Below are positions 1-64,000 of a stretch of DNA of 64,000 bases, piece by piece (position 1 is the stretch's first letter; every line of letters begins with the position of its first letter). The notes below the pieces were generated by a model. That model did no database searches. It was not told the DNA's origin and worked only from the letters and a program-made list of their open reading frames with translations. Origin of the DNA: Acidobacteriota bacterium (GTDB lineage: Bacteria; Acidobacteriota; Terriglobia; Terriglobales; Acidobacteriaceae). The stretch covers positions 558,001-622,000 of the forward strand of contig JAJZBZ010000001.1 in NCBI GenBank assembly GCA_021846275.1, written 5' to 3'. A program made the position numbers and the translations under genes.

Positions 1-849
1 GGGCTGGAGGTGCCGGAGCGCGCCGAGTACATTCGCGTGATTACGGCGGAGCTGACGCGGGTGCAGAATCACGCGAGCGCGATTGGTTTTCTGATGCAGG
101 AGATGGGCGCCAGCGGCACGCCGCTGATGTATGCCTTTCGCGAGCGGGAAAAGATTCTGGACCTGTTTGAGGCGCTGAGCGGCTCGCGCATGATGTGCAA
201 CTACATGCGTTTTGGCGGCTGTCGCGTGGACCTGCCGGAGGGATGGCTGGAGCGGACGAAAAAGATTGTGGCCGAGCTGCCGCGTTTCATCGACGAGATG
301 GAGGCACTGCTGACGGGCAATGAGATTCTGATGGCGCGCGCGCAGGGCGTGGGCGTGCTGTCGCCGGAGCTGGCCGTGAATGCGGGCGTGACCGGAGTGA
401 TGCTGCGTGCGACGGGCGTGAACTACGACGTGCGCAAGGTGGACCACTACGGGATTTATGACCGCTTCAGCTTCCGCGTGCCGCTGGGAGAGCATGGGGA
501 TATTTACGACCGCTATATGCTGCGTGTGCTGGAGATGCGGGAGTCAGTGAAGATTCTGGAGCAGGCGCTGCCGCAGATTCCGGATGGGCCGATTCTCGAT
601 CCGAAGTCGAAGCCGCGCGGTTTTCGTCCGAAGCCGGGCGAGGCGTATGGACGCATTGAGGCTCCGAAGGGCGAACTGGGTTTTTATCTGATCAGCGATG
701 GCTCGGGCAATCCGTATCGGTATCGCGTAAGGCCGCCTTCGCTGATCAATCTGACGATTCTGGAAGACATGTGCCTGGGGCAGAATGTGGCCGACGTGGT
801 GCTGATCTTTGGCAGCGTGGACATTGTGCTGGGCGAGGTGGATCGATGA
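1..849 (+). CDS. nuoD: NADH-quinone oxidoreductase subunit D, first copy (5' truncated by window)
   Basis: This is the C-terminal 282 residues of the 49-kDa subunit, which with NuoB lines the quinone cavity of complex I. The frame is open to base 1, so the start lies outside the window. Family signatures include LTRVQNHASAIG, the FREREKILDLFE helix and the C-terminal GSVDIVLGEVDR. It is clearly a divergent paralogue of the second NuoD (55427-56647), which reads LTRLNSHLVWLG and GSIDVVLGEIDR at the same places. nuoI follows after 25 bp. No nuoE, F or G lies between D and I, so this operon has no NADH-oxidising module at the usual place, and the electron donor of this complex is unclear. Confidence 0.95.
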   Translation, partial: GLEVPERAEYIRVITAELTRVQNHASAIGFLMQEMGASGTPLMYAFREREKILDLFEALSGSRMMCNYMRFGGCRVDLPEGWLERTKKIVAELPRFIDEMEALLTGNEILMARAQGVGVLSPELAVNAGVTGVMLRATGVNYDVRKVDHYGIYDRFSFRVPLGEHGDIYDRYMLRVLEMRESVKILEQALPQIPDGPILDPKSKPRGFRPKPGEAYGRIEAPKGELGFYLISDGSGNPYRYRVRPPSLINLTILEDMCLGQNVADVVLIFGSVDIVLGEVDR

Positions 850-874
850 GGCGGCGGATGCGCGTGGAGGCACA

Positions 875-1531
875 ATGCTAGGCGAAGGCATTCTGAAAGG
901 GCTGGCGGAAACGGCGAAGAATTTTGCCGGAAGCTTTGTCTCCGAAGAGCGGCTGACGACGGTGGAGTATCCGGAGCAGCGACTGCCGCAGATCGAGAAC
1001 ACGCGGGATTTTCCGTTTCTGGTCTACGATGGCGACGACGCGATGGCGGGCCTGCGCTGCGTCTCCTGCCAGATTTGCGAAAAAGAGTGTCCGCCGAAGT
1101 GCATTTACATCACGAAGAGCGCGGACAAGAAGCCGGATTACGTGGGCAAGGCGCAGTTTTATCCGACGCGCTTTGACATTGATGTTTCGGTCTGCATGAG
1201 CTGCCAGATTTGCGTCGAGGTCTGTCCGTTTGAGGCGATCAAGATGGACACCGAGTTTGAGCTGAGCACGGAGGACCGTTTTGGCGGACTGATTCTTGAC
1301 CGGCATAAGCTCGCGAAGTCGAACGAGTATTACCACCAGATTCATCCGACCGAGGCAGCGGAGGTGGACGCGCGGCTGGCCGAGGAAAAGGCCAAAGTGG
1401 AAGCGAAGGCGAAGGCTGCGGCAGAGGCTGCGGCTGCAAAGGCCGCAGCGGACGCGGCGGCAAAGGGGACAGCGGACGCTACGGCAAAAGCGGCGGAGAG
1501 CGCGGCAAAGTCGGCGGAGGGTCAGGCATGA
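875..1531 (+). CDS. nuoI: NADH-quinone oxidoreductase subunit I, 2x[4Fe-4S] ferredoxin-like
   Basis: NuoI (218 aa) carries clusters N6a and N6b and passes electrons towards NuoB. Two complete CxxCxxCxxxCP motifs are visible, C62-C65-C68-C72 and C107-C110-C113-C117. The start is the ATG at 875, preceded by GGAGG at 866-870; an upstream in-frame start would run back into nuoD. After the ferredoxin core (about residue 160) there is an unusual tail of some 55 residues made almost entirely of Ala, Lys and Glu, likely an extended charged helix. The stop overlaps the nuoH start (ATGA). This is the only nuoI in the window, although two nuo operons are present. Confidence 0.96.
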   Translation: MLGEGILKGLAETAKNFAGSFVSEERLTTVEYPEQRLPQIENTRDFPFLVYDGDDAMAGLRCVSCQICEKECPPKCIYITKSADKKPDYVGKAQFYPTRFDIDVSVCMSCQICVEVCPFEAIKMDTEFELSTEDRFGGLILDRHKLAKSNEYYHQIHPTEAAEVDARLAEEKAKVEAKAKAAAEAAAAKAAADAAAKGTADATAKAAESAAKSAEGQA

Positions 1532-2760
1532 ATCTGAATGCTGGCTGGGCTTCGACGGGCTGGACATCGACATTGGATCAGATTTTTGTTCTCGTGCAGC
1601 ATCGCGTGGCGGAGCTGTTTCCGCCGGTGTTGCAGCCGTGGGTGGCGATGATTCTGGGCGTTGTCGGGATTGTCGCGGTCTTCCCGGCGATCTTTGCGCT
1701 GACGACGGTGCTGGAGCGCAAGGGGCTGGGGCGGATGCAGAACCGGCTGGGGCCGAATCGCGTGGGGCCGTATGGAATCCTGCAACCGATGGCCGACGCG
1801 ATCAAGTCGCTGACCAAGGAAGATATTATTCCGCGCAGCGCCGACGCGGTGGTGCATTTTCTGGCTCCAGTGGTGCTGGTGGTCGCGATCTTTCTTGGTT
1901 ACGCCGTGCTGCCGGTGGGGCGGAACATGGTGCTGATGCCGATTGATGCAGGGATACTGTTTTTCTTTGCGATTGGCGCTTCGACGGAGCTTTCGATCTT
2001 CATGGCGGGATGGTCGAGCCGCAACAAGTATTCGCTGCTGGGCGCGATGCGCGCGGTGGCGCAGATGATCAGCTATGAGGTTCCGCTGCTGCTGTCTGCG
2101 GTGGTTGCGATCATGATGACCGGCTCGCTTTCGCCAGAGGCGATTGTGGCTGCGCAGGGCGGTTTCAGCGGAGTGTTGCCGCACTGGTACGTTTTTACGC
2201 CGTGGGGCTTTGCCGGGTTTGCGCTGTTTGTGGTCGCGGCGCTGGCGGAGACGAATCGCTCTCCGTTTGATCTGCCGGAGGGTGAATCGGAGCTGGTGGC
2301 GGGATATTTCACGGAGTATTCGGGATTCAAATTCGCACTGTTTTTCCTGGGCGAATATCTGGGCATGATGTCGATTGCCGGTTACGGGATCACGCTGTTT
2401 CTGGGCGGATGGGGCGCGCCGTTTTCGTTTCTCGCGTTCATTCCGTCGTGGGCGTGGTTCTTTGGCAAACTGTTTCTGGCGATCTTCTTTTTCATCTGGC
2501 TGCGCGGAACGCTGCCGCGCCTGCGCCAGGATCAGTTGATGAACTTCGCGTGGAAGTTCATGCTGCCGATGTCGTTGCTGAACCTGCTGGTGGCTGCGGC
2601 GTGGAGATTTCTGGGCGAGTGGCTCGGCGCGGGCGTGGGCGCGGAGGCGATTCGCTGGCTGGCCTGCGCGGCGGTGCTGGGCGGGACGTATGTGCTGCTG
2701 GGTCGTGCGATGCTGCGCAGGCAGAAGATTGGGCCGAGGAGCTATCGCTATGCGGAGTGA
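1528..2760 (+). CDS. nuoH: NADH-quinone oxidoreductase subunit H, first copy
   Basis: NuoH is the membrane subunit that forms the entrance of the quinone cavity and links the peripheral arm to the proton pumps. The 410-aa protein has about eight hydrophobic segments and the conserved blocks ERKGLGRMQNRLGPNRVG, LTKEDIIPRSAD, GWSSRNKYSLLGAMRA, ETNRSPFDLPEGESELV and WLRGTLPRLRQDQLM. It is longer than the second copy (347 aa) because of a longer N-terminus and a longer C-terminal extension after the last helix. It is translationally coupled to nuoI by a 4-bp overlap, and nuoJ follows after 33 bp. Confidence 0.96.
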   Translation: MNLNAGWASTGWTSTLDQIFVLVQHRVAELFPPVLQPWVAMILGVVGIVAVFPAIFALTTVLERKGLGRMQNRLGPNRVGPYGILQPMADAIKSLTKEDIIPRSADAVVHFLAPVVLVVAIFLGYAVLPVGRNMVLMPIDAGILFFFAIGASTELSIFMAGWSSRNKYSLLGAMRAVAQMISYEVPLLLSAVVAIMMTGSLSPEAIVAAQGGFSGVLPHWYVFTPWGFAGFALFVVAALAETNRSPFDLPEGESELVAGYFTEYSGFKFALFFLGEYLGMMSIAGYGITLFLGGWGAPFSFLAFIPSWAWFFGKLFLAIFFFIWLRGTLPRLRQDQLMNFAWKFMLPMSLLNLLVAAAWRFLGEWLGAGVGAEAIRWLACAAVLGGTYVLLGRAMLRRQKIGPRSYRYAE

Positions 2761-2793
2761 GTGCATGATGCTGCGGGAAGGTTGTGAGCTGCG

Positions 2794-3348
2794 ATGATGC
2801 ATGCCGCATTTTTTCTGACGTTTGCCGTGCTGACGCTGGCCGGTGCTGTGGCTGCGGCGCTGCTGCGCAATCTGGTTCACTGCGCGCTGAGTCTGACGGT
2901 GACTTTTGCCGGACTGGCGTTGCTGTATCTGAGCCTGGGCGCGGAGTTTGTGGGATTGACGCAGGTGCTGGTCTATATCGGCGCAGTGGCGATACTGGTG
3001 GTTTTTGCCATTCTGCTCACGCGCGGATCGGGGTCGCTGCCGCGGCAGATGCTGAGTTCTTCCGGATGGCGCGTGGGCTGGCTGGCGGCGGTTGCGGTCG
3101 GATTTGTACTGGTGGCCGCGCTGCGGGATGCGCCGTTTGCGCAGAGTCAGGGTAACGCTCCGGTGGTCTCTGTGAAGGAGATCGGGCAGGCGCTGATGGG
3201 ACCGTTCGCGCTGCCGCTGGAGATTGTGGGCGTGCTGCTGACGGTGGCGCTGATTGGTGCGGTGATTGTGGCGATGCCAGAAAAGCCGATGTTGGAAAAT
3301 CCGGTGCTGAAAAATCAGATGCCGGAAAAACAGGGAGGCGCGGAATGA
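2794..3348 (+). CDS. nuoJ: NADH-quinone oxidoreductase subunit J, first copy
   Basis: NuoJ (184 aa) is a membrane subunit with five predicted helices; its third helix takes part in conformational coupling in complex I. The family core LRNLVHCALSLTVTFAGLA and EFVGLTQVLVYIGAVAIL are visible. A GGGAAGG purine stretch (2775-2781) lies 12 bp before the ATG pair at 2794/2797. The last 24 residues (from residue 161) are a hydrophilic tail of degenerate five-residue units, MPEKP-MLENP-VLKNQ-MPEKQ, which has no counterpart in the second NuoJ. The stop overlaps nuoK by 4 bp. Confidence 0.94.
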   Translation: MMHAAFFLTFAVLTLAGAVAAALLRNLVHCALSLTVTFAGLALLYLSLGAEFVGLTQVLVYIGAVAILVVFAILLTRGSGSLPRQMLSSSGWRVGWLAAVAVGFVLVAALRDAPFAQSQGNAPVVSVKEIGQALMGPFALPLEIVGVLLTVALIGAVIVAMPEKPMLENPVLKNQMPEKQGGAE

Positions 3349-3653
3349 CGCTGACCGCATATCTGATCGTCGCGGCGATGCTGTTCGCACTGGGGCTGGG
3401 CATTGCGCTGACGCGACGAAACGCGATTCTGGTGCTGATTGGCATTGAACTGATGCTGAATGCGGCGAACCTGAATCTGATTGCGTTCTGGCGATTCGGC
3501 GCGCATGCGGAGCCGATGACGGGCATGCTCTTTGCACTGTTTTCGATTGCTGTGGCGGCGGCGGAAGCATCGGTTGGACTCGGTCTCGTGATCGCGTGGT
3601 TTCGCCACGCGCGGACGACGGATCTGGACGAAATGACAAGGATGAAGGGGTGA
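3345..3653 (+). CDS. nuoK: NADH-quinone oxidoreductase subunit K, first copy
   Basis: NuoK (102 aa) is the small three-helix antiporter-like subunit homologous to MrpC. The conserved block RNAILVLIGIELMLNAANL contains the membrane glutamate of helix 2 (IELMLN), and the second conserved Glu lies in the AAAEASVGLGL segment. Start and stop overlap nuoJ (ATGA) and nuoL (GTGA), so translation of the set is likely coupled. Confidence 0.95.
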   Translation: MTLTAYLIVAAMLFALGLGIALTRRNAILVLIGIELMLNAANLNLIAFWRFGAHAEPMTGMLFALFSIAVAAAEASVGLGLVIAWFRHARTTDLDEMTRMKG

Positions 3654-5779
3654 CCATCGTGCAGATAGCACCGATAGCTGCGGCAGAGATGGCACCCGCG
3701 GCGTGGATTGTGCGCAACCTGTGGCTGATTCCGGCGCTGCCGATGATGGCCGCCGGGATCATCGCGCTTCTGCGGCAGCCACGGCGTCGTCCGGCGGCAG
3801 CGCTGGCCATCGGCTCACTGGCGCTCTCGTTTCTGCTGGCGGTTGCGGCGTTTGTTCATGTGCTGGCGCAGTGGTCAAGCGGAGCCATGACACGCGAAGT
3901 GGTGACGGTGAGCTGGCTCTCGCTGGGCAGTTCGACGCTGCAGATGGGATGGGTGCTTGATCCGCTGGCGGCGGTGATGCTGGTGATGGTCACGTTTGTC
4001 GGTTCGCTGATTTTCATCTACTCGACGGGCTACATGAGCCACGATGAAAACTTCACGCGCTTCTTCTGTTTTCTGGCGCTGTTTGCCGGTGGAATGCTCG
4101 GCGTGATCATCGCCAACAGCCTGCTGCTGCTGTTTATGTGCTGGGAGATTGTGGGCCTGACATCCTATCTGCTGATCGGCTTCTGGTATCACAAGCCGAG
4201 CGCGGCGGCGGCGGCGAAGAAGGCATTCCTGACGACGCGCGTGGGAGATATTTTCTTTCTGCTGGGGATGGTTTGGCTGAGCGCGCAGACGGGAACGCTG
4301 CTTTTTTACAATCACGGCGCGGGAGCGATGGAGCCGGGCGCGCTTGCGGTGCTGCTGGGCCAGCATGCTGCCTGTGGATTGAGCGCTGCGGCGGCGATCG
4401 GGCTGCTGATCTTTGCGGGCGCGGCGGGCAAGAGCGGGCAGCTTCCGCTGCACGTCTGGCTGCCGGATGCGATGGAGGGTCCGACGCCGGTTTCGGCGCT
4501 GATTCACGCGGCGACGATGGTGGCCGCAGGCGTCTATCTGGTCGCGCGGGTGTATCCCCTGATGAGTGCAGGCGTGATGAGCGCGGGCGCGGCGCAGGGC
4601 ATGACGACGGTTCCGCTGACGGTGATTGCGTGGATCGGCGCGGCGACGGCGCTTTTCGGCGCGGTGGTCGCCGTGGCGCAGTTTGATATTAAGCGCATCC
4701 TGGCCTATTCGACGGTCTCGCAGCTTGGATACATGATGGTGGGCCTGGCGACGGGCGGCGTGGCGGTGGGAATGTTTCACCTGATCACGCATGCGTTCTT
4801 CAAGGCGCTGCTCTTCCTTGGTGCCGGTTCGGTGATTCATGGCTGCCATGAGGAGCAGGACATTCGCAGGATGGGCGGGCTGCGCGGCGCGATGCCGGTC
4901 ACGTTTGCGACGTACGCGGTTGGAATGCTGGCGCTGAGTGGATTTCCAATCTTCTTTTCCGGCTTCTGGAGCAAGGACGCGATTGTGGGCGCGGCACACC
5001 ACTGGCCGGTGTCGCAGGGGCCGTTCTGGATGCTGCTGGTGGGCGCGGTGCTGACGGCGTTTTACATGATGCGTCAGGTGGGGTATGTGTTTCTGGGCGC
5101 GTGGCGCGGCGGGCACGGACATGGCCATGCGCATGAGTCGCCCACGGTGATGACTGTTCCGCTCGCGATTCTGGCTGTCTTTGCTGTTGCGCTCGGAGTG
5201 CTGGGCACACCGGCGTGGCCGTGGTTCACCGCGTTCATCGAGAGCCGACCACTCGCTGTGGACTTTGCCGGATTCAGCGAGCCGGGACTGGTGCCGCTGA
5301 TGACGATCACATCGCTGCTGGTTCTGCTGGCGCTCAGCGTCGGCTGGCGGCTGTATGTTTCGAGGGCGAACGTGAAGGCTTCCGCCCCGGATGTTTTACA
5401 AAGGAGTTTGCCAGTGGTTTTTGGCTGGCTGGAATCGCGGCTCTACTTCGATGAATTGTACGCGGCAACGATTCTGCGGTTGTATGCGTTTTGCGCCGCC
5501 GCTGCGGCGTGGCTGGACCGTCACGTCTGGGGTGGCGTTGTGGCGATGGTCGCTGGTGGCTTCCGCGTGCTGGGCCGGTCGAACAGGGCAATCGACAGCG
5601 GCTTGATTGACGGTGGATTTGACAAGGGCTGCGAGGAGCTGACGACCGCGGGCGGCGTGTTGGGGTGGTTACAGGCGGATCGCGCGCCGGCGTATCTGCG
5701 CACGCTGACGATTGGTTTGCTGCTGCTGATTGCTGCGCTTGCCATCGCCGCATCCGTGACCGGGCAGGTGAAGCTATGA
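3650..5779 (+). CDS. nuoL: NADH-quinone oxidoreductase subunit L, first copy, long lateral-helix region
   Basis: NuoL (709 aa) is the distal antiporter-like proton pump, with a C-terminal lateral helix that clamps the other pumps. The key charged residues are present: Glu in CWEIVGLTSYLL, Lys in AAGKSGQLPLHVWLPDAM, and the VSALIHAATMVAAGVYL block. The start is taken as GTG at 3650, overlapping the nuoK stop; a nearby GTG at 3659 is possible. From YFDELY to the last helix there are about 88 residues, against about 65 in the second NuoL (46906-48876). The extra length lies in the lateral-helix region. Because this operon carries two nuoM genes, a longer clamp is what an extra pump would need (inference). 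Confidence 0.95.
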   Translation: MTIVQIAPIAAAEMAPAAWIVRNLWLIPALPMMAAGIIALLRQPRRRPAAALAIGSLALSFLLAVAAFVHVLAQWSSGAMTREVVTVSWLSLGSSTLQMGWVLDPLAAVMLVMVTFVGSLIFIYSTGYMSHDENFTRFFCFLALFAGGMLGVIIANSLLLLFMCWEIVGLTSYLLIGFWYHKPSAAAAAKKAFLTTRVGDIFFLLGMVWLSAQTGTLLFYNHGAGAMEPGALAVLLGQHAACGLSAAAAIGLLIFAGAAGKSGQLPLHVWLPDAMEGPTPVSALIHAATMVAAGVYLVARVYPLMSAGVMSAGAAQGMTTVPLTVIAWIGAATALFGAVVAVAQFDIKRILAYSTVSQLGYMMVGLATGGVAVGMFHLITHAFFKALLFLGAGSVIHGCHEEQDIRRMGGLRGAMPVTFATYAVGMLALSGFPIFFSGFWSKDAIVGAAHHWPVSQGPFWMLLVGAVLTAFYMMRQVGYVFLGAWRGGHGHGHAHESPTVMTVPLAILAVFAVALGVLGTPAWPWFTAFIESRPLAVDFAGFSEPGLVPLMTITSLLVLLALSVGWRLYVSRANVKASAPDVLQRSLPVVFGWLESRLYFDELYAATILRLYAFCAAAAAWLDRHVWGGVVAMVAGGFRVLGRSNRAIDSGLIDGGFDKGCEELTTAGGVLGWLQADRAPAYLRTLTIGLLLLIAALAIAASVTGQVKL

Positions 5780-7290
5780 CGCACATTCTATCGTTGCTGA
5801 CTGCGCTGCCCGTGGCAGGCGCTGTGATCGCGTGGATGGCTGGTGCGCGGGCGCGCGCGGTGGCTCTGGTGGTTGCGCTGGTGACGCTCGCGATCTCGCT
5901 GTGGATTTGGTTTTCGGTGGGCACAGGCGGCGGCATGGCTTTTGTGGAGCGCTCGGCGTGGGTTCCCGATCTTGGCATTGAGTATCACCTGGGCGTGGAT
6001 GGACTGGGCGCGCTGATGCTGGTGCTGGCCGCGCTGGTCACGGTGATTGCGGTGCTGGCCTCGCGCACGGTCACGCGGCAGACGGGGCTGTATTTCGGCT
6101 TGGTGCTGCTGCTGGAGTCCGGGTTGATCGGCACGTTCACGGCGCTGAATTTCTTCCACTGGTTTCTCTACTGGGAGCTGAGCCTGATCCCGACTTTCTT
6201 CCTGATACGGCTGTGGGGCGGCGCGCGACGCGGGCCGGCGGCGACGCAGTTTTTCGTCTACACGATGGTGGGTTCGGTGGGGCTGCTGCTTTCGTTTCTC
6301 GCTCTGTTTGTGGCCACCGGCGGGATGGACTTCGTTTCGCTGGCGCATTTTGCGGCATCGGGAGAATTGCATCGGCTGATCGAGGCGCGACTGGGGCATG
6401 TGGAGATGCTGCTGGCCTGTGGTGTGCTGCTTGGATTCGCGGTCAAGGTGCCGATGATGCCGTTCCATACCTGGCTGCCGGAGACGTACTCGGAGGCACC
6501 GACGGCGATCACGATTCTGCTCACCGGGGCGATGTCGAAGATGGGCGTTTATGGCCTGATTCGCATTGCGCTGCCGATCTTTGGGCGGGAGATGTTTGCG
6601 CTGCGCGGGCTGCTGCTGACGCTGGCTGTGCTGACGATTGTCGCCGGAGCGTGGGCCGCAGTGGTGCAGACGGACCTGAAGCGAGTCTTTGCGTATTCGT
6701 CGATCAACCATCTGGGATACTGCCTGCTGGCGCTGTTTGTGGTGCTGCTGCCGATGGCCGGAGATCCGGCTCGGATGCTGAGCGCGTCGGCGGCGCTGGA
6801 TGGAGCGATCCTGCAAATCTTTAATCATGGACTGACGGCGGCGACGATCTTCTGGTTCCTCTGCATGATGGAGGAGCGCAGCGGCGGCAGGCTGGGGATG
6901 GCCGATTTTGGCGGCCTGCGCAAACAGGTTCCGGTGATGTGCGGGCTGATGGGCGTGGCGCTGTTTTCTTCGCTGGGCCTGCCGGGGCTGAATGGATTTG
7001 TGAGCGAGTTCCTGATCTTTCGCGGAGCGTTTCCTCTGGCCTGGCAGTGGACAACGTTGGCCGTGCTGGGACTGCTGATTACGGCGGCGGTGATTCTGAC
7101 GGTGATCCAGCGCGTCTTCAGCGGCCCGCTGCGCGAGGAGTGGACTGCGATGCCGGATATGACTGTGGCGGAGCGCGTTTCCGTGGCTCCAGCGCTTTTG
7201 CTCATGCTGCTGCTCGGCCTTGCGCCGCAGATTGTTGTGGGCGTAATCAATCCGACCGTTCTTCGTCTGATTGACGGGTGGAGATTCTGA
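5776..7290 (+). CDS. nuoM: NADH-quinone oxidoreductase subunit M (first of two in this operon)
   Basis: NuoM (504 aa) is an antiporter-like proton pump with about 14 helices. Canonical functional residues are visible: the helix-5 Glu in YWELSLIPTFFLI, the helix-7 Lys in GFAVKVPMMPFHTWLPE, the Lys of SKMGVYGLIR and the Glu of NGFVSEFLI. The ATG at 5776 overlaps the nuoL stop (ATGA). A second, different nuoM follows at once, so this gene encodes the more conventional of the two. Confidence 0.96.
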   Translation: MTHILSLLTALPVAGAVIAWMAGARARAVALVVALVTLAISLWIWFSVGTGGGMAFVERSAWVPDLGIEYHLGVDGLGALMLVLAALVTVIAVLASRTVTRQTGLYFGLVLLLESGLIGTFTALNFFHWFLYWELSLIPTFFLIRLWGGARRGPAATQFFVYTMVGSVGLLLSFLALFVATGGMDFVSLAHFAASGELHRLIEARLGHVEMLLACGVLLGFAVKVPMMPFHTWLPETYSEAPTAITILLTGAMSKMGVYGLIRIALPIFGREMFALRGLLLTLAVLTIVAGAWAAVVQTDLKRVFAYSSINHLGYCLLALFVVLLPMAGDPARMLSASAALDGAILQIFNHGLTAATIFWFLCMMEERSGGRLGMADFGGLRKQVPVMCGLMGVALFSSLGLPGLNGFVSEFLIFRGAFPLAWQWTTLAVLGLLITAAVILTVIQRVFSGPLREEWTAMPDMTVAERVSVAPALLLMLLLGLAPQIVVGVINPTVLRLIDGWRF

Positions 7291-8810
7291 TGCTCGCGTG
7301 GACGATCTATCTTTCGTTTGGCGGCGCGCTGCTAATTGCGGCGTTTGCGCGCAGGCAGCCTCAACTGGCGCGCGTGCTTGCGCTGGTTACGGCGGTGGCC
7401 GGGTTCCTGATTGCGGCGCTCGCATTCTTTACGCAGACCGGCGTGACGGCGATTGCCGATTGCGCGTGGATTCCGGCGATGGGCATTCGCTACACGCTCG
7501 CTGCCGATGGCATCAGCCGGGTGCTGGTGCTGCTCACGGGGCTGGCTTCGGTTTCCGGCGTACTTTTCTCGTGGAATATCGAGCGGCGGACGGGCGAGTT
7601 CTTTGCGTTCTATCTGGCGCTGATCGGCGGCGTTTACGGCGTCTTTCTGTCGGCGGATCTGTTCCTGTTTTTTGTCTTTTATGAAATTGCGATTGTGCCG
7701 AAGTATTTTCTGATTGCGATCTGGGGATCGACGCGGCGCGAGTACGGAGCGATGAAGCTGGCGCTTTACTCGTTCATCGGTTCGGCGATGGTGCTGGTCG
7801 GGCTGCTTGCGGCCTACACGGTCTCCGGCGGGCACACGCTGAATCTGGCCGCGCTGCAACAGTACGCGTTCCCGGTGTCGTTCCAGATGTGGGCCTTCCC
7901 GCTGGTCTTTGTCGGGTTTGCGATTCTGGCGGGCATGTGGCCGCTGCACACCTGGGCACCGACGGGCCATGTGGCCGCGCCGACGGCTGCGTCGATGCTG
8001 CTGGCCGGCGTTGTGATGAAGCTGGGCGCGTATGGCTGCCTGCGCGTGGCGATGACGCTGTTTCCGCACGGGCTGGATCCGTGGGGCTGGAGCTTCCTGG
8101 GGATTGGCTCATGGCGGACGGTCTTTGCGCTGCTGGCTGTGATCGGCATCCTCTATGGCGCGGCGGTGGCGCTGATCCAGAATGACTTTAAGTTTGTGAT
8201 TGGCTACTCCAGCGTGAGCCACATGGGGCTGGTGCTGCTGGGGTTGATGACACTGAGCCAGATTGGACTGGATGGCGCGGTGCTTCAGATGTTCTCTCAC
8301 GGGATTCTGGCCGGGCTGCTGTTTGCCACGGTGGGCCGCATCGTATACGAACGCACGCACACGCGCGACCTGAAGGCGCTGAGCGGGATGCATCTGGGAC
8401 GGACGCTGCCGTTTGCCGCGTGGCTGTTTGTGATTGCAGGAATGGCTTCGATGGGGCTGCCGGGCTTCAGCGGATTCATCGCTGAGTTGCAGGTGCTGAT
8501 CGGCGCGTGGACGGCGTTCCCGGTCTTCACGGTCCTGGCGGGTGTGGGCATCGTCGTTGGCGTGGCGTACACGTGGCGCGCGATGCAGACGGCGTTTTTC
8601 AGCGATGCGCCGGAATCGGCTACGGCGTCGTCGGCGTCTGACGAAGAAGCGCACGCGCATGAGCCGATCACCTGGGCTGAAAAAGCCGGCGTTGCGCTGC
8701 TGCTGGCGGCGAGCCTCGCCGTGGGACTGGCTCCGCGCCTGCTGCTGGACCAGATCACTCCGGCAGTGCTTGCACTGCCACACGCGCTGCTTACGGGAGG
8801 CCGGATATGA
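7290..8810 (+). CDS. nuoM: Second NuoM paralogue of the first operon
   Basis: This is an antiporter-like pump subunit (506 aa) distinct from the preceding NuoM. The helix-5 Glu (FYEIAIVPKYFLIAIWG), the Lys of VMKLGAYG and the Glu of SGFIAELQVL are present. The helix-7 lysine is not: the block reads GFAILAGMWPLHTWAPT, with Leu (codon 7926-7928) where FAVKVPMMPFHTW has Lys. The ATG at 7290 overlaps the previous stop (TGATG); an in-frame GTG at 7278 is an alternative. A hydrophilic Asp/Glu/Ala/His loop (about residues 435-460) precedes the last helices. Duplicate NuoM genes are the hallmark of the published '2M' complex I class. Confidence 0.93.
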   Translation: MLAWTIYLSFGGALLIAAFARRQPQLARVLALVTAVAGFLIAALAFFTQTGVTAIADCAWIPAMGIRYTLAADGISRVLVLLTGLASVSGVLFSWNIERRTGEFFAFYLALIGGVYGVFLSADLFLFFVFYEIAIVPKYFLIAIWGSTRREYGAMKLALYSFIGSAMVLVGLLAAYTVSGGHTLNLAALQQYAFPVSFQMWAFPLVFVGFAILAGMWPLHTWAPTGHVAAPTAASMLLAGVVMKLGAYGCLRVAMTLFPHGLDPWGWSFLGIGSWRTVFALLAVIGILYGAAVALIQNDFKFVIGYSSVSHMGLVLLGLMTLSQIGLDGAVLQMFSHGILAGLLFATVGRIVYERTHTRDLKALSGMHLGRTLPFAAWLFVIAGMASMGLPGFSGFIAELQVLIGAWTAFPVFTVLAGVGIVVGVAYTWRAMQTAFFSDAPESATASSASDEEAHAHEPITWAEKAGVALLLAASLAVGLAPRLLLDQITPAVLALPHALLTGGRI

Positions 8811-10249
8811 CACCTGTTCGTTATGGCGATCTACTCGGCATTCTGGCTCCGGAGACGATTCTTGAAGTTGTCTCGCTGCTGATTCTTTTCGTCGATCTGG
8901 GCTTCCTGCGCAGTGCCGCGACTGCGACCCGGATGCGCGTGGCGAGCCTGCTGGGCGCGGCTGGGGCTGTTGTCGCGATCCTCTGGCTGATGACGCATGC
9001 GGGCGCTGCATCGGTGATGGGCGGAGCGCTGGTGGCCGACCGGATGGTTGCAGCGGCGCAGGCCAGCGTACTTGCACTCACCGCGCTGGTGCTGCTGCTG
9101 GGCTTGCGCTCGCGATTTTCGCGCAATCCCGGCGAGTACGTTGCGCTGGTGCTGCTGGCGACGACGGGCATGATGCTGGTGGCCGCCGCGCGCGATCTGC
9201 TGCTGATCTTCGTCGCGCTGGAGCTGCTGAGCCTGTCGCTGTACGTTCTGGCGGCATTCGCCAAGTTCTCAGCCTCATCGTCGGAGGCGGCACTGAAATA
9301 CTATCTGTTCGGCGGCATCTCGGCGGCATTCATGCTCTTCGGTTTCAGCTATCTTTACGGCATCGCGGGCACGACCTACTTGCCTGAAATTGCCGCGAAG
9401 CTCGGCCAGACGCCACTTGCGCCGATCACGCTGGTCGCGATGGCGCTGGTCGCGGTCGGCCTCGGGTTCAAGGTTGCGGCGGTCCCATTTCACCTGTGGG
9501 CGCCGGATGCCTACTATGGCGCGCCCGCGCCGGTGGCAGCGCTGATCGCCTCTGGATCGAAGGTCGCGAGCTTTGCCGTGCTGATCGCCGTGACTGCCGC
9601 GCTGGCGCCGACGTGGGGATGGACGCTGACGCTGATCGTTATGGCTGCCGCATCCATTGTGGTGGGAAATCTTTCCGCGCTGGTGCAGACGAGCGTTCGG
9701 CGCATTCTGGCCTGCTCTGCGATTGCGCATGCCGGCTACATGCTGCTTGGAATCGCCGCGCACACGGAGGCCAGCAACCGGGCGGTGATGATCTATGCCA
9801 TCACCTATGCGCTGACGACGGTTGGCGCGTTTGGCGTGGTGGCCATCGTGGAACGCAGCGCGGGCACGGATCGACTGGATGCCTTTGCCGGGCTGAGCGC
9901 GCAGCGTCCGCTGGTGGCCGCAGCGCTGCTGGTCTTCCTGCTGTCGCTCGCGGGCATTCCGCCGCTGGTTGGCTTCTGGGTCAAGTTTCAGCTCTTTGCC
10001 GCCGTGCTGGGCGCGCCGGGTGCGTCTGGCTGGGCGTTGGCGATGGTTATCGTCGCCATCGCAGGCAGCGCGGTTTCGCTTTACTACTATTTGCAGGTGT
10101 TGAAGCGCGCCTACGTGACTGCGGCGACGACGGATCGCATCGTGCAGGTTTCAGGTTTTGAGCAGATTCTGCTGGCTGCAATTGCCGTTGCTGTCGTGAT
10201 CCTCGGCGTTGCTCCCGGCCTGATGACGGGATTTTTCACTGCATTCTGA
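8807..10249 (+). CDS. nuoN: NADH-quinone oxidoreductase subunit N, first copy
   Basis: NuoN (480 aa) is the antiporter-like pump nearest to NuoK/J. The conserved blocks include the Glu of FVALELLSLSLYVL, FSASSSEAALKYYLFG, the helix-7 Lys of GFKVAAVPFHLWAPDAYYGAP and LVQTSVRRILACSAIAHAGYMLLG. The ATG overlaps the stop of the second nuoM (ATGA). It is the last gene of the first operon; the next gene is convergent and ends 46 bp away. I see no clear hairpin terminator in that gap. Confidence 0.95.
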   Translation: MTPVRYGDLLGILAPETILEVVSLLILFVDLGFLRSAATATRMRVASLLGAAGAVVAILWLMTHAGAASVMGGALVADRMVAAAQASVLALTALVLLLGLRSRFSRNPGEYVALVLLATTGMMLVAAARDLLLIFVALELLSLSLYVLAAFAKFSASSSEAALKYYLFGGISAAFMLFGFSYLYGIAGTTYLPEIAAKLGQTPLAPITLVAMALVAVGLGFKVAAVPFHLWAPDAYYGAPAPVAALIASGSKVASFAVLIAVTAALAPTWGWTLTLIVMAAASIVVGNLSALVQTSVRRILACSAIAHAGYMLLGIAAHTEASNRAVMIYAITYALTTVGAFGVVAIVERSAGTDRLDAFAGLSAQRPLVAAALLVFLLSLAGIPPLVGFWVKFQLFAAVLGAPGASGWALAMVIVAIAGSAVSLYYYLQVLKRAYVTAATTDRIVQVSGFEQILLAAIAVAVVILGVAPGLMTGFFTAF

Positions 10250-10294
10250 CGCGCGACGATTTCAAGCCAGCTACGATTGCGGTTCGCGAAGCAT

Positions 10295-11653
10295 TCAGGT
10301 TTTGGACAGAGGGATCAGATGGCTGATTCCGCGCCGCCGTAAATAATCCTCGTCCGTTGCGCGGCTTTCCAGCACGATTGCCGGATCGTTTCCTGCAGCC
10401 ATCAGGCGCATCCACGCGGAAGCGAATCGCCAGTCGGACGGCCAGGTGCTGTTCGATAAGTGAGACTGTGGCCCGGTATCCGGAATTACCAGCGCAGTTC
10501 GCCCGCGCGGCGGCTGCGGGCGCTGGCTGCGCAGCGTGCGCGCCAGCGCGGCAAACTGCCTGCCCAGCGGCTTGGCGCGGTTGTCCCTGTCGAGCAGCCC
10601 GAGCGTGTACTCGTAACTGCTGAAGCCGCCGATGGCCGGGTCAATGTCATGCGAGCACCACCAGGTGATGCCCCAGAGATTGCCGCGCTGCGCGAGCAGT
10701 TCCACGGTGCGCTGCATGAAGCCGGGCTTGGCCGCAACGGGCATCTCCACATCGCCGACGCCAATCTCCTCCACCCAGACAGGTCGCGCCGGATCGCGCT
10801 GATACGCGGTTGCAAGCTCCACCTCATAGGCCGCCAGATGCCGCGCCTCCGGCGAGTTCCAGCCGAAGCGGTCGAGCACGCCGTCGAAATGAATGTAGGA
10901 GTGAATCGCGGTTGCCGCGCCGGTGTTCGCAAGCGTCGAGCGCGAGAAACCGAAGTCCGCAAACCAGTGCGAGTGGTCCGCGCCATTCACATGGAAACGG
11001 CCCGGCGCAAGTTCGTTGCAATAGACGAGCATCTGGGTAGCCCAGGCATCGGCCTGTGGTGTGGTTACGGCGTTCGCGCCCGTCATCAGCACGCCCAGCT
11101 CGTTGCCGATGTCGAAGCCGAGAAAACGGCGATGCGGGCCGATGGCTGTTGCAATTTTCTGGAAAAGCAATTGTTCAGCGGCGATCATCGAGTCAGAAAG
11201 AAAGATATTTCCCGCGTCGCCGCCGTGCTGCGTGGCCAGCGGCGCGGACCACGCGGGCAGGAACGAAAGTCCGCTCATCCAGCCGTTCAGCACCGTTACT
11301 TCCACATCCAGTTCGCATTGGTCCGCCGCATCCAGCAGCAGTTGGAGATTCTCGATTGCGCGCTCGTTCACGACGTTGATGCCAGGCTGGAAGATGGGCC
11401 ACAGGCATTGCGCGCGAATGTGGTCCATGCCGAGCGATGCGATTCCCTCCAGGTCGTCAAAAATCGCCTGCTGATCCCATTCCTGCCAGCAGTACCACCA
11501 GAGGTGTCGCGGCGTGTAGTTGACGCCGAAGCGAAGCGGCGCGGCGGTCGGTGTGGAGGCTGCGTTCGCGCGCGGCTGCGCGAATGCCGACAGAGCGCTG
11601 CCGAGGCAGGCGCCAGCGGCAAGCGTCAGGAATTCGCGGCGCGTCTCAATCAT
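10295..11653 (-). CDS. Tat-exported TIM-barrel glycosidase-like protein
   Basis: This is a 452-aa exported protein. The N-terminus TRREFLTLAAGACLGSALSA is a twin-arginine signal, so it is probably folded before export. The mature part looks like a clan-A (GH5-like) glycoside hydrolase: GNELGV (N184-E185) fits the Asn-Glu acid/base pair, and WVEEIGVG (E295/E296) fits the end-of-strand nucleophile. The substrate cannot be told from sequence. It is the last gene of a minus-strand operon, 34 bp after the thiolase gene, which itself overlaps a second GH5-like gene. Family assignment is by motif only. Confidence 0.7.
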   Translation of the reverse strand: MIETRREFLTLAAGACLGSALSAFAQPRANAASTPTAAPLRFGVNYTPRHLWWYCWQEWDQQAIFDDLEGIASLGMDHIRAQCLWPIFQPGINVVNERAIENLQLLLDAADQCELDVEVTVLNGWMSGLSFLPAWSAPLATQHGGDAGNIFLSDSMIAAEQLLFQKIATAIGPHRRFLGFDIGNELGVLMTGANAVTTPQADAWATQMLVYCNELAPGRFHVNGADHSHWFADFGFSRSTLANTGAATAIHSYIHFDGVLDRFGWNSPEARHLAAYEVELATAYQRDPARPVWVEEIGVGDVEMPVAAKPGFMQRTVELLAQRGNLWGITWWCSHDIDPAIGGFSSYEYTLGLLDRDNRAKPLGRQFAALARTLRSQRPQPPRGRTALVIPDTGPQSHLSNSTWPSDWRFASAWMRLMAAGNDPAIVLESRATDEDYLRRRGISHLIPLSKT

Positions 11654-11687
11654 GCGTCACCACCATCTGTCACCTCGGCAGGAGATT

Positions 11688-12893
11688 TCATTGCGGAGCG
11701 CGGAGCACCGTGCTGACGGAGGCGCAGACCGGGCCGCCGATGTTGAATGTGGCCGCGTGGCGCGCATTGCGCACCTGCAACGGCGCGGGAACCTTGCCCA
11801 GCAGTTGCCAGCCTGCCCAGCCCACCATGGCGATGCCGGTTGCGCCGACCGGGTGACCCTTGGCGATCAGTCCGCCGGAGGTGTTCAGTGCGCAGCGACC
11901 GCCAACGGCTGCCTCGCCATCGGCCCAGAAAGCAGCGCCACGACCCGGATCGGCCAGGCCCAGAATCTCCGCCGCGAGAGCCGCCATCACGGTGAAGCAG
12001 TCATGCACCTCGGCGGTCTGGATATCGTTCGCCGTCACGCCAGCCATGGAGTATGCGGCCTGCGTTGCGCGATAGGCTGCCGCTGGCCGCAGCACGTTGC
12101 GCTGCGCGTGCTGGAGCGGGTCCACGGCGCTGCTCCATCCGGCGATCCGGACGCAATCCTGCCTGCGCAGTCCGAGCCGGGCCAAGCCGGATTCCGTGGC
12201 CAGCAGCAGCGCCGCGTAGCCGTCGGTGATCTGGGAGCAGTCGTAGGTTTTCAGCGGCAGTCCCTCGACCAGATAGCGGTTCGGGCCGCCGATGGCCGTT
12301 GCCTGTTCGAGCGTGAGCGTTGTGCCGCGCATCTGTGCGTAGGGATTGTGCTGCGCGTTGGCGTACTCGGTGACGGCGACGGATGCGAGCGCGCGCTCGT
12401 CCACATTCCACTCGCGCATGTACTTCCGCATGATTTCGGCGAAGATCTGCGGGAAGACGAAGACTTTGCCAGGGCGCTCTTCGGGGTCAGAAAAATAGCC
12501 AAGCGCTTCGCCAATGCGTTTGCCGTCGGCCTTGCCGGCGTTGTCGCGCATTTTTTCGAGGCCGACGGCGAGCGCGGTGTCGCCCATGCCCGCCTGCAGG
12601 CGCGTGATGCAGTTCACGATTGCCTGGCCGCCGGAGGCGCAGGCATTCTCCACGCTTTCGATGGACTTGGCTTCCATGCCCGGCACTCCCGCCAGCAACC
12701 CGGAGAGCAGGCCCTGCTGATGCAGCGAAAAACTGCACACGGCGGCAATCGAAGCCGAGTCGATCGCTGCGGCTTCGGTGCCGACTTCTGCGCAGACGCC
12801 GCGCGTGGCTGCGGCGAGCATCTCAGCCTGCGTGAGGCCCATCAATTTTCCAAATGGCGACTGATGGTAGGCCGCGACGTAGACAGGTTTCAC
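11688..12893 (-). CDS. SCP2-type thiolase (acetyl-CoA acetyltransferase-like)
   Basis: This 401-aa thiolase-fold enzyme uses acyl-CoA substrates in the cytoplasm. The acylated Cys is C85 in ENACASGGQA, the second active-site block is EVHDCFTVMAALAAEILGL, and the C-terminal catalytic His is in GGLIAKGHPVGATG. These blocks match the SCP2-like thiolase branch rather than the classical PhaA branch. The ATG at 12893 overlaps the stop of the upstream glycosidase-like gene (12890-12892), so the two are translationally coupled. Its place between two exported hydrolases is odd, because no other fatty acid or CoA gene is adjacent. The exact substrate is unknown. Confidence 0.85.
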   Translation of the reverse strand: MKPVYVAAYHQSPFGKLMGLTQAEMLAAATRGVCAEVGTEAAAIDSASIAAVCSFSLHQQGLLSGLLAGVPGMEAKSIESVENACASGGQAIVNCITRLQAGMGDTALAVGLEKMRDNAGKADGKRIGEALGYFSDPEERPGKVFVFPQIFAEIMRKYMREWNVDERALASVAVTEYANAQHNPYAQMRGTTLTLEQATAIGGPNRYLVEGLPLKTYDCSQITDGYAALLLATESGLARLGLRRQDCVRIAGWSSAVDPLQHAQRNVLRPAAAYRATQAAYSMAGVTANDIQTAEVHDCFTVMAALAAEILGLADPGRGAAFWADGEAAVGGRCALNTSGGLIAKGHPVGATGIAMVGWAGWQLLGKVPAPLQVRNARHAATFNIGGPVCASVSTVLRAPQ

Positions 12894-14098
12894 TGAGCGG
12901 CTCCTGAAATTGCGGCATTGGAATTTGCCGCGCCGGACTGCGCTGCGTCTGCATTTGCGCCGCGTTTGCGGCTGTTGTAGTCGCGCAGAATCGCCGCTTC
13001 GCGCGCGCGATAGGGTCTGCCATCGGGATAGAAGACATCGTGAAACCAGACCGGCGGCTGCTCGATCACGTAGGGTCTCTGCCAGGAGTCCCAGGGAAGG
13101 TTGGTCTGGCTTTTGCCGACGACCAGGCCCCAGTTGATGGCGCCCACCAGATGCCGACGCCAGACGACGGGCAGGATCGTGTCAAACGTGCTGCCGACGC
13201 TGCGCGCCATGTACTCCGTGCAGAGGATGGGGCGATGAAACTGCGAGAGTTCATCGACGCGCTGGTCGAACTCCTCAGGCCAGCCGTAGTTGTGAAAGCT
13301 GAGAATGTCGGATTCGGTGACCTGTATGCGTGCGACGGCGCTCATCTTCGCAAGGCTTGACCAGTCGCCCTGCCATACGCCGCTGGTCAGTGGCTGCGAT
13401 GGGTTCACGGAGCGCGCCCAGGCGAAGACCTGCGGCAGCAACTCGGCCACGCGAGCCACTTTGTTGGGCGGCTCCATCCAGTGGTACTCCGGCCCGTTGG
13501 TGTTGTCCGGCTCGTTCCAGAGATCCCAGGCGAGGATGCGATCATCGTTGGCAAACGCGCCAATCACGCCCTTGACGTAAGCTTCGAGACGCGCCTGCTG
13601 CGCCGGATCGACGAGTGCGTCCTTGCCCGGACTCTGCACCCATCCGGAGTTGTGTACGCCGGGAATCGGCGGACGCTGCGGGCCGAGTTTTGGATACGGA
13701 TCCCAGCAGGAATCGAAGAGCACGAAGACAGGGCGGATGTGATGTCGCGCGGCAATGGTGAGAAATGTATTCATGCGCTGCTCCATGCCCGCACGGTCCT
13801 GTTGCCAGAGCAGATCGTGCAAGAAGACGCGCATCGTCTTCATGCCGACACCTTCGGCGTAGCCAAGCTCGCGATCAATCGTCGCGGGATCGAAGGTGGC
13901 CGCCTGCCACATTTCGAGCTGGTTGATGGCGTCCGACGGCAGAAAATTTCCGCCTGTCAGAATGGGCGGTTGCTGCGCCTGCCATGCCTGTGCCTGAGTC
14001 TCTGTCCAGCGGTCGCGCGCGTGAGCAGACAGTGAAAGGAAAGAGGCGGCAAGCGCGAGCAGCAGGGCAGGGAAGCGAGTGAGTCGGCGGCGAATCAT
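12890..14098 (-). CDS. Secreted GH5-like glycosidase (cellulase/mannanase fold)
   Basis: This is a 402-aa protein with a Sec signal: MIRRRLTRFP followed by an Ala/Leu-rich core and a likely cleavage after SAHA. WDLWNEPDN (N195-E196) is the classic clan-A acid/base motif, and E295 in LCTEYMARS fits the nucleophile. The C-terminus is a low-complexity Ala/Asn/Ser tail. The start at 14098 is chosen because the signal peptide begins there; longer in-frame starts add a non-signal stretch. It is the first gene of a three-gene minus-strand operon with a thiolase and a second glycosidase-like gene. The substrate is not predictable from sequence. Confidence 0.75.
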   Translation of the reverse strand: MIRRRLTRFPALLLALAASFLSLSAHARDRWTETQAQAWQAQQPPILTGGNFLPSDAINQLEMWQAATFDPATIDRELGYAEGVGMKTMRVFLHDLLWQQDRAGMEQRMNTFLTIAARHHIRPVFVLFDSCWDPYPKLGPQRPPIPGVHNSGWVQSPGKDALVDPAQQARLEAYVKGVIGAFANDDRILAWDLWNEPDNTNGPEYHWMEPPNKVARVAELLPQVFAWARSVNPSQPLTSGVWQGDWSSLAKMSAVARIQVTESDILSFHNYGWPEEFDQRVDELSQFHRPILCTEYMARSVGSTFDTILPVVWRRHLVGAINWGLVVGKSQTNLPWDSWQRPYVIEQPPVWFHDVFYPDGRPYRAREAAILRDYNSRKRGANADAAQSGAANSNAAISGAAQ

Positions 14099-14191
14099 CA
14101 CGGTTGATCCTTCGGTTGCAGAGTATCGTTGCTGGTGCGTTCCGACCGGCGAGAATATCATACGGGAAGGCAGTTACGCCTGTTCCCGCGG

Positions 14192-15088
14192 ATGGAAACC
14201 ACTCGCCCCAACGCTGCCACGCAGCCTGCGATTCATCCGGTAACGCGAACCGTTGCGCGCATCGATGCTCACCAGCATTTCTGGCACTATTCGCCGCAGG
14301 AGTATGGCTGGATCGACGAGCGGATGGCGCGTATCCGGCGCGATTTTCTGTCCGGCGATCTTGCTCCGGAGCTACGCGCGAACTCCGTCGTGGGAACTAT
14401 CGCTGTGCAGGCGCGGCAGTGCGTGGAGGAGACGGGCTGGCTGCTCGATCTGGCGGCGGATAACGACTGGATTGCTGGCGTTGTTGGCTGGCTTCCACTT
14501 GCGTCTCCGGATTTGGAAGAGCATCTGGAGCGGTACTGCGCAAACCCGAAGCTGCGCGGACTGCGGCATGTGTTGCAGGCGGAGCCGGATGTATTTTTTG
14601 ACGATAAGGATTTTGATCGCGGACTGCGCCGGATGCAATCCACGGAGCTGGTATACGATCTGCTGATTGTCGAGCGGCAGATGGAGGCCGCGTTGCGCCT
14701 GGTGGATCGGCATCCGAATCAGGTTATCGTTCTGGATCATCTGGCCAAGCCGCGCATTGCAGCGGGCGAGCTGCATCCGTGGGCGGAGCATCTGCATGAG
14801 CTTGCGGCGCGAGAACACGTCTGCTGCAAGCTTTCAGGGATGGTGACGGAAGCGGATTTTGATCGATGGACCATCGACGATCTGCGCCCGTTTGTGGAGA
14901 CGGCGCTTGAAGCCTTCGGCCCGTCGCGGCTGCTGTTCGGTTCGGACTGGCCCGTATGCACCGTCGCTTCCAGCTATACAGGCTGGGCGGAGACGATGGA
15001 AGAGCTGCTGCGCGGCTGCTCGGCGTCGGAGTGCGAAGCGATCTTCGGCGTCAATGCTGCGCGTGTCTATGGATTGGCGCTGCCGTAG
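14192..15088 (+). CDS. Amidohydrolase-2 family lactonase, L-fuconolactonase-like
   Basis: This 298-aa metal-dependent hydrolase is of the amidohydrolase-2 type. The N-terminal metal motif is DAHQHFWHY (from residue 25) and the late Asp is in LLFGSDWPVC. The pattern DAHQHFW, with a basic/tryptophan-rich N-terminus and a GSDWPV end, is typical of sugar lactonases that open L-fucono- or L-rhamnono-1,5-lactone. The start is uncertain: ATG at 14192 gives a family-like length, while an upstream in-frame start at 14129 would add 21 residues. It converges on a FAH-family gene and an SDR gene, which supports a role in 6-deoxy-sugar acid breakdown (inference). Confidence 0.75.
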   Translation: METTRPNAATQPAIHPVTRTVARIDAHQHFWHYSPQEYGWIDERMARIRRDFLSGDLAPELRANSVVGTIAVQARQCVEETGWLLDLAADNDWIAGVVGWLPLASPDLEEHLERYCANPKLRGLRHVLQAEPDVFFDDKDFDRGLRRMQSTELVYDLLIVERQMEAALRLVDRHPNQVIVLDHLAKPRIAAGELHPWAEHLHELAAREHVCCKLSGMVTEADFDRWTIDDLRPFVETALEAFGPSRLLFGSDWPVCTVASSYTGWAETMEELLRGCSASECEAIFGVNAARVYGLALP

Positions 15089-15112
15089 CTCGATCGGGGC
15101 ATTTTTGTTCGT

Positions 15113-15955
15113 TCACTCAGCTGCGACGGGATTGCTGAGCGTGCCCAGGCCGTCGATGGTGATGCTCACGCGGTCACCGTCGCGAAGCCATCGCTTTGGA
15201 TTGCGTGCGAAGCCGACGCCGCTCGGAGTGCCTGTGGAGAGGATGTCGCCTGGCAGCAGAGGCGTGAGCGAAGAGATGTAGGCGATCAGATCGGGAATGC
15301 CGAAGATCAGTTCGCGCGTATTCGAGTCCTGAAGCGTTTCGCCGTTGATCGACAACTGGATGCGCAGCGTTTGCGGGTCGGCGACCTCATCGCGTGTCAC
15401 AATCGACGGCCCCATCGGGCAGAACGTCGGCAGGCTTTTGGAGAGCGACCACTGCGAGGTGGAGAACTGAATGTCGCGCGCGCTCACGTCGTTGAGGATC
15501 GTGTAGCCGTAGACGTGCTCCATGGCGCGCCCGGCGGGGATGCGGTAGCCGCCCTTGCCGATGACGACGGCAAGTTCGGCCTCGTAGTCCGGCTCGGAGG
15601 TTTCGCGCGGCAGCAGAATGGTCTCTTCCGGGCCGAGGATCGCCGTCGTCATTTTGAAGAAGACGACGGGAAACTTCGGCAGTTCGAGATTGGATTCCAT
15701 TGCGTGATCGCGATAGTTCAGCCCGATGCAGAAGATGCGTGGCGGATGGCTGAGCGGCGCGTGCAGGCGAACGTCGCGCCGGGCAAATCGCGCACCATCC
15801 GGGCGCGCAGGGTCAGGACGCACAGGGTCGGGGCTTTGCAGTGCGTGCAGCGTGCTTTTGTAGCTGCCGGAGAGATCGAGAATCTCATCGGTTTCCGTGA
15901 GCAGCATGCCCGGCTTCGGAATGCGTTCCTGTGTGGAAAAAGTTACGAGTTTCAC
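15113..15955 (-). CDS. FAH-family hydrolase, probable 2,4-diketo-3-deoxy-sugar acid hydrolase
   Basis: This is a 280-aa fumarylacetoacetate hydrolase superfamily member. The metal-binding acidic residues are visible as E125 and E127 in DYEAELAVVIG and D156 in LNDVSARD; GLNYRDHAME carries the catalytic-side His84. Relatives cleave C-C bonds of diketo acids, including 2,4-diketo-3-deoxy-L-fuconate to pyruvate and lactate. The leader holds GGGAGA upstream of the ATG. It lies downstream of the SDR gene on the same strand (48-bp gap) and is convergent with the lactonase gene. The assignment to a deoxy-sugar pathway is contextual. Confidence 0.8.
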   Translation of the reverse strand: MKLVTFSTQERIPKPGMLLTETDEILDLSGSYKSTLHALQSPDPVRPDPARPDGARFARRDVRLHAPLSHPPRIFCIGLNYRDHAMESNLELPKFPVVFFKMTTAILGPEETILLPRETSEPDYEAELAVVIGKGGYRIPAGRAMEHVYGYTILNDVSARDIQFSTSQWSLSKSLPTFCPMGPSIVTRDEVADPQTLRIQLSINGETLQDSNTRELIFGIPDLIAYISSLTPLLPGDILSTGTPSGVGFARNPKRWLRDGDRVSITIDGLGTLSNPVAAE

Positions 15956-16003
15956 TTCAGCTCTCCCTGATAAAGTTGACTTTCGTTTGCATGCAATCGT
16001 CGT

Positions 16004-16786
16004 TCAGGCCGCGGTCCAGCCGCCGTCAATCGTCATCAACGATCCGGTGATGAAGCTTGCTTCGGGCGAGGCCAGATAGCGCACCATCGCGGCCACATCC
16101 TGCGGTGTTCCCAGCCTGCCGATGGGTTGGCGCGCGCGCAGCTCTTCGCGGATTTTTTCTTTTTCGTGCGCGTGATATTTGTCCAGATAGCCCTCGACAA
16201 ACGGCGTCTCGACCGTGCCGGGGCAGATCGCGTTCACGCGCAGCTCGCGCGGATACTCGACGGCAAGCTGGCGGGTCATCGCCAGCACCGCGCCCTTGCT
16301 GGTGCAGTAGGCAAATCGCTGCCGGATGCCGATCATGCCGGCGACAGAGCCGATATTGACGATGCAGCCCTTGCGCGGACTGGCCAGCAGCAGAGGAAGC
16401 AGCGCGCGCGTAACCAGATAGACAGACCGGACGTTGACGTTCATCAGGTGGTCGAAGTCGTCGGCTTCCGTGGTCGCAATCGAGCCGACGTGACCGATGC
16501 CGGCGTTGTTGACGAGCACATCGAGGCTGCCCACGGCTTCGGCTGCCGCGCGGATCGACTCGACGTCGGTAACGTCCATGCGAATGGCGTGCGCGCAAAG
16601 ATTCTGTTCTGCGAGCTGCGTGGCGAGGCTCCGCGCGGCCTGCTCCTGAATGTCGGCGATCCAGACGGTGGCTCCGGCGCGAGTGAGTTCCTTCACGGTT
16701 GCTTCGCCAATGCCGCTGGCTCCGCCAGTTACCAGCGCCGTGTATCCGTCCAGCCGAAAAACCTTGTCCATCGCCTCTTGCAGCAT
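16004..16786 (-). CDS. Short-chain dehydrogenase/reductase, probable deoxy-sugar (acid) dehydrogenase
   Basis: This 260-aa classical SDR has the dinucleotide motif TGGASGIG (residues 20-27), NNAG (93-96), catalytic S147, Y160 and K164 (YCTSK), and a CPGTVETPF block. GGGGAG lies 5 nt before the ATG at 16786. Classical SDRs of this kind include L-fucose dehydrogenase and 2-keto-3-deoxy-L-fuconate dehydrogenase. Together with the FAH gene 48 bp downstream and the lactonase it could supply oxidation steps of a non-phosphorylating deoxyhexose pathway. A sugar-acid dehydratase, also needed, is not in the window. Confidence 0.8.
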   Translation of the reverse strand: MLQEAMDKVFRLDGYTALVTGGASGIGEATVKELTRAGATVWIADIQEQAARSLATQLAEQNLCAHAIRMDVTDVESIRAAAEAVGSLDVLVNNAGIGHVGSIATTEADDFDHLMNVNVRSVYLVTRALLPLLLASPRKGCIVNIGSVAGMIGIRQRFAYCTSKGAVLAMTRQLAVEYPRELRVNAICPGTVETPFVEGYLDKYHAHEKEKIREELRARQPIGRLGTPQDVAAMVRYLASPEASFITGSLMTIDGGWTAA

Positions 16787-16898
16787 CGTTCTCCCCGTCT
16801 GTCTGGTCAGATGCGCACTGCCATCAAAACGTTTTCAAAGCGAGCTGAAAACAGGGGCCGCGCCCAGCGTCCATTTGCCGAGTGAATGCGCATCGGAA

Positions 16899-17123
16899 CT
16901 ATTCGTCGTCGGTTGGAAACGGCTCGGTTTTCGGCGCTTCGTCGCTCCGCGACACAAGCTGCTGCACGCGGCCTTCGGCGGCGTCCAGTTCCCGCTGGCA
17001 GGCAGTGGAAAGCCGCATGCCTTCCTCGAAGAGCTTCACGGAGTCTTCGAGCGTCAGTTCGCCTTGTTCCAGCTTCTGGACAATGCCTTCGAGCTTCTGC
17101 AGAGATTCTTCAAAACGTGCCAT
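16899..17123 (-). CDS. xseB: Exodeoxyribonuclease VII small subunit
   Basis: This 74-aa protein is predicted to form a helical hairpin: FEESLQKLEGIVQKLEQGEL followed by TLEDSVKLFEEGMRLSTACQ. This is the XseB signature; XseB binds the large subunit XseA of the single-strand-specific nuclease exonuclease VII. AAGGA precedes the ATG by 3 nt. The gene follows the homocysteine methyltransferase/MTHFR gene on the same strand after 46 bp. xseA is not in the window. The acidic end (EPFPTDDE) is unremarkable. Confidence 0.93.
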   Translation of the reverse strand: MARFEESLQKLEGIVQKLEQGELTLEDSVKLFEEGMRLSTACQRELDAAEGRVQQLVSRSDEAPKTEPFPTDDE

Positions 17124-17169
17124 CGTTCCTTGTCCCGGGGTGCGTGTTGCTGCTCATACCCCTGTCTTT

Positions 17170-19086
17170 TTATGCCCCTGTCTTTTGCGCGTGCGCCGCC
17201 TGCGGCAGCACGGATTCCAGAATCTCAGCGGCAAGTGCGTATCGTCCAAACGGAGCGCTGACCTGAACGCCCTGCACCATGGGCCGCGCTTCGGCCAGCA
17301 TCTCCTGCGCGATGCGGATGCCTTCGGCTTTGGCCGCCTCCGGCGACTCGGCCTGCGCCATGCGCAGCATCACGGCCTCCGGCATGGAGACGCGCAGATC
17401 GTTGCGCATGAACTCGGCGTTGCGCAGGCTGGTGAGCGGCCAGATGCCCGCGATGACGGGAATGCGGAAGGATTCGATTCGCTTGAGGAAACGCTCCAGC
17501 AGGCGCAGATCGAAGACCGGCTGCGTGATCGCGTACTCGGCACCCGCGTCCACCTTCCAGGCGAAGCGGCGCAGCTCCTGCTCGATGTCCGGCACGCCGG
17601 GATTGGCGGCGACGCCGATGGTGAAATTCGTCGAGCCGCCGATGGCGTTCGAGCCAATGTCGAGGCCATGATTCAGTCGGCGAACGATGTTCACCAGACC
17701 GATTGCGTCCACATCGAAGACGGCTGTCGCGTCGGGATAGTTGCCCAGCTTTGGTGGGTCGCCGGTGAGGCAGAGAATGTTTTTCAGCCCCAGCGAGGAC
17801 GCGCCGAGCAGATCGGACTGAATGCTGAGGATGTTGCGGTCGCGGCAGGTGTAGTGCAGCACGGTCTCGATGCCGGTGTGCTGCTGAATCTGAATGCAGA
17901 GGCTCTGCGCGCTCATGCGTGCCGAGGCGCGCGGCGAATCCGGCACGTTGATTGCGTCCACGCCGAGCGCGGCCAGCAGCCTTGCGCCTTCGATTTCCTT
18001 GCTGGAATCAATGCCTCGCGGCGGCACGATCTCGACGAGCGAAACAAATTTTCCTTCGGCAATAAGCCTGCCCACGGTCGAGCGCTGCGCCAGCGGCAGG
18101 GGCGGTGTGTCCGATCCCATCTCAGGGCTTTTTTCCGCGTGGGTCGGCTCGCTGAGCGTGATGTGCGCCTGCGCGTCAAGCGCGCGCAGCGCGGACTTCA
18201 TGGCGCGGATATGGTTGGGAGTGGTGCCGCAACAGCCGCCGACGAACTGCGTGCCGGCCTTCACAGCCTTGCGCGCGAAGCTGGCCATGTACTCCGGAGA
18301 GCAGAGATAGATGTTGCGTCCTTCCACGGCGCGCGGCATCCCCGCGTTGGGCATGGCCATCAGCGGCAGGTGGGTGGCCGAGCGCATGGCCTCAATCGCC
18401 GTCAGCACGGTCGCCGGTCCGGTGGAGCAGTTGCAGCCCACAGCGTCGGCACCGGCCTCGGTCAGGATCGCCGCCGCCTGCTCCGGCGACGTGCCATCGA
18501 GGCAGCGACCCTCCTCATCGACGGTCATCATCACTGTGATCGGCAGATCGGGAGCAATCTCTTTCGCAGCCAGGAGTGCCTCGCGCGCCTCGTTCACAGC
18601 GGGCATGGTCTCGACGATGAGCAGGTCCACGCCAGCGGAGAACAGCGCCTGAATCTGCTCGGCAAAGGCCTCGCGCGCCTCGCTGAGCGCGACTTTGCCC
18701 AGCGGCTCAAGACGCACGCCGAGCGGCCCGATGGCTCCGGCCACCCAGGCCTCGGCAGCCTGTTTTTCCCTGAAATGACCAATCGCCTCGCGCGCGATGC
18801 GCACGCCGGCGGAGTTGATTTCGGCAACCTTGTCGCGGAGTCCATGCCGCTCCAGACGGAAGCGGTTTGCGCCGAAGGTGTTCGTCTCCAGAATCTCCGC
18901 GCCGCTCTGCAGGTACTCCTCCTGGATGGCCAGAATTAGCGTGGGGTCGGAGAGATTCAGTTCGTCGTAGCAGCGGTTGATGAAGACGCCGCGGCCGTAG
19001 AGCACCGTGCCCATTGCGCCGTCGCAGAGGACGGGGCGATCCTGGAATAGCCTGGTCAGGAGGGAAGTTTGGTTTGCGCTTGCCAC
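17170..19086 (-). CDS. Bifunctional homocysteine S-methyltransferase / methylenetetrahydrofolate reductase
   Basis: This two-domain enzyme of one-carbon and methionine metabolism has a typical length for the fusion (638 aa). The N-terminal zinc homocysteine methyltransferase domain starts at FQDRPVLCDGAMGT and carries the zinc cysteines in VGCNCSTGP and VGGCCGTTPNHI. The C-terminal MetF-like TIM barrel starts near VSLVEIVPPRG and includes CLTGDPPKLG and EYAITQPVFD. The start is uncertain: GTG at 19086 gives a family-like N-terminus, and ATG at 19158 would add 24 unlikely residues; neither has a good ribosome binding site. A 14-bp direct duplication straddles the stop codon. xseB follows after 46 bp. 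Confidence 0.9.
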   Translation of the reverse strand: MASANQTSLLTRLFQDRPVLCDGAMGTVLYGRGVFINRCYDELNLSDPTLILAIQEEYLQSGAEILETNTFGANRFRLERHGLRDKVAEINSAGVRIAREAIGHFREKQAAEAWVAGAIGPLGVRLEPLGKVALSEAREAFAEQIQALFSAGVDLLIVETMPAVNEAREALLAAKEIAPDLPITVMMTVDEEGRCLDGTSPEQAAAILTEAGADAVGCNCSTGPATVLTAIEAMRSATHLPLMAMPNAGMPRAVEGRNIYLCSPEYMASFARKAVKAGTQFVGGCCGTTPNHIRAMKSALRALDAQAHITLSEPTHAEKSPEMGSDTPPLPLAQRSTVGRLIAEGKFVSLVEIVPPRGIDSSKEIEGARLLAALGVDAINVPDSPRASARMSAQSLCIQIQQHTGIETVLHYTCRDRNILSIQSDLLGASSLGLKNILCLTGDPPKLGNYPDATAVFDVDAIGLVNIVRRLNHGLDIGSNAIGGSTNFTIGVAANPGVPDIEQELRRFAWKVDAGAEYAITQPVFDLRLLERFLKRIESFRIPVIAGIWPLTSLRNAEFMRNDLRVSMPEAVMLRMAQAESPEAAKAEGIRIAQEMLAEARPMVQGVQVSAPFGRYALAAEILESVLPQAAHAQKTGA

Positions 19087-19367
19087 AATACTAATGATGC
19101 TATCGCGTTTTCCCTCCGCTGCGGGAGTGAGGCAGGCGCAGACGGGGAGATTTCGCATGGCGCAGGCTCTGGCGGCGCGTGAGCGGAAAATTCCTGTCGC
19201 TTCGGCTTGCCGCAACCGCTTCCCGGAACCCGGGTTTTTCGTCCAAGTGACAGGGAAAGCTCTGAGCGATACGGGTTCGGCTGGAATCGGCGGGAATTTG
19301 CCCTCGCGATTCTTCCATCTGTTCTTCCCGTTTGTTGTTTGGCAGCCAAATTTCCGTGTGGCCGGTT

Positions 19368-19376
19368 TGTTATACT
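19368..19376 (+). promoter_or_regulatory. Putative extended -10 promoter element of the lipoprotein gene
   Basis: The sequence TGTTATACT (TG-N-TATACT) matches an extended -10 element, five of six for TATAAT. It lies 36 bp upstream of the TTG start of the lipoprotein gene. No good -35 box sits at 17 bp (TTGGCA at 19339 is 26 bp away), which is tolerated by extended -10 promoters. Confidence 0.4.
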
Positions 19377-19412
19377 TGGCCAGACAGCTCGTTCTGAATG
19401 AGGTAGAGGATT

Positions 19413-20825
19413 TTGAAGAAAAGGGGTCTCGCGCTCTGCGCCCTTGCGGCTCTTCTGGTGGCCGCTGTGCTTTCGGGCTGTGGAAATAACCTGTACTTCG
19501 CTGGACGCAACCTGCCGCCCAGCGGCATCGCGAATCGCGTCCTGATCGCGATTCAGAATCCAAGCTCCTTCAGCAAGGGCGAGCTTCAGATTGTCGATGC
19601 CTACTACGACATTCGCCAGAGCTACAACGATCGGATTCCCGGTTTCACGATTGCGGGCTACTCCGGCTCTGAGCCTTCGACAATTCAGAATATGCCCGAA
19701 GAACAGCTTGGTGCCGTCTATGGCTCTGGCGACGGCTCCTTCACGCAAGTGAACTATCAGAAGGAAAGCAACGGCGGGGCCATTGCCACGCTGGGCACTC
19801 TGTCGGCCAGCATATTCGTGACGCGCAGTCAGGACTATGTCTTCGCTGCCGATCAACAGGCGCATTTCTTCACCCTCGTCAACAAGCTCACGGCCAAAAC
19901 CTACAGTCTCGGTCTCCCGAACGTGTATCGCGTCTCCACCAACCCCGGCGGATCGGTGGCTCTGGCTTTTGTCGAGAACTCGAACTACGCCTATTACGCG
20001 CGCCTGTTGCAGTCCTTTGAAACGACAGCTTACAGCGGCGGACCCTCCACCTGGCCACCGAACGCCGTCGATTGCGAGCCGATGAACGCGCCGGGTGCGT
20101 GTCTCTTCGAGATTGCGGACAGCAATCACAATCCGGTTCAGTTTGATCGTCCGATCAAGGCTCTGTGGAGCGCCGACGGCAGCACGGCCTACATCCTCAA
20201 CTGCGGTCCGGAGTGTGGCGGGAAACAATCGTCCGTTTCTTTGGTCCCCACGGCGCCGCTCATCCTGCAAAGTGGCCAGCAGTCGGGCAGCGTGCCCACC
20301 TCGCCGACCACGATCCTGACGCCGGGCGGAGCAAGCAATGGGCTGGTGGACACCAACACGCTGTACGTCTATGGCGAGCAGCCACAGCCGGATGGTCTCT
20401 TTGCCGGATTTCTGACAGCGATCAATCTGACGAACAATACCGCTGGCAATGCCATTGCTGTGAGCGATGCGGCTCCGGGCCAGCCGACGAAGATGGTCCT
20501 GGCAGATGACAATACGCTCTGGCTCGGCGGAGTCCGCTGCGAGCAGGGCGAGCGCTACGCCAAGGGCGAGCCGTATGGCTGCCTGACCATGTACAACACC
20601 TCCACGAACTCGGTGACGCTGCTGGAGCCGTTCCAGGGCGATCTGACGGGCATTGCAGCCGTTCTCACGCTGCACAAGGTTTACGTTGCCGAGGGTGGCC
20701 AGGTTTATATTTTCTCGACCACTGATGGCTCGGCGATCAACAACTTTTACGTTGCGGTGACGGGAACGGCCTTCGATGTGGCCTACATGGACGCGACAAC
20801 CGACGCCGACAACACCGACTACTGA
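19413..20825 (+). CDS. Lipoprotein with beta-propeller-like repeats, function unknown
   Basis: This is a 470-aa exported protein. The start is TTG at 19413, supported by AGGTAGAGGA at 19401-19410. The N-terminus MKKRGLALCALAALLVAAVL ends in a lipobox with Cys23 (LSGC), so the mature protein is a lipoprotein. The rest is rich in Gly, Thr and aromatic residues, with repeated short strands of the kind seen in surface beta-propellers (for example GSVALAFVENS, ALWSADGSTAYIL, VYVAEGGQVYIFS). No catalytic motif is recognised. The BshB1-like gene follows after 28 bp, probably in the same transcript. Fold assignment is inference. Confidence 0.7.
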   Translation: MKKRGLALCALAALLVAAVLSGCGNNLYFAGRNLPPSGIANRVLIAIQNPSSFSKGELQIVDAYYDIRQSYNDRIPGFTIAGYSGSEPSTIQNMPEEQLGAVYGSGDGSFTQVNYQKESNGGAIATLGTLSASIFVTRSQDYVFAADQQAHFFTLVNKLTAKTYSLGLPNVYRVSTNPGGSVALAFVENSNYAYYARLLQSFETTAYSGGPSTWPPNAVDCEPMNAPGACLFEIADSNHNPVQFDRPIKALWSADGSTAYILNCGPECGGKQSSVSLVPTAPLILQSGQQSGSVPTSPTTILTPGGASNGLVDTNTLYVYGEQPQPDGLFAGFLTAINLTNNTAGNAIAVSDAAPGQPTKMVLADDNTLWLGGVRCEQGERYAKGEPYGCLTMYNTSTNSVTLLEPFQGDLTGIAAVLTLHKVYVAEGGQVYIFSTTDGSAINNFYVAVTGTAFDVAYMDATTDADNTDY

Positions 20826-20853
20826 TTGCAAGCGGTACTCCCTCGCAGAACGC

Positions 20854-21597
20854 ATGAACCAGCCGGGCACAGTCTCGACCATCGATGTGCTGGCCATCGC
20901 CGCCCACCGCGATGACGTGGAGCAGACCTGCGGCGGGACGCTGCTGCGCATGGCCGATCGCAAACTGCGCACGGCCATCCTCGATCTGACGCGCGGCGAA
21001 TCCGGCACGCGCGGAACCGCTGAAGAACGAGCCGCTGAGGCAGCAGAAGCCGCGCGAATCCTGCGCGTCACGCACCGCGAGGCACTGGATTTTGCCGACG
21101 GCGCGATTGCCAATTCGCTGGAGAACCGGATTGCCATCGCGCGTGTGCTGCGCCGTCTGCGGCCGCGAGTCGTCATCCTGCCTTACGGCCAGGCACGCCA
21201 CCCGGACCACGCCATCTGCGCCACGCTCGGCTACGAAGCCTGTTTTCTTGCAGGGCTTGCCAATTTTTCCAGCGGAGATTTAGGCTCTGACGCGCCGCAT
21301 CGGCCCTTCAAGATCGTCTATGCCAGCCTCTACGCCGACGTTCGCCCGAGCTTCATCGTGGATATTACGCCATACATCGACACGCGGCTTCAGTCGCTGC
21401 TGGCCTACCGCTCCCAGTACTCCGACCAGCGGCAGGGAAGCGGACTTTTTGTTCCCGAGCAGGAGATTCGCGAGCGCACCTTTGCCGAAGCGCGTCACTA
21501 CGGCCTGCTTGCCGGAGTTCGCTACGGGGAGCCATTTGTGCAGCGCGAGGTGGGCCTGGTCGATGATCTGACGCTGATTCCGGTCCAGTCCATCTGA
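20854..21597 (+). CDS. bshB1: PIG-L family deacetylase, probable bacillithiol biosynthesis BshB1
   Basis: This 247-aa LmbE/PIG-L zinc deacetylase has the first zinc motif AAHRDDVEQTCGG (usually AHPDD) and the second in ARHPDHAICA. LTRGESGTRGTAEERAAEAA and LPYGQARHPDH are characteristic of BshB1, which removes the acetyl group of N-acetylglucosaminyl-malate during bacillithiol synthesis. Arg replaces the usual Pro in the first motif. Neither bshA nor bshC is in the window. The ATG at 20854 follows the lipoprotein stop by 28 bp, so both may share a transcript. Confidence 0.8.
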   Translation: MNQPGTVSTIDVLAIAAHRDDVEQTCGGTLLRMADRKLRTAILDLTRGESGTRGTAEERAAEAAEAARILRVTHREALDFADGAIANSLENRIAIARVLRRLRPRVVILPYGQARHPDHAICATLGYEACFLAGLANFSSGDLGSDAPHRPFKIVYASLYADVRPSFIVDITPYIDTRLQSLLAYRSQYSDQRQGSGLFVPEQEIRERTFAEARHYGLLAGVRYGEPFVQREVGLVDDLTLIPVQSI

Positions 21598-21656
21598 GTT
21601 GGTTAGCATTGCCGCTTCTCCACGGCGCATTCGTTTCTTCGCACGGCTGACTGGAA

Positions 21657-21662
21657 TACAAT
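21657..21662 (+). promoter_or_regulatory. Putative -10 box TACAAT close to the start of the next gene
   Basis: TACAAT is a good -10 match and lies only 9 nt before the ATG at 21672, with no Shine-Dalgarno sequence between. If used, transcription would begin at or next to the start codon (leaderless mRNA). The -35 region TTTCTT at 17 bp is weak. Confidence 0.3.
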
Positions 21663-21671
21663 CGCCTTCGG

Positions 21672-22460
21672 ATGACCACGCCGCAGAGTTTCGCATCGCC
21701 CCGTCCGGCCCAGTGGCTGCTGGTGATGACGGCCACCATTGAGCCGTCGCCGCAGGCTGTTGTGCGCCGCGCCGATCCGACTCTGCGCCGCGCCGACTAC
21801 GAGCAGGCGCTGCGCTTCTGGCTGCGCTATGCCCATCCCTGCGCAGGCCGCATTCTGTTCCTGGAAAACTCCGGCGCTGACCTGTCCTCGCTGCGTCGAA
21901 TCGTCAAACAGGAGAACGCGCTCGGCAAGCAGGTCGAGTTTCTGTCCATCCCCGCAGGCAGGATTCCGGACGGCCTGAATTATGGATACTCCGAGATGGA
22001 GCTGCTCGACGCCGGGCTGAGCCAGTCGGCGCTGCGGTGCGAAACCACTCACCTGATCAAGACGACCGGACGACTGGTCTTTCCCGCACTGGGCCGCGCG
22101 CTGGAGATGCTTCCCGCCGCGCCGGAGCTGCTCATCGACTGCCGTCGTTTCCCGTGGCCGCGCAAGGGGGCTGACGCGCGCGTTCAGCTCTTCGCCTGCT
22201 CCCATGCGTTTTATGACCAGCGCCTGCGCGACAGTCGTTTCGCCATGCGCCCCGAAGGTCCGCGCCTGCTGGAGCAGCTTCTCTACGCGCGCGTCATCGG
22301 ATGCGAAGGCCAGTCAGGCGTCCATCTGCGCTTTCCCTGCAATGTCGATCCGGTCGGCTACTCCGGCTTTCGCGCCCGAAGCTATCAGTCGCCGGGAGAG
22401 CGCGTGGAGCAGGGTCTGCGGGCGTTTCTGCGCCGCGTCGCGCCCACGTTCTGGTACTGA
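21672..22460 (+). CDS. Conserved-looking protein of unknown function
   Basis: This 262-aa soluble protein has no signal peptide or membrane helix. Order of visible blocks: a strand-rich start (QWLLVMTATIEP), a basic helix, RILFLENSGADLSSLRRIV, then GLNYGYSEMELLDAGL and HLIKTTGRLVFPAL. The last two look like the nucleotide-sugar and acceptor regions of a small GT-A glycosyltransferase-like fold, but no DxD motif is obvious, so this stays a suggestion. Coding character is good and the gene lies in line between bshB1 and sdhC. The start has no ribosome binding site but a -10-like box immediately upstream. Confidence 0.6.
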   Translation: MTTPQSFASPRPAQWLLVMTATIEPSPQAVVRRADPTLRRADYEQALRFWLRYAHPCAGRILFLENSGADLSSLRRIVKQENALGKQVEFLSIPAGRIPDGLNYGYSEMELLDAGLSQSALRCETTHLIKTTGRLVFPALGRALEMLPAAPELLIDCRRFPWPRKGADARVQLFACSHAFYDQRLRDSRFAMRPEGPRLLEQLLYARVIGCEGQSGVHLRFPCNVDPVGYSGFRARSYQSPGERVEQGLRAFLRRVAPTFWY

Positions 22461-22491
22461 ATTGGCAGGTTTTTCCGCGTTTTTCAGAATG

Positions 22492-22516
22492 CGGCAAGAG
22501 ATTTGCCGGTTTCCTT
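22492..22516 (+). terminator. Weak hairpin after the unknown gene
   Basis: CGGCAA (22492-22497), a GAGAT loop and TTGCCG (22503-22508) form a 6-bp stem followed by GTTTCCTT. The T tract is poor and the -35 box of the sdh promoter begins at its end, so it could be a weak terminator insulating sdhCAB. Confidence 0.3.
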
Positions 22517-22544
22517 GACGGTCCTGTAAGCCGCCACCAATAAT
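22515..22544 (+). promoter_or_regulatory. Putative sigma-70 promoter of sdhCAB
   Basis: TTGACG (22515-22520) and AATAAT (22539-22544) each match the consensus at five of six positions with an 18-bp spacer. The downstream leader to sdhC is 74 bp. No other comparable pair is seen upstream of the operon. Confidence 0.5.
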
Positions 22545-22618
22545 GCAGGTGAGGCTCGACGAACGCTTTCGGGAACCGATCGTCAGTCTTTTCAAGATTC
22601 TATTCAGGAGCATCTTTC

Positions 22619-23410
22619 ATGGCCACCGCCGCACGCCCTGATGCACACTCCAGCCCTGTCGGTCGCGGTGTTGAGCCGCTGCGCGCCGGAAAAGGCCACT
22701 CGTTTCTGCTGCGCAAGCTGCATTCGCTCTCCGGCATCGTGCCCATCGGCGCGTTTCTCATCGAGCATCTGCTGTCAAACTTTGAAGCGCTCAAAGGGCC
22801 ACTGGCCTACGCCGAGCAGGTCAAATTTCTGAACAGTCTTCCGCTGGTGCGATTTCTTGAGGTCGGCCTGATCTTCATCCCGCTCGCCTATCACGCGCTC
22901 TATGGCGTCTACATCGCGCTGCGCGGCAAGGCCAACGTGATCTATTACCCGTGGTCGGGCAACTGGATGTACATGATGCAGCGCTGGACCGGCTACATCG
23001 CCTTCGTCTACATCATCCAGCACGTCATACGGCAGCGCTTCATGGGCGTGAGCCTGCCAGAGCATCCCGGCGCGGCATTCCACAAGGTGCAGATGGAGCT
23101 GTCGAACCCGTGGATGCTGGCCGTTTATGTGATCGCGATGATCGCGGTCTGCTGGCATTTCTCCTACGGCATCTGGCTCTTCGCCGCCAAGTGGGGCATC
23201 ACGCCGGGAGCCACGGCGCGTCGCCGCTTTGGATATCTCTGCGCCGCGCTCGGCGTCATTCTTGCCGTGATGGGACTGGCCAGCATCTACGCTTTTGTTG
23301 GACCGAATTACAAAAATGCGCCGGACGATGTGATGCCGGCACAAACGCGTCTGGTGCAACCGATGCCGCCGCAAGCAAACTTGACTGTGGAGATCGAGAC
23401 GCACGCATAG
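22619..23410 (+). CDS. sdhC: Succinate dehydrogenase cytochrome b subunit
   Basis: This 263-aa single membrane anchor of a type-B succinate:quinone oxidoreductase has five hydrophobic segments. Candidate haem ligands are visible as histidines in LHSLSGIVPIGAFLIEHLL, YHALYGVYI, YIIQHVIRQRF and CWHFSYGIW, enough for two haems b as in Bacillus- and Wolinella-type enzymes. The gene heads an sdhC-A-B operon with no sdhD, consistent with this type. It has a promoter-like pair upstream, and sdhA follows after 75 bp. Confidence 0.93.
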   Translation: MATAARPDAHSSPVGRGVEPLRAGKGHSFLLRKLHSLSGIVPIGAFLIEHLLSNFEALKGPLAYAEQVKFLNSLPLVRFLEVGLIFIPLAYHALYGVYIALRGKANVIYYPWSGNWMYMMQRWTGYIAFVYIIQHVIRQRFMGVSLPEHPGAAFHKVQMELSNPWMLAVYVIAMIAVCWHFSYGIWLFAAKWGITPGATARRRFGYLCAALGVILAVMGLASIYAFVGPNYKNAPDDVMPAQTRLVQPMPPQANLTVEIETHA

Positions 23411-23485
23411 CACCTGGATTACAGAGTGTCACCGCTTCGCAGCGGATCGTGCGCGAGCGGATAGGAAAGGACAGGAATCAATCTC

Positions 23486-25264
23486 ATGGCGGCACCGAAA
23501 ATTATCGTCGTTGGTGGTGGGCTGGCCGGTCTTGCAGCGGTCATCAAGATTGCCGAGGCGGGCGGCAACGTGGACCTGTTTTCCATCGTCCCGGTCAAGC
23601 GTTCTCACTCGGTCTGCGCGCAGGGCGGCATCAACGCGGCCAAGAATCTGAAGGGCGAGGGCGACACCACCTGGAAGCACTTTGACGACACCATCTACGG
23701 CGGCGATTTCCTGGCTAATCAGACGCCGGTGAAGGCGATGTGCGAGGCCGCGCCGGGCATCATCGACCTGCTCGACCGCATGGGCGTTCCTTTCAACCGC
23801 ACGCCGGAGGGACTGCTTGATTTTCGCCGCTTCGGCGGCACGCTCTATCACCGCACAGCCTTTGCCGGCGCGACGACTGGCCAGCAGTTGCTCTACGCGC
23901 TCGACGAGCAGGTGCGCCGTTATGAGTCCGAGGGCCGCGTGCGCAAGTTTGAAGGCTGGGAGTTCCTCTCCGCTGTGCTGGATTCCGAAGGTGTCGCGCG
24001 CGGCATCTGCGCCATGAATCTGCGCTCGATGGAGCTGGTCACGTTTCCCGCAGACGCCATCATCGTCGCCACCGGAGGCAACGGCGCCATCTTCGGCAAG
24101 AGCACGAACTCGGTCGTCTGCACCGGCTCGGCGCAGGCGGCGCTCTATCAGCAGGGTGCGTATTACGCGAACGGCGAATTCATTCAGGTTCACCCCACGT
24201 CGATCCCCGGCGAGGACAAGCTGCGCCTGATGTCGGAGTCTGCGCGAGGCGAGGGCGGTCGCGTATGGGTGCCGCGCACGGCGGGCGACAAGCGCGAAGC
24301 CAAATCGATTCCAGAGAACGAGCGCTGGTACTTCCTCGAAGAGTGGTATCCGAAATACGGCAACCTTGTTCCGCGCGACGTGGCCACGCGCGCCATTCAC
24401 AAGGTTGTCTACGAGCACGGACTCGGCATCGACGGCCAGCCGATGGTCTATCTCGACCTGACGCACATTGACCGCGCCACGCTGGACCGCAAGCTGGAAG
24501 GCATTCTCGAAATCTACGAGAAGTTTGTCGGTGACGATCCGCGCGAAGTGCCGATGAAGATTTTCCCTGGCATGCACTATACGATGGGCGGACTGTGGGT
24601 GGATTTCAACCAGATGACCAACATCCCCGGCATCTTCGCCGCGGGCGAGGCCGAGTATCAGTACCACGGCGCGAATCGCCTGGGCGCGAATTCGCTGGTC
24701 AGTTGCATCTTCGGTGGCTTTATCTCCGGACCAAATGCCGTGGCTTACGCCAAGTCGCTGAAGCCGGCACAGGGCGACGGCGGACACGCGCAGGAACTGA
24801 CGCGGCAGCGGGCGCTGAACCAGCAACTGCTCAGCTCCAGCGGCACGGAGAATCCATTCCGCATCTGGCGCGAACTGGGCGAGACGATGACCAAAAACGT
24901 GACCGTCATCCGCTACAACAAGAACATTCTGGAGACGGAGGCGAAGATCGTCGAGCTGATGGATCGTTATCGCAACATCAACCTGAGCGACCGCAGCCAG
25001 TGGGCCAATACCAGCTTCGCCTTCACGCGCCAGCTCTGGAACATGCTTCAGATCGGACGCGTCATTGCGCAGGGCGCGCGGCTGCGCGATGAGTCGCGCG
25101 GCGCTCACTATAAGCCGGACTTCCCGGATCGCAACGACGAGAAGTTTCTGAAGACGACCAAAGCCAGCTACGATGCTGCGGCCAACGAGCCGCGCTTCGA
25201 GTATGAGGATGTGGACATTCAGCATATTGCTCCGCGCCCGCGCCGCTACGACGCGGCAAGCTGA
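23486..25264 (+). CDS. sdhA: Succinate dehydrogenase flavoprotein subunit
   Basis: SdhA (592 aa) oxidises succinate to fumarate with covalently bound FAD. Visible are the Rossmann motif VVGGGLAGLAAV, the flavin-linking His41 in KRSHSVCAQGG, the substrate loop with HPTSIPGEDKLRLMSE, the MHYTMGGLWVDF block and GANRLGANSLVSC near the C-terminal FAD site. GGAAAGGA lies upstream of the ATG. It belongs to the type-B family (no separate sdhD). It sits between sdhC and sdhB and is cotranscribed with them. Confidence 0.96.
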   Translation: MAAPKIIVVGGGLAGLAAVIKIAEAGGNVDLFSIVPVKRSHSVCAQGGINAAKNLKGEGDTTWKHFDDTIYGGDFLANQTPVKAMCEAAPGIIDLLDRMGVPFNRTPEGLLDFRRFGGTLYHRTAFAGATTGQQLLYALDEQVRRYESEGRVRKFEGWEFLSAVLDSEGVARGICAMNLRSMELVTFPADAIIVATGGNGAIFGKSTNSVVCTGSAQAALYQQGAYYANGEFIQVHPTSIPGEDKLRLMSESARGEGGRVWVPRTAGDKREAKSIPENERWYFLEEWYPKYGNLVPRDVATRAIHKVVYEHGLGIDGQPMVYLDLTHIDRATLDRKLEGILEIYEKFVGDDPREVPMKIFPGMHYTMGGLWVDFNQMTNIPGIFAAGEAEYQYHGANRLGANSLVSCIFGGFISGPNAVAYAKSLKPAQGDGGHAQELTRQRALNQQLLSSSGTENPFRIWRELGETMTKNVTVIRYNKNILETEAKIVELMDRYRNINLSDRSQWANTSFAFTRQLWNMLQIGRVIAQGARLRDESRGAHYKPDFPDRNDEKFLKTTKASYDAAANEPRFEYEDVDIQHIAPRPRRYDAAS

Positions 25265-25344
25265 GCGGGGACGAGCGCGGCAGGAACGAAAACCCTGGGT
25301 ACGAATTTCACCGCTGGCAGCCGACCGGCACGGGAGAGAAGACG

Positions 25345-26094
25345 ATGGCAGAGAAGCTCATACAGATCGAGATCAAGCGCCAGAGCGGGCCGGACGCGCC
25401 GTCCACCTGGGAGCGGTTTGAGATTCCGTGGAAGCCGGGCATGAATGTGATCTCCGCCATGATGGAGATTGCGGCCAACCCGGTCAACTCGAGTGGCCAG
25501 GAGACGACGCCCATCGCCTATGACTCCAACTGCCTGGAAGAAATCTGCGGCTCCTGCGCGATGGTCATCAACGGCAAGGCGCGCATGGCCTGTACGGCGC
25601 TGGTGGACAAGCTGGAGCAGCCGATCCGGGTGCAGCCGCTCACGAAGTTTCCTGTCGTACGCGATCTCGCCGTGGACCGCAGCGTATTGTTTGAGAACCT
25701 GAAGGCCGTCAAGGCCTGGGTGCCCGTCGACGGAACCTACGATCTCGGCTCCGGGCCGCGCATCTTTCCGCAGCAGCAGGAAGCGGCCTATCCGCTGTCG
25801 AACTGCATCAGTTGCTGCTGCTGCATGGAGGTTTGTCCGCAGTTCAACGATGCAACCGGCTTCGTCGGCGCGGCCACCATTGCACAGGTGAAGCTCTTCA
25901 ACTCCCACCCGTCGGGCAAGGTGCTCAAGGAGGAGCGTCTGCGCGCCCTGGCCGGCGACGGCGGCGTGCAGGAGTGCGGCTTCGCGCAGAACTGCGTGCA
26001 GGCCTGCCCGAAGCAGTTGCCGCTTACCGAGGCCATCTCCGACGTGACGCGCGATGTCACGCTTCAGGCGGCGAAGGATTTCCTCCGCGCCTGA
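25345..26094 (+). CDS. sdhB: Succinate dehydrogenase iron-sulfur subunit
   Basis: SdhB (249 aa) relays electrons from FAD to the quinone. The [2Fe-2S] region is LEEICGSCAMVINGKARMAC, and the [4Fe-4S]/[3Fe-4S] cysteines are in NCISCCCCMEVCPQF and ECGFAQNCVQACPKQLPL. The first [4Fe-4S] motif has four Cys close together (CISCCCC), one more than needed, which is a small oddity. A strong terminator starts 34 bp after the stop, closing the operon. Confidence 0.95.
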   Translation: MAEKLIQIEIKRQSGPDAPSTWERFEIPWKPGMNVISAMMEIAANPVNSSGQETTPIAYDSNCLEEICGSCAMVINGKARMACTALVDKLEQPIRVQPLTKFPVVRDLAVDRSVLFENLKAVKAWVPVDGTYDLGSGPRIFPQQQEAAYPLSNCISCCCCMEVCPQFNDATGFVGAATIAQVKLFNSHPSGKVLKEERLRALAGDGGVQECGFAQNCVQACPKQLPLTEAISDVTRDVTLQAAKDFLRA

Positions 26095-26127
26095 TTGCCG
26101 CCTCCGCCGACAGCACAGACTCAGCAC

Positions 26128-26166
26128 CGCGAAGGGCCGCGCCGCATGCGCGGCCCTTCGCGTTTT
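26128..26166 (+). terminator. Strong rho-independent terminator of sdhCAB
   Basis: A perfect 15-bp GC-rich inverted repeat, 26128-26142 pairing with 26148-26162, with loop CGCAT is followed by TTTT at 26163-26166. It begins 34 bp after the sdhB stop. Confidence 0.9.
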
Positions 26167-26254
26167 GCGACTCGGCCACGCACTCGCCAACCTGCTAGAA
26201 TCCAAGGCAACTCATGTTCGCTGCCACTTCCACTTCCCACAGGTTGGTGATCCC

Positions 26255-27640
26255 ATGCTCCGCATCCCGTCCGCAGTGGCTCTTGCCCTTGCTCTTGTGT
26301 CTCCTGCCATGACCCGCGCGCAATCCACACCATCGAAGTCGACACAAGCGGAGCCAGCGCAGGCAAAATCCGCGCCCGCTGGTGCGCATCGCGCTGCGAA
26401 GCTCACGCCGGAGCAGGTGCATCGCGCTGCCATCATCATCGACACGCACGAGGACACGCCGCAGCGGCTCGTCGACGACCATTACGATCTGGCGGATCCG
26501 CTCGGCTCCGGCCAGGTCAATCTCGAAGCGATTCACAAGGGCAATCTCGGCGCGGCGTTTTTTTCCATCTGGGTCGAGCCGAAGCTCTATCAGGGCCAGT
26601 ACGCGCACCGCACTCTGGAGCTGATCGACGCCACACGCAACCAGGCCGCGCGCCATCCGGATCAGATTCGCTTCACCACCACGGCTGATGGGATTGTTGC
26701 CGCGCACCGCGAGCATAAATTCGCGCTGCTCATGGGCATCGAGGGCGGCCACTCCATCGAACACTCGCTCGCGCTGCTGCGCATGTACTACGATCTTGGC
26801 GTCCGCTACATGACGCTCACCTGGTCCAATTCCAACGGCTGGGCGGATTCCTCCGGCGACGCCGACGATACAAGCGTGCCTCACACCGCCGACGGCCTGA
26901 GTGACTTCGGCAAGGATGTCGTCTACGAGATGAATCGCCTCGGCATGATAGTCGATGTCTCCCATGTTTCAGACAAGACTTTCTATCGCACACTCATCGT
27001 CAGCCGCGCACCGGTCATCGCGTCCCACTCCGGCGCGCGCGCGTTGTGCGATGCGCCGCGCAACATGACCGACGACATGCTGCGCGCCATCGCGCGCTCC
27101 GGCGGACCGGAGTCCAAGGGCGGCGTCGTGATGGTCAACTTCTATTCGGGCTTCATCTCGCAGGCCTATCGCAACGCGCAGATCGCCCAGCGCCCGGAGG
27201 TTCTGAAGGCCGAGCAGGCTCTGCGTGAGCAGTTCAAGGCCGAGGGCCGCACGCTCACCTATGGCGACCTCGACAAGGTGGATCGCGAATACGCCAATCG
27301 CATTCCGCGCCCGCCGCTGTCGGACCTGATTGACCAGATCGACCACATCGCCAAAGTGGCCGGCATCGACCACGTCGGCATTGGCACCGACTTCGACGGC
27401 ATCTCCGGCCAACTGCCGCAGGGCATCGACTCCGCCGCCGACCTGCCGAAGGTGACCGCCGCACTGATGGCGCGTGGTTACTCGCCGACCGACTGCGACA
27501 AGATTCTCGGCGGCAACTTCCTGCGCGTTTTTCACGAGATCGAGCAGGTCAGCCACCAGCTTCAGGCGCAGGCGGGGCAATCGCAGACGCGCCCGCGCAT
27601 CACCGTCATGCAGCCCCACTCAACCGCCCCCGCGCGTTGA
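26255..27640 (+). CDS. Exported M19 (renal dipeptidase-like) membrane dipeptidase
   Basis: This 461-aa zinc dipeptidase has a Sec signal peptide (MLRIPSAVALALALVSPAM). The binuclear-zinc residues are visible: IIDTHEDTP (usually DxHND), the bridging Glu and His in MGIEGGHSIEHS, SHSGARALC, and DHVGIGTDFDG near the end. An Ala/Pro/Lys-rich linker follows the signal. It probably acts in the periplasm on dipeptides, including those containing D-amino acids. The start at 26255 is chosen because the signal peptide begins there. It follows the sdh terminator, so it has its own promoter; TAGAAT at 26196 is a possible -10. Confidence 0.9.
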   Translation: MLRIPSAVALALALVSPAMTRAQSTPSKSTQAEPAQAKSAPAGAHRAAKLTPEQVHRAAIIIDTHEDTPQRLVDDHYDLADPLGSGQVNLEAIHKGNLGAAFFSIWVEPKLYQGQYAHRTLELIDATRNQAARHPDQIRFTTTADGIVAAHREHKFALLMGIEGGHSIEHSLALLRMYYDLGVRYMTLTWSNSNGWADSSGDADDTSVPHTADGLSDFGKDVVYEMNRLGMIVDVSHVSDKTFYRTLIVSRAPVIASHSGARALCDAPRNMTDDMLRAIARSGGPESKGGVVMVNFYSGFISQAYRNAQIAQRPEVLKAEQALREQFKAEGRTLTYGDLDKVDREYANRIPRPPLSDLIDQIDHIAKVAGIDHVGIGTDFDGISGQLPQGIDSAADLPKVTAALMARGYSPTDCDKILGGNFLRVFHEIEQVSHQLQAQAGQSQTRPRITVMQPHSTAPAR

Positions 27641-27742
27641 GCGCCGAGCAAACGGAGACTGCGCATCCAGCGGACGGGAATCCATGCTGTTGAGGGTTAC
27701 TGCACCACCAGATTCGGGTAGCGATGACTCAAAACTCCTGCG

Positions 27743-30526
27743 CTAATGCATTTGCACATTGCGGATGCGCGCGATTTGCTGCATGACCTCATCTATCTTT
27801 GGCCTGGCATTTCGGGCGGCGGTGCGCAGATCGGCGACTTGGACGGGCGTCAGGTACCAGGAGAGCGGCTGGATGCTGGAATCTGCGTCAGGCTCGGACG
27901 TGGCCGCCTGTTGGTGAAAATTTGACCGTGAAGTTTGGCTCTGATCCAGGGGTTGAGATGAATCCGCATAGGAGATCGGAATATCCACAAAGTGGGCCGA
28001 ATCCAGATGGAGAGCGTCCCGAAGCACGCGAAGATTGCGCTGATTACGCGATGTGATGCTCGCGTGGCCAGCGTTGTAGAAGACCTGAAGGACGGCGTTA
28101 ATTTGTCCCAGGGAGTTGAGTGGGGTGGCGCGGCCGGATGGACTGGAGACTTGATCCACCAGCCGGTTTGGGTCTTCGGTGGCCGGATCGCTCCCATCGC
28201 GAATCTCGATGAGAATGATCGAGTAGCTGGAGGGCTGGGGCGCGCTTGCGCCAGAGGGAGATGCCGAGCGTGGCGAAGGCGCTTTTGGGGCGGCGACGGC
28301 GGGTGGCGAGCTGACGGAGTGGCCAAGCGCGGAGTAGAGGAACTCCAGTGCGGATGCGACACCGTCATTGTCGTAGTAACCGCCGTCGGCGAAGTGTACG
28401 GCGTTTTGGAGTTTGACCTCGCTCGGAGGCGGTGCCAGATGGTAGCCGTGCGGAATTCTGGCGACCGATGAGACAAAGGAAAACGATGCCGACATCTGCG
28501 CGGCAGTGGCGAGCGGCAGATCGGGATACTCCGGCGCACTGTCCTTGCCGTTGTGCCGCATCAGGCGTCCATAGACTTCGAGGAAAGAACTGGACTGGAC
28601 GAAGATAGGCGCGGATTCTTCGGTGGAATGGGGCAGTCCGTAGTTGGAGAGCCGGAATCGCTCGCCGTTTTCAACAACAGTCGTGTTCATGGTGATGGCT
28701 GGAAATGGATAGCGCGCATCGCTGGTCGGCAGGGTGCTGCGCAGCGTGAACTGGCTGGGATGCGCGTAGAGTGAGTCAGGCTGCGCGCTCTCCAGCTGTT
28801 CCAGCGAGGCGCGTGTCTGCGCATCGAAGCAGTCGTGATCCGTAAGGTTGCGCGCAAAAGAAGCGCGCAGTGCCCAGCTTCGATCACGCAGAGCTGCGGG
28901 TTCGAGCGAGAAATCTCCGCCGCTGCTGCGCGGGAAGGTGGTTAGCGCCTGAAGAAAATCCATGTTCGTCAGTCCCCAGGCGACGGCTTCGAGGCTTGAG
29001 CATCTGGCGGACTCGAACATGCGCTTCGTCGCTTGCCGCGGGTGCTCGAAGGGATCGTTCGCCGTATATTCATGAAGGAAGGACAAGGCACCCGCGCTGC
29101 CACCGGAGACGGTGCTGAGCAGGACAAGGTGGTCATGAAAGTTATAACTTCCATGAAAGTCCTGCTGCGACTGTTCTTCTAACTTGCCGAGTATCTGAGC
29201 GGTCCATGCGGCGGCGTGAATGCCCCCTCCGGTAGCCGTCACGATGATGATTGGCTCGGATTTTGCGGAATCAAACGCCTCCGGCGCGCGATTGCGGATA
29301 AAGTCCGCCGGGGATCGCAGCGCGGGAGCGGGCGTGCTCCGCTCGCGCAACGTGATGTAGCGATCATTGGATTTCGGGTGATAGGCCATGTTCAATATCA
29401 GGAAGATTCCAACCACGACTTCAAGGACGGGAAGTCTCGACCGATCCAGGAGAAACGCGGCGCCGGCGGCGAGCGACAACAGCAAGTTGAAGAGGAGCAG
29501 GACTTCCGCAAAGACCGGGAACCGCTGGGCATCGAAAAATGAATACAACAGGGTAATGATAATCGGAATGACTGCAAGCAAAACGCCGAAACAAAGTCGG
29601 CAGCATATGATCTCAAGACGGCCAGCATCTCTCCGTCTTGCCATGCCGAATCCCACGAAAAAAGCGATGACAACAGAAGCAATGGCTATATTTCCTCCGT
29701 AACTCAGCCGAAGAGGAGCGGCAAGAATCCACTGGAGAAGATAGATCACCAGAAGAGCAAAGAAGGTGATCGTGGCGAAGATATGTCCCTCCCAGAGAAT
29801 CGCGCCAGAAACGCCCTTTTTGCCGTTGGTGCGCTCGCAAACATAGCCCGGTCCGCCGATGCGAGCCAAAGTGGACAGCAGAGACAATAACTTGCGCGCC
29901 ATGAACCCGGGTTGAAACTTTTTGCCCTGGAAGGAATTAAGAAATTTCCAATTCGGCAGGAGCATAATTGGTGCCGGATCAGGATCCTTCTCATCTTTTT
30001 TCGGGCATGCTCCGGAATTGTAGGGTCGGTAGGCTTCTGCATCGTATAGAACGATGTAAACGCAGTTAACAACAAACCAAAAGAAGGCGGCGATGATCAG
30101 GCCGTAGAGCGATCCCAACCAAATCGCGCTTGCGGAAATTCCCTGTCGCTCGGCAAGGGTCCTGATCCAGAAGAAAGAGACGAGAGTGCTGATCTGGCTG
30201 AGAAACAAGGCCAGGAGCGCCCATTTGTTTTTATTACCGCCATGTCCGCCGAGAAGTTTCCAGAAGAAAGCAGGAGCCTCGACGTCAAAACGGTCGTTTC
30301 CGTTGCGGACAACAATTCGCGCCGTGACGAGCGAGAGCGCGCCATTGGATACTAAAAAGAAAGTGTTGACGAGGTAAGACAAACATTGTCCCGGCAGAAA
30401 GATGCCGCGTGTAAACGCGCTTGTGGCGAAGTGATCGACAAGCAAGAGAATCAGCGGAAGCAGCCACAGCAGAAGGCTGAATCGCAGCAGGTAGAGATAA
30501 ACGACAAACTGTCGAATCGAGCGCAC
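27743..30526 (-). CDS. Polytopic membrane protein with C-terminal patatin-like lipase domain
   Basis: In this 927-aa protein, residues 1-380 hold about nine hydrophobic segments (near 8-30, 45-70, 103-122, 135-160, 247-270, 277-295, 311-330, 338-360 and 366-382) with a charged insert around 165-245. Residues about 425-930 are patatin-like: oxyanion loop ATGGGIHAAA, nucleophile G475-x-S477-x-G479 in VSGGSAGAL, and the Asp partner in HFADGGYYDNDG. Patatins are lipid acyl hydrolases. The C-terminal half has a long Pro/Ser/Ala loop. It is the last gene of a minus-strand set with a GMC oxidoreductase and a diheme cytochrome. The substrate is unknown. Confidence 0.8.
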   Translation of the reverse strand: MRSIRQFVVYLYLLRFSLLLWLLPLILLLVDHFATSAFTRGIFLPGQCLSYLVNTFFLVSNGALSLVTARIVVRNGNDRFDVEAPAFFWKLLGGHGGNKNKWALLALFLSQISTLVSFFWIRTLAERQGISASAIWLGSLYGLIIAAFFWFVVNCVYIVLYDAEAYRPYNSGACPKKDEKDPDPAPIMLLPNWKFLNSFQGKKFQPGFMARKLLSLLSTLARIGGPGYVCERTNGKKGVSGAILWEGHIFATITFFALLVIYLLQWILAAPLRLSYGGNIAIASVVIAFFVGFGMARRRDAGRLEIICCRLCFGVLLAVIPIIITLLYSFFDAQRFPVFAEVLLLFNLLLSLAAGAAFLLDRSRLPVLEVVVGIFLILNMAYHPKSNDRYITLRERSTPAPALRSPADFIRNRAPEAFDSAKSEPIIIVTATGGGIHAAAWTAQILGKLEEQSQQDFHGSYNFHDHLVLLSTVSGGSAGALSFLHEYTANDPFEHPRQATKRMFESARCSSLEAVAWGLTNMDFLQALTTFPRSSGGDFSLEPAALRDRSWALRASFARNLTDHDCFDAQTRASLEQLESAQPDSLYAHPSQFTLRSTLPTSDARYPFPAITMNTTVVENGERFRLSNYGLPHSTEESAPIFVQSSSFLEVYGRLMRHNGKDSAPEYPDLPLATAAQMSASFSFVSSVARIPHGYHLAPPPSEVKLQNAVHFADGGYYDNDGVASALEFLYSALGHSVSSPPAVAAPKAPSPRSASPSGASAPQPSSYSIILIEIRDGSDPATEDPNRLVDQVSSPSGRATPLNSLGQINAVLQVFYNAGHASITSRNQRNLRVLRDALHLDSAHFVDIPISYADSSQPLDQSQTSRSNFHQQAATSEPDADSSIQPLSWYLTPVQVADLRTAARNARPKIDEVMQQIARIRNVQMH

Positions 30527-30637
30527 ACTGCACCTCCGTGGGATGGATAGCGTGTGCGGATCGCGTTGCGAGACGACAAAAGCGGTGAACCTGTTTGTTC
30601 CGCGCGCAGTTTCGCAATTCCGCGCGACCCGTTTACG

Positions 30638-32527
30638 CTATCGTTTTTTGATCTCCTCAAGAATCACATCCGCCGCTTTTTCGCCGATCATGTAGACAGC
30701 GGTGAGGATGAACAGCCCCGGAATACGGGGAAACACAGATGCGTCGACGACGCGAAGCCCTTCTGTGCCGTGAACCTTGAAATCACTGCTCAGCACGCCA
30801 CAGTCTTCCTTGTTCCCGATGGGGCAGGTGCAGGAGGCGTGATGGCCCCAGGCATTGTCGCGGACAAACTGACGCAGTTCGTTGTCGGTCTGCACATGGG
30901 GGCCGGGAATCTCTTCCGCAGCAATGATGCCTTGAGCAATTAAATCCTTGGTCATGGTGCGCACGAAGCGAATGCCGGAGACCACGGCATCCAAATCCTC
31001 GCCTTTCTTATCCGTGCCCTCCTGGAAATAGTGGAAATTAATGTACGGAGGGTCGAGAGGATCGCGGGAACGCAGGAGAACTTCACCACCGCGATTCACG
31101 GTGTGCCCCTTGAGGACAGCCCAGGTGAGGACATCGAGTTGTTTGGCAAACTGGGCGGAATAACCCGGATAGTAGCCACGAAAGTATCCGAGCAGAGCGA
31201 AGCAAAGCAGGTCGGGGACCGGCTGAATGCGGCTTGACCTGTGAATGACTGCAAGCACCGAGCCATTGGTGGTGTATACGCCGCTTTTTTTCGCCGCCCA
31301 TTGCGCATACTGGCAGTCGTGCCGGTTGAACTTTGCGCCACAGAGGATGTTCCACGGTTTGGCCATGCGATGGACCACGCCGACCTCATAGCGATCCTGC
31401 AGGTTCTTGCCCACACCTTCGAGAGCAACCTGCACCGGAATTCCCATGCTGCACAGATGCTCCTGTGGACCGATGCCGGAAAGCATCAGTAACTGCGGCG
31501 TGTTATAGGCACCGCCTGCGAGAATTACTTCGCGCGAGGCGAAGGCTTCTCTCCGCTCGCCCTCGGAGTTAGAGGAGGGATTGAATGCGCGATACAGTCG
31601 GGGGCCTTTGAGATAGCGCACACCGACGGCCCGCTTGAGTCCGCTCTCTGAATTCTCCAGAATCACTTCCGTAACATGGGCATCGGTTTCGATCCACAGG
31701 GGATGACTGCGGGCGGCCTCTAGCACGCGCTCGCGCGCTCCCCTGCGCTGGTGATTGTCGGTCATCAGAGGCGTGTAACGAATGCCGACGGCGTTTCTCT
31801 TCACGAGCCGCCAATCATTGGGATCGAGCTGACTTTCGATCAGATCCTCAGCCTGATGGATAGGCTCACCGCTCTCCTGGAAGGCTTTGAATGCGGATGC
31901 GGCGAGAGTTTTCAGTAACTCGCCGCTTCCCAGAGCTTCCGCAGGGATGGCCTTCTCGGTCGTCAGCCAGCCGGACCATCCATGCCGCGAGGGATTGACG
32001 AATGGAATCCATTTGGCAATGGCACGGTCGAAGGGTCGATGACGGCAATTCTCCATGCGCTCGAAGTAGCGCCGCATTTTTTTCGCGCCCCATGATTTGT
32101 CGCCGGTCAGTTCCGCCAGCGAATCCCAGTCAGAGTTCGACGGGTAGATCATGATCATGGCGTTGTGCGCCGTGCATCCGCCCAGGGTGCCCGCGCGGGG
32201 ATAGAAGACGCCGTCGCGGCTGGGAACGAACTTGGAATCCAATTTCTGCTGAGCGAGGTTTGCATAATGGCGGACAAAGAACTCCCAGCTCATCGCCGTA
32301 TTCTCGCTGGACATGGGGTGGAAGACAGGAACCTCGTAGTCTTCGGGCATTGTATTCACGCCTGGACCACTGTTCGGGTCGCTGCCCGTAAGCGTCGCCG
32401 GATCGCCTCCGGCTTCGAGCAGCAACACTTTGTGGCCCGCCTCGGCCAGGCGCGCTGCGACCGTGCCACCTCCTGCGCCCGATCCAACCACGATGAACTC
32501 AAAGTCTTCATTTTTCTCCGGAGACAT
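30638..32527 (-). CDS. GMC-family FAD oxidoreductase
   Basis: This 629-aa flavoprotein is of the glucose-methanol-choline family, which oxidises alcohols, sugars or sterols. The FAD motif VVGSGAGGGTVAARLAEAGH is at the N-terminus (GSGAGG at 15-20), with AGTLGGCTAHNAMIMIY and LAGGAYNTPQLLMLSGIG in the middle. The catalytic C-terminal block is WGHHASCTCPIG, followed by LRVVDASVFPRIPG. The start at 32527 is preferred because AAGGAG lies 8 nt upstream; ATG at 32533 or 32557 is possible. No signal peptide is visible, so the enzyme looks cytoplasmic although its upstream neighbour is an exported cytochrome. The gap to that gene is 84 bp. Confidence 0.88.
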   Translation of the reverse strand: MSPEKNEDFEFIVVGSGAGGGTVAARLAEAGHKVLLLEAGGDPATLTGSDPNSGPGVNTMPEDYEVPVFHPMSSENTAMSWEFFVRHYANLAQQKLDSKFVPSRDGVFYPRAGTLGGCTAHNAMIMIYPSNSDWDSLAELTGDKSWGAKKMRRYFERMENCRHRPFDRAIAKWIPFVNPSRHGWSGWLTTEKAIPAEALGSGELLKTLAASAFKAFQESGEPIHQAEDLIESQLDPNDWRLVKRNAVGIRYTPLMTDNHQRRGARERVLEAARSHPLWIETDAHVTEVILENSESGLKRAVGVRYLKGPRLYRAFNPSSNSEGERREAFASREVILAGGAYNTPQLLMLSGIGPQEHLCSMGIPVQVALEGVGKNLQDRYEVGVVHRMAKPWNILCGAKFNRHDCQYAQWAAKKSGVYTTNGSVLAVIHRSSRIQPVPDLLCFALLGYFRGYYPGYSAQFAKQLDVLTWAVLKGHTVNRGGEVLLRSRDPLDPPYINFHYFQEGTDKKGEDLDAVVSGIRFVRTMTKDLIAQGIIAAEEIPGPHVQTDNELRQFVRDNAWGHHASCTCPIGNKEDCGVLSSDFKVHGTEGLRVVDASVFPRIPGLFILTAVYMIGEKAADVILEEIKKR

Positions 32528-32611
32528 ACGCATTTCTCCTTGCTGGCTGACTTCCATGCGCGCCTTGCAGCTTCATACACCCCGCGCACGCGGCTCACGC
32601 TGAGCACAGTC

Positions 32612-35179
32612 CTAAAATGTTTTGAGAAACTCGATCAGTGCCTGCTTGTCGGCATCGCTGAGCGGTGGCTCCTGCTGAATGCCGGAATCCTGTAATGCCG
32701 GGGTCCTGAGTAATTCGTTGAAGAATGGGGTTCCAAAATAATGACCCTTGTTGACGACATAATCCGGGCATTTGCTCAGAGCCTCCAACCGGGGAGCAAT
32801 CCTGTCGAAGGCGGCCTGAAGCTGTGCGTTGTCCGGAGTTGATCCCAGATTGCCTACCTTGTGTTGATAACCGAGCATCAGCCATGCCACGTAGGCGAGA
32901 CGTTTCACGCGCGCCCAATTGCTGTCGCTGTCTCCAAGAAGATCGATGTTCGAGACCAGGCCAACCGGCATGCCAGCGGGAAATGGGCCAATTCGGACCC
33001 CATTCTTATCGAAGAGCCAGGGTAATAACGCCTGTTCCAATCCGGAGGCGCTACGGAGTATCCAGGGAAGATATCCATAAGCGACCGTAATCGAGCTTTG
33101 CCGCGTTGTGCGATCAATGTGGCTTGGCCATGGAGTGGTGGGAAGATAATGCACGCCGGGCGGAAGACTGGCGGCCTGGTCACTATCCTTGGCGCGAGTC
33201 TCCGGCCATAGCATCTGATGAATGGAGTTGTTGAAGCTGTCCATGCGAGCTTCGACCGAAGGGCTGGGATTGAAGGTTCCCACGCTGTTGTTCAACAGAA
33301 ACGGTGCAGTGGACCACACACTGATAAGACTTGGAACTCGTGTATAGCCACGTCCTCCGGCAGGCATTTTGTAGTCAACCAGCTTGCCTGTTAGCGCATC
33401 GCTATAACGAATGACGCCGACCGAGGGCAGTTCCTTATAACTCTGCGAGGAAAAGTTATCCCAGATGTTACCTCCAATGGCATTCGTGGCCAGCGGGCTG
33501 GCGGCATTCGTGCCCAGAAGGGTAACGGGAATGCGGGCGTCAGTGGAAAGGTAGTTCTTGTCGAGAAAATCCGGAGAGAGAACAATCTTTTGCATCTCGG
33601 ACTTAAACTGATCGGTCTGCGAATAGCGGAAGTAACGGACGAAACAAGCCATGTAATTGCTGCCCGCGCATCCGGCCAGATCGTCCTGTGGTGGCAACTG
33701 AGGCAGCTTGCTGGAGTGGCAGCGCGCACAGCGTTCGGCGAAGATGATTTTTCCGCGCGTCAGTTGCGTACGGTCTGCAGTCAAATAAGTCTTGCCGCCA
33801 GGGGCATCGCTCAGACGCTGTGGATCAGTGCTCACCAGCATGAAGCGGGCCAGATCGACAGTTTGATCTTCGGTCGCTCTCCAATAGGCGGAGTTTTTTT
33901 CGAGCGTTGCAATCGGCATTGGGGTGATCTTCTTGCCGCCGATGAGGGGGTTAAAGTGTTGCAACCACTCCTCACTGAAGAGGCCAATGTTGATATAAAC
34001 ACGGTTCAAAGCACCCAGCGTTCCGACAGAATCAGACCCGTCCTTCAGGACGCGCGCCGTAAAGACAGTTTCAGGCGGAGTGAAAAATTGATAGAGGTCC
34101 GAGGCGGATGGATAGTCATTGAACTGCTTGTTATTCAGTTGCCCGCCCGCGATCCGCTCCTTGCCCCACCTAAATGCCATGGCCAGCCGCGCGTTCAGGT
34201 CGTAGACGGCATTCATGGTGCGTGGATTGTTGATGTTATCGGTAGATACCAGCGAAGTATCGAGCGAACCTGGGCGGGACGTGTGAAAGAGCTGATAGAA
34301 ATAGAGTTTCTGGTCACCGTTCCAGTTAAAGATGCGATCAATCCAGAAATACTGCGCGCCCACCATGGAGCTTAAGTTTTCCCACTTCGGGTTGTTGGGG
34401 TCGGCAGGAGGCTTGAGTGGGTTCGGACCGACATGGCAGAAGCCGCAGGACATTCCAACGCGATACGGTTTTACCAGCTTAGCGTCGTTGTAATACGTGG
34501 GATCGGTGTAATAGCGCACAGGATCCCAGTGCCTCCTGGCCTTTTCGTCGAAGTTGGGATTGGGAAACAGACGCAGACCGACGATCCCCGTCGGGTAGCC
34601 GTAGTAAGAGCCAACCTCGACGGTCTTGCCACGCGCGCCAATTTTGACGCCGGGATACTTATCAGCGTTTTCGAATGGGTCCGGAGGGCAATCCGTACCT
34701 CTCTTGTCAAGCCACAAACCCCATCGGTTTGGGTCGGGACCGCTGGCCTGTGCAAAGCAGGGTTCATTGACGAGACCAAGATAGTCCCAGCGGTTGGATC
34801 GCTTCGCAGGAAGCGCCGGGTAGTCGGAGATGACCTTCAACAGGTCAAGAATGCCGACGCTTTTAGGCGAGATCGCGTCCCAAAAGCGATCATTGCCGCC
34901 AGTCCATACAATCCAGTTGTTGCGACCGATAATCTCATCGCGCGTAAGCTTGATGCCGCCATCCATGTCGTGGAAATAATCTTCATCGGCACCGCGAAGA
35001 CTGTCCGCTGTGCGCCCGGCGCGCATGGCTTCATCCTGGACTTTGCCGATGGTAGAAAGAGGAAAGATAAGCTTCGCCGCGACCACAAGCCCGAGGCACA
35101 CGAACGCAGCGGCGGCAACGATGACCACCCAGCGAACGGCCTTGTATACATTGCGCTGCCCGTTGCTTCTAATGCTCAT
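32612..35179 (-). CDS. Large membrane-anchored diheme cytochrome c (peroxidase/RoxA-like C-terminal part)
   Basis: This 855-aa protein has an N-terminal membrane anchor (about residues 14-38). Two haem c motifs are visible, CGFCH (C245-H249) and CARCH (C484-H488), 239 residues apart. Downstream, RVPSLISVWSTAPFLLNNSV resembles the block ...L..W.TAPYLHNGSV shared by bacterial diheme cytochrome c peroxidases and the rubber oxygenase RoxA group. It is longer than either family (about 350 and 680 aa) because of an N-terminal region of about 240 residues. AAGGAG precedes the ATG at 35179. It is the first gene of a set with a GMC oxidoreductase and a patatin-like protein. Substrate and reaction are unknown. 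Confidence 0.8.
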   Translation of the reverse strand: MSIRSNGQRNVYKAVRWVVIVAAAAFVCLGLVVAAKLIFPLSTIGKVQDEAMRAGRTADSLRGADEDYFHDMDGGIKLTRDEIIGRNNWIVWTGGNDRFWDAISPKSVGILDLLKVISDYPALPAKRSNRWDYLGLVNEPCFAQASGPDPNRWGLWLDKRGTDCPPDPFENADKYPGVKIGARGKTVEVGSYYGYPTGIVGLRLFPNPNFDEKARRHWDPVRYYTDPTYYNDAKLVKPYRVGMSCGFCHVGPNPLKPPADPNNPKWENLSSMVGAQYFWIDRIFNWNGDQKLYFYQLFHTSRPGSLDTSLVSTDNINNPRTMNAVYDLNARLAMAFRWGKERIAGGQLNNKQFNDYPSASDLYQFFTPPETVFTARVLKDGSDSVGTLGALNRVYINIGLFSEEWLQHFNPLIGGKKITPMPIATLEKNSAYWRATEDQTVDLARFMLVSTDPQRLSDAPGGKTYLTADRTQLTRGKIIFAERCARCHSSKLPQLPPQDDLAGCAGSNYMACFVRYFRYSQTDQFKSEMQKIVLSPDFLDKNYLSTDARIPVTLLGTNAASPLATNAIGGNIWDNFSSQSYKELPSVGVIRYSDALTGKLVDYKMPAGGRGYTRVPSLISVWSTAPFLLNNSVGTFNPSPSVEARMDSFNNSIHQMLWPETRAKDSDQAASLPPGVHYLPTTPWPSHIDRTTRQSSITVAYGYLPWILRSASGLEQALLPWLFDKNGVRIGPFPAGMPVGLVSNIDLLGDSDSNWARVKRLAYVAWLMLGYQHKVGNLGSTPDNAQLQAAFDRIAPRLEALSKCPDYVVNKGHYFGTPFFNELLRTPALQDSGIQQEPPLSDADKQALIEFLKTF

Positions 35180-35537
35180 AAATTCTCCTTTTGCCCTATG
35201 CTTCCATCCGGAAAACGCCATTGGCGGCATGCCGTGTCGGCCACCGCAAAGCAAAGAGAATATGGTTCGGCGGCCGCATGGACGAAGAGACTGCCCCGGA
35301 TGCGTCCGGTACACTTGATTCCATTCAGAAGGTCATTCACTCACGGAATGATGATTGAGATAAAAACAGAGGCGCAGCCGCGCAACGGCGGACCGACTTC
35401 AACAAAACCGATAAGCCTGACGCAGAGGGAACGGGGAAGTTAAAAAACTGCGGTTTTGATTCAGAGCGATTCAACCATGAAAGATTAAAGTTGTCAATAA
35501 GAAAAGGGAAATTTTTCTGCTATTTTCCTTTGCGACT

Positions 35538-35744
35538 CTATCTGATTTTTTCCTCGGAACCCACCGGAAGCACGGCAAGATGGATTTTTCGCGGAATACC
35601 GTATGTGGCCACCGCGTCCAGATTCCGCCGCAGCGTCGGCTCAGGCTGCCAGATTGCAGCGACGTACTCGCGAAGCGGACGTTCTGCTTCGGAGAGTGTT
35701 TGCTTGGGACTCACTTCAAACTCGATGACAGCCGAACCGTACAT
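35538..35744 (-). CDS. Doubtful small open frame, 68 aa
   Basis: The frame starts at an ATG preceded 8 nt upstream by GGAG and encodes MYGSAVIEFEVSPKQTLSEA and onwards, ending GSEEKIR. I do not recognise it. It lies next to a transposase remnant in otherwise gene-poor DNA, so it may be a real small gene, a remnant of one, or chance. Confidence 0.2.
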   Translation of the reverse strand: MYGSAVIEFEVSPKQTLSEAERPLREYVAAIWQPEPTLRRNLDAVATYGIPRKIHLAVLPVGSEEKIR

Positions 35745-35864
35745 CGTATCTGCTCCGCTGCGTCGTGTGCCTTATGGCGCGGTGATGTGGAGCGCCGTTA
35801 TCGCGCTTTTGCATAGGAGCCGACCTTGCGAGTGCTCGGAAAAATCTCCCCGGCAACGCTACGC

Positions 35865-36065
35865 GGGAGCACCGGCTACTGCGAAAGGTTCAACTCCAAA
35901 ATCCGCAACGAATTTCTAAACGGAGAAATCTTCCATCCCCTGCAGGAGGTGGGCGTGCTGACGGAACGCTGGCGCGTCTACTTCAACTCCAGTCGGCACA
36001 CTCCTGCTGGGCTACAGACATCCAGCGCCGACCACCTGGCGGCCTGGAGTTCTCCAGCGCGATGA
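35865..36065 (+). pseudogene. IS3-family transposase OrfB, C-terminal remnant
   Basis: About 65 residues match the end of the IS3 integrase core: GYCERFNSKIRNEFLNGEIF, then VLTERWRVYFNSSRHTPAG and a final AW block. The glutamate of the DDE triad is expected at this CERFN segment. The rest of OrfB, OrfA and the terminal inverted repeats are missing, so this is a dead relic. An in-frame TTG at 35826 opens a 79-aa frame, but the residues before 35865 are not transposase-like. Confidence 0.75.
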
Positions 36066-36175
36066 AACGTGGGAAGCAAAGCGCGTTTCCCACTACTCTC
36101 ACACCGACTACGACCGTGACGGGCAGATTATCCACCTCTCCCACTGCGCTACACGAATAATCTCACTGTTACAAA

Positions 36176-38260
36176 TTACCGGGCAGGCCACACGGACAAC
36201 TCCTGCAACAGAAACGCGTAGTCGAAGGCGATCTCACGCAGGTAGTCGTAGCGGCCGCTGGCTCCGCCGTGGCCCGCGGTCATGTTGATGTGGAAGAGCA
36301 GCGGGTGGCTGTCGGTCTTGAGCGTGCGCAGGCGGGCGACGTATTTGGCCGGTTCCCAGTACATGACCTGGCTGTCGTGGAGGCTGGTTTTGACGAGCAT
36401 CGCCGGATAGCTGCCGGGTTTCAGGTTGTCGTAGGGCGAGTAGCCGAGCATGGTGTGGAAGTATTCGGGCTGGTTGGGGTCGCCCCACTCTTCGTATTCA
36501 GGCACGGTGAGCGGCAGGGCGGGGTCGAGCATGGTGTTCATCACATCCACGAAGGGAACGTGGGAGACGACAACGCGGAAGAGCGCGGGGTCGAGGTTGA
36601 CAACCGCGCCCATGAGCAGTCCGCCTGCGCTGCCGCCTTCGATGGCGACGCGCGCCGGGTCGCCGTGGCCCGTTGCGAGGAGATGGCGGACGCAGGTGTT
36701 GAAGTCGGTGAATGTGTTCTCCTTGACGAGCATTTTTCCGGCGTCATGCCAGGTTTCGCCCAGGTCGCCGCCGCCGCGAATGTGTGCCCAGGCCATGACG
36801 AGGCCGCGGTCGAGCAGGCTGAGTCGATTGGCGCTGAAGCCGATGGGCAGCGCGTAGCCGTAGGAGCCGTAGCCGTAGACGTGGAGCGGGTTTTGGCCAG
36901 GCTGAAAGCGGTCTCGGCGATAGACGAGCGAGATGGGCACGCGGGTTCCGTCCGCAGCCGTGGCCCAGATGCGTTCGCTGGTGTAGAGGGATTTGTCAAA
37001 GCCGCCGGGAACGGGCTGCTGCTTCAGCAGCGTGGACACGCCGGTCGCGAGGCTGTAGTCGTAGACGGACGCTGGCGCGGTGAGGGATTGGTATGCGTAG
37101 CGGAAATGCGTCGCGTCGAACTCGGCGTTGGCCGCGGGGTAAGCGCTGTAAGTGGGATCAGGGAAGGCGATCTCGCCTGCGAATGCGAGCTGAGACAGGT
37201 CGGTTGATCCGGAGCCGGCGAAGCGGTGAATGCGCAGATGGGGCAGGCCGTTTTCGCGCTCGCAGGCGACGAGAAACGAGGCGAAGACTTCGACCGACTC
37301 CAGCATGATGCCGGGGCGGTGCGGGAGAAGTTCTGTTTCCGCATCTGAGCCAGTGACATGGCGCGCGAAGAGGCGGCAGTCGCGTCCGCGATCATTGCTG
37401 CGAATCAGCCAGTAGCCTTCACGGTGGTCCACGTCGTATTCCACATCTTCGACGCGCGGCAGGATGATCTGCCACTCGTCGAGTGGCTGGTCGGCGGCCA
37501 GGAAGCGGAGTTCGCTGGTGATGTGGCTTCCGATGTGGAGCAGGAGATACCGACCGTCGCGCGTGCGGCTGAGGCTCAGGTTGTAGCGCTCGTCCGGCTC
37601 CTCAAAGACGAGCGTCTCTTCTCCGGTGGCGAGCGAGAAACGCCAGAGCTGGTGCTGGCGCTTCTGGATTTCGTCTTCGACGGTGAAGAAGAGTGTCTGG
37701 CTGTCCGCAGCCCAGCAGACGGAGCCGACACGCGGGCGCGTGAAGTCGAGATCGGCACTGGTGGAGAGGTTGCGCAGGCGCAGCGAGTACTGGCGGAAGC
37801 CGGTGTGATCGACCGTCCAGGCGAGAAGCTGGCCGCTGTCGCTGATGTCCATGTCGCCGATGGCGAAGAACGGGTGGCCGACGGCGAGCGCGTTGCCGTC
37901 GAGGACGATCTCCGGCTGGCTTGCTTCGGGATGGTCGGGCGTGTCGCGGCGGCGCAGATGGATTGCGTACTGCCTGCCCTCCTCGGTCCGCGTCCAGTGC
38001 CACCAGCCGCGGTCGCGGTAAGGGACGGATTCGTCGGTCTGCTGGATGTGGCTGAGCATCTCCTGGTAAAGCTGCTCGCGCAGATCGGCGAGCGGCGCGG
38101 TGACGGCTTCGGCGTAGGCGTTTTCGGCTTCGAGATACGCGATGACTTCGGGGTTTTCCGAGTCGCGGAGCCAGGCGTAATCGTCGGTGAGCGTGACGCC
38201 GTGGAGAGTGCGGGAGGTGGGTATTTTGCGGGCGACGGGCGGCTGAACTTGTGTGGTCAT
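36176..38260 (-). CDS. ptrB: Oligopeptidase B (S9A serine peptidase)
   Basis: This 694-aa prolyl-oligopeptidase family enzyme cleaves short peptides after basic residues and is cytoplasmic (no signal peptide). The N-terminal LTDDYAWLRDSENPEV block and beta-propeller are followed by an alpha/beta-hydrolase domain. The nucleophile is in IEGGSAGGLLMGA (near residue 543), the Asp in SLHDSQVMYWEPAKY (near 629) and the His in MTAGHGGASGRY (near 663). The YGYGSYG and HIRGGGDLG segments are typical of oligopeptidase B rather than prolyl endopeptidase. It is divergent from the TPM gene. Confidence 0.93.
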   Translation of the reverse strand: MTTQVQPPVARKIPTSRTLHGVTLTDDYAWLRDSENPEVIAYLEAENAYAEAVTAPLADLREQLYQEMLSHIQQTDESVPYRDRGWWHWTRTEEGRQYAIHLRRRDTPDHPEASQPEIVLDGNALAVGHPFFAIGDMDISDSGQLLAWTVDHTGFRQYSLRLRNLSTSADLDFTRPRVGSVCWAADSQTLFFTVEDEIQKRQHQLWRFSLATGEETLVFEEPDERYNLSLSRTRDGRYLLLHIGSHITSELRFLAADQPLDEWQIILPRVEDVEYDVDHREGYWLIRSNDRGRDCRLFARHVTGSDAETELLPHRPGIMLESVEVFASFLVACERENGLPHLRIHRFAGSGSTDLSQLAFAGEIAFPDPTYSAYPAANAEFDATHFRYAYQSLTAPASVYDYSLATGVSTLLKQQPVPGGFDKSLYTSERIWATAADGTRVPISLVYRRDRFQPGQNPLHVYGYGSYGYALPIGFSANRLSLLDRGLVMAWAHIRGGGDLGETWHDAGKMLVKENTFTDFNTCVRHLLATGHGDPARVAIEGGSAGGLLMGAVVNLDPALFRVVVSHVPFVDVMNTMLDPALPLTVPEYEEWGDPNQPEYFHTMLGYSPYDNLKPGSYPAMLVKTSLHDSQVMYWEPAKYVARLRTLKTDSHPLLFHINMTAGHGGASGRYDYLREIAFDYAFLLQELSVWPAR

Positions 38261-38344
38261 CGCTTCCAGAATATCGTTTCGCAGCGGCGGAACATGGCGT
38301 CGGAGCCTGCGGCGGCGTGTGGAACCGCTGGCGATGGCCGCGCG

Positions 38345-38350
38345 TACAAT
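38345..38350 (+). promoter_or_regulatory. Putative -10 box TACAAT near the TPM gene start
   Basis: TACAAT ends 7 nt before the ATG at 38358. If used, the transcript would be leaderless or nearly so, although GAGG lies directly against the ATG. The -35 region is unremarkable. Confidence 0.3.
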
Positions 38351-38357
38351 ACAGAGG

Positions 38358-39161
38358 ATGAATCGACTGCGGAATAATCTGCGCCGGCTGGGGATGGTTG
38401 GGCTGATGGCGTGCGCGGCGCTGCTGGCGAATGTGGCGCGCGCGGAGACGGTGGAGCAGATGCCGCAGCCGACGGATTACGTCACGGATGACGCGCATGT
38501 TCTGTCAGCGGGAACGGTGGAGCGGCTGGATCAGATTTGCGCGGAGCTGGACCACGGCAAGGCGCAGGCGCAGGTGGCTGTGGTGATTGTGCGCGACCTC
38601 GGCGGGGATGACGCGGCGGACTTTGCCAATCGCCTGGAAGAGCGATGGAAGGTGGGCAAAAAGGGTTCGGATCGCGGTGTGCTGATGCTGCTTTCGGCGG
38701 CGGATCACAAGTACTGGATCGAAGTTGGGTATGGACTGGAAGGAATCCTGCCGGATGGAAAGACCGGCGACATTGGGCGCGCGATGGTGCCGTATCTGCG
38801 CACGGGCGACTACGACGCGGCGGTGCTGACGGGCGTGAGCGAGATGGCGCAGGTGATTCGCGCCGACGCCGGAGACACGGCGCCGGATGACGGGGCAACG
38901 GACAGCGCGCAGACGCCGCATCGGCGGCACGGGATTTCGCCGCTGGGGCTGGTGCTGCGGCTGGTCTTTCTGCTGGCGATTCTCGGATTTCTCGGCTCGC
39001 GCGGGCTGTTCGGGCTGTTCCTGGGGATGATGATGGGCGGAGGATTTGGCGGCGGCTGGGGTGGTGGTTATGGCGGCGGAATGGGCGGCGATGGCGGATC
39101 GGGATTTGGCGGCTTCGGCGGCGGGGAATCCGGCGGCGGCGGCGCGGGCGGAAGCTGGTGA
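38358..39161 (+). CDS. Exported TPM-domain (YgcG-type) protein
   Basis: This 267-aa protein has a Sec signal (residues about 1-29, ending VARA), then a TPM domain with TDDAHVLSAGTVERLDQIC, RDLGGDDAADFANRLEERW and GRAMVPYLRTGDYDAAVL. A transmembrane helix (about 200-225, LVLRLVFLLAILGFLG) follows, then a Gly-rich tail of about 40 residues (GGGFGGGWGGGYGGG type). TPM proteins are poorly understood and are usually paired with LemA, as here: lemA lies 218 bp downstream. The start at 38358 is supported by the signal peptide. Two intergenic repeats lie between this gene and lemA. Confidence 0.88.
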   Translation: MNRLRNNLRRLGMVGLMACAALLANVARAETVEQMPQPTDYVTDDAHVLSAGTVERLDQICAELDHGKAQAQVAVVIVRDLGGDDAADFANRLEERWKVGKKGSDRGVLMLLSAADHKYWIEVGYGLEGILPDGKTGDIGRAMVPYLRTGDYDAAVLTGVSEMAQVIRADAGDTAPDDGATDSAQTPHRRHGISPLGLVLRLVFLLAILGFLGSRGLFGLFLGMMMGGGFGGGWGGGYGGGMGGDGGSGFGGFGGGESGGGGAGGSW

Positions 39162-39232
39162 GGCATTGCATGCGGCAGCCGCGCGCTTCGCGCGCCACGG
39201 ACAGTTGTGGCCGCTTCCGTTGGTCGCGCGCG
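39162..39232. repeat. Dispersed intergenic repeat, copy 1 of family A
   Basis: The 71-bp stretch starting GGCATTGCATGC directly after the TPM stop aligns by eye with 41004-41070. Shared blocks are GGCATTGCATGC, GGCAGC, CGCCAC, CCGTT and GTCGCG. It contains the perfect hairpin GCGCGC-TTC-GCGCGC. Confidence 0.55.
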
Positions 39233-39264
39233 GGATTGGCTGAGGACGATGGAAAAGACAGAAG

Positions 39265-39297
39265 CAGATTGCCTCCGGGGATGACAACAGGAAGAGC
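39265..39297. repeat. Short intergenic repeat, copy 1 of family B
   Basis: About 33 bp starting CAGATTGCCTCCGGGGATGA match 60052-60084 at roughly three of four positions, including CAGATT, ATGACA and CAGGAA. Both copies are preceded by AAAAGAC within 10 bp. Confidence 0.45.
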
Positions 39298-39379
39298 AAA
39301 GGCAACAGCAGCAGATTCCACTGGCTGGAGTTGAAGCAGGAAGTGCAGTTGAACGGAACAACAGGACAGGAGCAAGGAA

Positions 39380-39958
39380 ATGAAACGTGGAATGTGGATT
39401 GTGGTTGGGATTTTTACGGTATTTGTTTTTGTGGCGCTGCTGGTTTACGGCAGCTTCAAGAGCACGCAGAACCAGTTGGTCGCACTGGATGAGCAGGTGC
39501 GCACGACGTGGTCGGATGTGGATATACAGTTGCAGCGGCGCGCGGACCTGATTCCGAATCTGGTGGAGACGGTCAAGGGCTTCACCAAGGAAGAGAACTC
39601 GGTCTTCAGCGATATTGCCAACGCGCGCGCCGGACTGCTGAGCGCGCATACGCCGCAGGACAAGATTGCGGCGAATGGTCGGCTGGACTCGGCCTTCGGA
39701 CGGCTGCTTGCGTTGAGCGAAAACTATCCGCAGTTGAAGTCGAACGAGGAGTTTCTGCGGCTGCAGGACGAACTGTCCGGGACGGAGAATCGCATCAGCG
39801 TGAGCCGTCGGCGATATAACGATTCGCTGCGGACGTACAACACGTTTGTGCGCGAGTTTCCGAACAGCGTATGGGCGGGAATGCTGGGATTTGCGCCGAA
39901 CAATGCGTATTTCGAGGCGAGCGAATCGGCACGCAGCGCACCTGCGGTGAAGTTCTGA
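39380..39958 (+). CDS. lemA: LemA family membrane protein
   Basis: LemA (192 aa) has one N-terminal helix (WIVVGIFTVFVFVALLVYG) anchoring a helical bundle outside the membrane. The signature DLIPNLVETVKGF, the ISVSRRRYNDSLRTYN segment and the late FPNSVWAGMLGF block are characteristic. Function is not established; LemA and TPM genes often sit together, here in the order TPM then LemA, separated by a 218-bp gap that carries two repeats. CAAGGAAATG gives an SD-like AAGGA close to the start. A bidirectional terminator follows. Confidence 0.93.
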   Translation: MKRGMWIVVGIFTVFVFVALLVYGSFKSTQNQLVALDEQVRTTWSDVDIQLQRRADLIPNLVETVKGFTKEENSVFSDIANARAGLLSAHTPQDKIAANGRLDSAFGRLLALSENYPQLKSNEEFLRLQDELSGTENRISVSRRRYNDSLRTYNTFVREFPNSVWAGMLGFAPNNAYFEASESARSAPAVKF

Positions 39959-39988
39959 GCCGACGCACGGCAGAAAGCGAAGACAACA

Positions 39989-40017
39989 AAAGCGCCGGAA
40001 TTGAATTCCGGCGCTTT
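39989..40017. terminator. Bidirectional terminator between lemA and the STAS gene
   Basis: The perfect 12-bp inverted repeat AAAGCGCCGGAA (39989-40000) and TTCCGGCGCTTT (40006-40017) has a TTGAA loop. The A and T ends allow it to terminate both lemA (+) and the convergent STAS gene (-). Confidence 0.85.
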
Positions 40018-40043
40018 GTGTCGTCTGCGATGAACAGCGAAAG

Positions 40044-40388
40044 CTACTTGTAGGAGGCGATGGCGCTTGCCTCGTCATCGAAGATGTCAAAGACGGTGTA
40101 GAGCTTGGTGAGCTGGAGAACATCCTTGACCTTCTTGGTCAGGCTGAGGAGCTTGACGTTGGCCTGCTGGTTTTTTGCAGTCGTATAGGCGCTGACCAGT
40201 TCGCCGAGGCCCGAGCTATCGATGTAGTTCACCTCGCCGAGACCGATCAGGATGTTCTTGACGCCCTTGCTGATGAGTTCGCGAACTGCGTCGCGGAGTT
40301 GAACGCTGCCTTCTCCGAGCGTGATGCGTCCGCTCAGATCGAGGATGGTTACGCCATCCAGTTCCCGGGTTGCGATGGATAGTGCCAC
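40044..40388 (-). CDS. STAS-domain anti-sigma factor antagonist (SpoIIAA/RsbV type)
   Basis: This 114-aa single STAS domain has the phosphorylatable Ser region NYIDSSGLGEL (S58/S59) and the GRITLGEGSVQLRDAV strand-helix. Proteins of this kind bind an RsbW-type kinase when unphosphorylated and so release its sigma factor. It follows the RsbW-like gene on the same strand after 71 bp, so the two probably form a partner-switching pair. No sigma factor gene is nearby. Confidence 0.9.
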   Translation of the reverse strand: MALSIATRELDGVTILDLSGRITLGEGSVQLRDAVRELISKGVKNILIGLGEVNYIDSSGLGELVSAYTTAKNQQANVKLLSLTKKVKDVLQLTKLYTVFDIFDDEASAIASYK

Positions 40389-40459
40389 AGTGGTGTTCCT
40401 CCTGGTCGTTTCGGTCTGATCTTACAGTCTGGTCGCTTAATCGTGGATCGATGCTCTCT

Positions 40460-40954
40460 TCAGCCTGGCTCTCCGTCGGCCAGTTTTTTTACAAGACGGA
40501 TTTCGGTGCCGGGATGCAGTTGACGAAAGTTTACCTCATCGAAGAAGGATCGGATCAAGAAGATTCCTCTGCCGGTGCCGCGCAGCAGGTTTTCTTCTTC
40601 GCGGGGGTCGGACAGAGACTCCGGGTCGAAACCGTCTCCCTGGTCGGCGATGGTGATAATGAGGCTGTCAGCCAGGTGTTCGAGAGTGATGACGACGCTC
40701 TTCTCCGGGTCGTAGCCATTGCCGTGGAGCACGGCGTTCACGGCCGCTTCGCGGATGCCCATGACGAGTGGAAAAATCTCGTCCTCGTTGACACCGAGCG
40801 ACTGGATGAACTTCTCCGCCTGCTCCTCCACCTGGGCGACACTGTCCATGGTGGAGGCAAGCTGGAGCCGTATGCGTTCTGTGGCGGGACGTGGCAATCG
40901 CGATCCTGAAAACAACCAGCGCGGCGCTCGATAAAAAAACGACTCGCTGCTCAT
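40460..40954 (-). CDS. RsbW-type serine kinase / anti-sigma factor
   Basis: This 164-aa protein has a GHKL ATPase domain: the N box in MGIREAAVNAVLHGNGYDPE, the G1 box DQGDGFDPESL and the G2-like GTGRGIFLIRSFFDEV. It likely phosphorylates the STAS protein encoded next. The start is uncertain: ATG at 40954 gives about 30 residues before the domain, and the frame is open much further upstream (to 41365), but that part overlaps a repeat and a divergent gene. It is probably cytoplasmic. The partner sigma factor or other output is not in the window. Confidence 0.85.
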   Translation of the reverse strand: MSSESFFYRAPRWLFSGSRLPRPATERIRLQLASTMDSVAQVEEQAEKFIQSLGVNEDEIFPLVMGIREAAVNAVLHGNGYDPEKSVVITLEHLADSLIITIADQGDGFDPESLSDPREEENLLRGTGRGIFLIRSFFDEVNFRQLHPGTEIRLVKKLADGEPG

Positions 40955-41003
40955 TCGCAGTTTCAAGGCTCGGCCGCCCCCTGTCAAGGCATTCCATGCG
41001 GCA

Positions 41004-41070
41004 GGCATTGCATGCTGCGGCAGCTCGCTTTGCACGCCACCGTCCGTTGCGGCGCTCCCGTTAGTCGCGG
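41004..41070. repeat. Dispersed intergenic repeat, copy 2 of family A
   Basis: This copy aligns with 39162-39232. Its head is preceded by a partial duplicate (GGCATTCCATGCGGCA, 40988-41003), so the head motif occurs twice in tandem here. It lies between the divergent RsbW-like gene and the MgtE-N/CBS gene. Confidence 0.55.
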
Positions 41071-41118
41071 GGAGTTCCATTCCTGACGCTGGACTGCATC
41101 CCGGTTGTAAGCAGGCAA

Positions 41119-42396
41119 ATGTTTTACACTCAAGCACGGATGACAGTGCGGACGAAAACTCGCGTGAGCCTGACTTCGCTGATGGGGGCGCAGGTGACGG
41201 ATGCTTCCGGCAAGTCGCACGGGCACTTGCGCGACATTGCCGTGCATACGGGCGCGGAAGCGGGACGCGTGGCCGGACTGATTCTGAAGACGCGCGAGGG
41301 CAGGCGGCTGGTGCCATCGACGGAGGTGATTGAGACCCCGGCGGGGGATCTGGAACTGCGCTCACCGAGGGTTTTGCAGCCGCTGGCAGGCGACGAGAAC
41401 TATCTCTTCCTGTGGCAGGATCTGATCGACCGGCAGATTATTGACATTCACGGGCGCAAGGTGGTGCGCGTGAATGACGTGGTTCTGGAGTGGCTGGGGC
41501 AGGGCAGCGCGCATCTGTTACGCGTGGCCGAAGTGGAGGTAGGTATGCGCGGCGCGGTGCAGCGCGTCTTCAAGGGTGCGATGCCGCGTCGATGGCTGGA
41601 CGGAGTGGCGCAGCGCGTGAATGGGCGCTCGATCCCGTGGCAGTTTGTGGACGTGATTGAAGTGGACCCGGCGCGGCGCGTGAAGCTGCGGATCGAGCAT
41701 GAGCGGCTGGCGGACCTGCACCCGTCGGATTTGGCGGAGATTCTGGCCGATCTGGCACCGGCGGAGCGCGAGGCGATCTTTACCACGCTGGACGAGGAAG
41801 TGGCCGCAGAGGCGCTGGAAGAGGTGGACCCGAAGCTGCAACGTTCGCTGATCGAGTCTCTGGATGAGGAACGGATCGCCGACATTGTGGAGGAGATGGA
41901 CCCGGCGGCGGCGGCTGACCTGCTGAACGAGCTTTCCGACGAGCGTTCGGAGGCGATTCTGGAGGAGATGGACCCGGAAGAGCGGCAGGATGTGGAGGAG
42001 CTGCTGGAGTTCGACGAAGACTCGGCAGCCGGGCAGATGACGACGGAGTTTGTGGCCATGCCGCAGGAGGCAAGCTGCGAGGAGGCTGTGCAGGCGCTGC
42101 GCGAGTTTGACGGGGATCCGCTGACGGTGGGCGAGGTCTATCTGTTGGATACGGCAGGACGACCGACGGCGGCGGTGCCGATGCAGCGAATTCTTCTTGC
42201 CCAGCCTGCTTCCCGGCTCTCGGTGCTGGCCGAGCCGCCGCTGATTACTGGCCATGCTGAGATGCACCAGAAGGAAGTGGCCGAGATGTTTGACAAATAC
42301 AATCTCCACAGCCTGCCGGTGGTGGACGCGGCGGGCAAGTTGGTCGGGGTGATCCATGCCGACCAGGTGATTCACTTCCTGTTTGAGCGAATCTGA
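41119..42396 (+). CDS. Soluble PRC-barrel / MgtE-N / CBS-domain protein, possible Mg2+ sensor
   Basis: In this 425-aa protein, a PRC-barrel-like region (about 15-180, starting VSLTSLMGAQVTDASG) precedes an MgtE intracellular N domain of helical repeats (HPSDLAEILADL, LEEVDPKLQRSLIESLDEER, DPAAAADLLNELSDERS) and a CBS pair (VGEVYLLDTAGRPTAAV; LPVVDAAGKLVGVIHADQVI). The membrane channel of true MgtE is absent. It is highly acidic, as expected for Mg2+ sensing in the N/CBS module. It may regulate a magnesium or metal transporter not seen here. The second ATG, at 41140, is an equally good start. Confidence 0.8.
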   Translation: MFYTQARMTVRTKTRVSLTSLMGAQVTDASGKSHGHLRDIAVHTGAEAGRVAGLILKTREGRRLVPSTEVIETPAGDLELRSPRVLQPLAGDENYLFLWQDLIDRQIIDIHGRKVVRVNDVVLEWLGQGSAHLLRVAEVEVGMRGAVQRVFKGAMPRRWLDGVAQRVNGRSIPWQFVDVIEVDPARRVKLRIEHERLADLHPSDLAEILADLAPAEREAIFTTLDEEVAAEALEEVDPKLQRSLIESLDEERIADIVEEMDPAAAADLLNELSDERSEAILEEMDPEERQDVEELLEFDEDSAAGQMTTEFVAMPQEASCEEAVQALREFDGDPLTVGEVYLLDTAGRPTAAVPMQRILLAQPASRLSVLAEPPLITGHAEMHQKEVAEMFDKYNLHSLPVVDAAGKLVGVIHADQVIHFLFERI

Positions 42397-42418
42397 CGCG
42401 AGTGATGGGACGGCTGCG

Positions 42419-43705
42419 TCAGCTTTTCGGCATGGGCTGCGCTCCGGCACCACCAACGGCGAAGATTTTCGGGATGCGCTTGGTCGGTGAGGGAAGCGCG
42501 GGAAACGGCGCGTGCGGCTCGGTCTGATACCAGTAGGCGACGGTGAAGAAGTCGTCGGCACGGTGGTTTGCGTGGCCGTGCTCCATGGTGACGCGAATGG
42601 ATTTCTCAAAAGGGATCGGGCTTTCGGTGTGCCAGCGATAGAGGCAATAGCGGCCTCCGATTTTTTCGGGGTTTTCGATCAGCGGCGCGCCTTCATGGAG
42701 GTTGGCGAAAGGCTCTTCGTTAAAGCTCCACGCGCCGTTGTAATAGTCCTCGGTGCCGGTGCCCTGAATGGTCGGGCGCTGGTCGCCGTCGATGAAGATC
42801 ATGTCGTCGCCCTCACCGAACCAGCCATCCTGATTTTGCAGCACGGACTGCGTGACGCCGATCAGGTGTCCGCGCCCCTCTGCTTCCAGAAACACGTAAT
42901 TGCCAGCGCCGGTGAGGTTTTTGCGATTGTTCACCTCTGGCGAGTACTCATTTTTCCAGTTGTTGATCTCGGCCTTGCAGGGCGTGGCCTGACGGTATTG
43001 CGCGTGAAACCGTCCCAGGCCGCCGGGCAGGGAATCCAGCAGAACGTAGTCAACGGCGAAGTAGAGATGGTCGGTGCGGATGGAGCCTTCGTTGCTGACG
43101 CTCATGCGTGCGGCATGCTTGAACGGCATGGTGAAATAGGCGTTCAGCGCCTTGACCGGCGCAACGACAACAAGCTGCGACTGAAAGGTGAAGTACTGGC
43201 CCAGCCCGAGGGCAAAAAAATCGCCCAGCGGCACTTCGACGGAGGGTGTCGTCTCGTTGTCCCACCAGGCGCGGAGGACCAGGTTTTTCAGGTGATACGG
43301 GTCGCGGGAATCAACAGTGAACCACAGGTGCGTGACCACGCCGGAGCCTTTGATGTCGAGCAGAGCAGCGGCCTGTCCGGACTCAACCGGCACGGAGTCG
43401 TCGTTGCCTCCGCTTCGATCCCAGCTTGCGGATCGGCGCGCGCGATAGTTTTTGAGCCGTGAAGAGGCAAAAAGAAATTCGTCGGCCGCCTCCTTGTTTG
43501 CCTCGCGCTGCACTTCGTAGGCTGCGAGAAAGCCGTCCTGGGCATGAGCGCGCGAAGTGAGCGCTGAGACACCGAGCAATCCAGCGCCTGTTGCAAGGCC
43601 GACCAGCATGCGACGCCTGTCTGGCCTGCCCTGCGGATGCTTCGGCTCGTTTTCAGTTGAAGCTGATGACTGTTGATTCTCCATAGCACCCGGATTTTCG
43701 ACCAT
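42419..43705 (-). CDS. Tat-exported GH172 (DUF2961) family protein
   Basis: This 428-aa protein carries a twin-arginine signal (RPDRRRMLVGLATGAGLLG) after a 28-residue hydrophilic leader. The domain matches DUF2961, now glycoside hydrolase family 172, whose characterised members act on fructofuranosides and arabinofuranosides. Candidate catalytic glutamates are in FGEGDDMIFIDGD and QGTGTEDYYNGAW. The exact substrate is not predictable. It lies downstream of the second nuo operon on the same strand after 128 bp, but is functionally unrelated and probably has its own promoter. It is convergent with the MgtE-N/CBS gene. Confidence 0.85.
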   Translation of the reverse strand: MVENPGAMENQQSSASTENEPKHPQGRPDRRRMLVGLATGAGLLGVSALTSRAHAQDGFLAAYEVQREANKEAADEFLFASSRLKNYRARRSASWDRSGGNDDSVPVESGQAAALLDIKGSGVVTHLWFTVDSRDPYHLKNLVLRAWWDNETTPSVEVPLGDFFALGLGQYFTFQSQLVVVAPVKALNAYFTMPFKHAARMSVSNEGSIRTDHLYFAVDYVLLDSLPGGLGRFHAQYRQATPCKAEINNWKNEYSPEVNNRKNLTGAGNYVFLEAEGRGHLIGVTQSVLQNQDGWFGEGDDMIFIDGDQRPTIQGTGTEDYYNGAWSFNEEPFANLHEGAPLIENPEKIGGRYCLYRWHTESPIPFEKSIRVTMEHGHANHRADDFFTVAYWYQTEPHAPFPALPSPTKRIPKIFAVGGAGAQPMPKS

Positions 43706-43833
43706 TGCATCCTCCGCTGGCGAGCACAGATGAGCGCGCAGAGGAATGTATATCGCCGCGCAGTGTTTCGGGTCAATGCTCCGACGCCATGCTCAGGGTC
43801 ACAGGCTCCAGACCATTGCGGATGGAGGGTTGG

Positions 43834-45288
43834 TCAGAGTCCGCCGATCACGGTGAAGCTGTGGGCAGCGGCTGTGGCGGCGCTGAGCACCCATCCGGGC
43901 GCGATACCGAGCACGAGCGTGGCTGCTCCGGCGGCGAGGACGGCGGCTGAGGTTGCCAGTGTCCAGCGCGGCAGAGTGACGGCGTGGCCGTTCTTCGCCG
44001 CTGGCTGGGCCAGGGCGATGGCGAAGCGCAGGTAGTAGGCTGCGGCGATGCCGGAGTTCAGGAGGCCGATGAGCACGAGCCACGCTGCTCCACCATTCAT
44101 GGCCGTCGAGAAGGAATAAAACTTGGCGAAAAAGCCGCCGGTGAAGGGTATGCCGATGAGCGAGATAAGGAAGAGCAGCATGAGGCCGCCTGTGAGCGGC
44201 GACTGGTGGAGGACGCCGCGGTAATCGGCAATCTGGGAGCGGTGTTCATCGGGGCCGGAGACGAGGCTGAGCAGCGCGAAGATGCCGACGTTCATCGCGG
44301 CGTAGGCAGCAGTGTAAAACGCAATCGCGGTGATCGGCTGGCTGCCAACACCCGCAAGCGCGGCCAGCAGATAACCGGCGTGGGCGATTGATGAGTAGGC
44401 GAGCATGCGCTTGGCATTTGTCTGGCGCAGCGCGGCAAGGTTGCCGACGGTCATCGAGAGGATGGCGACGGCCCAGAGCAGCGGCATCCAGAGCGTGTGC
44501 AGCAGTGGGAAGGCTCCGTAGAGCAGGCGCACGAGCAGTGCGAAGGCGGCAACCTTGGGCGCGGTGCTCATGAGCGCGACGACGGGCGTGGGCGCGCCTT
44601 CGTAAACGTCGGGCGTCCAGACGTGAAAGGGCGCGGCGGAGACCTTGAAGAGCACGCCGACCATCATGAGCGCGAAGGCGAGGATGACCAGCGTGTGGGA
44701 GCGCGCGGCGGGAAGCAGCGTGGCAATCTCCTGAATCTGAGTGGTGCCGGTCGCGCCGAAGAGCATGGCGATGCCGTAGAGCAGGAAGGCCGTGGCGAAG
44801 GAGCCGAGCAGGAAGTACTTGATGGCCGACTCCGGGCCTTGCGCGGTGTGTTTGCGGTATCCGGCCAGGACATAGGTGGAGATCGAGGAGATTTCCAGCG
44901 CGATGAAGACGACCAGCAGCTCGACGGCGGAGGTGAGCAGGCACATCCCGACCGCGCCGAAGACGATCAGCGCGAAGAACTCGCCGCGATGGTGCTGGGG
45001 CAGAGCGTCAATGGAAAGCAGGATGGCGGCCAGAACGATGGCGCAGATGAGCGTGTGAAAAAAGGCCGAGAATGCGTCGGTCTGGACCGTCGCGTAGAAG
45101 GCCGTTCCGGCGGGCAGCGCGGCCTGGCCGAGGCTGGCGCAGAGCGCGATCGTCGTGCCCAGCGCGGCCAGCCAGCCCAGCGGTTTCCGGCTGGAGCGTG
45201 GCGCGAGAGTAGCGTCAGTCAGCATGACAACGACGCCGGTGAGGGTGAGGATGAGTTCGGGCAGAATGCGCAGGATGTCGGGAGTCAT
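43834..45288 (-). CDS. nuoN: NADH-quinone oxidoreductase subunit N, second copy
   Basis: NuoN (484 aa) is an antiporter-like pump. Conserved blocks are the Glu of LLVVFIALEISSISTYVLAG, the helix-7 Lys of GVLFKVSAAPFHVWTPDVYEGAP and LRQTNAKRMLAYSSIAHAGYLLA. It is the last gene of the second operon; its ATG overlaps the nuoM stop (TGATG). The other nuoN (8807-10249) is about the same length but clearly divergent. No hairpin terminator is seen between here and the GH172 gene. Confidence 0.95.
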   Translation of the reverse strand: MTPDILRILPELILTLTGVVVMLTDATLAPRSSRKPLGWLAALGTTIALCASLGQAALPAGTAFYATVQTDAFSAFFHTLICAIVLAAILLSIDALPQHHRGEFFALIVFGAVGMCLLTSAVELLVVFIALEISSISTYVLAGYRKHTAQGPESAIKYFLLGSFATAFLLYGIAMLFGATGTTQIQEIATLLPAARSHTLVILAFALMMVGVLFKVSAAPFHVWTPDVYEGAPTPVVALMSTAPKVAAFALLVRLLYGAFPLLHTLWMPLLWAVAILSMTVGNLAALRQTNAKRMLAYSSIAHAGYLLAALAGVGSQPITAIAFYTAAYAAMNVGIFALLSLVSGPDEHRSQIADYRGVLHQSPLTGGLMLLFLISLIGIPFTGGFFAKFYSFSTAMNGGAAWLVLIGLLNSGIAAAYYLRFAIALAQPAAKNGHAVTLPRWTLATSAAVLAAGAATLVLGIAPGWVLSAATAAAHSFTVIGGL

Positions 45289-46901
45289 CAGCGACCTCCC
45301 TTCAGGTTAGCCGGGGAGCTTGCGATCACGGTGGCGGACTCCGGGTGAGTGGGCGAAAGGTTGGCTGCGTTCCGAGACTGGGCACCCATGCGCAGCGACT
45401 GCGTGATGGATTGCAGGGCAGGCTCGATGGCGTCGGTCGCGAGGCCGGGCTGGATGCCGAGGGCGAGCATGAGCAGCGCGAGCAGCGCGACGGCGACGGT
45501 TTCGCTGCCGGTGAGGTCGCGGGCAGTGGCCGATGGGTGGCCCGCTGCGTGGCCTGTTGCGTGAGCTGGCGCGCCCGTGGCGAGGAAGATTTTCTGTATC
45601 GCGCCAAGCATGTAGGCCGCGCTGAGGATGACGCCGAGCGCGGCGACCGTGGCCCAGACGCGGCTGACGCCGGTGAAGGTTCCCGAGAGCACGAGGAACT
45701 CGCCGACGAAGCCGTTGAGCAGGGGCAGGCCGATGAGCGCGAGGCTGGCGATGGTGAAGAGAGTGGCGAGGCGCGGCGTCTTTGTGGCCAGTCCGCCAAA
45801 GTCGGCCAGCTTGCTGGCGGAGGCGGGTTCGTAGAGCACGCCGAAGAGCAGGAAGAGCGCCGCGCCGATGATGCCTTCGTTCAGGGTTTGCAGCACGGCT
45901 CCGCTCATGCCTGCGGCGGTGAAGCCGTAGATGCCGAGCGTGCAGAAGCTGAGGCTGCCGAGGGTGGCGTAGGCCAGCAGCTTCCAGAAATCCTTTTGCA
46001 CCAGCGCCAGCAGCGCGCCGTAGAGAATGCCGACAGCGGCGAGCGCGATCATCCACGGTGCCGCGCGGTGAGCCAGCGCCGGGAACAGCTCGACATGGAA
46101 GCGGATGAGCGAGTAGAGGCCGAGCTTGCCGGCGGCGATCATGGCGATGGCGACCGGAGCCTCGGAAAAAAGGTCGGGCAGCCAGCCATGGAGGCCAAGC
46201 ACCGGCACCTTGACGGCGAAGGCGATGAGGAAGGCGACTGAGACCCAGGCAAGCTGCCAGCCAGGCAGTGTGCCGCTGGCGATGGCGGCCTGAACGGTTG
46301 CGTAGTCGAAGCTGCCGGTGTGAGCGTAGAGCCAGAGCAGGGCGACCAGCAGCGGCGCGGAGGGAATGAAGGTGTACAGGAAGAAACGCAGCGCGGCCTT
46401 GGCGGCCGAGGCGTCGCCGAGGTTGCGGCCAAACATGGCCGTGAGCACGGCGATGGGGATCAGCGAGAGTTCCCAGAAGCCGTAGTAGAGCATGAGGTCG
46501 AGCGAGACGAAGACGCCGACCATGGCGGTCTGTTGCAGCAGGAAAAGCGCGTAGAAGAGCTTGCGGTCCTTCTTCACCGCGCGCCAGCTTGCCAGGACAC
46601 CGACCGGCGCGAGCAGGCCGACGAGCACCACCAGCCAGAGTGACAGTCCATCCACGCCAACGTGATAGCGAATGGCCGGGGAATTGATCCATGCGAGGTT
46701 CTCTTCAAACTGGAACCCAGTCTGATGCGCGACGAAGTGAGCGGGCAAATGGAGCGTGCAGGCGAAGGTGAAGAGCGAGGTGAGCAGCGCCAGCCACGCC
46801 GGAAGGTTCGTGGACTGTTCGTCGCGATCCGGCAGCAGCAGGATCAGCGCCATTCCGGCAAGAGGTGCGAGAAGAATCAGGGTGAGAATCATGCCGTCCA
46901 T
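45288..46901 (-). CDS. nuoM: NADH-quinone oxidoreductase subunit M, second operon
   Basis: NuoM (537 aa) is an antiporter-like pump with the helix-5 Glu (YYGFWELSLIP), the helix-7 Lys (AFAVKVPVLGLHGWLPDLFSEAP), the next-helix Lys (AAGKLGLYSLIRF) and the Glu of NGFVGEFLVL all present. A hydrophilic stretch near 450-470 (His/Ala/Gly rich) and an extended C-terminal tail after the last helix distinguish it from the two NuoM proteins of the first operon. The nuoL stop lies 4 bp upstream. Only one nuoM is present in this operon. Confidence 0.95.
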   Translation of the reverse strand: MDGMILTLILLAPLAGMALILLLPDRDEQSTNLPAWLALLTSLFTFACTLHLPAHFVAHQTGFQFEENLAWINSPAIRYHVGVDGLSLWLVVLVGLLAPVGVLASWRAVKKDRKLFYALFLLQQTAMVGVFVSLDLMLYYGFWELSLIPIAVLTAMFGRNLGDASAAKAALRFFLYTFIPSAPLLVALLWLYAHTGSFDYATVQAAIASGTLPGWQLAWVSVAFLIAFAVKVPVLGLHGWLPDLFSEAPVAIAMIAAGKLGLYSLIRFHVELFPALAHRAAPWMIALAAVGILYGALLALVQKDFWKLLAYATLGSLSFCTLGIYGFTAAGMSGAVLQTLNEGIIGAALFLLFGVLYEPASASKLADFGGLATKTPRLATLFTIASLALIGLPLLNGFVGEFLVLSGTFTGVSRVWATVAALGVILSAAYMLGAIQKIFLATGAPAHATGHAAGHPSATARDLTGSETVAVALLALLMLALGIQPGLATDAIEPALQSITQSLRMGAQSRNAANLSPTHPESATVIASSPANLKGGR

Positions 46902-46905
46902 ATGC

Positions 46906-48872
<1,967 letters not shown>

Positions 48873-48876
<4 letters not shown>

Positions 48877-49184
48877 AGCTTCATCCGGTCGATCTGGTCC
48901 ACGGTCAGCGTGCCGCGAACGCGGAAGATGGAGATGATGATGGCCAGTCCGACGGCGGCCTCAGCTGCGGCAACCATCATCACGAAGAAGACGAAGATCT
49001 GGCCCTTCACGGCGTGCCACTCGTGGGCAAAGGTGACGAAGCTCAGGTTGACCGCGTTGAGCATCAGCTCAATCGACATGAAGACGGTGATGAGGCTGCG
49101 CTTGATCAGAAATCCGATCACGCCAAGCGTGAACAGAGCCGCGCTCAGCAGCAGGTACCAGTCGGCGGGAACGGGAGTGTTCAT
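48873..49184 (-). CDS. nuoK: NADH-quinone oxidoreductase subunit K, second copy
   Basis: NuoK (103 aa) has three helices, with the conserved Glu in [15 protein letters not shown] and the second Glu in [14 protein letters not shown]. The start overlaps nuoJ and the stop overlaps nuoL, each by 4 bp, so translation of J, K and L is coupled. Confidence 0.95.
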
Positions 49185-49684
49185 GCGTTTCCGTCATCCT
49201 TTCGGGCCAGTGCGACGGCTCCCAGAATGGCAATGAGAATCAGCACCGAGGTCAGCTCAAAGGGCAGCAGCAGGTCGCGGAATAAGACCTTGCTCAGATC
49301 CTGCGTGGTGGTGATGCCGTCGCTCAGCGAGACCATGCCGTAATGGCGTCCGGCGCGCAGAATCGCGGCGGCCAGCGTGGCCAGCAGCACGACCACGGCG
49401 GGGAAGCCGACGGTCCTGGCCGCGCGGCTGCCCCAGGTTTTTTCTTCGCGGCCCTCGTTGAGCAGCATCACGACGAAGGTGAACAGCACCATGATGGCTC
49501 CGGCGTAGACGATCACCTGCGCCATGGCCAGGAACTCCGCACCAAGCAGCAGATAGAGCACCGCCAGCGAGGACATGACCACGATCAGCGAGAGCGCGCT
49601 GTTGATCGGATGCTTCTGCAGGAGCAGATTGGCCGCTCCGGCCAGGGCAAACAACGCGAAGATGAGAAACAGTACCAGGTGCAT
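49181..49684 (-). CDS. nuoJ: NADH-quinone oxidoreductase subunit J, second copy
   Basis: NuoJ (167 aa) has five predicted helices. The conserved block [20 protein letters not shown] and [19 protein letters not shown] match the family. It lacks the repeated hydrophilic tail of the first NuoJ. A 60-bp gap separates it from nuoH. Confidence 0.94.
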
Positions 49685-49744
49685 CCGCGATCCGTTTCGT
49701 TGATGGTTGAGAGCGGGACGGTGGCGGGCCGTCTCGCCGTTAGT

Positions 49745-50788
49745 TTAGAGCAAGGCCAGCGCCAGGCTGGTTCCCACGATATTGAGCATGGCCGCCGGAA
49801 GCAGGAACTTCCATCCGAAGGACATCAACTGGTCATAGCGGAAGCGCGGCAGCGTTCCGCGCACCCAGATGTAAAGAAACAGGAAGAAGAAGACCTTGGC
49901 GACGAACCAGAAGAGCGGCGCAAGGACGTGAACGAGGAGATTCTGCGGCGGCGGAATCAGGTCGCCAAACGGACTCGTCCAGCCGCCCAGAAACAGGAGC
50001 GTGGCCACGCAGCCGACCGTAATCATGTTGCCGTACTCGGCCATGAAGAACATCGCGAACTTCATCGAGCTGTATTCCGTGTGATAGCCGCCAGTCAGTT
50101 CCGTTTCCGCTTCCGGCAGGTCGAAGGGCGCGCGGTTGGTCTCGGCGTAGGCCGCCATTAGATAAATGAGAAACGCGAAGATCTGGCCGCCGCCAAAGAT
50201 ATTCCACGACGCGATCCCATGCACGGCCTGAACCTTGACGATGTCGGTGAGCGAGAGCGACTGCGTGCGCAGCACAACCCCAACCAGCGACAGGCCCAGC
50301 GCAAGCTCGTAGCTGATCATCTGTGCCGAGGCGCGCAGCGAACCGAGCAGGGAGTATTTGTTGTTCGACGACCAGCCGGAGAGCGCGATGCCATAGACGC
50401 CGATTGAGGTGACGCAGAGCAGAATCAGCAGTCCGATATTCAGGTCGGAGATCGCAAACAAACGCATCCCGTGCCAGCGAAGCGTCGTGCCGAAGGGAAT
50501 GACGGCAATCGAGAGCAGAGAACAGGTGAGCGCGATCAGCGGCGCGAGCAGATAGAGCGGGCGATAGACGCCGGAGGGAATGATGTCCTCTTTCAGAAAG
50601 AGCTTCAGGCCATCCACCAGCGGCTGGAGCAGGCCGAACGGCCCCACGCGCGTTGGCCCCCAGCGGTTCTGGATGCGGCCAACAAGTTTGCGCTCCAGCA
50701 GCACCGTGTAGGCGACAGCAGTGAGGAAGACCACCAGCACCACGGCCACCTTGACCACGCTCAGTACCACAAACATCCAGAGTTCCAC
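49745..50788 (-). CDS. nuoH: NADH-quinone oxidoreductase subunit H, second copy
   Basis: NuoH (347 aa), the quinone-cavity membrane subunit. Conserved blocks: LERKLVGRIQNRWGPTRVGP, FLKEDIIPSGVYRPLY, GWSSNNKYSLLGSLRASAQM, AETNRAPFDLPEAETELTGG and WVRGTLPRFRYDQLM. The start is GTG at 50788, with an AGGA 8 nt upstream; the frame is open further back into nuoG but that part is not NuoH. nuoG ends 23 bp upstream. Notably nuoI, which normally follows nuoH, is missing, and nuoJ comes directly. Confidence 0.95.
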   Translation of the reverse strand: MELWMFVVLSVVKVAVVLVVFLTAVAYTVLLERKLVGRIQNRWGPTRVGPFGLLQPLVDGLKLFLKEDIIPSGVYRPLYLLAPLIALTCSLLSIAVIPFGTTLRWHGMRLFAISDLNIGLLILLCVTSIGVYGIALSGWSSNNKYSLLGSLRASAQMISYELALGLSLVGVVLRTQSLSLTDIVKVQAVHGIASWNIFGGGQIFAFLIYLMAAYAETNRAPFDLPEAETELTGGYHTEYSSMKFAMFFMAEYGNMITVGCVATLLFLGGWTSPFGDLIPPPQNLLVHVLAPLFWFVAKVFFFLFLYIWVRGTLPRFRYDQLMSFGWKFLLPAAMLNIVGTSLALALL

Positions 50789-50811
50789 GCTTGCAATCCT
50801 TTCCCTCTTGC

Positions 50812-53181
50812 TCAGTCCGCTGCGGCAGCCGGATTCAACCGATTCTGATACGCCTGAAGCTCCTGAAGCACCTGCGTCTGATCGCTCAGCCCGGCGGAGT
50901 GGAACAGGCTCGCGTGCGTCGGCGTGACGCCATCGCTGCGCCGGAGCAGCGATTCCAGCGGGACAAATCCGGAGCCGGGTCCGGCGTTTGGTCCAGCATT
51001 CGGTCCGGCGGCAGGCTGCGTCGGCGCATCGTTGCCTGCGAAGAGATTGATCCGGTCGAGCGAGTAGCCGGGCACGAGCCGCTCGATCTCGTCCAGTGTC
51101 GCCAGCGGATCGAAGGGGCTGAGCTTCGGTTCCAGTCCATTGGCCACGAGCCACACGGCGTGGCGATCCGCTTCGCCGGCCTGCGCGCCGCGCGTCTGGC
51201 CCATGTCGGCACGAACGCCGGTGGCCGCGCCAAAGGGAACGAGCGTGCGCACATCGACGCCCATCGCTCCGGCCAGACGGACGAGAATCTCAAAGTCAGG
51301 CTTCACTCCGGCCACGTCCGCGGCCTTGCGCACCATCTGCACATCGCCGTAGCAGTTGGTCACCGTGCCACTCTTTTCGTAGAGGCTCGCGGCGGGCAGG
51401 ACAACATCGGCCTGCGCCGCCGTCGGCGTCAGGAAACAGTCCTCGACAACGACAAAGGTCTTTCGCAGCGCGCCGTCGGCAAGGCCAAGCGTCGAGACCG
51501 GGTCCGTGCCCACGACGTAGAGCGCCTTGAGCTGTGCCGACGTTGCCGCCTGAACCATCGCGGCGAAATCGAGTCCACTTTCGGTGGGCATGGCCGCGTA
51601 CTCCGCCAGAAGCGCGGGACTGTCCGTCAGCGTCTGGTAGCCCGGCAGCAGATCCGGATAGACGCCCATGTCTGCCACGCCGCGCGCGTTGGCAAAGTCG
51701 CTGAGCAGGGCAAATTTCACGCCCGGCCTGCCCAGTCCCCAGCGCAGCAGCGCGGCCAGCGATGCGCCGCGATACTCCGCGCCAGCAATGACGACGAGCG
51801 ACTGTTCGCCTGCAATCGCCTCACGAAAATCTGCGGCTCCGGCAACAGAGCCGAGCGCGGCGTCGTCGCCAGCCAGATACCGCGCCAGCGCGTCATAGTC
51901 TGCGATGCGCAGCGACTGCGCCGCCTGACGCGCCAGCCGGATCGGCCGGGTGTTTGCGAGATAAATCCGCGCGTGGTTCAGGCGATGATTCGTGCGCAGG
52001 CTCCAGGCCAGCAGCGGATGCTCCTCGGTCGGATTGCCGCCGAGCACCAGAATCGCGGGCGCGGCGGCGATCTCGCGATGGCCCGCCGCGCGATCCGGCA
52101 CCTCAGCCAGCATGCGGCTGAAGGTCGGGTAATCCGCCGTGCGCTCGTGATCGATGTGCTGCGTGCGCAGAATCGTTCGCGCAAATTTTTGCAGCAGATA
52201 GCCTTCTTCGTTGGTCAGGCGCGGTGAGCCGAGCACGCCGACCGAGCCATTCGCCTCGCTGAACTTCTGCGCAACCAGGCGAATCGCCTTGTCCCAGGTC
52301 GTCGGCTCCAGAACGCCTGCTGCGTTACGCACGAGTGGTTTGGTCAGGCGATCCCTGCCGTGAACAAAATCAAAACCGAAGCGGCCCTTCGCGCACAGAA
52401 AATCGCCGTTGATGCCGCTCTTGTCGCGGTTGTCCGCGCGCACGATCTCCATGCCGTCACTGGCGCGGCGCACGCCGAGCGTCACCTTGCAGCCGTCCGC
52501 GCAGTGCGTGCAGACGGTCGAAACGTGCTTCATCTCCCACGGGCGCGACTTGTAGCGATACGTGCCGCTGGTCAGCGCGCCCACCGGGCACACATCGATG
52601 CACATGCCGCACTGTTCGCAGTCCAGATGGTCGCCGCCATTCGGCGCAATCACCGCCAAGACGCCGCGATTCTGAATCCCCAGCGCCCACACGTCCATGC
52701 CCTCGCCGCACATGCGCACGCAGCGGTAGCAGAGGATGCAGCGCGGACGGTCAAAGTAGACCACAGGCGACCACTTCTGCTCCTCGCGGTGCTGCTTGGC
52801 CTCAGCGTAGAGGCTCTCACCCGCGCCGTATTTGAAGGTCATGTCCTGCAACTCGCACTCGCCGCCCGCGTCGCAGACCGGGCAGTCGAGCGGATGGTTG
52901 CCGAGCAGCAGTTGCAGCGTGGCCTTGCGCGCCTGCGCGATCTCCGGCGACTCGGTGACGAAGACCTGCCCTTCGGCGACCGTCGTCGTGCAGGCGGTCT
53001 GCAGCTTCGGCACTTTTTCCTGGCGCACCACACACATGCGGCAGGCGGCCTGAAGACTGAGACCGGGGTAATAGCAGAAGGCCGGAATCTCGATGCCGAC
53101 CTTGCGGCAGGCGTCGATCAGCAGCATTCCCGCAGGAGCCGTCAGCTTCTTTCCATCCACTGTGAAAGTTACATCCGCCAT
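50812..53181 (-). CDS. nuoG: NADH-quinone oxidoreductase subunit G, multi-FeS
   Basis: NuoG (789 aa) is part of the NADH module. The N-terminal [2Fe-2S] ferredoxin domain uses C36, C47, C50 and C64. Then come HPLDCPVCDAGGECELQD (His/Cys cluster N5 and N4 region), CILCYRCVRMC and CEQCGMCIDVCPVGAL. The motif CTHCADGC with a later C in FLCAKGRF suggests the extra N7 cluster, found in only some bacteria. A molybdopterin-oxidoreductase-like domain fills the rest, without evidence for active cofactor binding. The tail has a small GPNAGPNAG repeat. The start lies 72 bp after the nuoF stop and in the same frame. Confidence 0.95.
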   Translation of the reverse strand: MADVTFTVDGKKLTAPAGMLLIDACRKVGIEIPAFCYYPGLSLQAACRMCVVRQEKVPKLQTACTTTVAEGQVFVTESPEIAQARKATLQLLLGNHPLDCPVCDAGGECELQDMTFKYGAGESLYAEAKQHREEQKWSPVVYFDRPRCILCYRCVRMCGEGMDVWALGIQNRGVLAVIAPNGGDHLDCEQCGMCIDVCPVGALTSGTYRYKSRPWEMKHVSTVCTHCADGCKVTLGVRRASDGMEIVRADNRDKSGINGDFLCAKGRFGFDFVHGRDRLTKPLVRNAAGVLEPTTWDKAIRLVAQKFSEANGSVGVLGSPRLTNEEGYLLQKFARTILRTQHIDHERTADYPTFSRMLAEVPDRAAGHREIAAAPAILVLGGNPTEEHPLLAWSLRTNHRLNHARIYLANTRPIRLARQAAQSLRIADYDALARYLAGDDAALGSVAGAADFREAIAGEQSLVVIAGAEYRGASLAALLRWGLGRPGVKFALLSDFANARGVADMGVYPDLLPGYQTLTDSPALLAEYAAMPTESGLDFAAMVQAATSAQLKALYVVGTDPVSTLGLADGALRKTFVVVEDCFLTPTAAQADVVLPAASLYEKSGTVTNCYGDVQMVRKAADVAGVKPDFEILVRLAGAMGVDVRTLVPFGAATGVRADMGQTRGAQAGEADRHAVWLVANGLEPKLSPFDPLATLDEIERLVPGYSLDRINLFAGNDAPTQPAAGPNAGPNAGPGSGFVPLESLLRRSDGVTPTHASLFHSAGLSDQTQVLQELQAYQNRLNPAAAAD

Positions 53182-53220
53182 GCAATCGCTCGTTTCACAA
53201 AAAATTCCTTCAGCGCGTCC

Positions 53221-53265
53221 GGACTGGACAAGTTCAGACTCGACAATCTGAGACTAGACAAGCTC
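53221..53265. repeat. Three 15-bp tandem units spanning the nuoF stop codon
   Basis: GGACTGGACAAGTTC, AGACTCGACAATCTG and AGACTAGACAAGCTC lie head to tail. The unit nearest nuoF encodes the terminal Glu-Leu-Val and the TAG stop; in the other two units the stop position reads CAG or GAG. The units differ at about four to six positions. Confidence 0.6.
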
Positions 53266-54561
53266 CACCTCCGGGTGATGGGCAAAGGGGCACGGCTTGC
53301 CGTGCAGGTGCTCTTCAAATTCCCTGCGGAATTTCTTCACGAAGCCCAGCGTGGGCATGGCCGCCGCGTCGCCCAGCGGACAAAACGTGCGGCCCATCAT
53401 GTTCTCGGCCAGATACTGAATGTTGTCAATGTCCTTCTCGGTGCCGAATCCGGCATGGAAGCGCGTCAGCGACTTCTTCAGCCAGTCGGTGCCTTCGCGG
53501 CAGGGAATGCACCAGCCGCAGCTTTCGTGCTGGTAAAACTGGATCGTGCGCAGCGCAAACTCAACCATGCAGGTCTGGTCATCGATGACCACCACGCCGC
53601 CGGAGCCGAGCATCGATCCAGCCTTGCCCACCTGATCGAAGTCCATTCCAATGTCGATCTCCTCAGGCAGCAGAACCGGCGTGGAAGAACCGCCCGGCAC
53701 GACCGCTTTCAGCTTGCGTCCGCCACGCACGCCGCCACCGACCTCGTAGATCATCCTGCGCAGGCTGTAGCCCATCGGCAACTCGTAGACACCGGGCCGC
53801 TCAATGTGGCCGCTCAGGCCGAACAATCGCGTCCCGCCATTGCGCTCTGAGCCAACCGCCGCATAAGCTGCGCCGCCCATCGCCAGCACGTGCGGCACGG
53901 TGGCAATCGTCTCCGCGTTGTTGATGACGGTTGGTCCGCCGTAAAGCCCGACCACAGCCGGGAACGGCGGCTTGATGCGCGGCACGCCGCGCTTGCCCTC
54001 CAGCGACTCCATCAGCGCCGACTCTTCGCCGACCTCGTAAGCGCCCGCGCCGGTCTGGACAATCACCTGAAACTCCGTCTCGCTGCCGAAGATGTTTTTG
54101 CCCAGGAAGCCGCGCTCGTAAGCCTCGGCCACGGCCCGCTCGACGATCTGGATCAGGTAGCGGTACTCGCCGCGCAGATAGATGAATCCCGTCTTCGCGC
54201 CGATGGCCATCCCGGCAATGATTGTGCCCTCGATGACCGCGTGCGGGTCATGCAGAAAGATCAGGTGATCCTTGCAGGTGCCCGGCTCGCTCTCATCGCC
54301 GTTCACCAGCACGTACTTGGGCTTGGCCGACTGCTTCGGCACGAACGACCACTTCATTCCGGTCGGAAATCCTGCTCCGCCGCGGCCGCGCAGGCCGCTG
54401 GCCTTCATCTCGTTGATGATCCAGTCGGCACCCTCGGACAGCGCTTTGCGCGCCGAGGCGTAGCCGCCCAGTTCGAGATACGTATCGATCTTCGCCGCAC
54501 CCTTGCCGAAGCGGCTGGTCACGATCTTCACTTCATCAGGATGGGATACGAGTCTGGGCAT
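53254..54561 (-). CDS. nuoF: NADH-quinone oxidoreductase subunit F, FMN and NADH site
   Basis: NuoF (435 aa) oxidises NADH with FMN. Visible are GLRGRGGAGFPTGMKW, VNGDESEPGTCKDHLI and the GAYEVGEESALMESLEGKRG block. The N3 cluster is ESCGWCIPCREGTDW with a fourth Cys in GRTFCPLGDAAAMP. The ATG at 54561 overlaps the nuoE stop (TGATG). The TAG stop lies inside a 15-bp tandem repeat, and the frame after it is open for 24 codons straight into nuoG. Confidence 0.96.
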   Translation of the reverse strand: MPRLVSHPDEVKIVTSRFGKGAAKIDTYLELGGYASARKALSEGADWIINEMKASGLRGRGGAGFPTGMKWSFVPKQSAKPKYVLVNGDESEPGTCKDHLIFLHDPHAVIEGTIIAGMAIGAKTGFIYLRGEYRYLIQIVERAVAEAYERGFLGKNIFGSETEFQVIVQTGAGAYEVGEESALMESLEGKRGVPRIKPPFPAVVGLYGGPTVINNAETIATVPHVLAMGGAAYAAVGSERNGGTRLFGLSGHIERPGVYELPMGYSLRRMIYEVGGGVRGGRKLKAVVPGGSSTPVLLPEEIDIGMDFDQVGKAGSMLGSGGVVVIDDQTCMVEFALRTIQFYQHESCGWCIPCREGTDWLKKSLTRFHAGFGTEKDIDNIQYLAENMMGRTFCPLGDAAAMPTLGFVKKFRREFEEHLHGKPCPFAHHPEVELV

Positions 54562-55073
54562 CAGCGGCTCCCCGCCTTCTGCTCGTGCGAGCGGTAATCG
54601 GCCAGAATCGCGTCCACCTGTTCGTCGGTCAGCTCGTCGTGGAAGTCGTAGTTGACCTGAATGGCCGGCGCCCAGCAGCAGGCTCCGATGCACTCGACCT
54701 CTTCCAGCGAAAACAGGCCGTCAGCGGTCACTCCCTTGTGGCCGATGCCGAGCCGCTCCTGAAAACGCTCGAAGATTTTGTAGCCGCCACGCAGCATGCA
54801 ACTGATATTCGTGCACACCTGCACGTTGTATTTTCCGGCCGGCTTGAAGCGCAGCATCGAGTAGTAGGTGGCCACGTTGCGCACATCAAGCGGCGTGATG
54901 CCGATGCGCCGCGCGATCTCGTCGATCACCGCGTCAGAAAGATAACCGACCTCATCCTGCGCGTAGAGCAGCATGGGAATCAGCGCCGAGCGGCGCGCCG
55001 GATAGCGCTCGACCAGCGCGTCGAAGCGCGCAGCCAGCTCCGGAGAAAACAGCGTCATTGCTTCAGCACTCAT
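54561..55073 (-). CDS. nuoE: NADH-quinone oxidoreductase subunit E, [2Fe-2S]
   Basis: NuoE (170 aa) holds cluster N1a and forms the NADH module with NuoF and NuoG. The Cx4C pair is CTNISC and the Cx3C pair is CIGAC. The N-terminal helix bundle has RYPARRSALIPMLLYAQDEV and the ARRIGITPLDVRNVATYYSM block. The ATG at 55073 overlaps the stop of the small orf117 (ATGA). A longer in-frame start is possible but would run deep into that gene. Confidence 0.95.
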   Translation of the reverse strand: MSAEAMTLFSPELAARFDALVERYPARRSALIPMLLYAQDEVGYLSDAVIDEIARRIGITPLDVRNVATYYSMLRFKPAGKYNVQVCTNISCMLRGGYKIFERFQERLGIGHKGVTADGLFSLEEVECIGACCWAPAIQVNYDFHDELTDEQVDAILADYRSHEQKAGSR

Positions 55074-55423
55074 GCCACCAGCTCCCGCGACCATTGCTCG
55101 GCCTGCAAATCCATGGGCAAACCATCCCCCGTCTCCGTCAGCAGATCTCCGGCCTCGCTCCAGCGTAGGCGGAAGCTCGCGCCCTGGTAAGTGAGTCCTT
55201 CGATCTGTCCATCCCGCCGCGTGAGGCTCAGCCACCTCTGGCCGCAGCGCACGCGAATCTTATCGTCACTCAGTTCGACCGTGGCCTGCGTCGTGCCGTT
55301 CAGCCCGTGCGCCGCCGTATAACTGCGCAGCAGCGAGGCAAGCGAGACCCAGAGTTCGCGGGCATGTGCCTCGCCGATACCGTCCGCCTGCTGATTCCGC
55401 TCTGTCATGGTCATGGTTGTCAT
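55070..55423 (-). CDS. Small unknown protein embedded in the nuo operon (orf117)
   Basis: This 117-aa soluble protein does not match any Nuo subunit I know. It starts 3 bp after the nuoD stop, with AGGTAGG as a likely ribosome binding site, and its stop overlaps the nuoE start by 4 bp, so it is embedded in the translation unit. Sequence blocks: an N-terminal helix (ARELWVSLASLLRSYTAAHG) followed by strands (ATVELSDDKIRVRCGQRWLS, FRLRWSEAGDLLTETGDG), suggesting a small alpha/beta fold. It could be an accessory or assembly factor of the complex (inference from position only). Alternative ATGs lie at 55414 and 55408. Confidence 0.7.
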   Translation of the reverse strand: MTTMTMTERNQQADGIGEAHARELWVSLASLLRSYTAAHGLNGTTQATVELSDDKIRVRCGQRWLSLTRRDGQIEGLTYQGASFRLRWSEAGDLLTETGDGLPMDLQAEQWSRELVA

Positions 55424-55426
55424 CGC

Positions 55427-56647
55427 CTACCTGTCGATCTCGCCCAGCACCACGTCGATCGAGCCAATCACCGCCACCACATCGGCCAGCAGACGTCCGC
55501 GGCACATCGTCTCCAGCGCCTGCAGCGAGGCAAAGGACGGATTGCGCATATGCACGCGCAGCGGCTTCGCCGTGCCGTCGGAAACGACGTAATATCCCAT
55601 CTGTCCGCGCGAGGATTCAATCCCCTGATAGACCTCGCCGGAGGGAACGGTGAAGCCCTCGGTGACGATCTTGAAGTGATGGATCAGCGACTCCATCTGC
55701 GTCTTCATCTTCTCGCGATCCGGCAGCACGATCTTCGGCGCATCCGCCTTGATCGCGCCCTCCGGCATCCCGTCCAGCGCCTGCTGAATGATCTTTGTGG
55801 ACTCGCGCATCTCCTGCAGGCGCACCTCGTATCGGCCCCAGACATCGCAACGCCCGGAGACCGGCACCTGAAACTGAAACTTCTCGTAGCCCGTGTACGG
55901 CATGTCGCGCCGAAGGTCGAAGTCCACTCCTGACGCGCGCAGCGGCGGACCTGTGACGCCGAGCGCAATCGCATCCTCTGCGCTCAGGTGGCCCACATTC
56001 TGGAGCCGGTTCATGAAGATCGGGTTGCCGGTCAGCAGGTTCGAGTATTCGTCAATCTTTTCCGGGAAGGTGCGAATGAAGGCCTGCACGCGATCCAGGA
56101 AATCCATCGGCGGCTCCAGCGCCAGTCCGCCGATGCGGATGTAGCTGGTCATCATGCGCTGCCCGGCAACGTACTCAAAGAGCCGCAGAATCTCTTCGCG
56201 CTCGCGGAAGGTGTAGAGGAAGACAGTCAGGGCACCGATGTCCATGGCGTGCGTGCCCAGCCAGACCAGGTGAGAGTTCAGCCGCGTCAGCTCGGAGAGC
56301 AGCACGCGCATCCACTGGGCTTTTTCCGGAATGGGCAGCTCCAGCAGCTTCTCGACGGCCAGGCAGTAGCAGAGGTTGTTGTGCATCGGGCTAAGGTAGT
56401 CGATGCGATCGGTGAGCGGCACAACCTGGTGATAGAACTTCGACTCGCAGGTTTTTTCAATGCCCGTGTGCAGGTATCCGATCTCCGGATAAAGCCGCAC
56501 CACGACCTCGCCGTCAATCTCCAGCACCAGCCGCAGAACGCCGTGCGTCGACGGATGCTGCGGTCCCATGTTGAGCACCATGGTCTGGTCTTTCGCACCC
56601 TCCGCAACGGGCGCTTCCAGAATCGGTGTTGCCGTCCATTGGCTCAT
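55427..56647 (-). CDS. nuoD: NADH-quinone oxidoreductase subunit D, second copy
   Basis: NuoD (406 aa) is the 49-kDa quinone-site subunit. It begins with NMGPQHPSTHGVLRLVLEID and contains YLHTGIEKTCESKFYHQVVP, DYLSPMHNNLCYCLAVEKLL, LTRLNSHLVWLG and the C-terminal GSIDVVLGEIDR. It is full length and much closer to the canonical form than the first copy. The gap to nuoC is 108 bp, larger than elsewhere in the operon. orf117 follows after 3 bp. Confidence 0.96.
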   Translation of the reverse strand: MSQWTATPILEAPVAEGAKDQTMVLNMGPQHPSTHGVLRLVLEIDGEVVVRLYPEIGYLHTGIEKTCESKFYHQVVPLTDRIDYLSPMHNNLCYCLAVEKLLELPIPEKAQWMRVLLSELTRLNSHLVWLGTHAMDIGALTVFLYTFREREEILRLFEYVAGQRMMTSYIRIGGLALEPPMDFLDRVQAFIRTFPEKIDEYSNLLTGNPIFMNRLQNVGHLSAEDAIALGVTGPPLRASGVDFDLRRDMPYTGYEKFQFQVPVSGRCDVWGRYEVRLQEMRESTKIIQQALDGMPEGAIKADAPKIVLPDREKMKTQMESLIHHFKIVTEGFTVPSGEVYQGIESSRGQMGYYVVSDGTAKPLRVHMRNPSFASLQALETMCRGRLLADVVAVIGSIDVVLGEIDR

Positions 56648-56755
56648 CTGCTGCTCTCCTGCACTGCCGCTCCGTCCTTTCGATGCCTGCTACAGAATAA
56701 ATGCCAGTCTCTCGCAAACTCCGCGACTGTCGAGTCGCTTGCATCAGACCGCCAA

Positions 56756-57253
56756 TCAGCGGTAGCCCTCGACCGGATAGTCCTTGCGCAGCGGATGGCC
56801 GGTCCAGTCGTCCGGCATCAGGATGCGACGCATATTTGGATGCGCCTCGAAGGTGATTCCGAAGAGGTCAAAGACTTCGCGCTCGTAATAATTTGCCGAA
56901 GGCCAGACGCTGGTGATCGTCGGGACCGTGGGATTGCTGGCGGGCAGCATCACCCGCAGCCGGATGCGCTCTTTGCGGCTGTGCGAAAGCAGGTGATAGC
57001 TGACCTGAAAGCGCGGCGCGGTGGCTGGAAACCAGTCCACGGCGGTCACGTCTTCCAGAAAGTTGTATCCGGCCCGCTTCATGCTCTGGCCAGCGGCCAC
57101 GATCTGCCTCGGGGCAATGGTCAGCGTCAGCTCGTCACGATCCCAGCGCGCATCCTGAAATGCCTCCGCCAGATCGGCGGCGAGCGCCGCGACAGCCGGA
57201 TGCTGGCCCATCTCCGCGAGCACTGCTTGCTTGCCGTGCAGGGTTGTACTCAT
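56756..57253 (-). CDS. nuoC: NADH-quinone oxidoreductase subunit C
   Basis: NuoC (165 aa) is the 30-kDa connecting subunit. Recognised by YNFLEDVTAVDWFP and by SVWPSANYYEREVFDLFGIT followed by RILMPDDWTGHPLRKDYPVE. It is separate from NuoD (some bacteria fuse them). nuoA ends only 51 bp upstream, which leaves no room for nuoB, the gene normally found here. Confidence 0.94.
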   Translation of the reverse strand: MSTTLHGKQAVLAEMGQHPAVAALAADLAEAFQDARWDRDELTLTIAPRQIVAAGQSMKRAGYNFLEDVTAVDWFPATAPRFQVSYHLLSHSRKERIRLRVMLPASNPTVPTITSVWPSANYYEREVFDLFGITFEAHPNMRRILMPDDWTGHPLRKDYPVEGYR

Positions 57254-57304
57254 CTCCGCATCATCCCCGAAAGTCTGTTCGGCGCACAGGAGGCGCGCTG
57301 CCGG

Positions 57305-57709
57305 TTAGAGATCCCCTTTGTCGCGGGACCAGTCCAGAATGCCTTTTTTCACGATGTAGTAAAGACCGACGGCGACGAAGCCGAGATAAACGACCATCTC
57401 CCAGAAGCCGAAGAAGCGGCTGCCCGTCAACTGCGGCAACTGGCGATAGATCACCGCCCAGGGCATCATGAAGACCACTTCCACGTCGAAGAGAATGAAC
57501 AGCATCGCCACCATGTAAAAGCGCACGCTGAAGCGTCCGCGCGCGTCGCCCACTGGCTCGATGCCGCACTCGTACATGCTGAGCTTGGTCTTGCTGTTGC
57601 GATGTCGGCCAATGAACCAGGAGGCGACGATCATGCCCAGGCCCAGGCCGGTGGCCGCGAGAATTTGTATCAGGAGCGGGATGTACTGCCAGACGTAGGG
57701 AATCTTCAT
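57305..57709 (-). CDS. nuoA: NADH-quinone oxidoreductase subunit A
   Basis: NuoA (134 aa) has three helices, with the conserved loop TKLSMYECGIEPVGDARGRF and the helix VRFYMVAMLFILFDVEVVFM carrying the membrane acidic pair (FDVE). It is the first gene of the second operon. A possible promoter lies 60-90 bp upstream. The next gene is nuoC rather than nuoB. Confidence 0.95.
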   Translation of the reverse strand: MKIPYVWQYIPLLIQILAATGLGLGMIVASWFIGRHRNSKTKLSMYECGIEPVGDARGRFSVRFYMVAMLFILFDVEVVFMMPWAVIYRQLPQLTGSRFFGFWEMVVYLGFVAVGLYYIVKKGILDWSRDKGDL

Positions 57710-57768
57710 GGGTCTCTCAGCAGAACAGGAACAGGTAAGGCGAATCTGGCGGGCAAAGCCCTGCTTTG

Positions 57769-57797
57769 AGATTAGGTTTTCAGCCTCGTTGCGTCAA
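57769..57797 (-). promoter_or_regulatory. Weak putative promoter of the second nuo operon
   Basis: On the minus strand TTGACG (57797-57792) is a good -35 and, after 17 bp, TAATCT (57774-57769) is a poor -10. The position, 60 bp before nuoA, is plausible. Confidence 0.3.
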
Positions 57798-57927
57798 GCT
57801 AACTCCAACCGCTGGTTGACACCGAACGCCGGGTTGGCGCAGCGGCGTGTGGCAGCGGATTGCCTGGGAAGCGGAGGTTTTTTCGCTGCCGGTCGCTCCG
57901 GCATGGAACAGACTGGCTTTTCTCGCG

Positions 57928-57942
57928 CCGATTTCAAATCGG
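57928..57942. promoter_or_regulatory. Palindrome CCGATTTCAAATCGG upstream of nuoA
   Basis: This is a perfect 15-bp palindrome (7-bp arms, central C) in the 320-bp gap between the divergent nuoA and the small plus-strand gene. It could be an operator; no regulator gene is nearby and no T tract follows. The rest of the 57710-58029 gap shows nothing else I can name. Confidence 0.25.
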
Positions 57943-58029
57943 GTCAGGCTACGCGTTGATTCCTCAATCCGGAACCGTTACTTTGGTGATCTGCATTTTC
58001 TTTTTTCCGCGCCGATGAACGGGGTGAGG

Positions 58030-58404
58030 ATGAATCGCATGATGCAGACCGCCAGCCAATCCCACGCACAGCCCTTCGGTCATTCCGCCGCATCCACGCA
58101 GTCCGCGTCGCAGCCGTTTCTGTTGCCTTTGCGGCGCGCGCGTAGGCTTCAGCCGGAGCAGGGAAGAGCCATCGAGAAACTGGCGCACGCCATCGAGTAT
58201 CTGAGCGATGAGCTTGCAATGCAGTGCATGACGGCGCGCGCCAATGCCTTTGAGTCGCAGCCGATCCAGTCGGCGATTGAAATGCTGAAGCGATGCAATC
58301 GCGAAATCTATCTTGCCTGCCCGCCGATGCCGACGCTGCGCGAGCGCCTGCGCGGCTTTGTCAGCCGTGCAATGCGACAGGCGCAGGCCGGTGTCGGACT
58401 CTGA
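58030..58404 (+). CDS. Small protein of unknown function (124 aa)
   Basis: I do not recognise this protein. After about 45 low-complexity residues (Gln/Ser/His/Ala) there is a helical part, QPEQGRAIEKLAHAIEYLSD, then AMQCMTARANAFESQ and RERLRGFVSRAMRQAQAG. GGGGTGAGGA runs straight into the ATG at 58030, supporting this start; an upstream in-frame start at 57847 would include the palindrome region and is unlikely. It stands alone between the divergent nuoA and the convergent cytochrome oxidase subunit III gene. Confidence 0.6.
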   Translation: MNRMMQTASQSHAQPFGHSAASTQSASQPFLLPLRRARRLQPEQGRAIEKLAHAIEYLSDELAMQCMTARANAFESQPIQSAIEMLKRCNREIYLACPPMPTLRERLRGFVSRAMRQAQAGVGL

Positions 58405-58460
58405 GCACAGGCGGCATTTTCGTCTGCGGCTTCGATTGACGTGCGTTCGGATTCGCCGCT

Positions 58461-59225
58461 TCAGGAGAGCATCAGCAGGGCGAAGAGCATGATCCAGGCC
58501 AGGCCCATCGTATGCCAGTACCAGGCAATCCCATCCACGCTGATCTGTCGATAGTCCACGCGCCGCAGCAGCGGCAGAAATGCCAGCGCCGAAGCCAGAA
58601 ACAGCAGCCCCAGCAACAGATGAACGGCGTGGAAGCCGGTGATGATGTAAAAGAAATAGCTTGCCGGCGTTGCCCACTGGTCAAAGGCGAATCCCTGCGC
58701 GGCAAGCTGACGCCAGGCGTCAAACTGTCCGGCCAGAAACAGGCCGCCAAGCACAGCCGTGAGCGCCAGCCACGGCCAGGCGCGGCGCAGCGCCGGCTTG
58801 CCCAGGCCAAGCCACTCCTCGACCACATCCAGCTCGCAGAAGATATGGTGGCGCGCGACCTCAATGGTAAGGCTGCTCAGCAGCAGAACAGCCGTGTTCA
58901 GGAAGAGCACGGGCGGAATGCGGATCGGGTGCCAGTCGCCGATGAAATCGTTGGTGCGCGGATCGAAGTGGCCCGCGTTCTGGTGCGCGAAAAACATGAC
59001 TGCCAGCGAGATGAAAAACACCATGTCGCCAGCCAGTGCGAAGAGCAGAACCAGGCGAACGCGCTTCAGCAGTTCGCGCGGTCCCATGCGTCCTGCGCGT
59101 CGCCAGGCATCATCGTCTCCACTGCCGCCGCCGCCCGTGGGACGACGATCCACCGGCGGCTTGCCGCCTATGCCGGTCTCTTTTTTCTCGATCTCTACGG
59201 GATTGTGAACAAAGCTGGCGGGCAT
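58461..59225 (-). CDS. Cytochrome c oxidase subunit III-like protein
   Basis: This 254-aa haem-copper oxidase subunit III has five predicted helices after a hydrophilic N-terminus with a Gly run. Family blocks: LLFALAGDMVFFISLAVMFF, PPVLFLNTAVLLLSSLTIEVAR, FYIITGFHAVHLLLGLLFLA and the C-terminal AWYWHTMGLAWIMLFALLM. Subunits I and II are not in the window, so this is an isolated gene. The ATG at 59225 is chosen because GAGG lies 10 nt upstream; a longer start at 59276 is possible. Confidence 0.88.
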   Translation of the reverse strand: MPASFVHNPVEIEKKETGIGGKPPVDRRPTGGGGSGDDDAWRRAGRMGPRELLKRVRLVLLFALAGDMVFFISLAVMFFAHQNAGHFDPRTNDFIGDWHPIRIPPVLFLNTAVLLLSSLTIEVARHHIFCELDVVEEWLGLGKPALRRAWPWLALTAVLGGLFLAGQFDAWRQLAAQGFAFDQWATPASYFFYIITGFHAVHLLLGLLFLASALAFLPLLRRVDYRQISVDGIAWYWHTMGLAWIMLFALLMLS

Positions 59226-59427
59226 GGAGAATTTGCCTCGTACACCGAGATTACAACGTATCCGCCTGGCGTGCACGGATTTCAGCCGGATTTCCCTTTA
59301 CCGCGATCAAACCGGCTTGTAGGGGTTAGCCACAGCGGCGGAACTAACCGCGAACAAATGATCGGACGATGGCAAAACCGCTGCTTCGCGCCGGTCAGTG
59401 GCACGCCTGAAGATTGGACCGTTGCGA

Positions 59428-60036
59428 CTAAGGTTGGGTTGCAAGGATCTGCAGAAATAACTGATGTACGCGCCGGTCGGCGGACAGCTCCGGATGAAAG
59501 GTCGCGGCCAGAATCCTCCCCTGACGAACCAGCACCGGGTAACCGTCGCGCCTGGCCAGCGTCTCGACGCCTGCTCCGGCGCGCACGATACGCGGAGCGC
59601 GAATGAAGACAGCCTCCAGCGGTTCATCCGGCAGCGCGTCACCGCGCAGTGTGGTCTCGATTGGCAGAATCGCGGATTCGTTCTGCCGCCCGTAGGCGTT
59701 GCGCTCCACGGTAACGTCAAGCGCGGCAAAGGACTCCTGCTGCGGATGCAGAACTTCGGATGCAAGCAGAATGCAGCCGGCGCAGGTGGCGAAGACCGGG
59801 CGCGCGTGGACGAAATCGCGCAACGCGGCGTCGAAGCCATCCCGTCGCAGCAGGCGCAGCATGGTCGTAGATTCGCCGCCGGGCAGCACGAGCGCCGAGA
59901 CCTCAGCCAGTTCAGTGGGCGTCTTCACCGGGCGCGTGGAGACGCCAACTTCGGCAAAGGCCGCGCTGTGCGCCTCATAGTCGCCCTGAATGGCCAGTAC
60001 GCCCAGGCTGTGTTTCCATGCGTCGCTAGCGATCAA
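59428..60036 (-). CDS. pdxT: Pyridoxal 5'-phosphate synthase glutaminase subunit
   Basis: PdxT (202 aa) releases ammonia from glutamine for PdxS. Class-I glutaminase residues: LPGGESTTMLRLL, nucleophile C85 in ATCAGCILLA, and the His-Glu of the triad in TFHPEL. The start is TTG at 60036, supported by GGAGG 4 nt upstream; no in-frame ATG is suitable. It lies 104 bp downstream of pdxS, with an intergenic repeat copy overlapping its upstream region. Confidence 0.94.
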   Translation of the reverse strand: MIASDAWKHSLGVLAIQGDYEAHSAAFAEVGVSTRPVKTPTELAEVSALVLPGGESTTMLRLLRRDGFDAALRDFVHARPVFATCAGCILLASEVLHPQQESFAALDVTVERNAYGRQNESAILPIETTLRGDALPDEPLEAVFIRAPRIVRAGAGVETLARRDGYPVLVRQGRILAATFHPELSADRRVHQLFLQILATQP

Positions 60037-60051
60037 AAGACCTCCGCAAAA

Positions 60052-60084
60052 CAGATTCGCTGCGGAAATGACAGCAGGAAAAAT
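60052..60084. repeat. Short intergenic repeat, copy 2 of family B
   Basis: CAGATTCGCTGCGGAAATGA and the bases after it match 39265-39297 at about three of four positions. It lies in the pdxS-pdxT gap, just upstream of the pdxT ribosome binding site. Confidence 0.45.
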
Positions 60085-60140
60085 CCAACGCGGGAGCGAA
60101 GACAGGAGCGCTTCGCAGGGGTGCAGCGCGCCGCCTGCGA

Positions 60141-61088
60141 TTACCAGCCGCGCGTCTGCAACTGGTCACGCTCTTCAATGGCCGCCGCAGCCAGTCCCTT
60201 CATCGTGCCGGTCACCTGTTCGCTGGCCTCGGCCACGATCTTTGCATCGTTGAAGTGTGTGGTTGCGATGACGATGGCGCGGGCGCGGGAAACCGCCTCT
60301 TCGCGTTCCTTCGCGTTGTGTTCCACGTCGAGCGGCGTCGCGCGCTCCTTCATGAAGATGCCGGAGCCGACGAAGACTGTCTCCGCGCCAAGCTGCATCA
60401 TCAGTGCGGCGTCTGCAGGCGTTGCAATTCCGCCGGCGGAGAAATTCGGCACCGGCAGTTTGCCGGTCTTCGCCACCAGGCGAACGAGTTCATACGGAGC
60501 GCCGTGTTCCTTGGCCAGGTGATAGAGTTCCTCTTCGCGCGCCACCGTGGTCTGGCGCAGTTCGCGCGTGATCTGGCGCATGTGCTGGACGGCGTGAACG
60601 ACATCGCCCGTGCCGGCCTCGCCCTTGGTGCGGATCATGGCCGCTCCCTCGGCGATGCGCCGCAGGGCTTCGCCCAGGTTGCGCGCGCCGCAGACGAACG
60701 GCGTGGTGAAGGCATGTTTGTCGATGTGGTGAGCCTCGTCGGCAGGCGTCAGCACTTCGCTTTCGTCGATGAAATCGACTCCAAGCTGCTGAAGCACCTG
60801 AGCCTCGGCGAAATGGCCGATGCGAGCCTTGGCCATCACGGGAATGGTGACCGCGCTCATGATCTCCCGGATCAGCTTCGGATTGGCCATGCGCGCCACG
60901 CCGCCCTCGGCGCGGATCATCGCCGGCACGCGCTCCAGAGCCATGACGGCCACCGCGCCAGCTTCCTCGGCAATGCGCGCCTGCTCGACGTTCATCACGT
61001 CCATGATGACGCCGCCTTTCAACATCTCAGCCAGGCCGACCTTCAGGCGTAATCCGGTGTTCGCGTGGTTTCCATTCTGTGTGCTCAT
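60141..61088 (-). CDS. pdxS: Pyridoxal 5'-phosphate synthase subunit PdxS
   Basis: PdxS (315 aa) makes PLP from ribose 5-phosphate, glyceraldehyde 3-phosphate and ammonia. Active-site lysines are K87 in [12 protein letters not shown] and K155 in [20 protein letters not shown]; the N-terminal GGVIMDVMN block is present. GAAGGA lies before the ATG. pdxT follows after 104 bp. It is divergent from the PLP-dependent decarboxylase gene, with a 289-bp gap in which I found no convincing promoter. Confidence 0.96.
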
Positions 61089-61377
61089 GGTGATTCCTTC
61101 TTTTTGCCGGGGCTTTTTGACCGGGAGATTTCGCGCGGGGGAAATTCCCGCCTGGTTGCCGCTGGTTCTTCTTCAGTTTATCAGCGTTTTGCCCGTGCGT
61201 TGGAATGCGTTGCGAAGGGTGGTTTTCGCGCGATCGAAGCGGCCTGACGGAAGCTGCGTCAAGCCCTGTGCTGGCGCGGACAAAATGCGCGGCAAATGAA
61301 TTTTTTCAGAACCTGTTTCCCACAGCGCAATTTGCCTGCTTTTTGGTTGTAGGATGACTGAGGAACTGTGAGGTGAA

Positions 61378-63783
61378 ATGGACGAGGGACGCTGGGTGTT
61401 GTTGATTGCAAGCGAGGTGGGCGGCACGGATTCGGTCTCCGATCGCGCAATGGAACGACTGGTGGATGCAATCAGCAAGGAAGGCTATGAAGTGGTGCGC
61501 ACCTCGACGCCGGAGGACGGTCTGTCGCTGGTGAAATCGGATCCTTCCTCGTCGGCGATTCTGCTGGACTGGGATCTGGCCGGAGAGCATCAGTTTGACG
61601 AACGCGCCGCGCTGCGCATCATTCGCGCCGTGCGCCATCGCAACAAGAAACTGCCCATCTTCCTGATCGCCGACCGCACACTGGTCAGCGAACTGCCGCT
61701 TGAAGTGGTCAAGCAGGTGCATGAGTACATCCACCTCTTCGGCGACACTCCCGCCTTCATCGCCAACCGCGTGGATTTTGCAGTCGAGCGTTATCACGAG
61801 CAGTTGCTGCCGCCCTATTTCCGCGAACTGAAAAAGTACAACGACCAGGGCGCGTATAGCTGGGACGCGCCGGGACACATGGGTGGCGTGGCGTTCCTGA
61901 AGCATCCGGTGGGCATGGAATTCCACCGCTTCTTCGGCGAGAACATCATGCGCTCCGACCTGGGTATCTCGACCTCGCCGCTCGGCTCGTGGCTGGATCA
62001 TGTCGGGCCTGCGGGCGAGTCGGAGCGCAACGCCGCGCGCATCTTCGGCGCGGACTGGACCTTCTACGTGCTCGGCGGCTCGTCCACATCGAACCAGATC
62101 GTGGGTCACGGCGTGATTGCACAGGACGACATCGTGATCGCCGACGCGAACTGCCACAAATCGATCTGCCACTCGCTCACAGTCACCGGAGCGCGGCCCG
62201 TCTACGTGACGCCCACGCGCAACGGTTACGGGATGATCGGCCTCGTCCCGCTGAAGCGATTCAGCCAGGAGGCGATTCGCGAGCTGATCGACAAAAGCCC
62301 GTTTGCCGCCGGAGCCAACAGCCGCGAGCCGAGCTACGCCGTGGTGACCAACTCGACCTACGATGGCCTTTGCTACGACGTGAACAAGGTGGTCACGGCG
62401 CTTTCGCCCTCTGTCCCGCGCATACACTTCGACGAGGCCTGGTACGCCTACGCGAAGTTTCATCCCATTTATCGCGGGCGCTTTGCCATGGACGTGCCGG
62501 ACGATATGCCGGATCGACCGCTGCTCTTCGCTGTGCAATCGACACACAAGATGCTGGCAGCGTTCTCAATGGCCTCGATGGTGCATCTGAAGCTCAGCCC
62601 GCGCGCGACGATTGACTTTGACCAGTTCAACGAGTCGTTCATGATGCACGGGACCACTTCGCCGTTTTATCCGCTCATTGCCTCGCTCGACGTGGCCGCC
62701 GCGATGATGGACGAGCCAGCCGGACAGACGCTGATGGAGGAGACCATCAGCGACGCCATCAGCTTTCGCAAGGCGATGTCGTCCATCAAGCACCGTCTGC
62801 GCAGGCAGGAGGACGGCGACGGCTGGTTCTTCGATCTCTACCAGCCGGATCGCGTGCAGGATCCCACCGATGGGCAGGTCTATGACTTCGAGGATGCGCC
62901 GGACGACGTGCTGGCGACGCACTCGCGCTGCTGGACGCTGAAGCCCGGCGAGGAGTGGCATGGCTTTCAGGACGAGGATGTTGCCGACGATTACTGCATG
63001 CTCGATCCGACGAAGGTCACGATCCTGATGCCGGGCGTGAATGCGCAGGGCAGGGTGGCGGAATCAGGCATTCCGGCTGCGATCCTGACGGAGTTCCTCG
63101 ACGCGCGGCGCGTGGAGATCGCACGCACCGGCGATTACACCGTGCTGGTGCTGTTTTCCGTGGGCACCAGCAAGGGCAAGTGGGGCAGCCTGCTGGAAAA
63201 TCTCTTCGAGTTCAAGCGGCTCTATGACAGCGAAGCACCGCTGAACGAGGCGCTGCCGGAGCTGGTCGCGCGCTATCCGCAGCGCTATGGCAACGTGACG
63301 CTGAAGGATCTCAGCGACCAGATGCACGCGGCGATGGTGGAACTGCGGCTGACCGCGCTCGAATCCGAGGCCTGCGAGGTGGAAGAGGTGCAGGTGCTCA
63401 CGCCTGCGCAGACCTATCAGAAGCTGCTGCGCAACGGCACGGAAAAGATTCGCTTCAACGAAATGGCCGCGCGCGTCGCGGGCGTGATGCTGGTCCCGTA
63501 TCCGCCGGGAATTCCGGTCTGCATGCCCGGCGAACGGCTGGGCGAGGCTGACAGCCCGGTGATCCGGCTGATTCTGGCGCTGGAAGAGTTTGGCAAACGA
63601 TTTCCAGGCTTCGAGCGCGAGGTGCACGGCATCGAAGTGGACGCGGAAGGCAACTACTGGATGCGCGCCGTGATCGAAACCAACGGCAAGCGAGGCAACG
63701 GCAAACACCGCGGCGCACCCAGCTCCGCGCCGCCGGTCAAACGCCGCAAGCGCATCGCCCTGAAGCCGGAATCTCCGCGATAG
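61378..63783 (+). CDS. Orn/Lys/Arg decarboxylase, large PLP-dependent type
   Basis: In this 801-aa inducible-type amino acid decarboxylase, residues 1-135 form a receiver-like wing domain (RWVLLIASEVGG... AILLDWDLAGEHQ). The fold-type-I PLP domain has YNDQGAYSWDAPGHMGG, ADANCHKSICHSL, D352 in IHFDEAWYAYAKFHP and the PLP lysine K391 in QSTHKMLAAFS. The C-terminal part completes the family. Such enzymes remove acid by making agmatine, cadaverine or putrescine. The preferred substrate cannot be told by eye. GAGGTG lies just before the ATG. It is divergent from pdxST, which make its cofactor. Confidence 0.9.
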   Translation: MDEGRWVLLIASEVGGTDSVSDRAMERLVDAISKEGYEVVRTSTPEDGLSLVKSDPSSSAILLDWDLAGEHQFDERAALRIIRAVRHRNKKLPIFLIADRTLVSELPLEVVKQVHEYIHLFGDTPAFIANRVDFAVERYHEQLLPPYFRELKKYNDQGAYSWDAPGHMGGVAFLKHPVGMEFHRFFGENIMRSDLGISTSPLGSWLDHVGPAGESERNAARIFGADWTFYVLGGSSTSNQIVGHGVIAQDDIVIADANCHKSICHSLTVTGARPVYVTPTRNGYGMIGLVPLKRFSQEAIRELIDKSPFAAGANSREPSYAVVTNSTYDGLCYDVNKVVTALSPSVPRIHFDEAWYAYAKFHPIYRGRFAMDVPDDMPDRPLLFAVQSTHKMLAAFSMASMVHLKLSPRATIDFDQFNESFMMHGTTSPFYPLIASLDVAAAMMDEPAGQTLMEETISDAISFRKAMSSIKHRLRRQEDGDGWFFDLYQPDRVQDPTDGQVYDFEDAPDDVLATHSRCWTLKPGEEWHGFQDEDVADDYCMLDPTKVTILMPGVNAQGRVAESGIPAAILTEFLDARRVEIARTGDYTVLVLFSVGTSKGKWGSLLENLFEFKRLYDSEAPLNEALPELVARYPQRYGNVTLKDLSDQMHAAMVELRLTALESEACEVEEVQVLTPAQTYQKLLRNGTEKIRFNEMAARVAGVMLVPYPPGIPVCMPGERLGEADSPVIRLILALEEFGKRFPGFEREVHGIEVDAEGNYWMRAVIETNGKRGNGKHRGAPSSAPPVKRRKRIALKPESPR

Positions 63784-63835
63784 CCTGGCGCAGCAAGCGT
63801 CTGCCTCTGGCGACTTCGTTGGAAGTTTTACCGCG

Positions 63836-64000
63836 TCATCTGCCGAAGAGTTTGCCAAGCAGGCCGACTGGTTTGCTCGCACCGTCCGGTGCCGCGTCCC
63901 GGTGGAATCTCTCCGTAAACTGGATCGGCTCGCCGGAGTCCAGGCCCACCGGCTGCGGCTGCGGCGGCAGCTTTGATCCGGTAATTGCTGCCTGCGGATT
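63836..64000 (-). CDS. 3' end of an unidentified gene (partial)
   Basis: A minus-strand frame is open from the window edge to a TGA at 63838-63836, giving the last 54 residues of a protein. It is rich in Pro and Gln (LPPQPQPVGLDSG) and ends KPVGLLGKLFGR. Too short to identify. It is convergent with the decarboxylase gene, which ends 52 bp away. Confidence 0.55.
   Translation of the reverse strand, partial: NPQAAITGSKLPPQPQPVGLDSGEPIQFTERFHRDAAPDGASKPVGLLGKLFGR

Follow-up and report, generated by a model that had tools for sequence, protein, structure and literature searches.

A recurrent diheme cytochrome, GMC oxidoreductase and patatin gene set with a possible role in extracytoplasmic lipid oxidation

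The window, a stretch of 64,000 nucleotides from an Acidobacteriota bacterium, carries three adjacent minus-strand genes that encode a large anchored diheme cytochrome c (CYT), a GMC flavoprotein oxidoreductase (GMC) and a polytopic patatin-like lipase. We tentatively favour the reading that this operon represents one form of a mobile module oxidising lipid-derived or hydrophobic substrates outside the cytoplasm, built around CYT and an atypical GMC to which membrane patatins have repeatedly been added. As far as is known, the CYT family and the gene set are undescribed, although their parts are of known kinds. The first-pass annotation knew of no described system with this set of genes, and our text searches, which covered a library of largely non-subscription papers, found no description of it either. 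Annotated plasmid records name the parts only as "cytochrome c", "GMC oxidoreductase", "patatin-like" or "hypothetical". A PADLOC search for a defence system returned nothing except a match to the FAD motif.

The open reading frames agree with an operon read in one direction from CYT (positions 32,612 to 35,179, minus strand; 855 amino acids, distantly RoxA-like) through GMC (30,638 to 32,527, minus strand) to the patatin (27,743 to 30,526, minus strand; 927 amino acids, GTG start). GMC comprises 629 amino acids from its best start at 32,527, which is M11 of the longest open reading frame, beginning at 32,557. With this start, 84 bp separate CYT from GMC and 111 bp separate GMC from the patatin. 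A good Shine-Dalgarno sequence precedes each of the three starts (35,179, 32,527 and 30,526); that upstream of the CYT ATG is AAAGGAGAATTT. The single direction and the two gaps reported in the first-pass annotation were borne out when coordinates, starts and Shine-Dalgarno sequences were checked.

CYT begins with a signal anchor formed by one predicted transmembrane (TM) helix (residues 17-35; 35,075 to 35,131, minus strand). A lipobox-like cysteine is found in 48 of 86 family members, while the window copy has the TM anchor; on both grounds we expect the haem part to lie outside the cytoplasm. The two haem motifs, C245GFCH249 (34,433 to 34,447, minus strand) and C484ARCH488 (33,716 to 33,730, minus strand), are 239 residues apart, and their two cysteines and histidine are invariant in all 86 core members compared for motif counts. 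Towards the C-terminus, an N810-K-G-H813-Y-F-G motif (32,732 to 32,752, minus strand), present in 84 of the 86, is the equivalent of RoxA His641. In our alignment the GGH of RoxA falls at residue 641, whose histidine is the second axial ligand to the C-terminal haem, and the bis-His coordination of this haem by H394 and H641 corresponds by alignment to H488 and H813 of CYT. Seven non-haem residues are invariant as well (K379, D380, R393, V394, N397, W405 and H408). The RoxA region containing F317 and W302 is unpaired in the profile alignment; a manual match suggests Lys379 of CYT at W302.

The "peroxidase/RoxA-like C-terminal motif" described in the first-pass annotation is recognisable as a MauG/RoxA-type motif, W622STAPFLLNNSVG634 (33,278 to 33,316, minus strand), but the histidine that defines it is replaced by Leu629, so that the signature PYFHNGSV reads APFLLNNSVG. 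None of the 86 core members has His at this position; Leu occurs in 74, Gln in 11 and Ile in one. Distant CYT paralogues with a readable motif keep the histidine, and two of them lie in tandem with a core copy, the His-less core CYT standing directly before the His-keeping paralogue (loci L005:9968-14614 and L008:9914-14643). The tandem arrangement suggests a division of labour. A strict link between loss of the histidine and the presence of GMC is imperfect, as His-bearing paralogues at two loci (L083 and L140) also adjoin a GMC gene.

When predicted alone, the N-terminal 200 residues of CYT reach a pLDDT of 58 and have no structural match, compared with about 90 within the whole protein. A separate N-terminal domain was rejected because the isolated prediction does not fold and the same part is mostly confident inside the whole protein. 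Judged from these models, it appears to belong to the body of the enzyme and not to be an add-on.

A scan of public genomes yielded 77 CYT loci, most of them 51-65% identical, from Acidobacteria, alpha-, beta- and gamma-proteobacteria, delta-proteobacterial bins and others; the 21 plasmid records with CYT are all rhizobial. CYT belongs to the RoxA/MauG superfamily and lies outside RoxA, RoxB and CcpA. Three results place it there: the CYT profile aligned with RoxA-like proteins over the whole length in hhalign (99.2%); fold comparison gave matches, both only moderate, to MauG (Z 8.0) and to RoxA (Z 7.5 over 358 residues); and NF040606, a di-heme cytochrome c peroxidase model with a cut-off of 150 bits, was matched weakly. 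The NF040606 match is partial in the window CYT (32 bits) and stays below the cut-off in all 37 aligned CYT proteins (best E 2e-12). The diheme fold core compares with those of MauG and CcpA at Z 6.1-8.0, and a search of the PDB by Foldseek alone found nothing significant for CYT. The profile check proposed with the first-pass annotation thus puts CYT nearer to RoxA-like proteins than to ordinary CcpA, and identity with the latter is ruled out by the motif and by a size of 855 amino acids, twice that of CcpA. MauG and CcpA are two-domain proteins of 35-40 kDa without the long N-terminal part, and their signature histidine is missing in CYT.

RoxA and RoxB (PDB 4b2n; PMC6311187, PMC6797691) resemble CYT in being extracytoplasmic and about twice the size of CcpA, in having two CxxCH haems and a C-terminal GH motif (H641 in RoxA), and in a moderate fold match, which is tied with that to MauG. 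RoxA/RoxB enzymes are of the 70 kDa class with a spacing of about 200 residues between the two CxxCH motifs; CYT, with 855 amino acids and a spacing of 239 residues, conforms to this. In contrast to these enzymes, CYT has lost the MauG-motif histidine in 86 of 86 members, is longer, is anchored at its N-terminus and is tied to GMC. PA2077 and PA2078 (FadCcp) of Pseudomonas aeruginosa are diheme RoxA-class fatty-acid enzymes (PMC4496055). Their haem motifs are 245 and 235 residues apart, against 239 in CYT, and their second axial histidine likewise lies near the C-terminus (H611 and H603, against H813). They keep PYFHNGSVP where CYT has APFLLNNSVG, and the paper that describes them (PMC4496055) mentions no GMC, whereas CYT is tied to one.

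The characterised RoxA-group enzymes oxidise unsaturated hydrocarbons: rubber or, for PA2077/PA2078, oleic acid (PMC6311187, PMC4496055, PMC5155153). It is mainly for this reason that we favour oxidation of a lipid or other hydrophobic substrate. The oxidation of a hydrophobic compound proposed in the first-pass annotation stands as the best reading, although its polyisoprenoid variant is not supported. The curated RoxA, RoxB and RoxC models gave no match to the window CYT and only weak matches in a few relatives (best E 2e-4), and these results, together with loss of the MauG-motif histidine, do not support membership of CYT in the RoxA/RoxB rubber oxygenases.

GMC matches PF00732 and PF05199 above cut-off (85 and 100 bits). 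Like known GMC flavoenzymes (choline and alcohol oxidases, fatty acid photodecarboxylase), it has N- and C-terminal domains, the FAD motif and a catalytic histidine, the invariant His573 (longest-frame numbering) of the stretch G571-H572-H573-A-S-C-T-C (30,824 to 30,847, minus strand). Unlike them, it has Phe in place of the second catalytic His/Asn, and any solved structure is only distantly similar. The residue concerned, Phe616 (30,710 to 30,712, minus strand), aligns with a histidine of 8rpf, and Phe is present at this position in 52 of 55 family members. Because CYT has lost the MauG-motif histidine and the second catalytic residue of GMC is Phe, the chemistry cannot be read across from the characterised enzymes.

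In agreement with the first-pass annotation, no signal sequence was found in the window GMC. GMC proteins of the Nitrosospira group carry RRSF...LL(A/T)(S/G)C, a stretch that resembles a Tat-lipoprotein signal and supports the view, from sequence, that GMC may act outside the cytoplasm, in the compartment of CYT, at least in this group. A compartment mismatch between CYT and the window GMC, which has no export signal, is possible.

Linkage was counted over 56 loci flanked by 6 kb or more on each side, neighbours being scored within 8 kb; the set was gathered with CYT as bait and includes some near-duplicates. GMC is found near CYT at all 56 loci, a recurrence beyond chance, in Acidobacteriota, Proteobacteria and others, usually with CYT directly followed by GMC. 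The same picture emerged from 396 evenly sampled genomes of the phylum: every core CYT with adequate flank has GMC nearby, and distant CYT paralogues mostly have none.

An invariant CYT-GMC core of this kind, and the Tat-like signals on some Nitrosospira-group GMC proteins, would also fit a flavin dehydrogenase-cytochrome complex, in which a small alcohol, polyol or lipid alcohol is the substrate that GMC oxidises, CYT is a mere electron acceptor and the patatin supplies or recycles the substrate. The pairing of a GMC dehydrogenase with an anchored c-type cytochrome is established: fructose and gluconate dehydrogenases are complexes of a GMC flavoprotein with an anchored c-type cytochrome and resemble the operon in having the two genes side by side. 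Their cytochrome is, however, a small triheme protein, whereas CYT is RoxA/MauG-like, and its large fold and invariant non-haem residues exceed the needs of an electron shuttle. Moreover, no small Tat subunit is encoded within the window, where GMC itself has no signal, and such a complex leaves the recurrent peroxidase neighbours unaccounted for. We consider it a serious rival, though rather unlikely.

These neighbours include a DyP-like peroxidase within 8 kb at 26 of the 56 loci and an animal-type haem peroxidase at four; further RoxA-like diheme proteins lie near CYT at nine. The DyP-like peroxidase commonly occurs with a catalase-like protein and two recurrent companions, c2 (about 433 amino acids, with a TM region) and c3 (about 147 amino acids), seen at L031:14478-17699, at L033:14401-18841 and at some 25 further loci; this module stands at some loci in place of a patatin. 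Neither c2 and c3 nor the catalase-like protein matched any Pfam or NCBIfam model, the last being named by sequence inspection. Animal haem peroxidase-family proteins stand beside or near CYT-GMC at L021:14331-17192, L059:4264-6642 and L050:983-2602. The peroxidase and catalase-like neighbours lend these CYT-GMC loci a peroxide or oxylipin flavour, in keeping with the favoured reading.

Such neighbours raise the alternative of a peroxide-coupled system, with GMC as an oxidase that makes H2O2 and CYT, elsewhere together with the DyP, catalase-like and animal-type peroxidases, using the peroxide on aromatic, polymeric or lipid substrates. In fungi, aryl-alcohol oxidase feeds peroxidases; the PDB relatives of GMC include alcohol, choline and aryl-alcohol oxidases, and the CYT fold lies within the diheme peroxidase superfamily. 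However, c2, the marker of the DyP module, is unmatched in the window genome, which has a single CYT and a single GMC, and the DyP and catalase-like proteins have no obvious signal peptide. As the usual second catalytic residue is missing in GMC and the patatin would be unaccounted for, peroxide coupling, though likewise a serious rival, appears improbable.

The patatin is polytopic, as the first-pass annotation had it: hydropathy predicts nine TM helices (residues 12-383; 29,378 to 30,493, minus strand), followed by a C-terminal patatin domain (residues 422-728; 28,343 to 29,263, minus strand). The charge pattern suggests an N-in/C-out topology, which would place this domain in the periplasm. 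It has the oxyanion motif GGG433-435, the nucleophile elbow T-V-S474-G-G, in which Thr replaces the first Gly of GxSxG, and D714-G-G. Its PF01734 score is 24.1 bits, below the cut-off of 27.7.

Within 8 kb of CYT, 19 of the 56 loci have a membrane patatin and the other two thirds have none. About 0.006 per locus, or about 0.35 over the 56, would be expected by chance; the observed number lies far above this, although the relatedness of the loci makes a nominal p-value unreliable. Mapped on the CYT tree, the patatin label changes at least 14 times, eight of these changes being forced by well-supported branches; the association has therefore been gained or lost many times. CYT, GMC and patatin stand in exactly this order on R. 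johnstonii 3841 pRL11, on S. fredii pSF45436e and at four other Rhizobiaceae loci, and in Mesorhizobium pOM4 GMC and patatin are fused in a single protein of 1562 amino acids. Linkage in relatives, on which the first-pass proposal had been staked, is thus near-universal for CYT and GMC, extends to a membrane patatin in about a third of loci and includes the exact order in Rhizobiaceae. On pRL11, an old-yellow-enzyme-type gene and two diheme genes precede the three; the latter encode RoxA-like proteins of 508 and 491 amino acids with the MauG-type motif intact (L079:5426-8852).

One conserved patatin orthologue was considered and rejected, since at least three arrangements occur beside the CYT-GMC core. 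The window protein has nine TM helices and then the patatin domain; the Rhizobium proteins have a similar layout with little BLAST similarity; and in c5-type patatins (e.g. L062:12526-15612) the domain is apparently split, the half with the catalytic Ser and the half with DGG being separated, mostly by 8-10 TM helices. In Granulicella (L062), which has the CYT closest to that of the window, the order is GMC-CYT-patatin with a c5-type patatin. Across the phylum sample such patatins are found in 9 of 19 genomes with CYT and 23 of 377 others (Fisher p 2.5e-6), even when unlinked, a co-occurrence confounded by shared ancestry. Different membrane patatins are paired with the same CYT-GMC core. Because the window patatin differs from those linked elsewhere, the three-gene unit is a recurrent combination and not one fixed, vertically inherited operon.

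In the 3.3 Mb source genome, CYT and GMC are both single-copy, and CYT was not found in 60 relatives, 14 of them of the same genus. The GC content is 55-58% over the operon and about 62-64% around it. Left of the operon, up to the gene ending at 27,640, and right of it, from 36,176, gene order is kept in close relatives, and both conserved blocks end at the operon, which marks a synteny break. A remnant of an IS-type transposase/integrase core (rve_3, PF13683, E 2e-9; 35,817 to 36,062, plus strand) lies at this break, upstream of the operon, and pieces related to it occur on two other contigs of the source genome. The flanking blocks are not adjacent in relatives, so there is no empty site to prove a simple insertion; horizontal arrival of the operon is the simplest reading. 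Elsewhere in the window, succinate dehydrogenase genes (Sdh_cyt, flavoprotein and 2Fe-2S subunit; 22,619 to 26,094, plus strand) that are strongly conserved in relatives lie near the operon, and there are two separate complex I-type proton-antiporter gene sets (NuoL/M/N-like, PF00361; 3,596 to 10,249, plus strand, and 43,834 to 48,876, minus strand).

The position of the operon at a synteny break beside an IS remnant could mean that CYT and GMC alone are the functional unit and that a rearrangement junction made the window patatin their chance neighbour, the more so as this type of patatin is not linked to CYT in its two nearest relatives. Yet the patatin shares the strand of the other two genes, follows GMC at a distance of 111 bp and is preceded by a Shine-Dalgarno sequence of its own. 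Its GC3 of 0.65 matches the 0.64-0.68 of CYT and GMC, whereas the flanking genes are mostly at 0.72-0.84, with one at 0.58. Membrane patatins are also strongly enriched near CYT, and the GMC-patatin fusion exists. A chance neighbour is therefore very unlikely.

Under the favoured reading, an extracytoplasmic module for lipid-derived or hydrophobic substrates, the membrane patatin would, from its family, first free an acyl chain or other lipid-derived substrate. CYT, anchored to the inner membrane on its outer side or attached as a lipoprotein, would then use O2 or a peroxide to oxidise or oxygenate this substrate at its N-terminal haem, and the bis-His haem at the C-terminal end (H488/H813) would carry electrons; this step is modelled on the distant homologues RoxA and PA2077/PA2078. 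GMC may finally oxidise the resulting alcohol or aldehyde, or may give peroxide or electrons to CYT.

A more far-reaching version, possible but doubtful, is that the operon represents a new oxylipin-type system for extracytoplasmic lipid oxidation, in which a His-less RoxA-superfamily enzyme and an atypical GMC are combined with interchangeable lipase or peroxidase modules and have spread horizontally from phylum to phylum among soil bacteria. The reaction is known for only a few enzymes of the RoxA superfamily. A conserved gene set that crosses phyla and links a divergent branch of this superfamily to a flavoenzyme and a membrane lipase offers a route, open to testing, towards a new pathway for the oxidation of lipids or polymers in bacteria of soils and roots.
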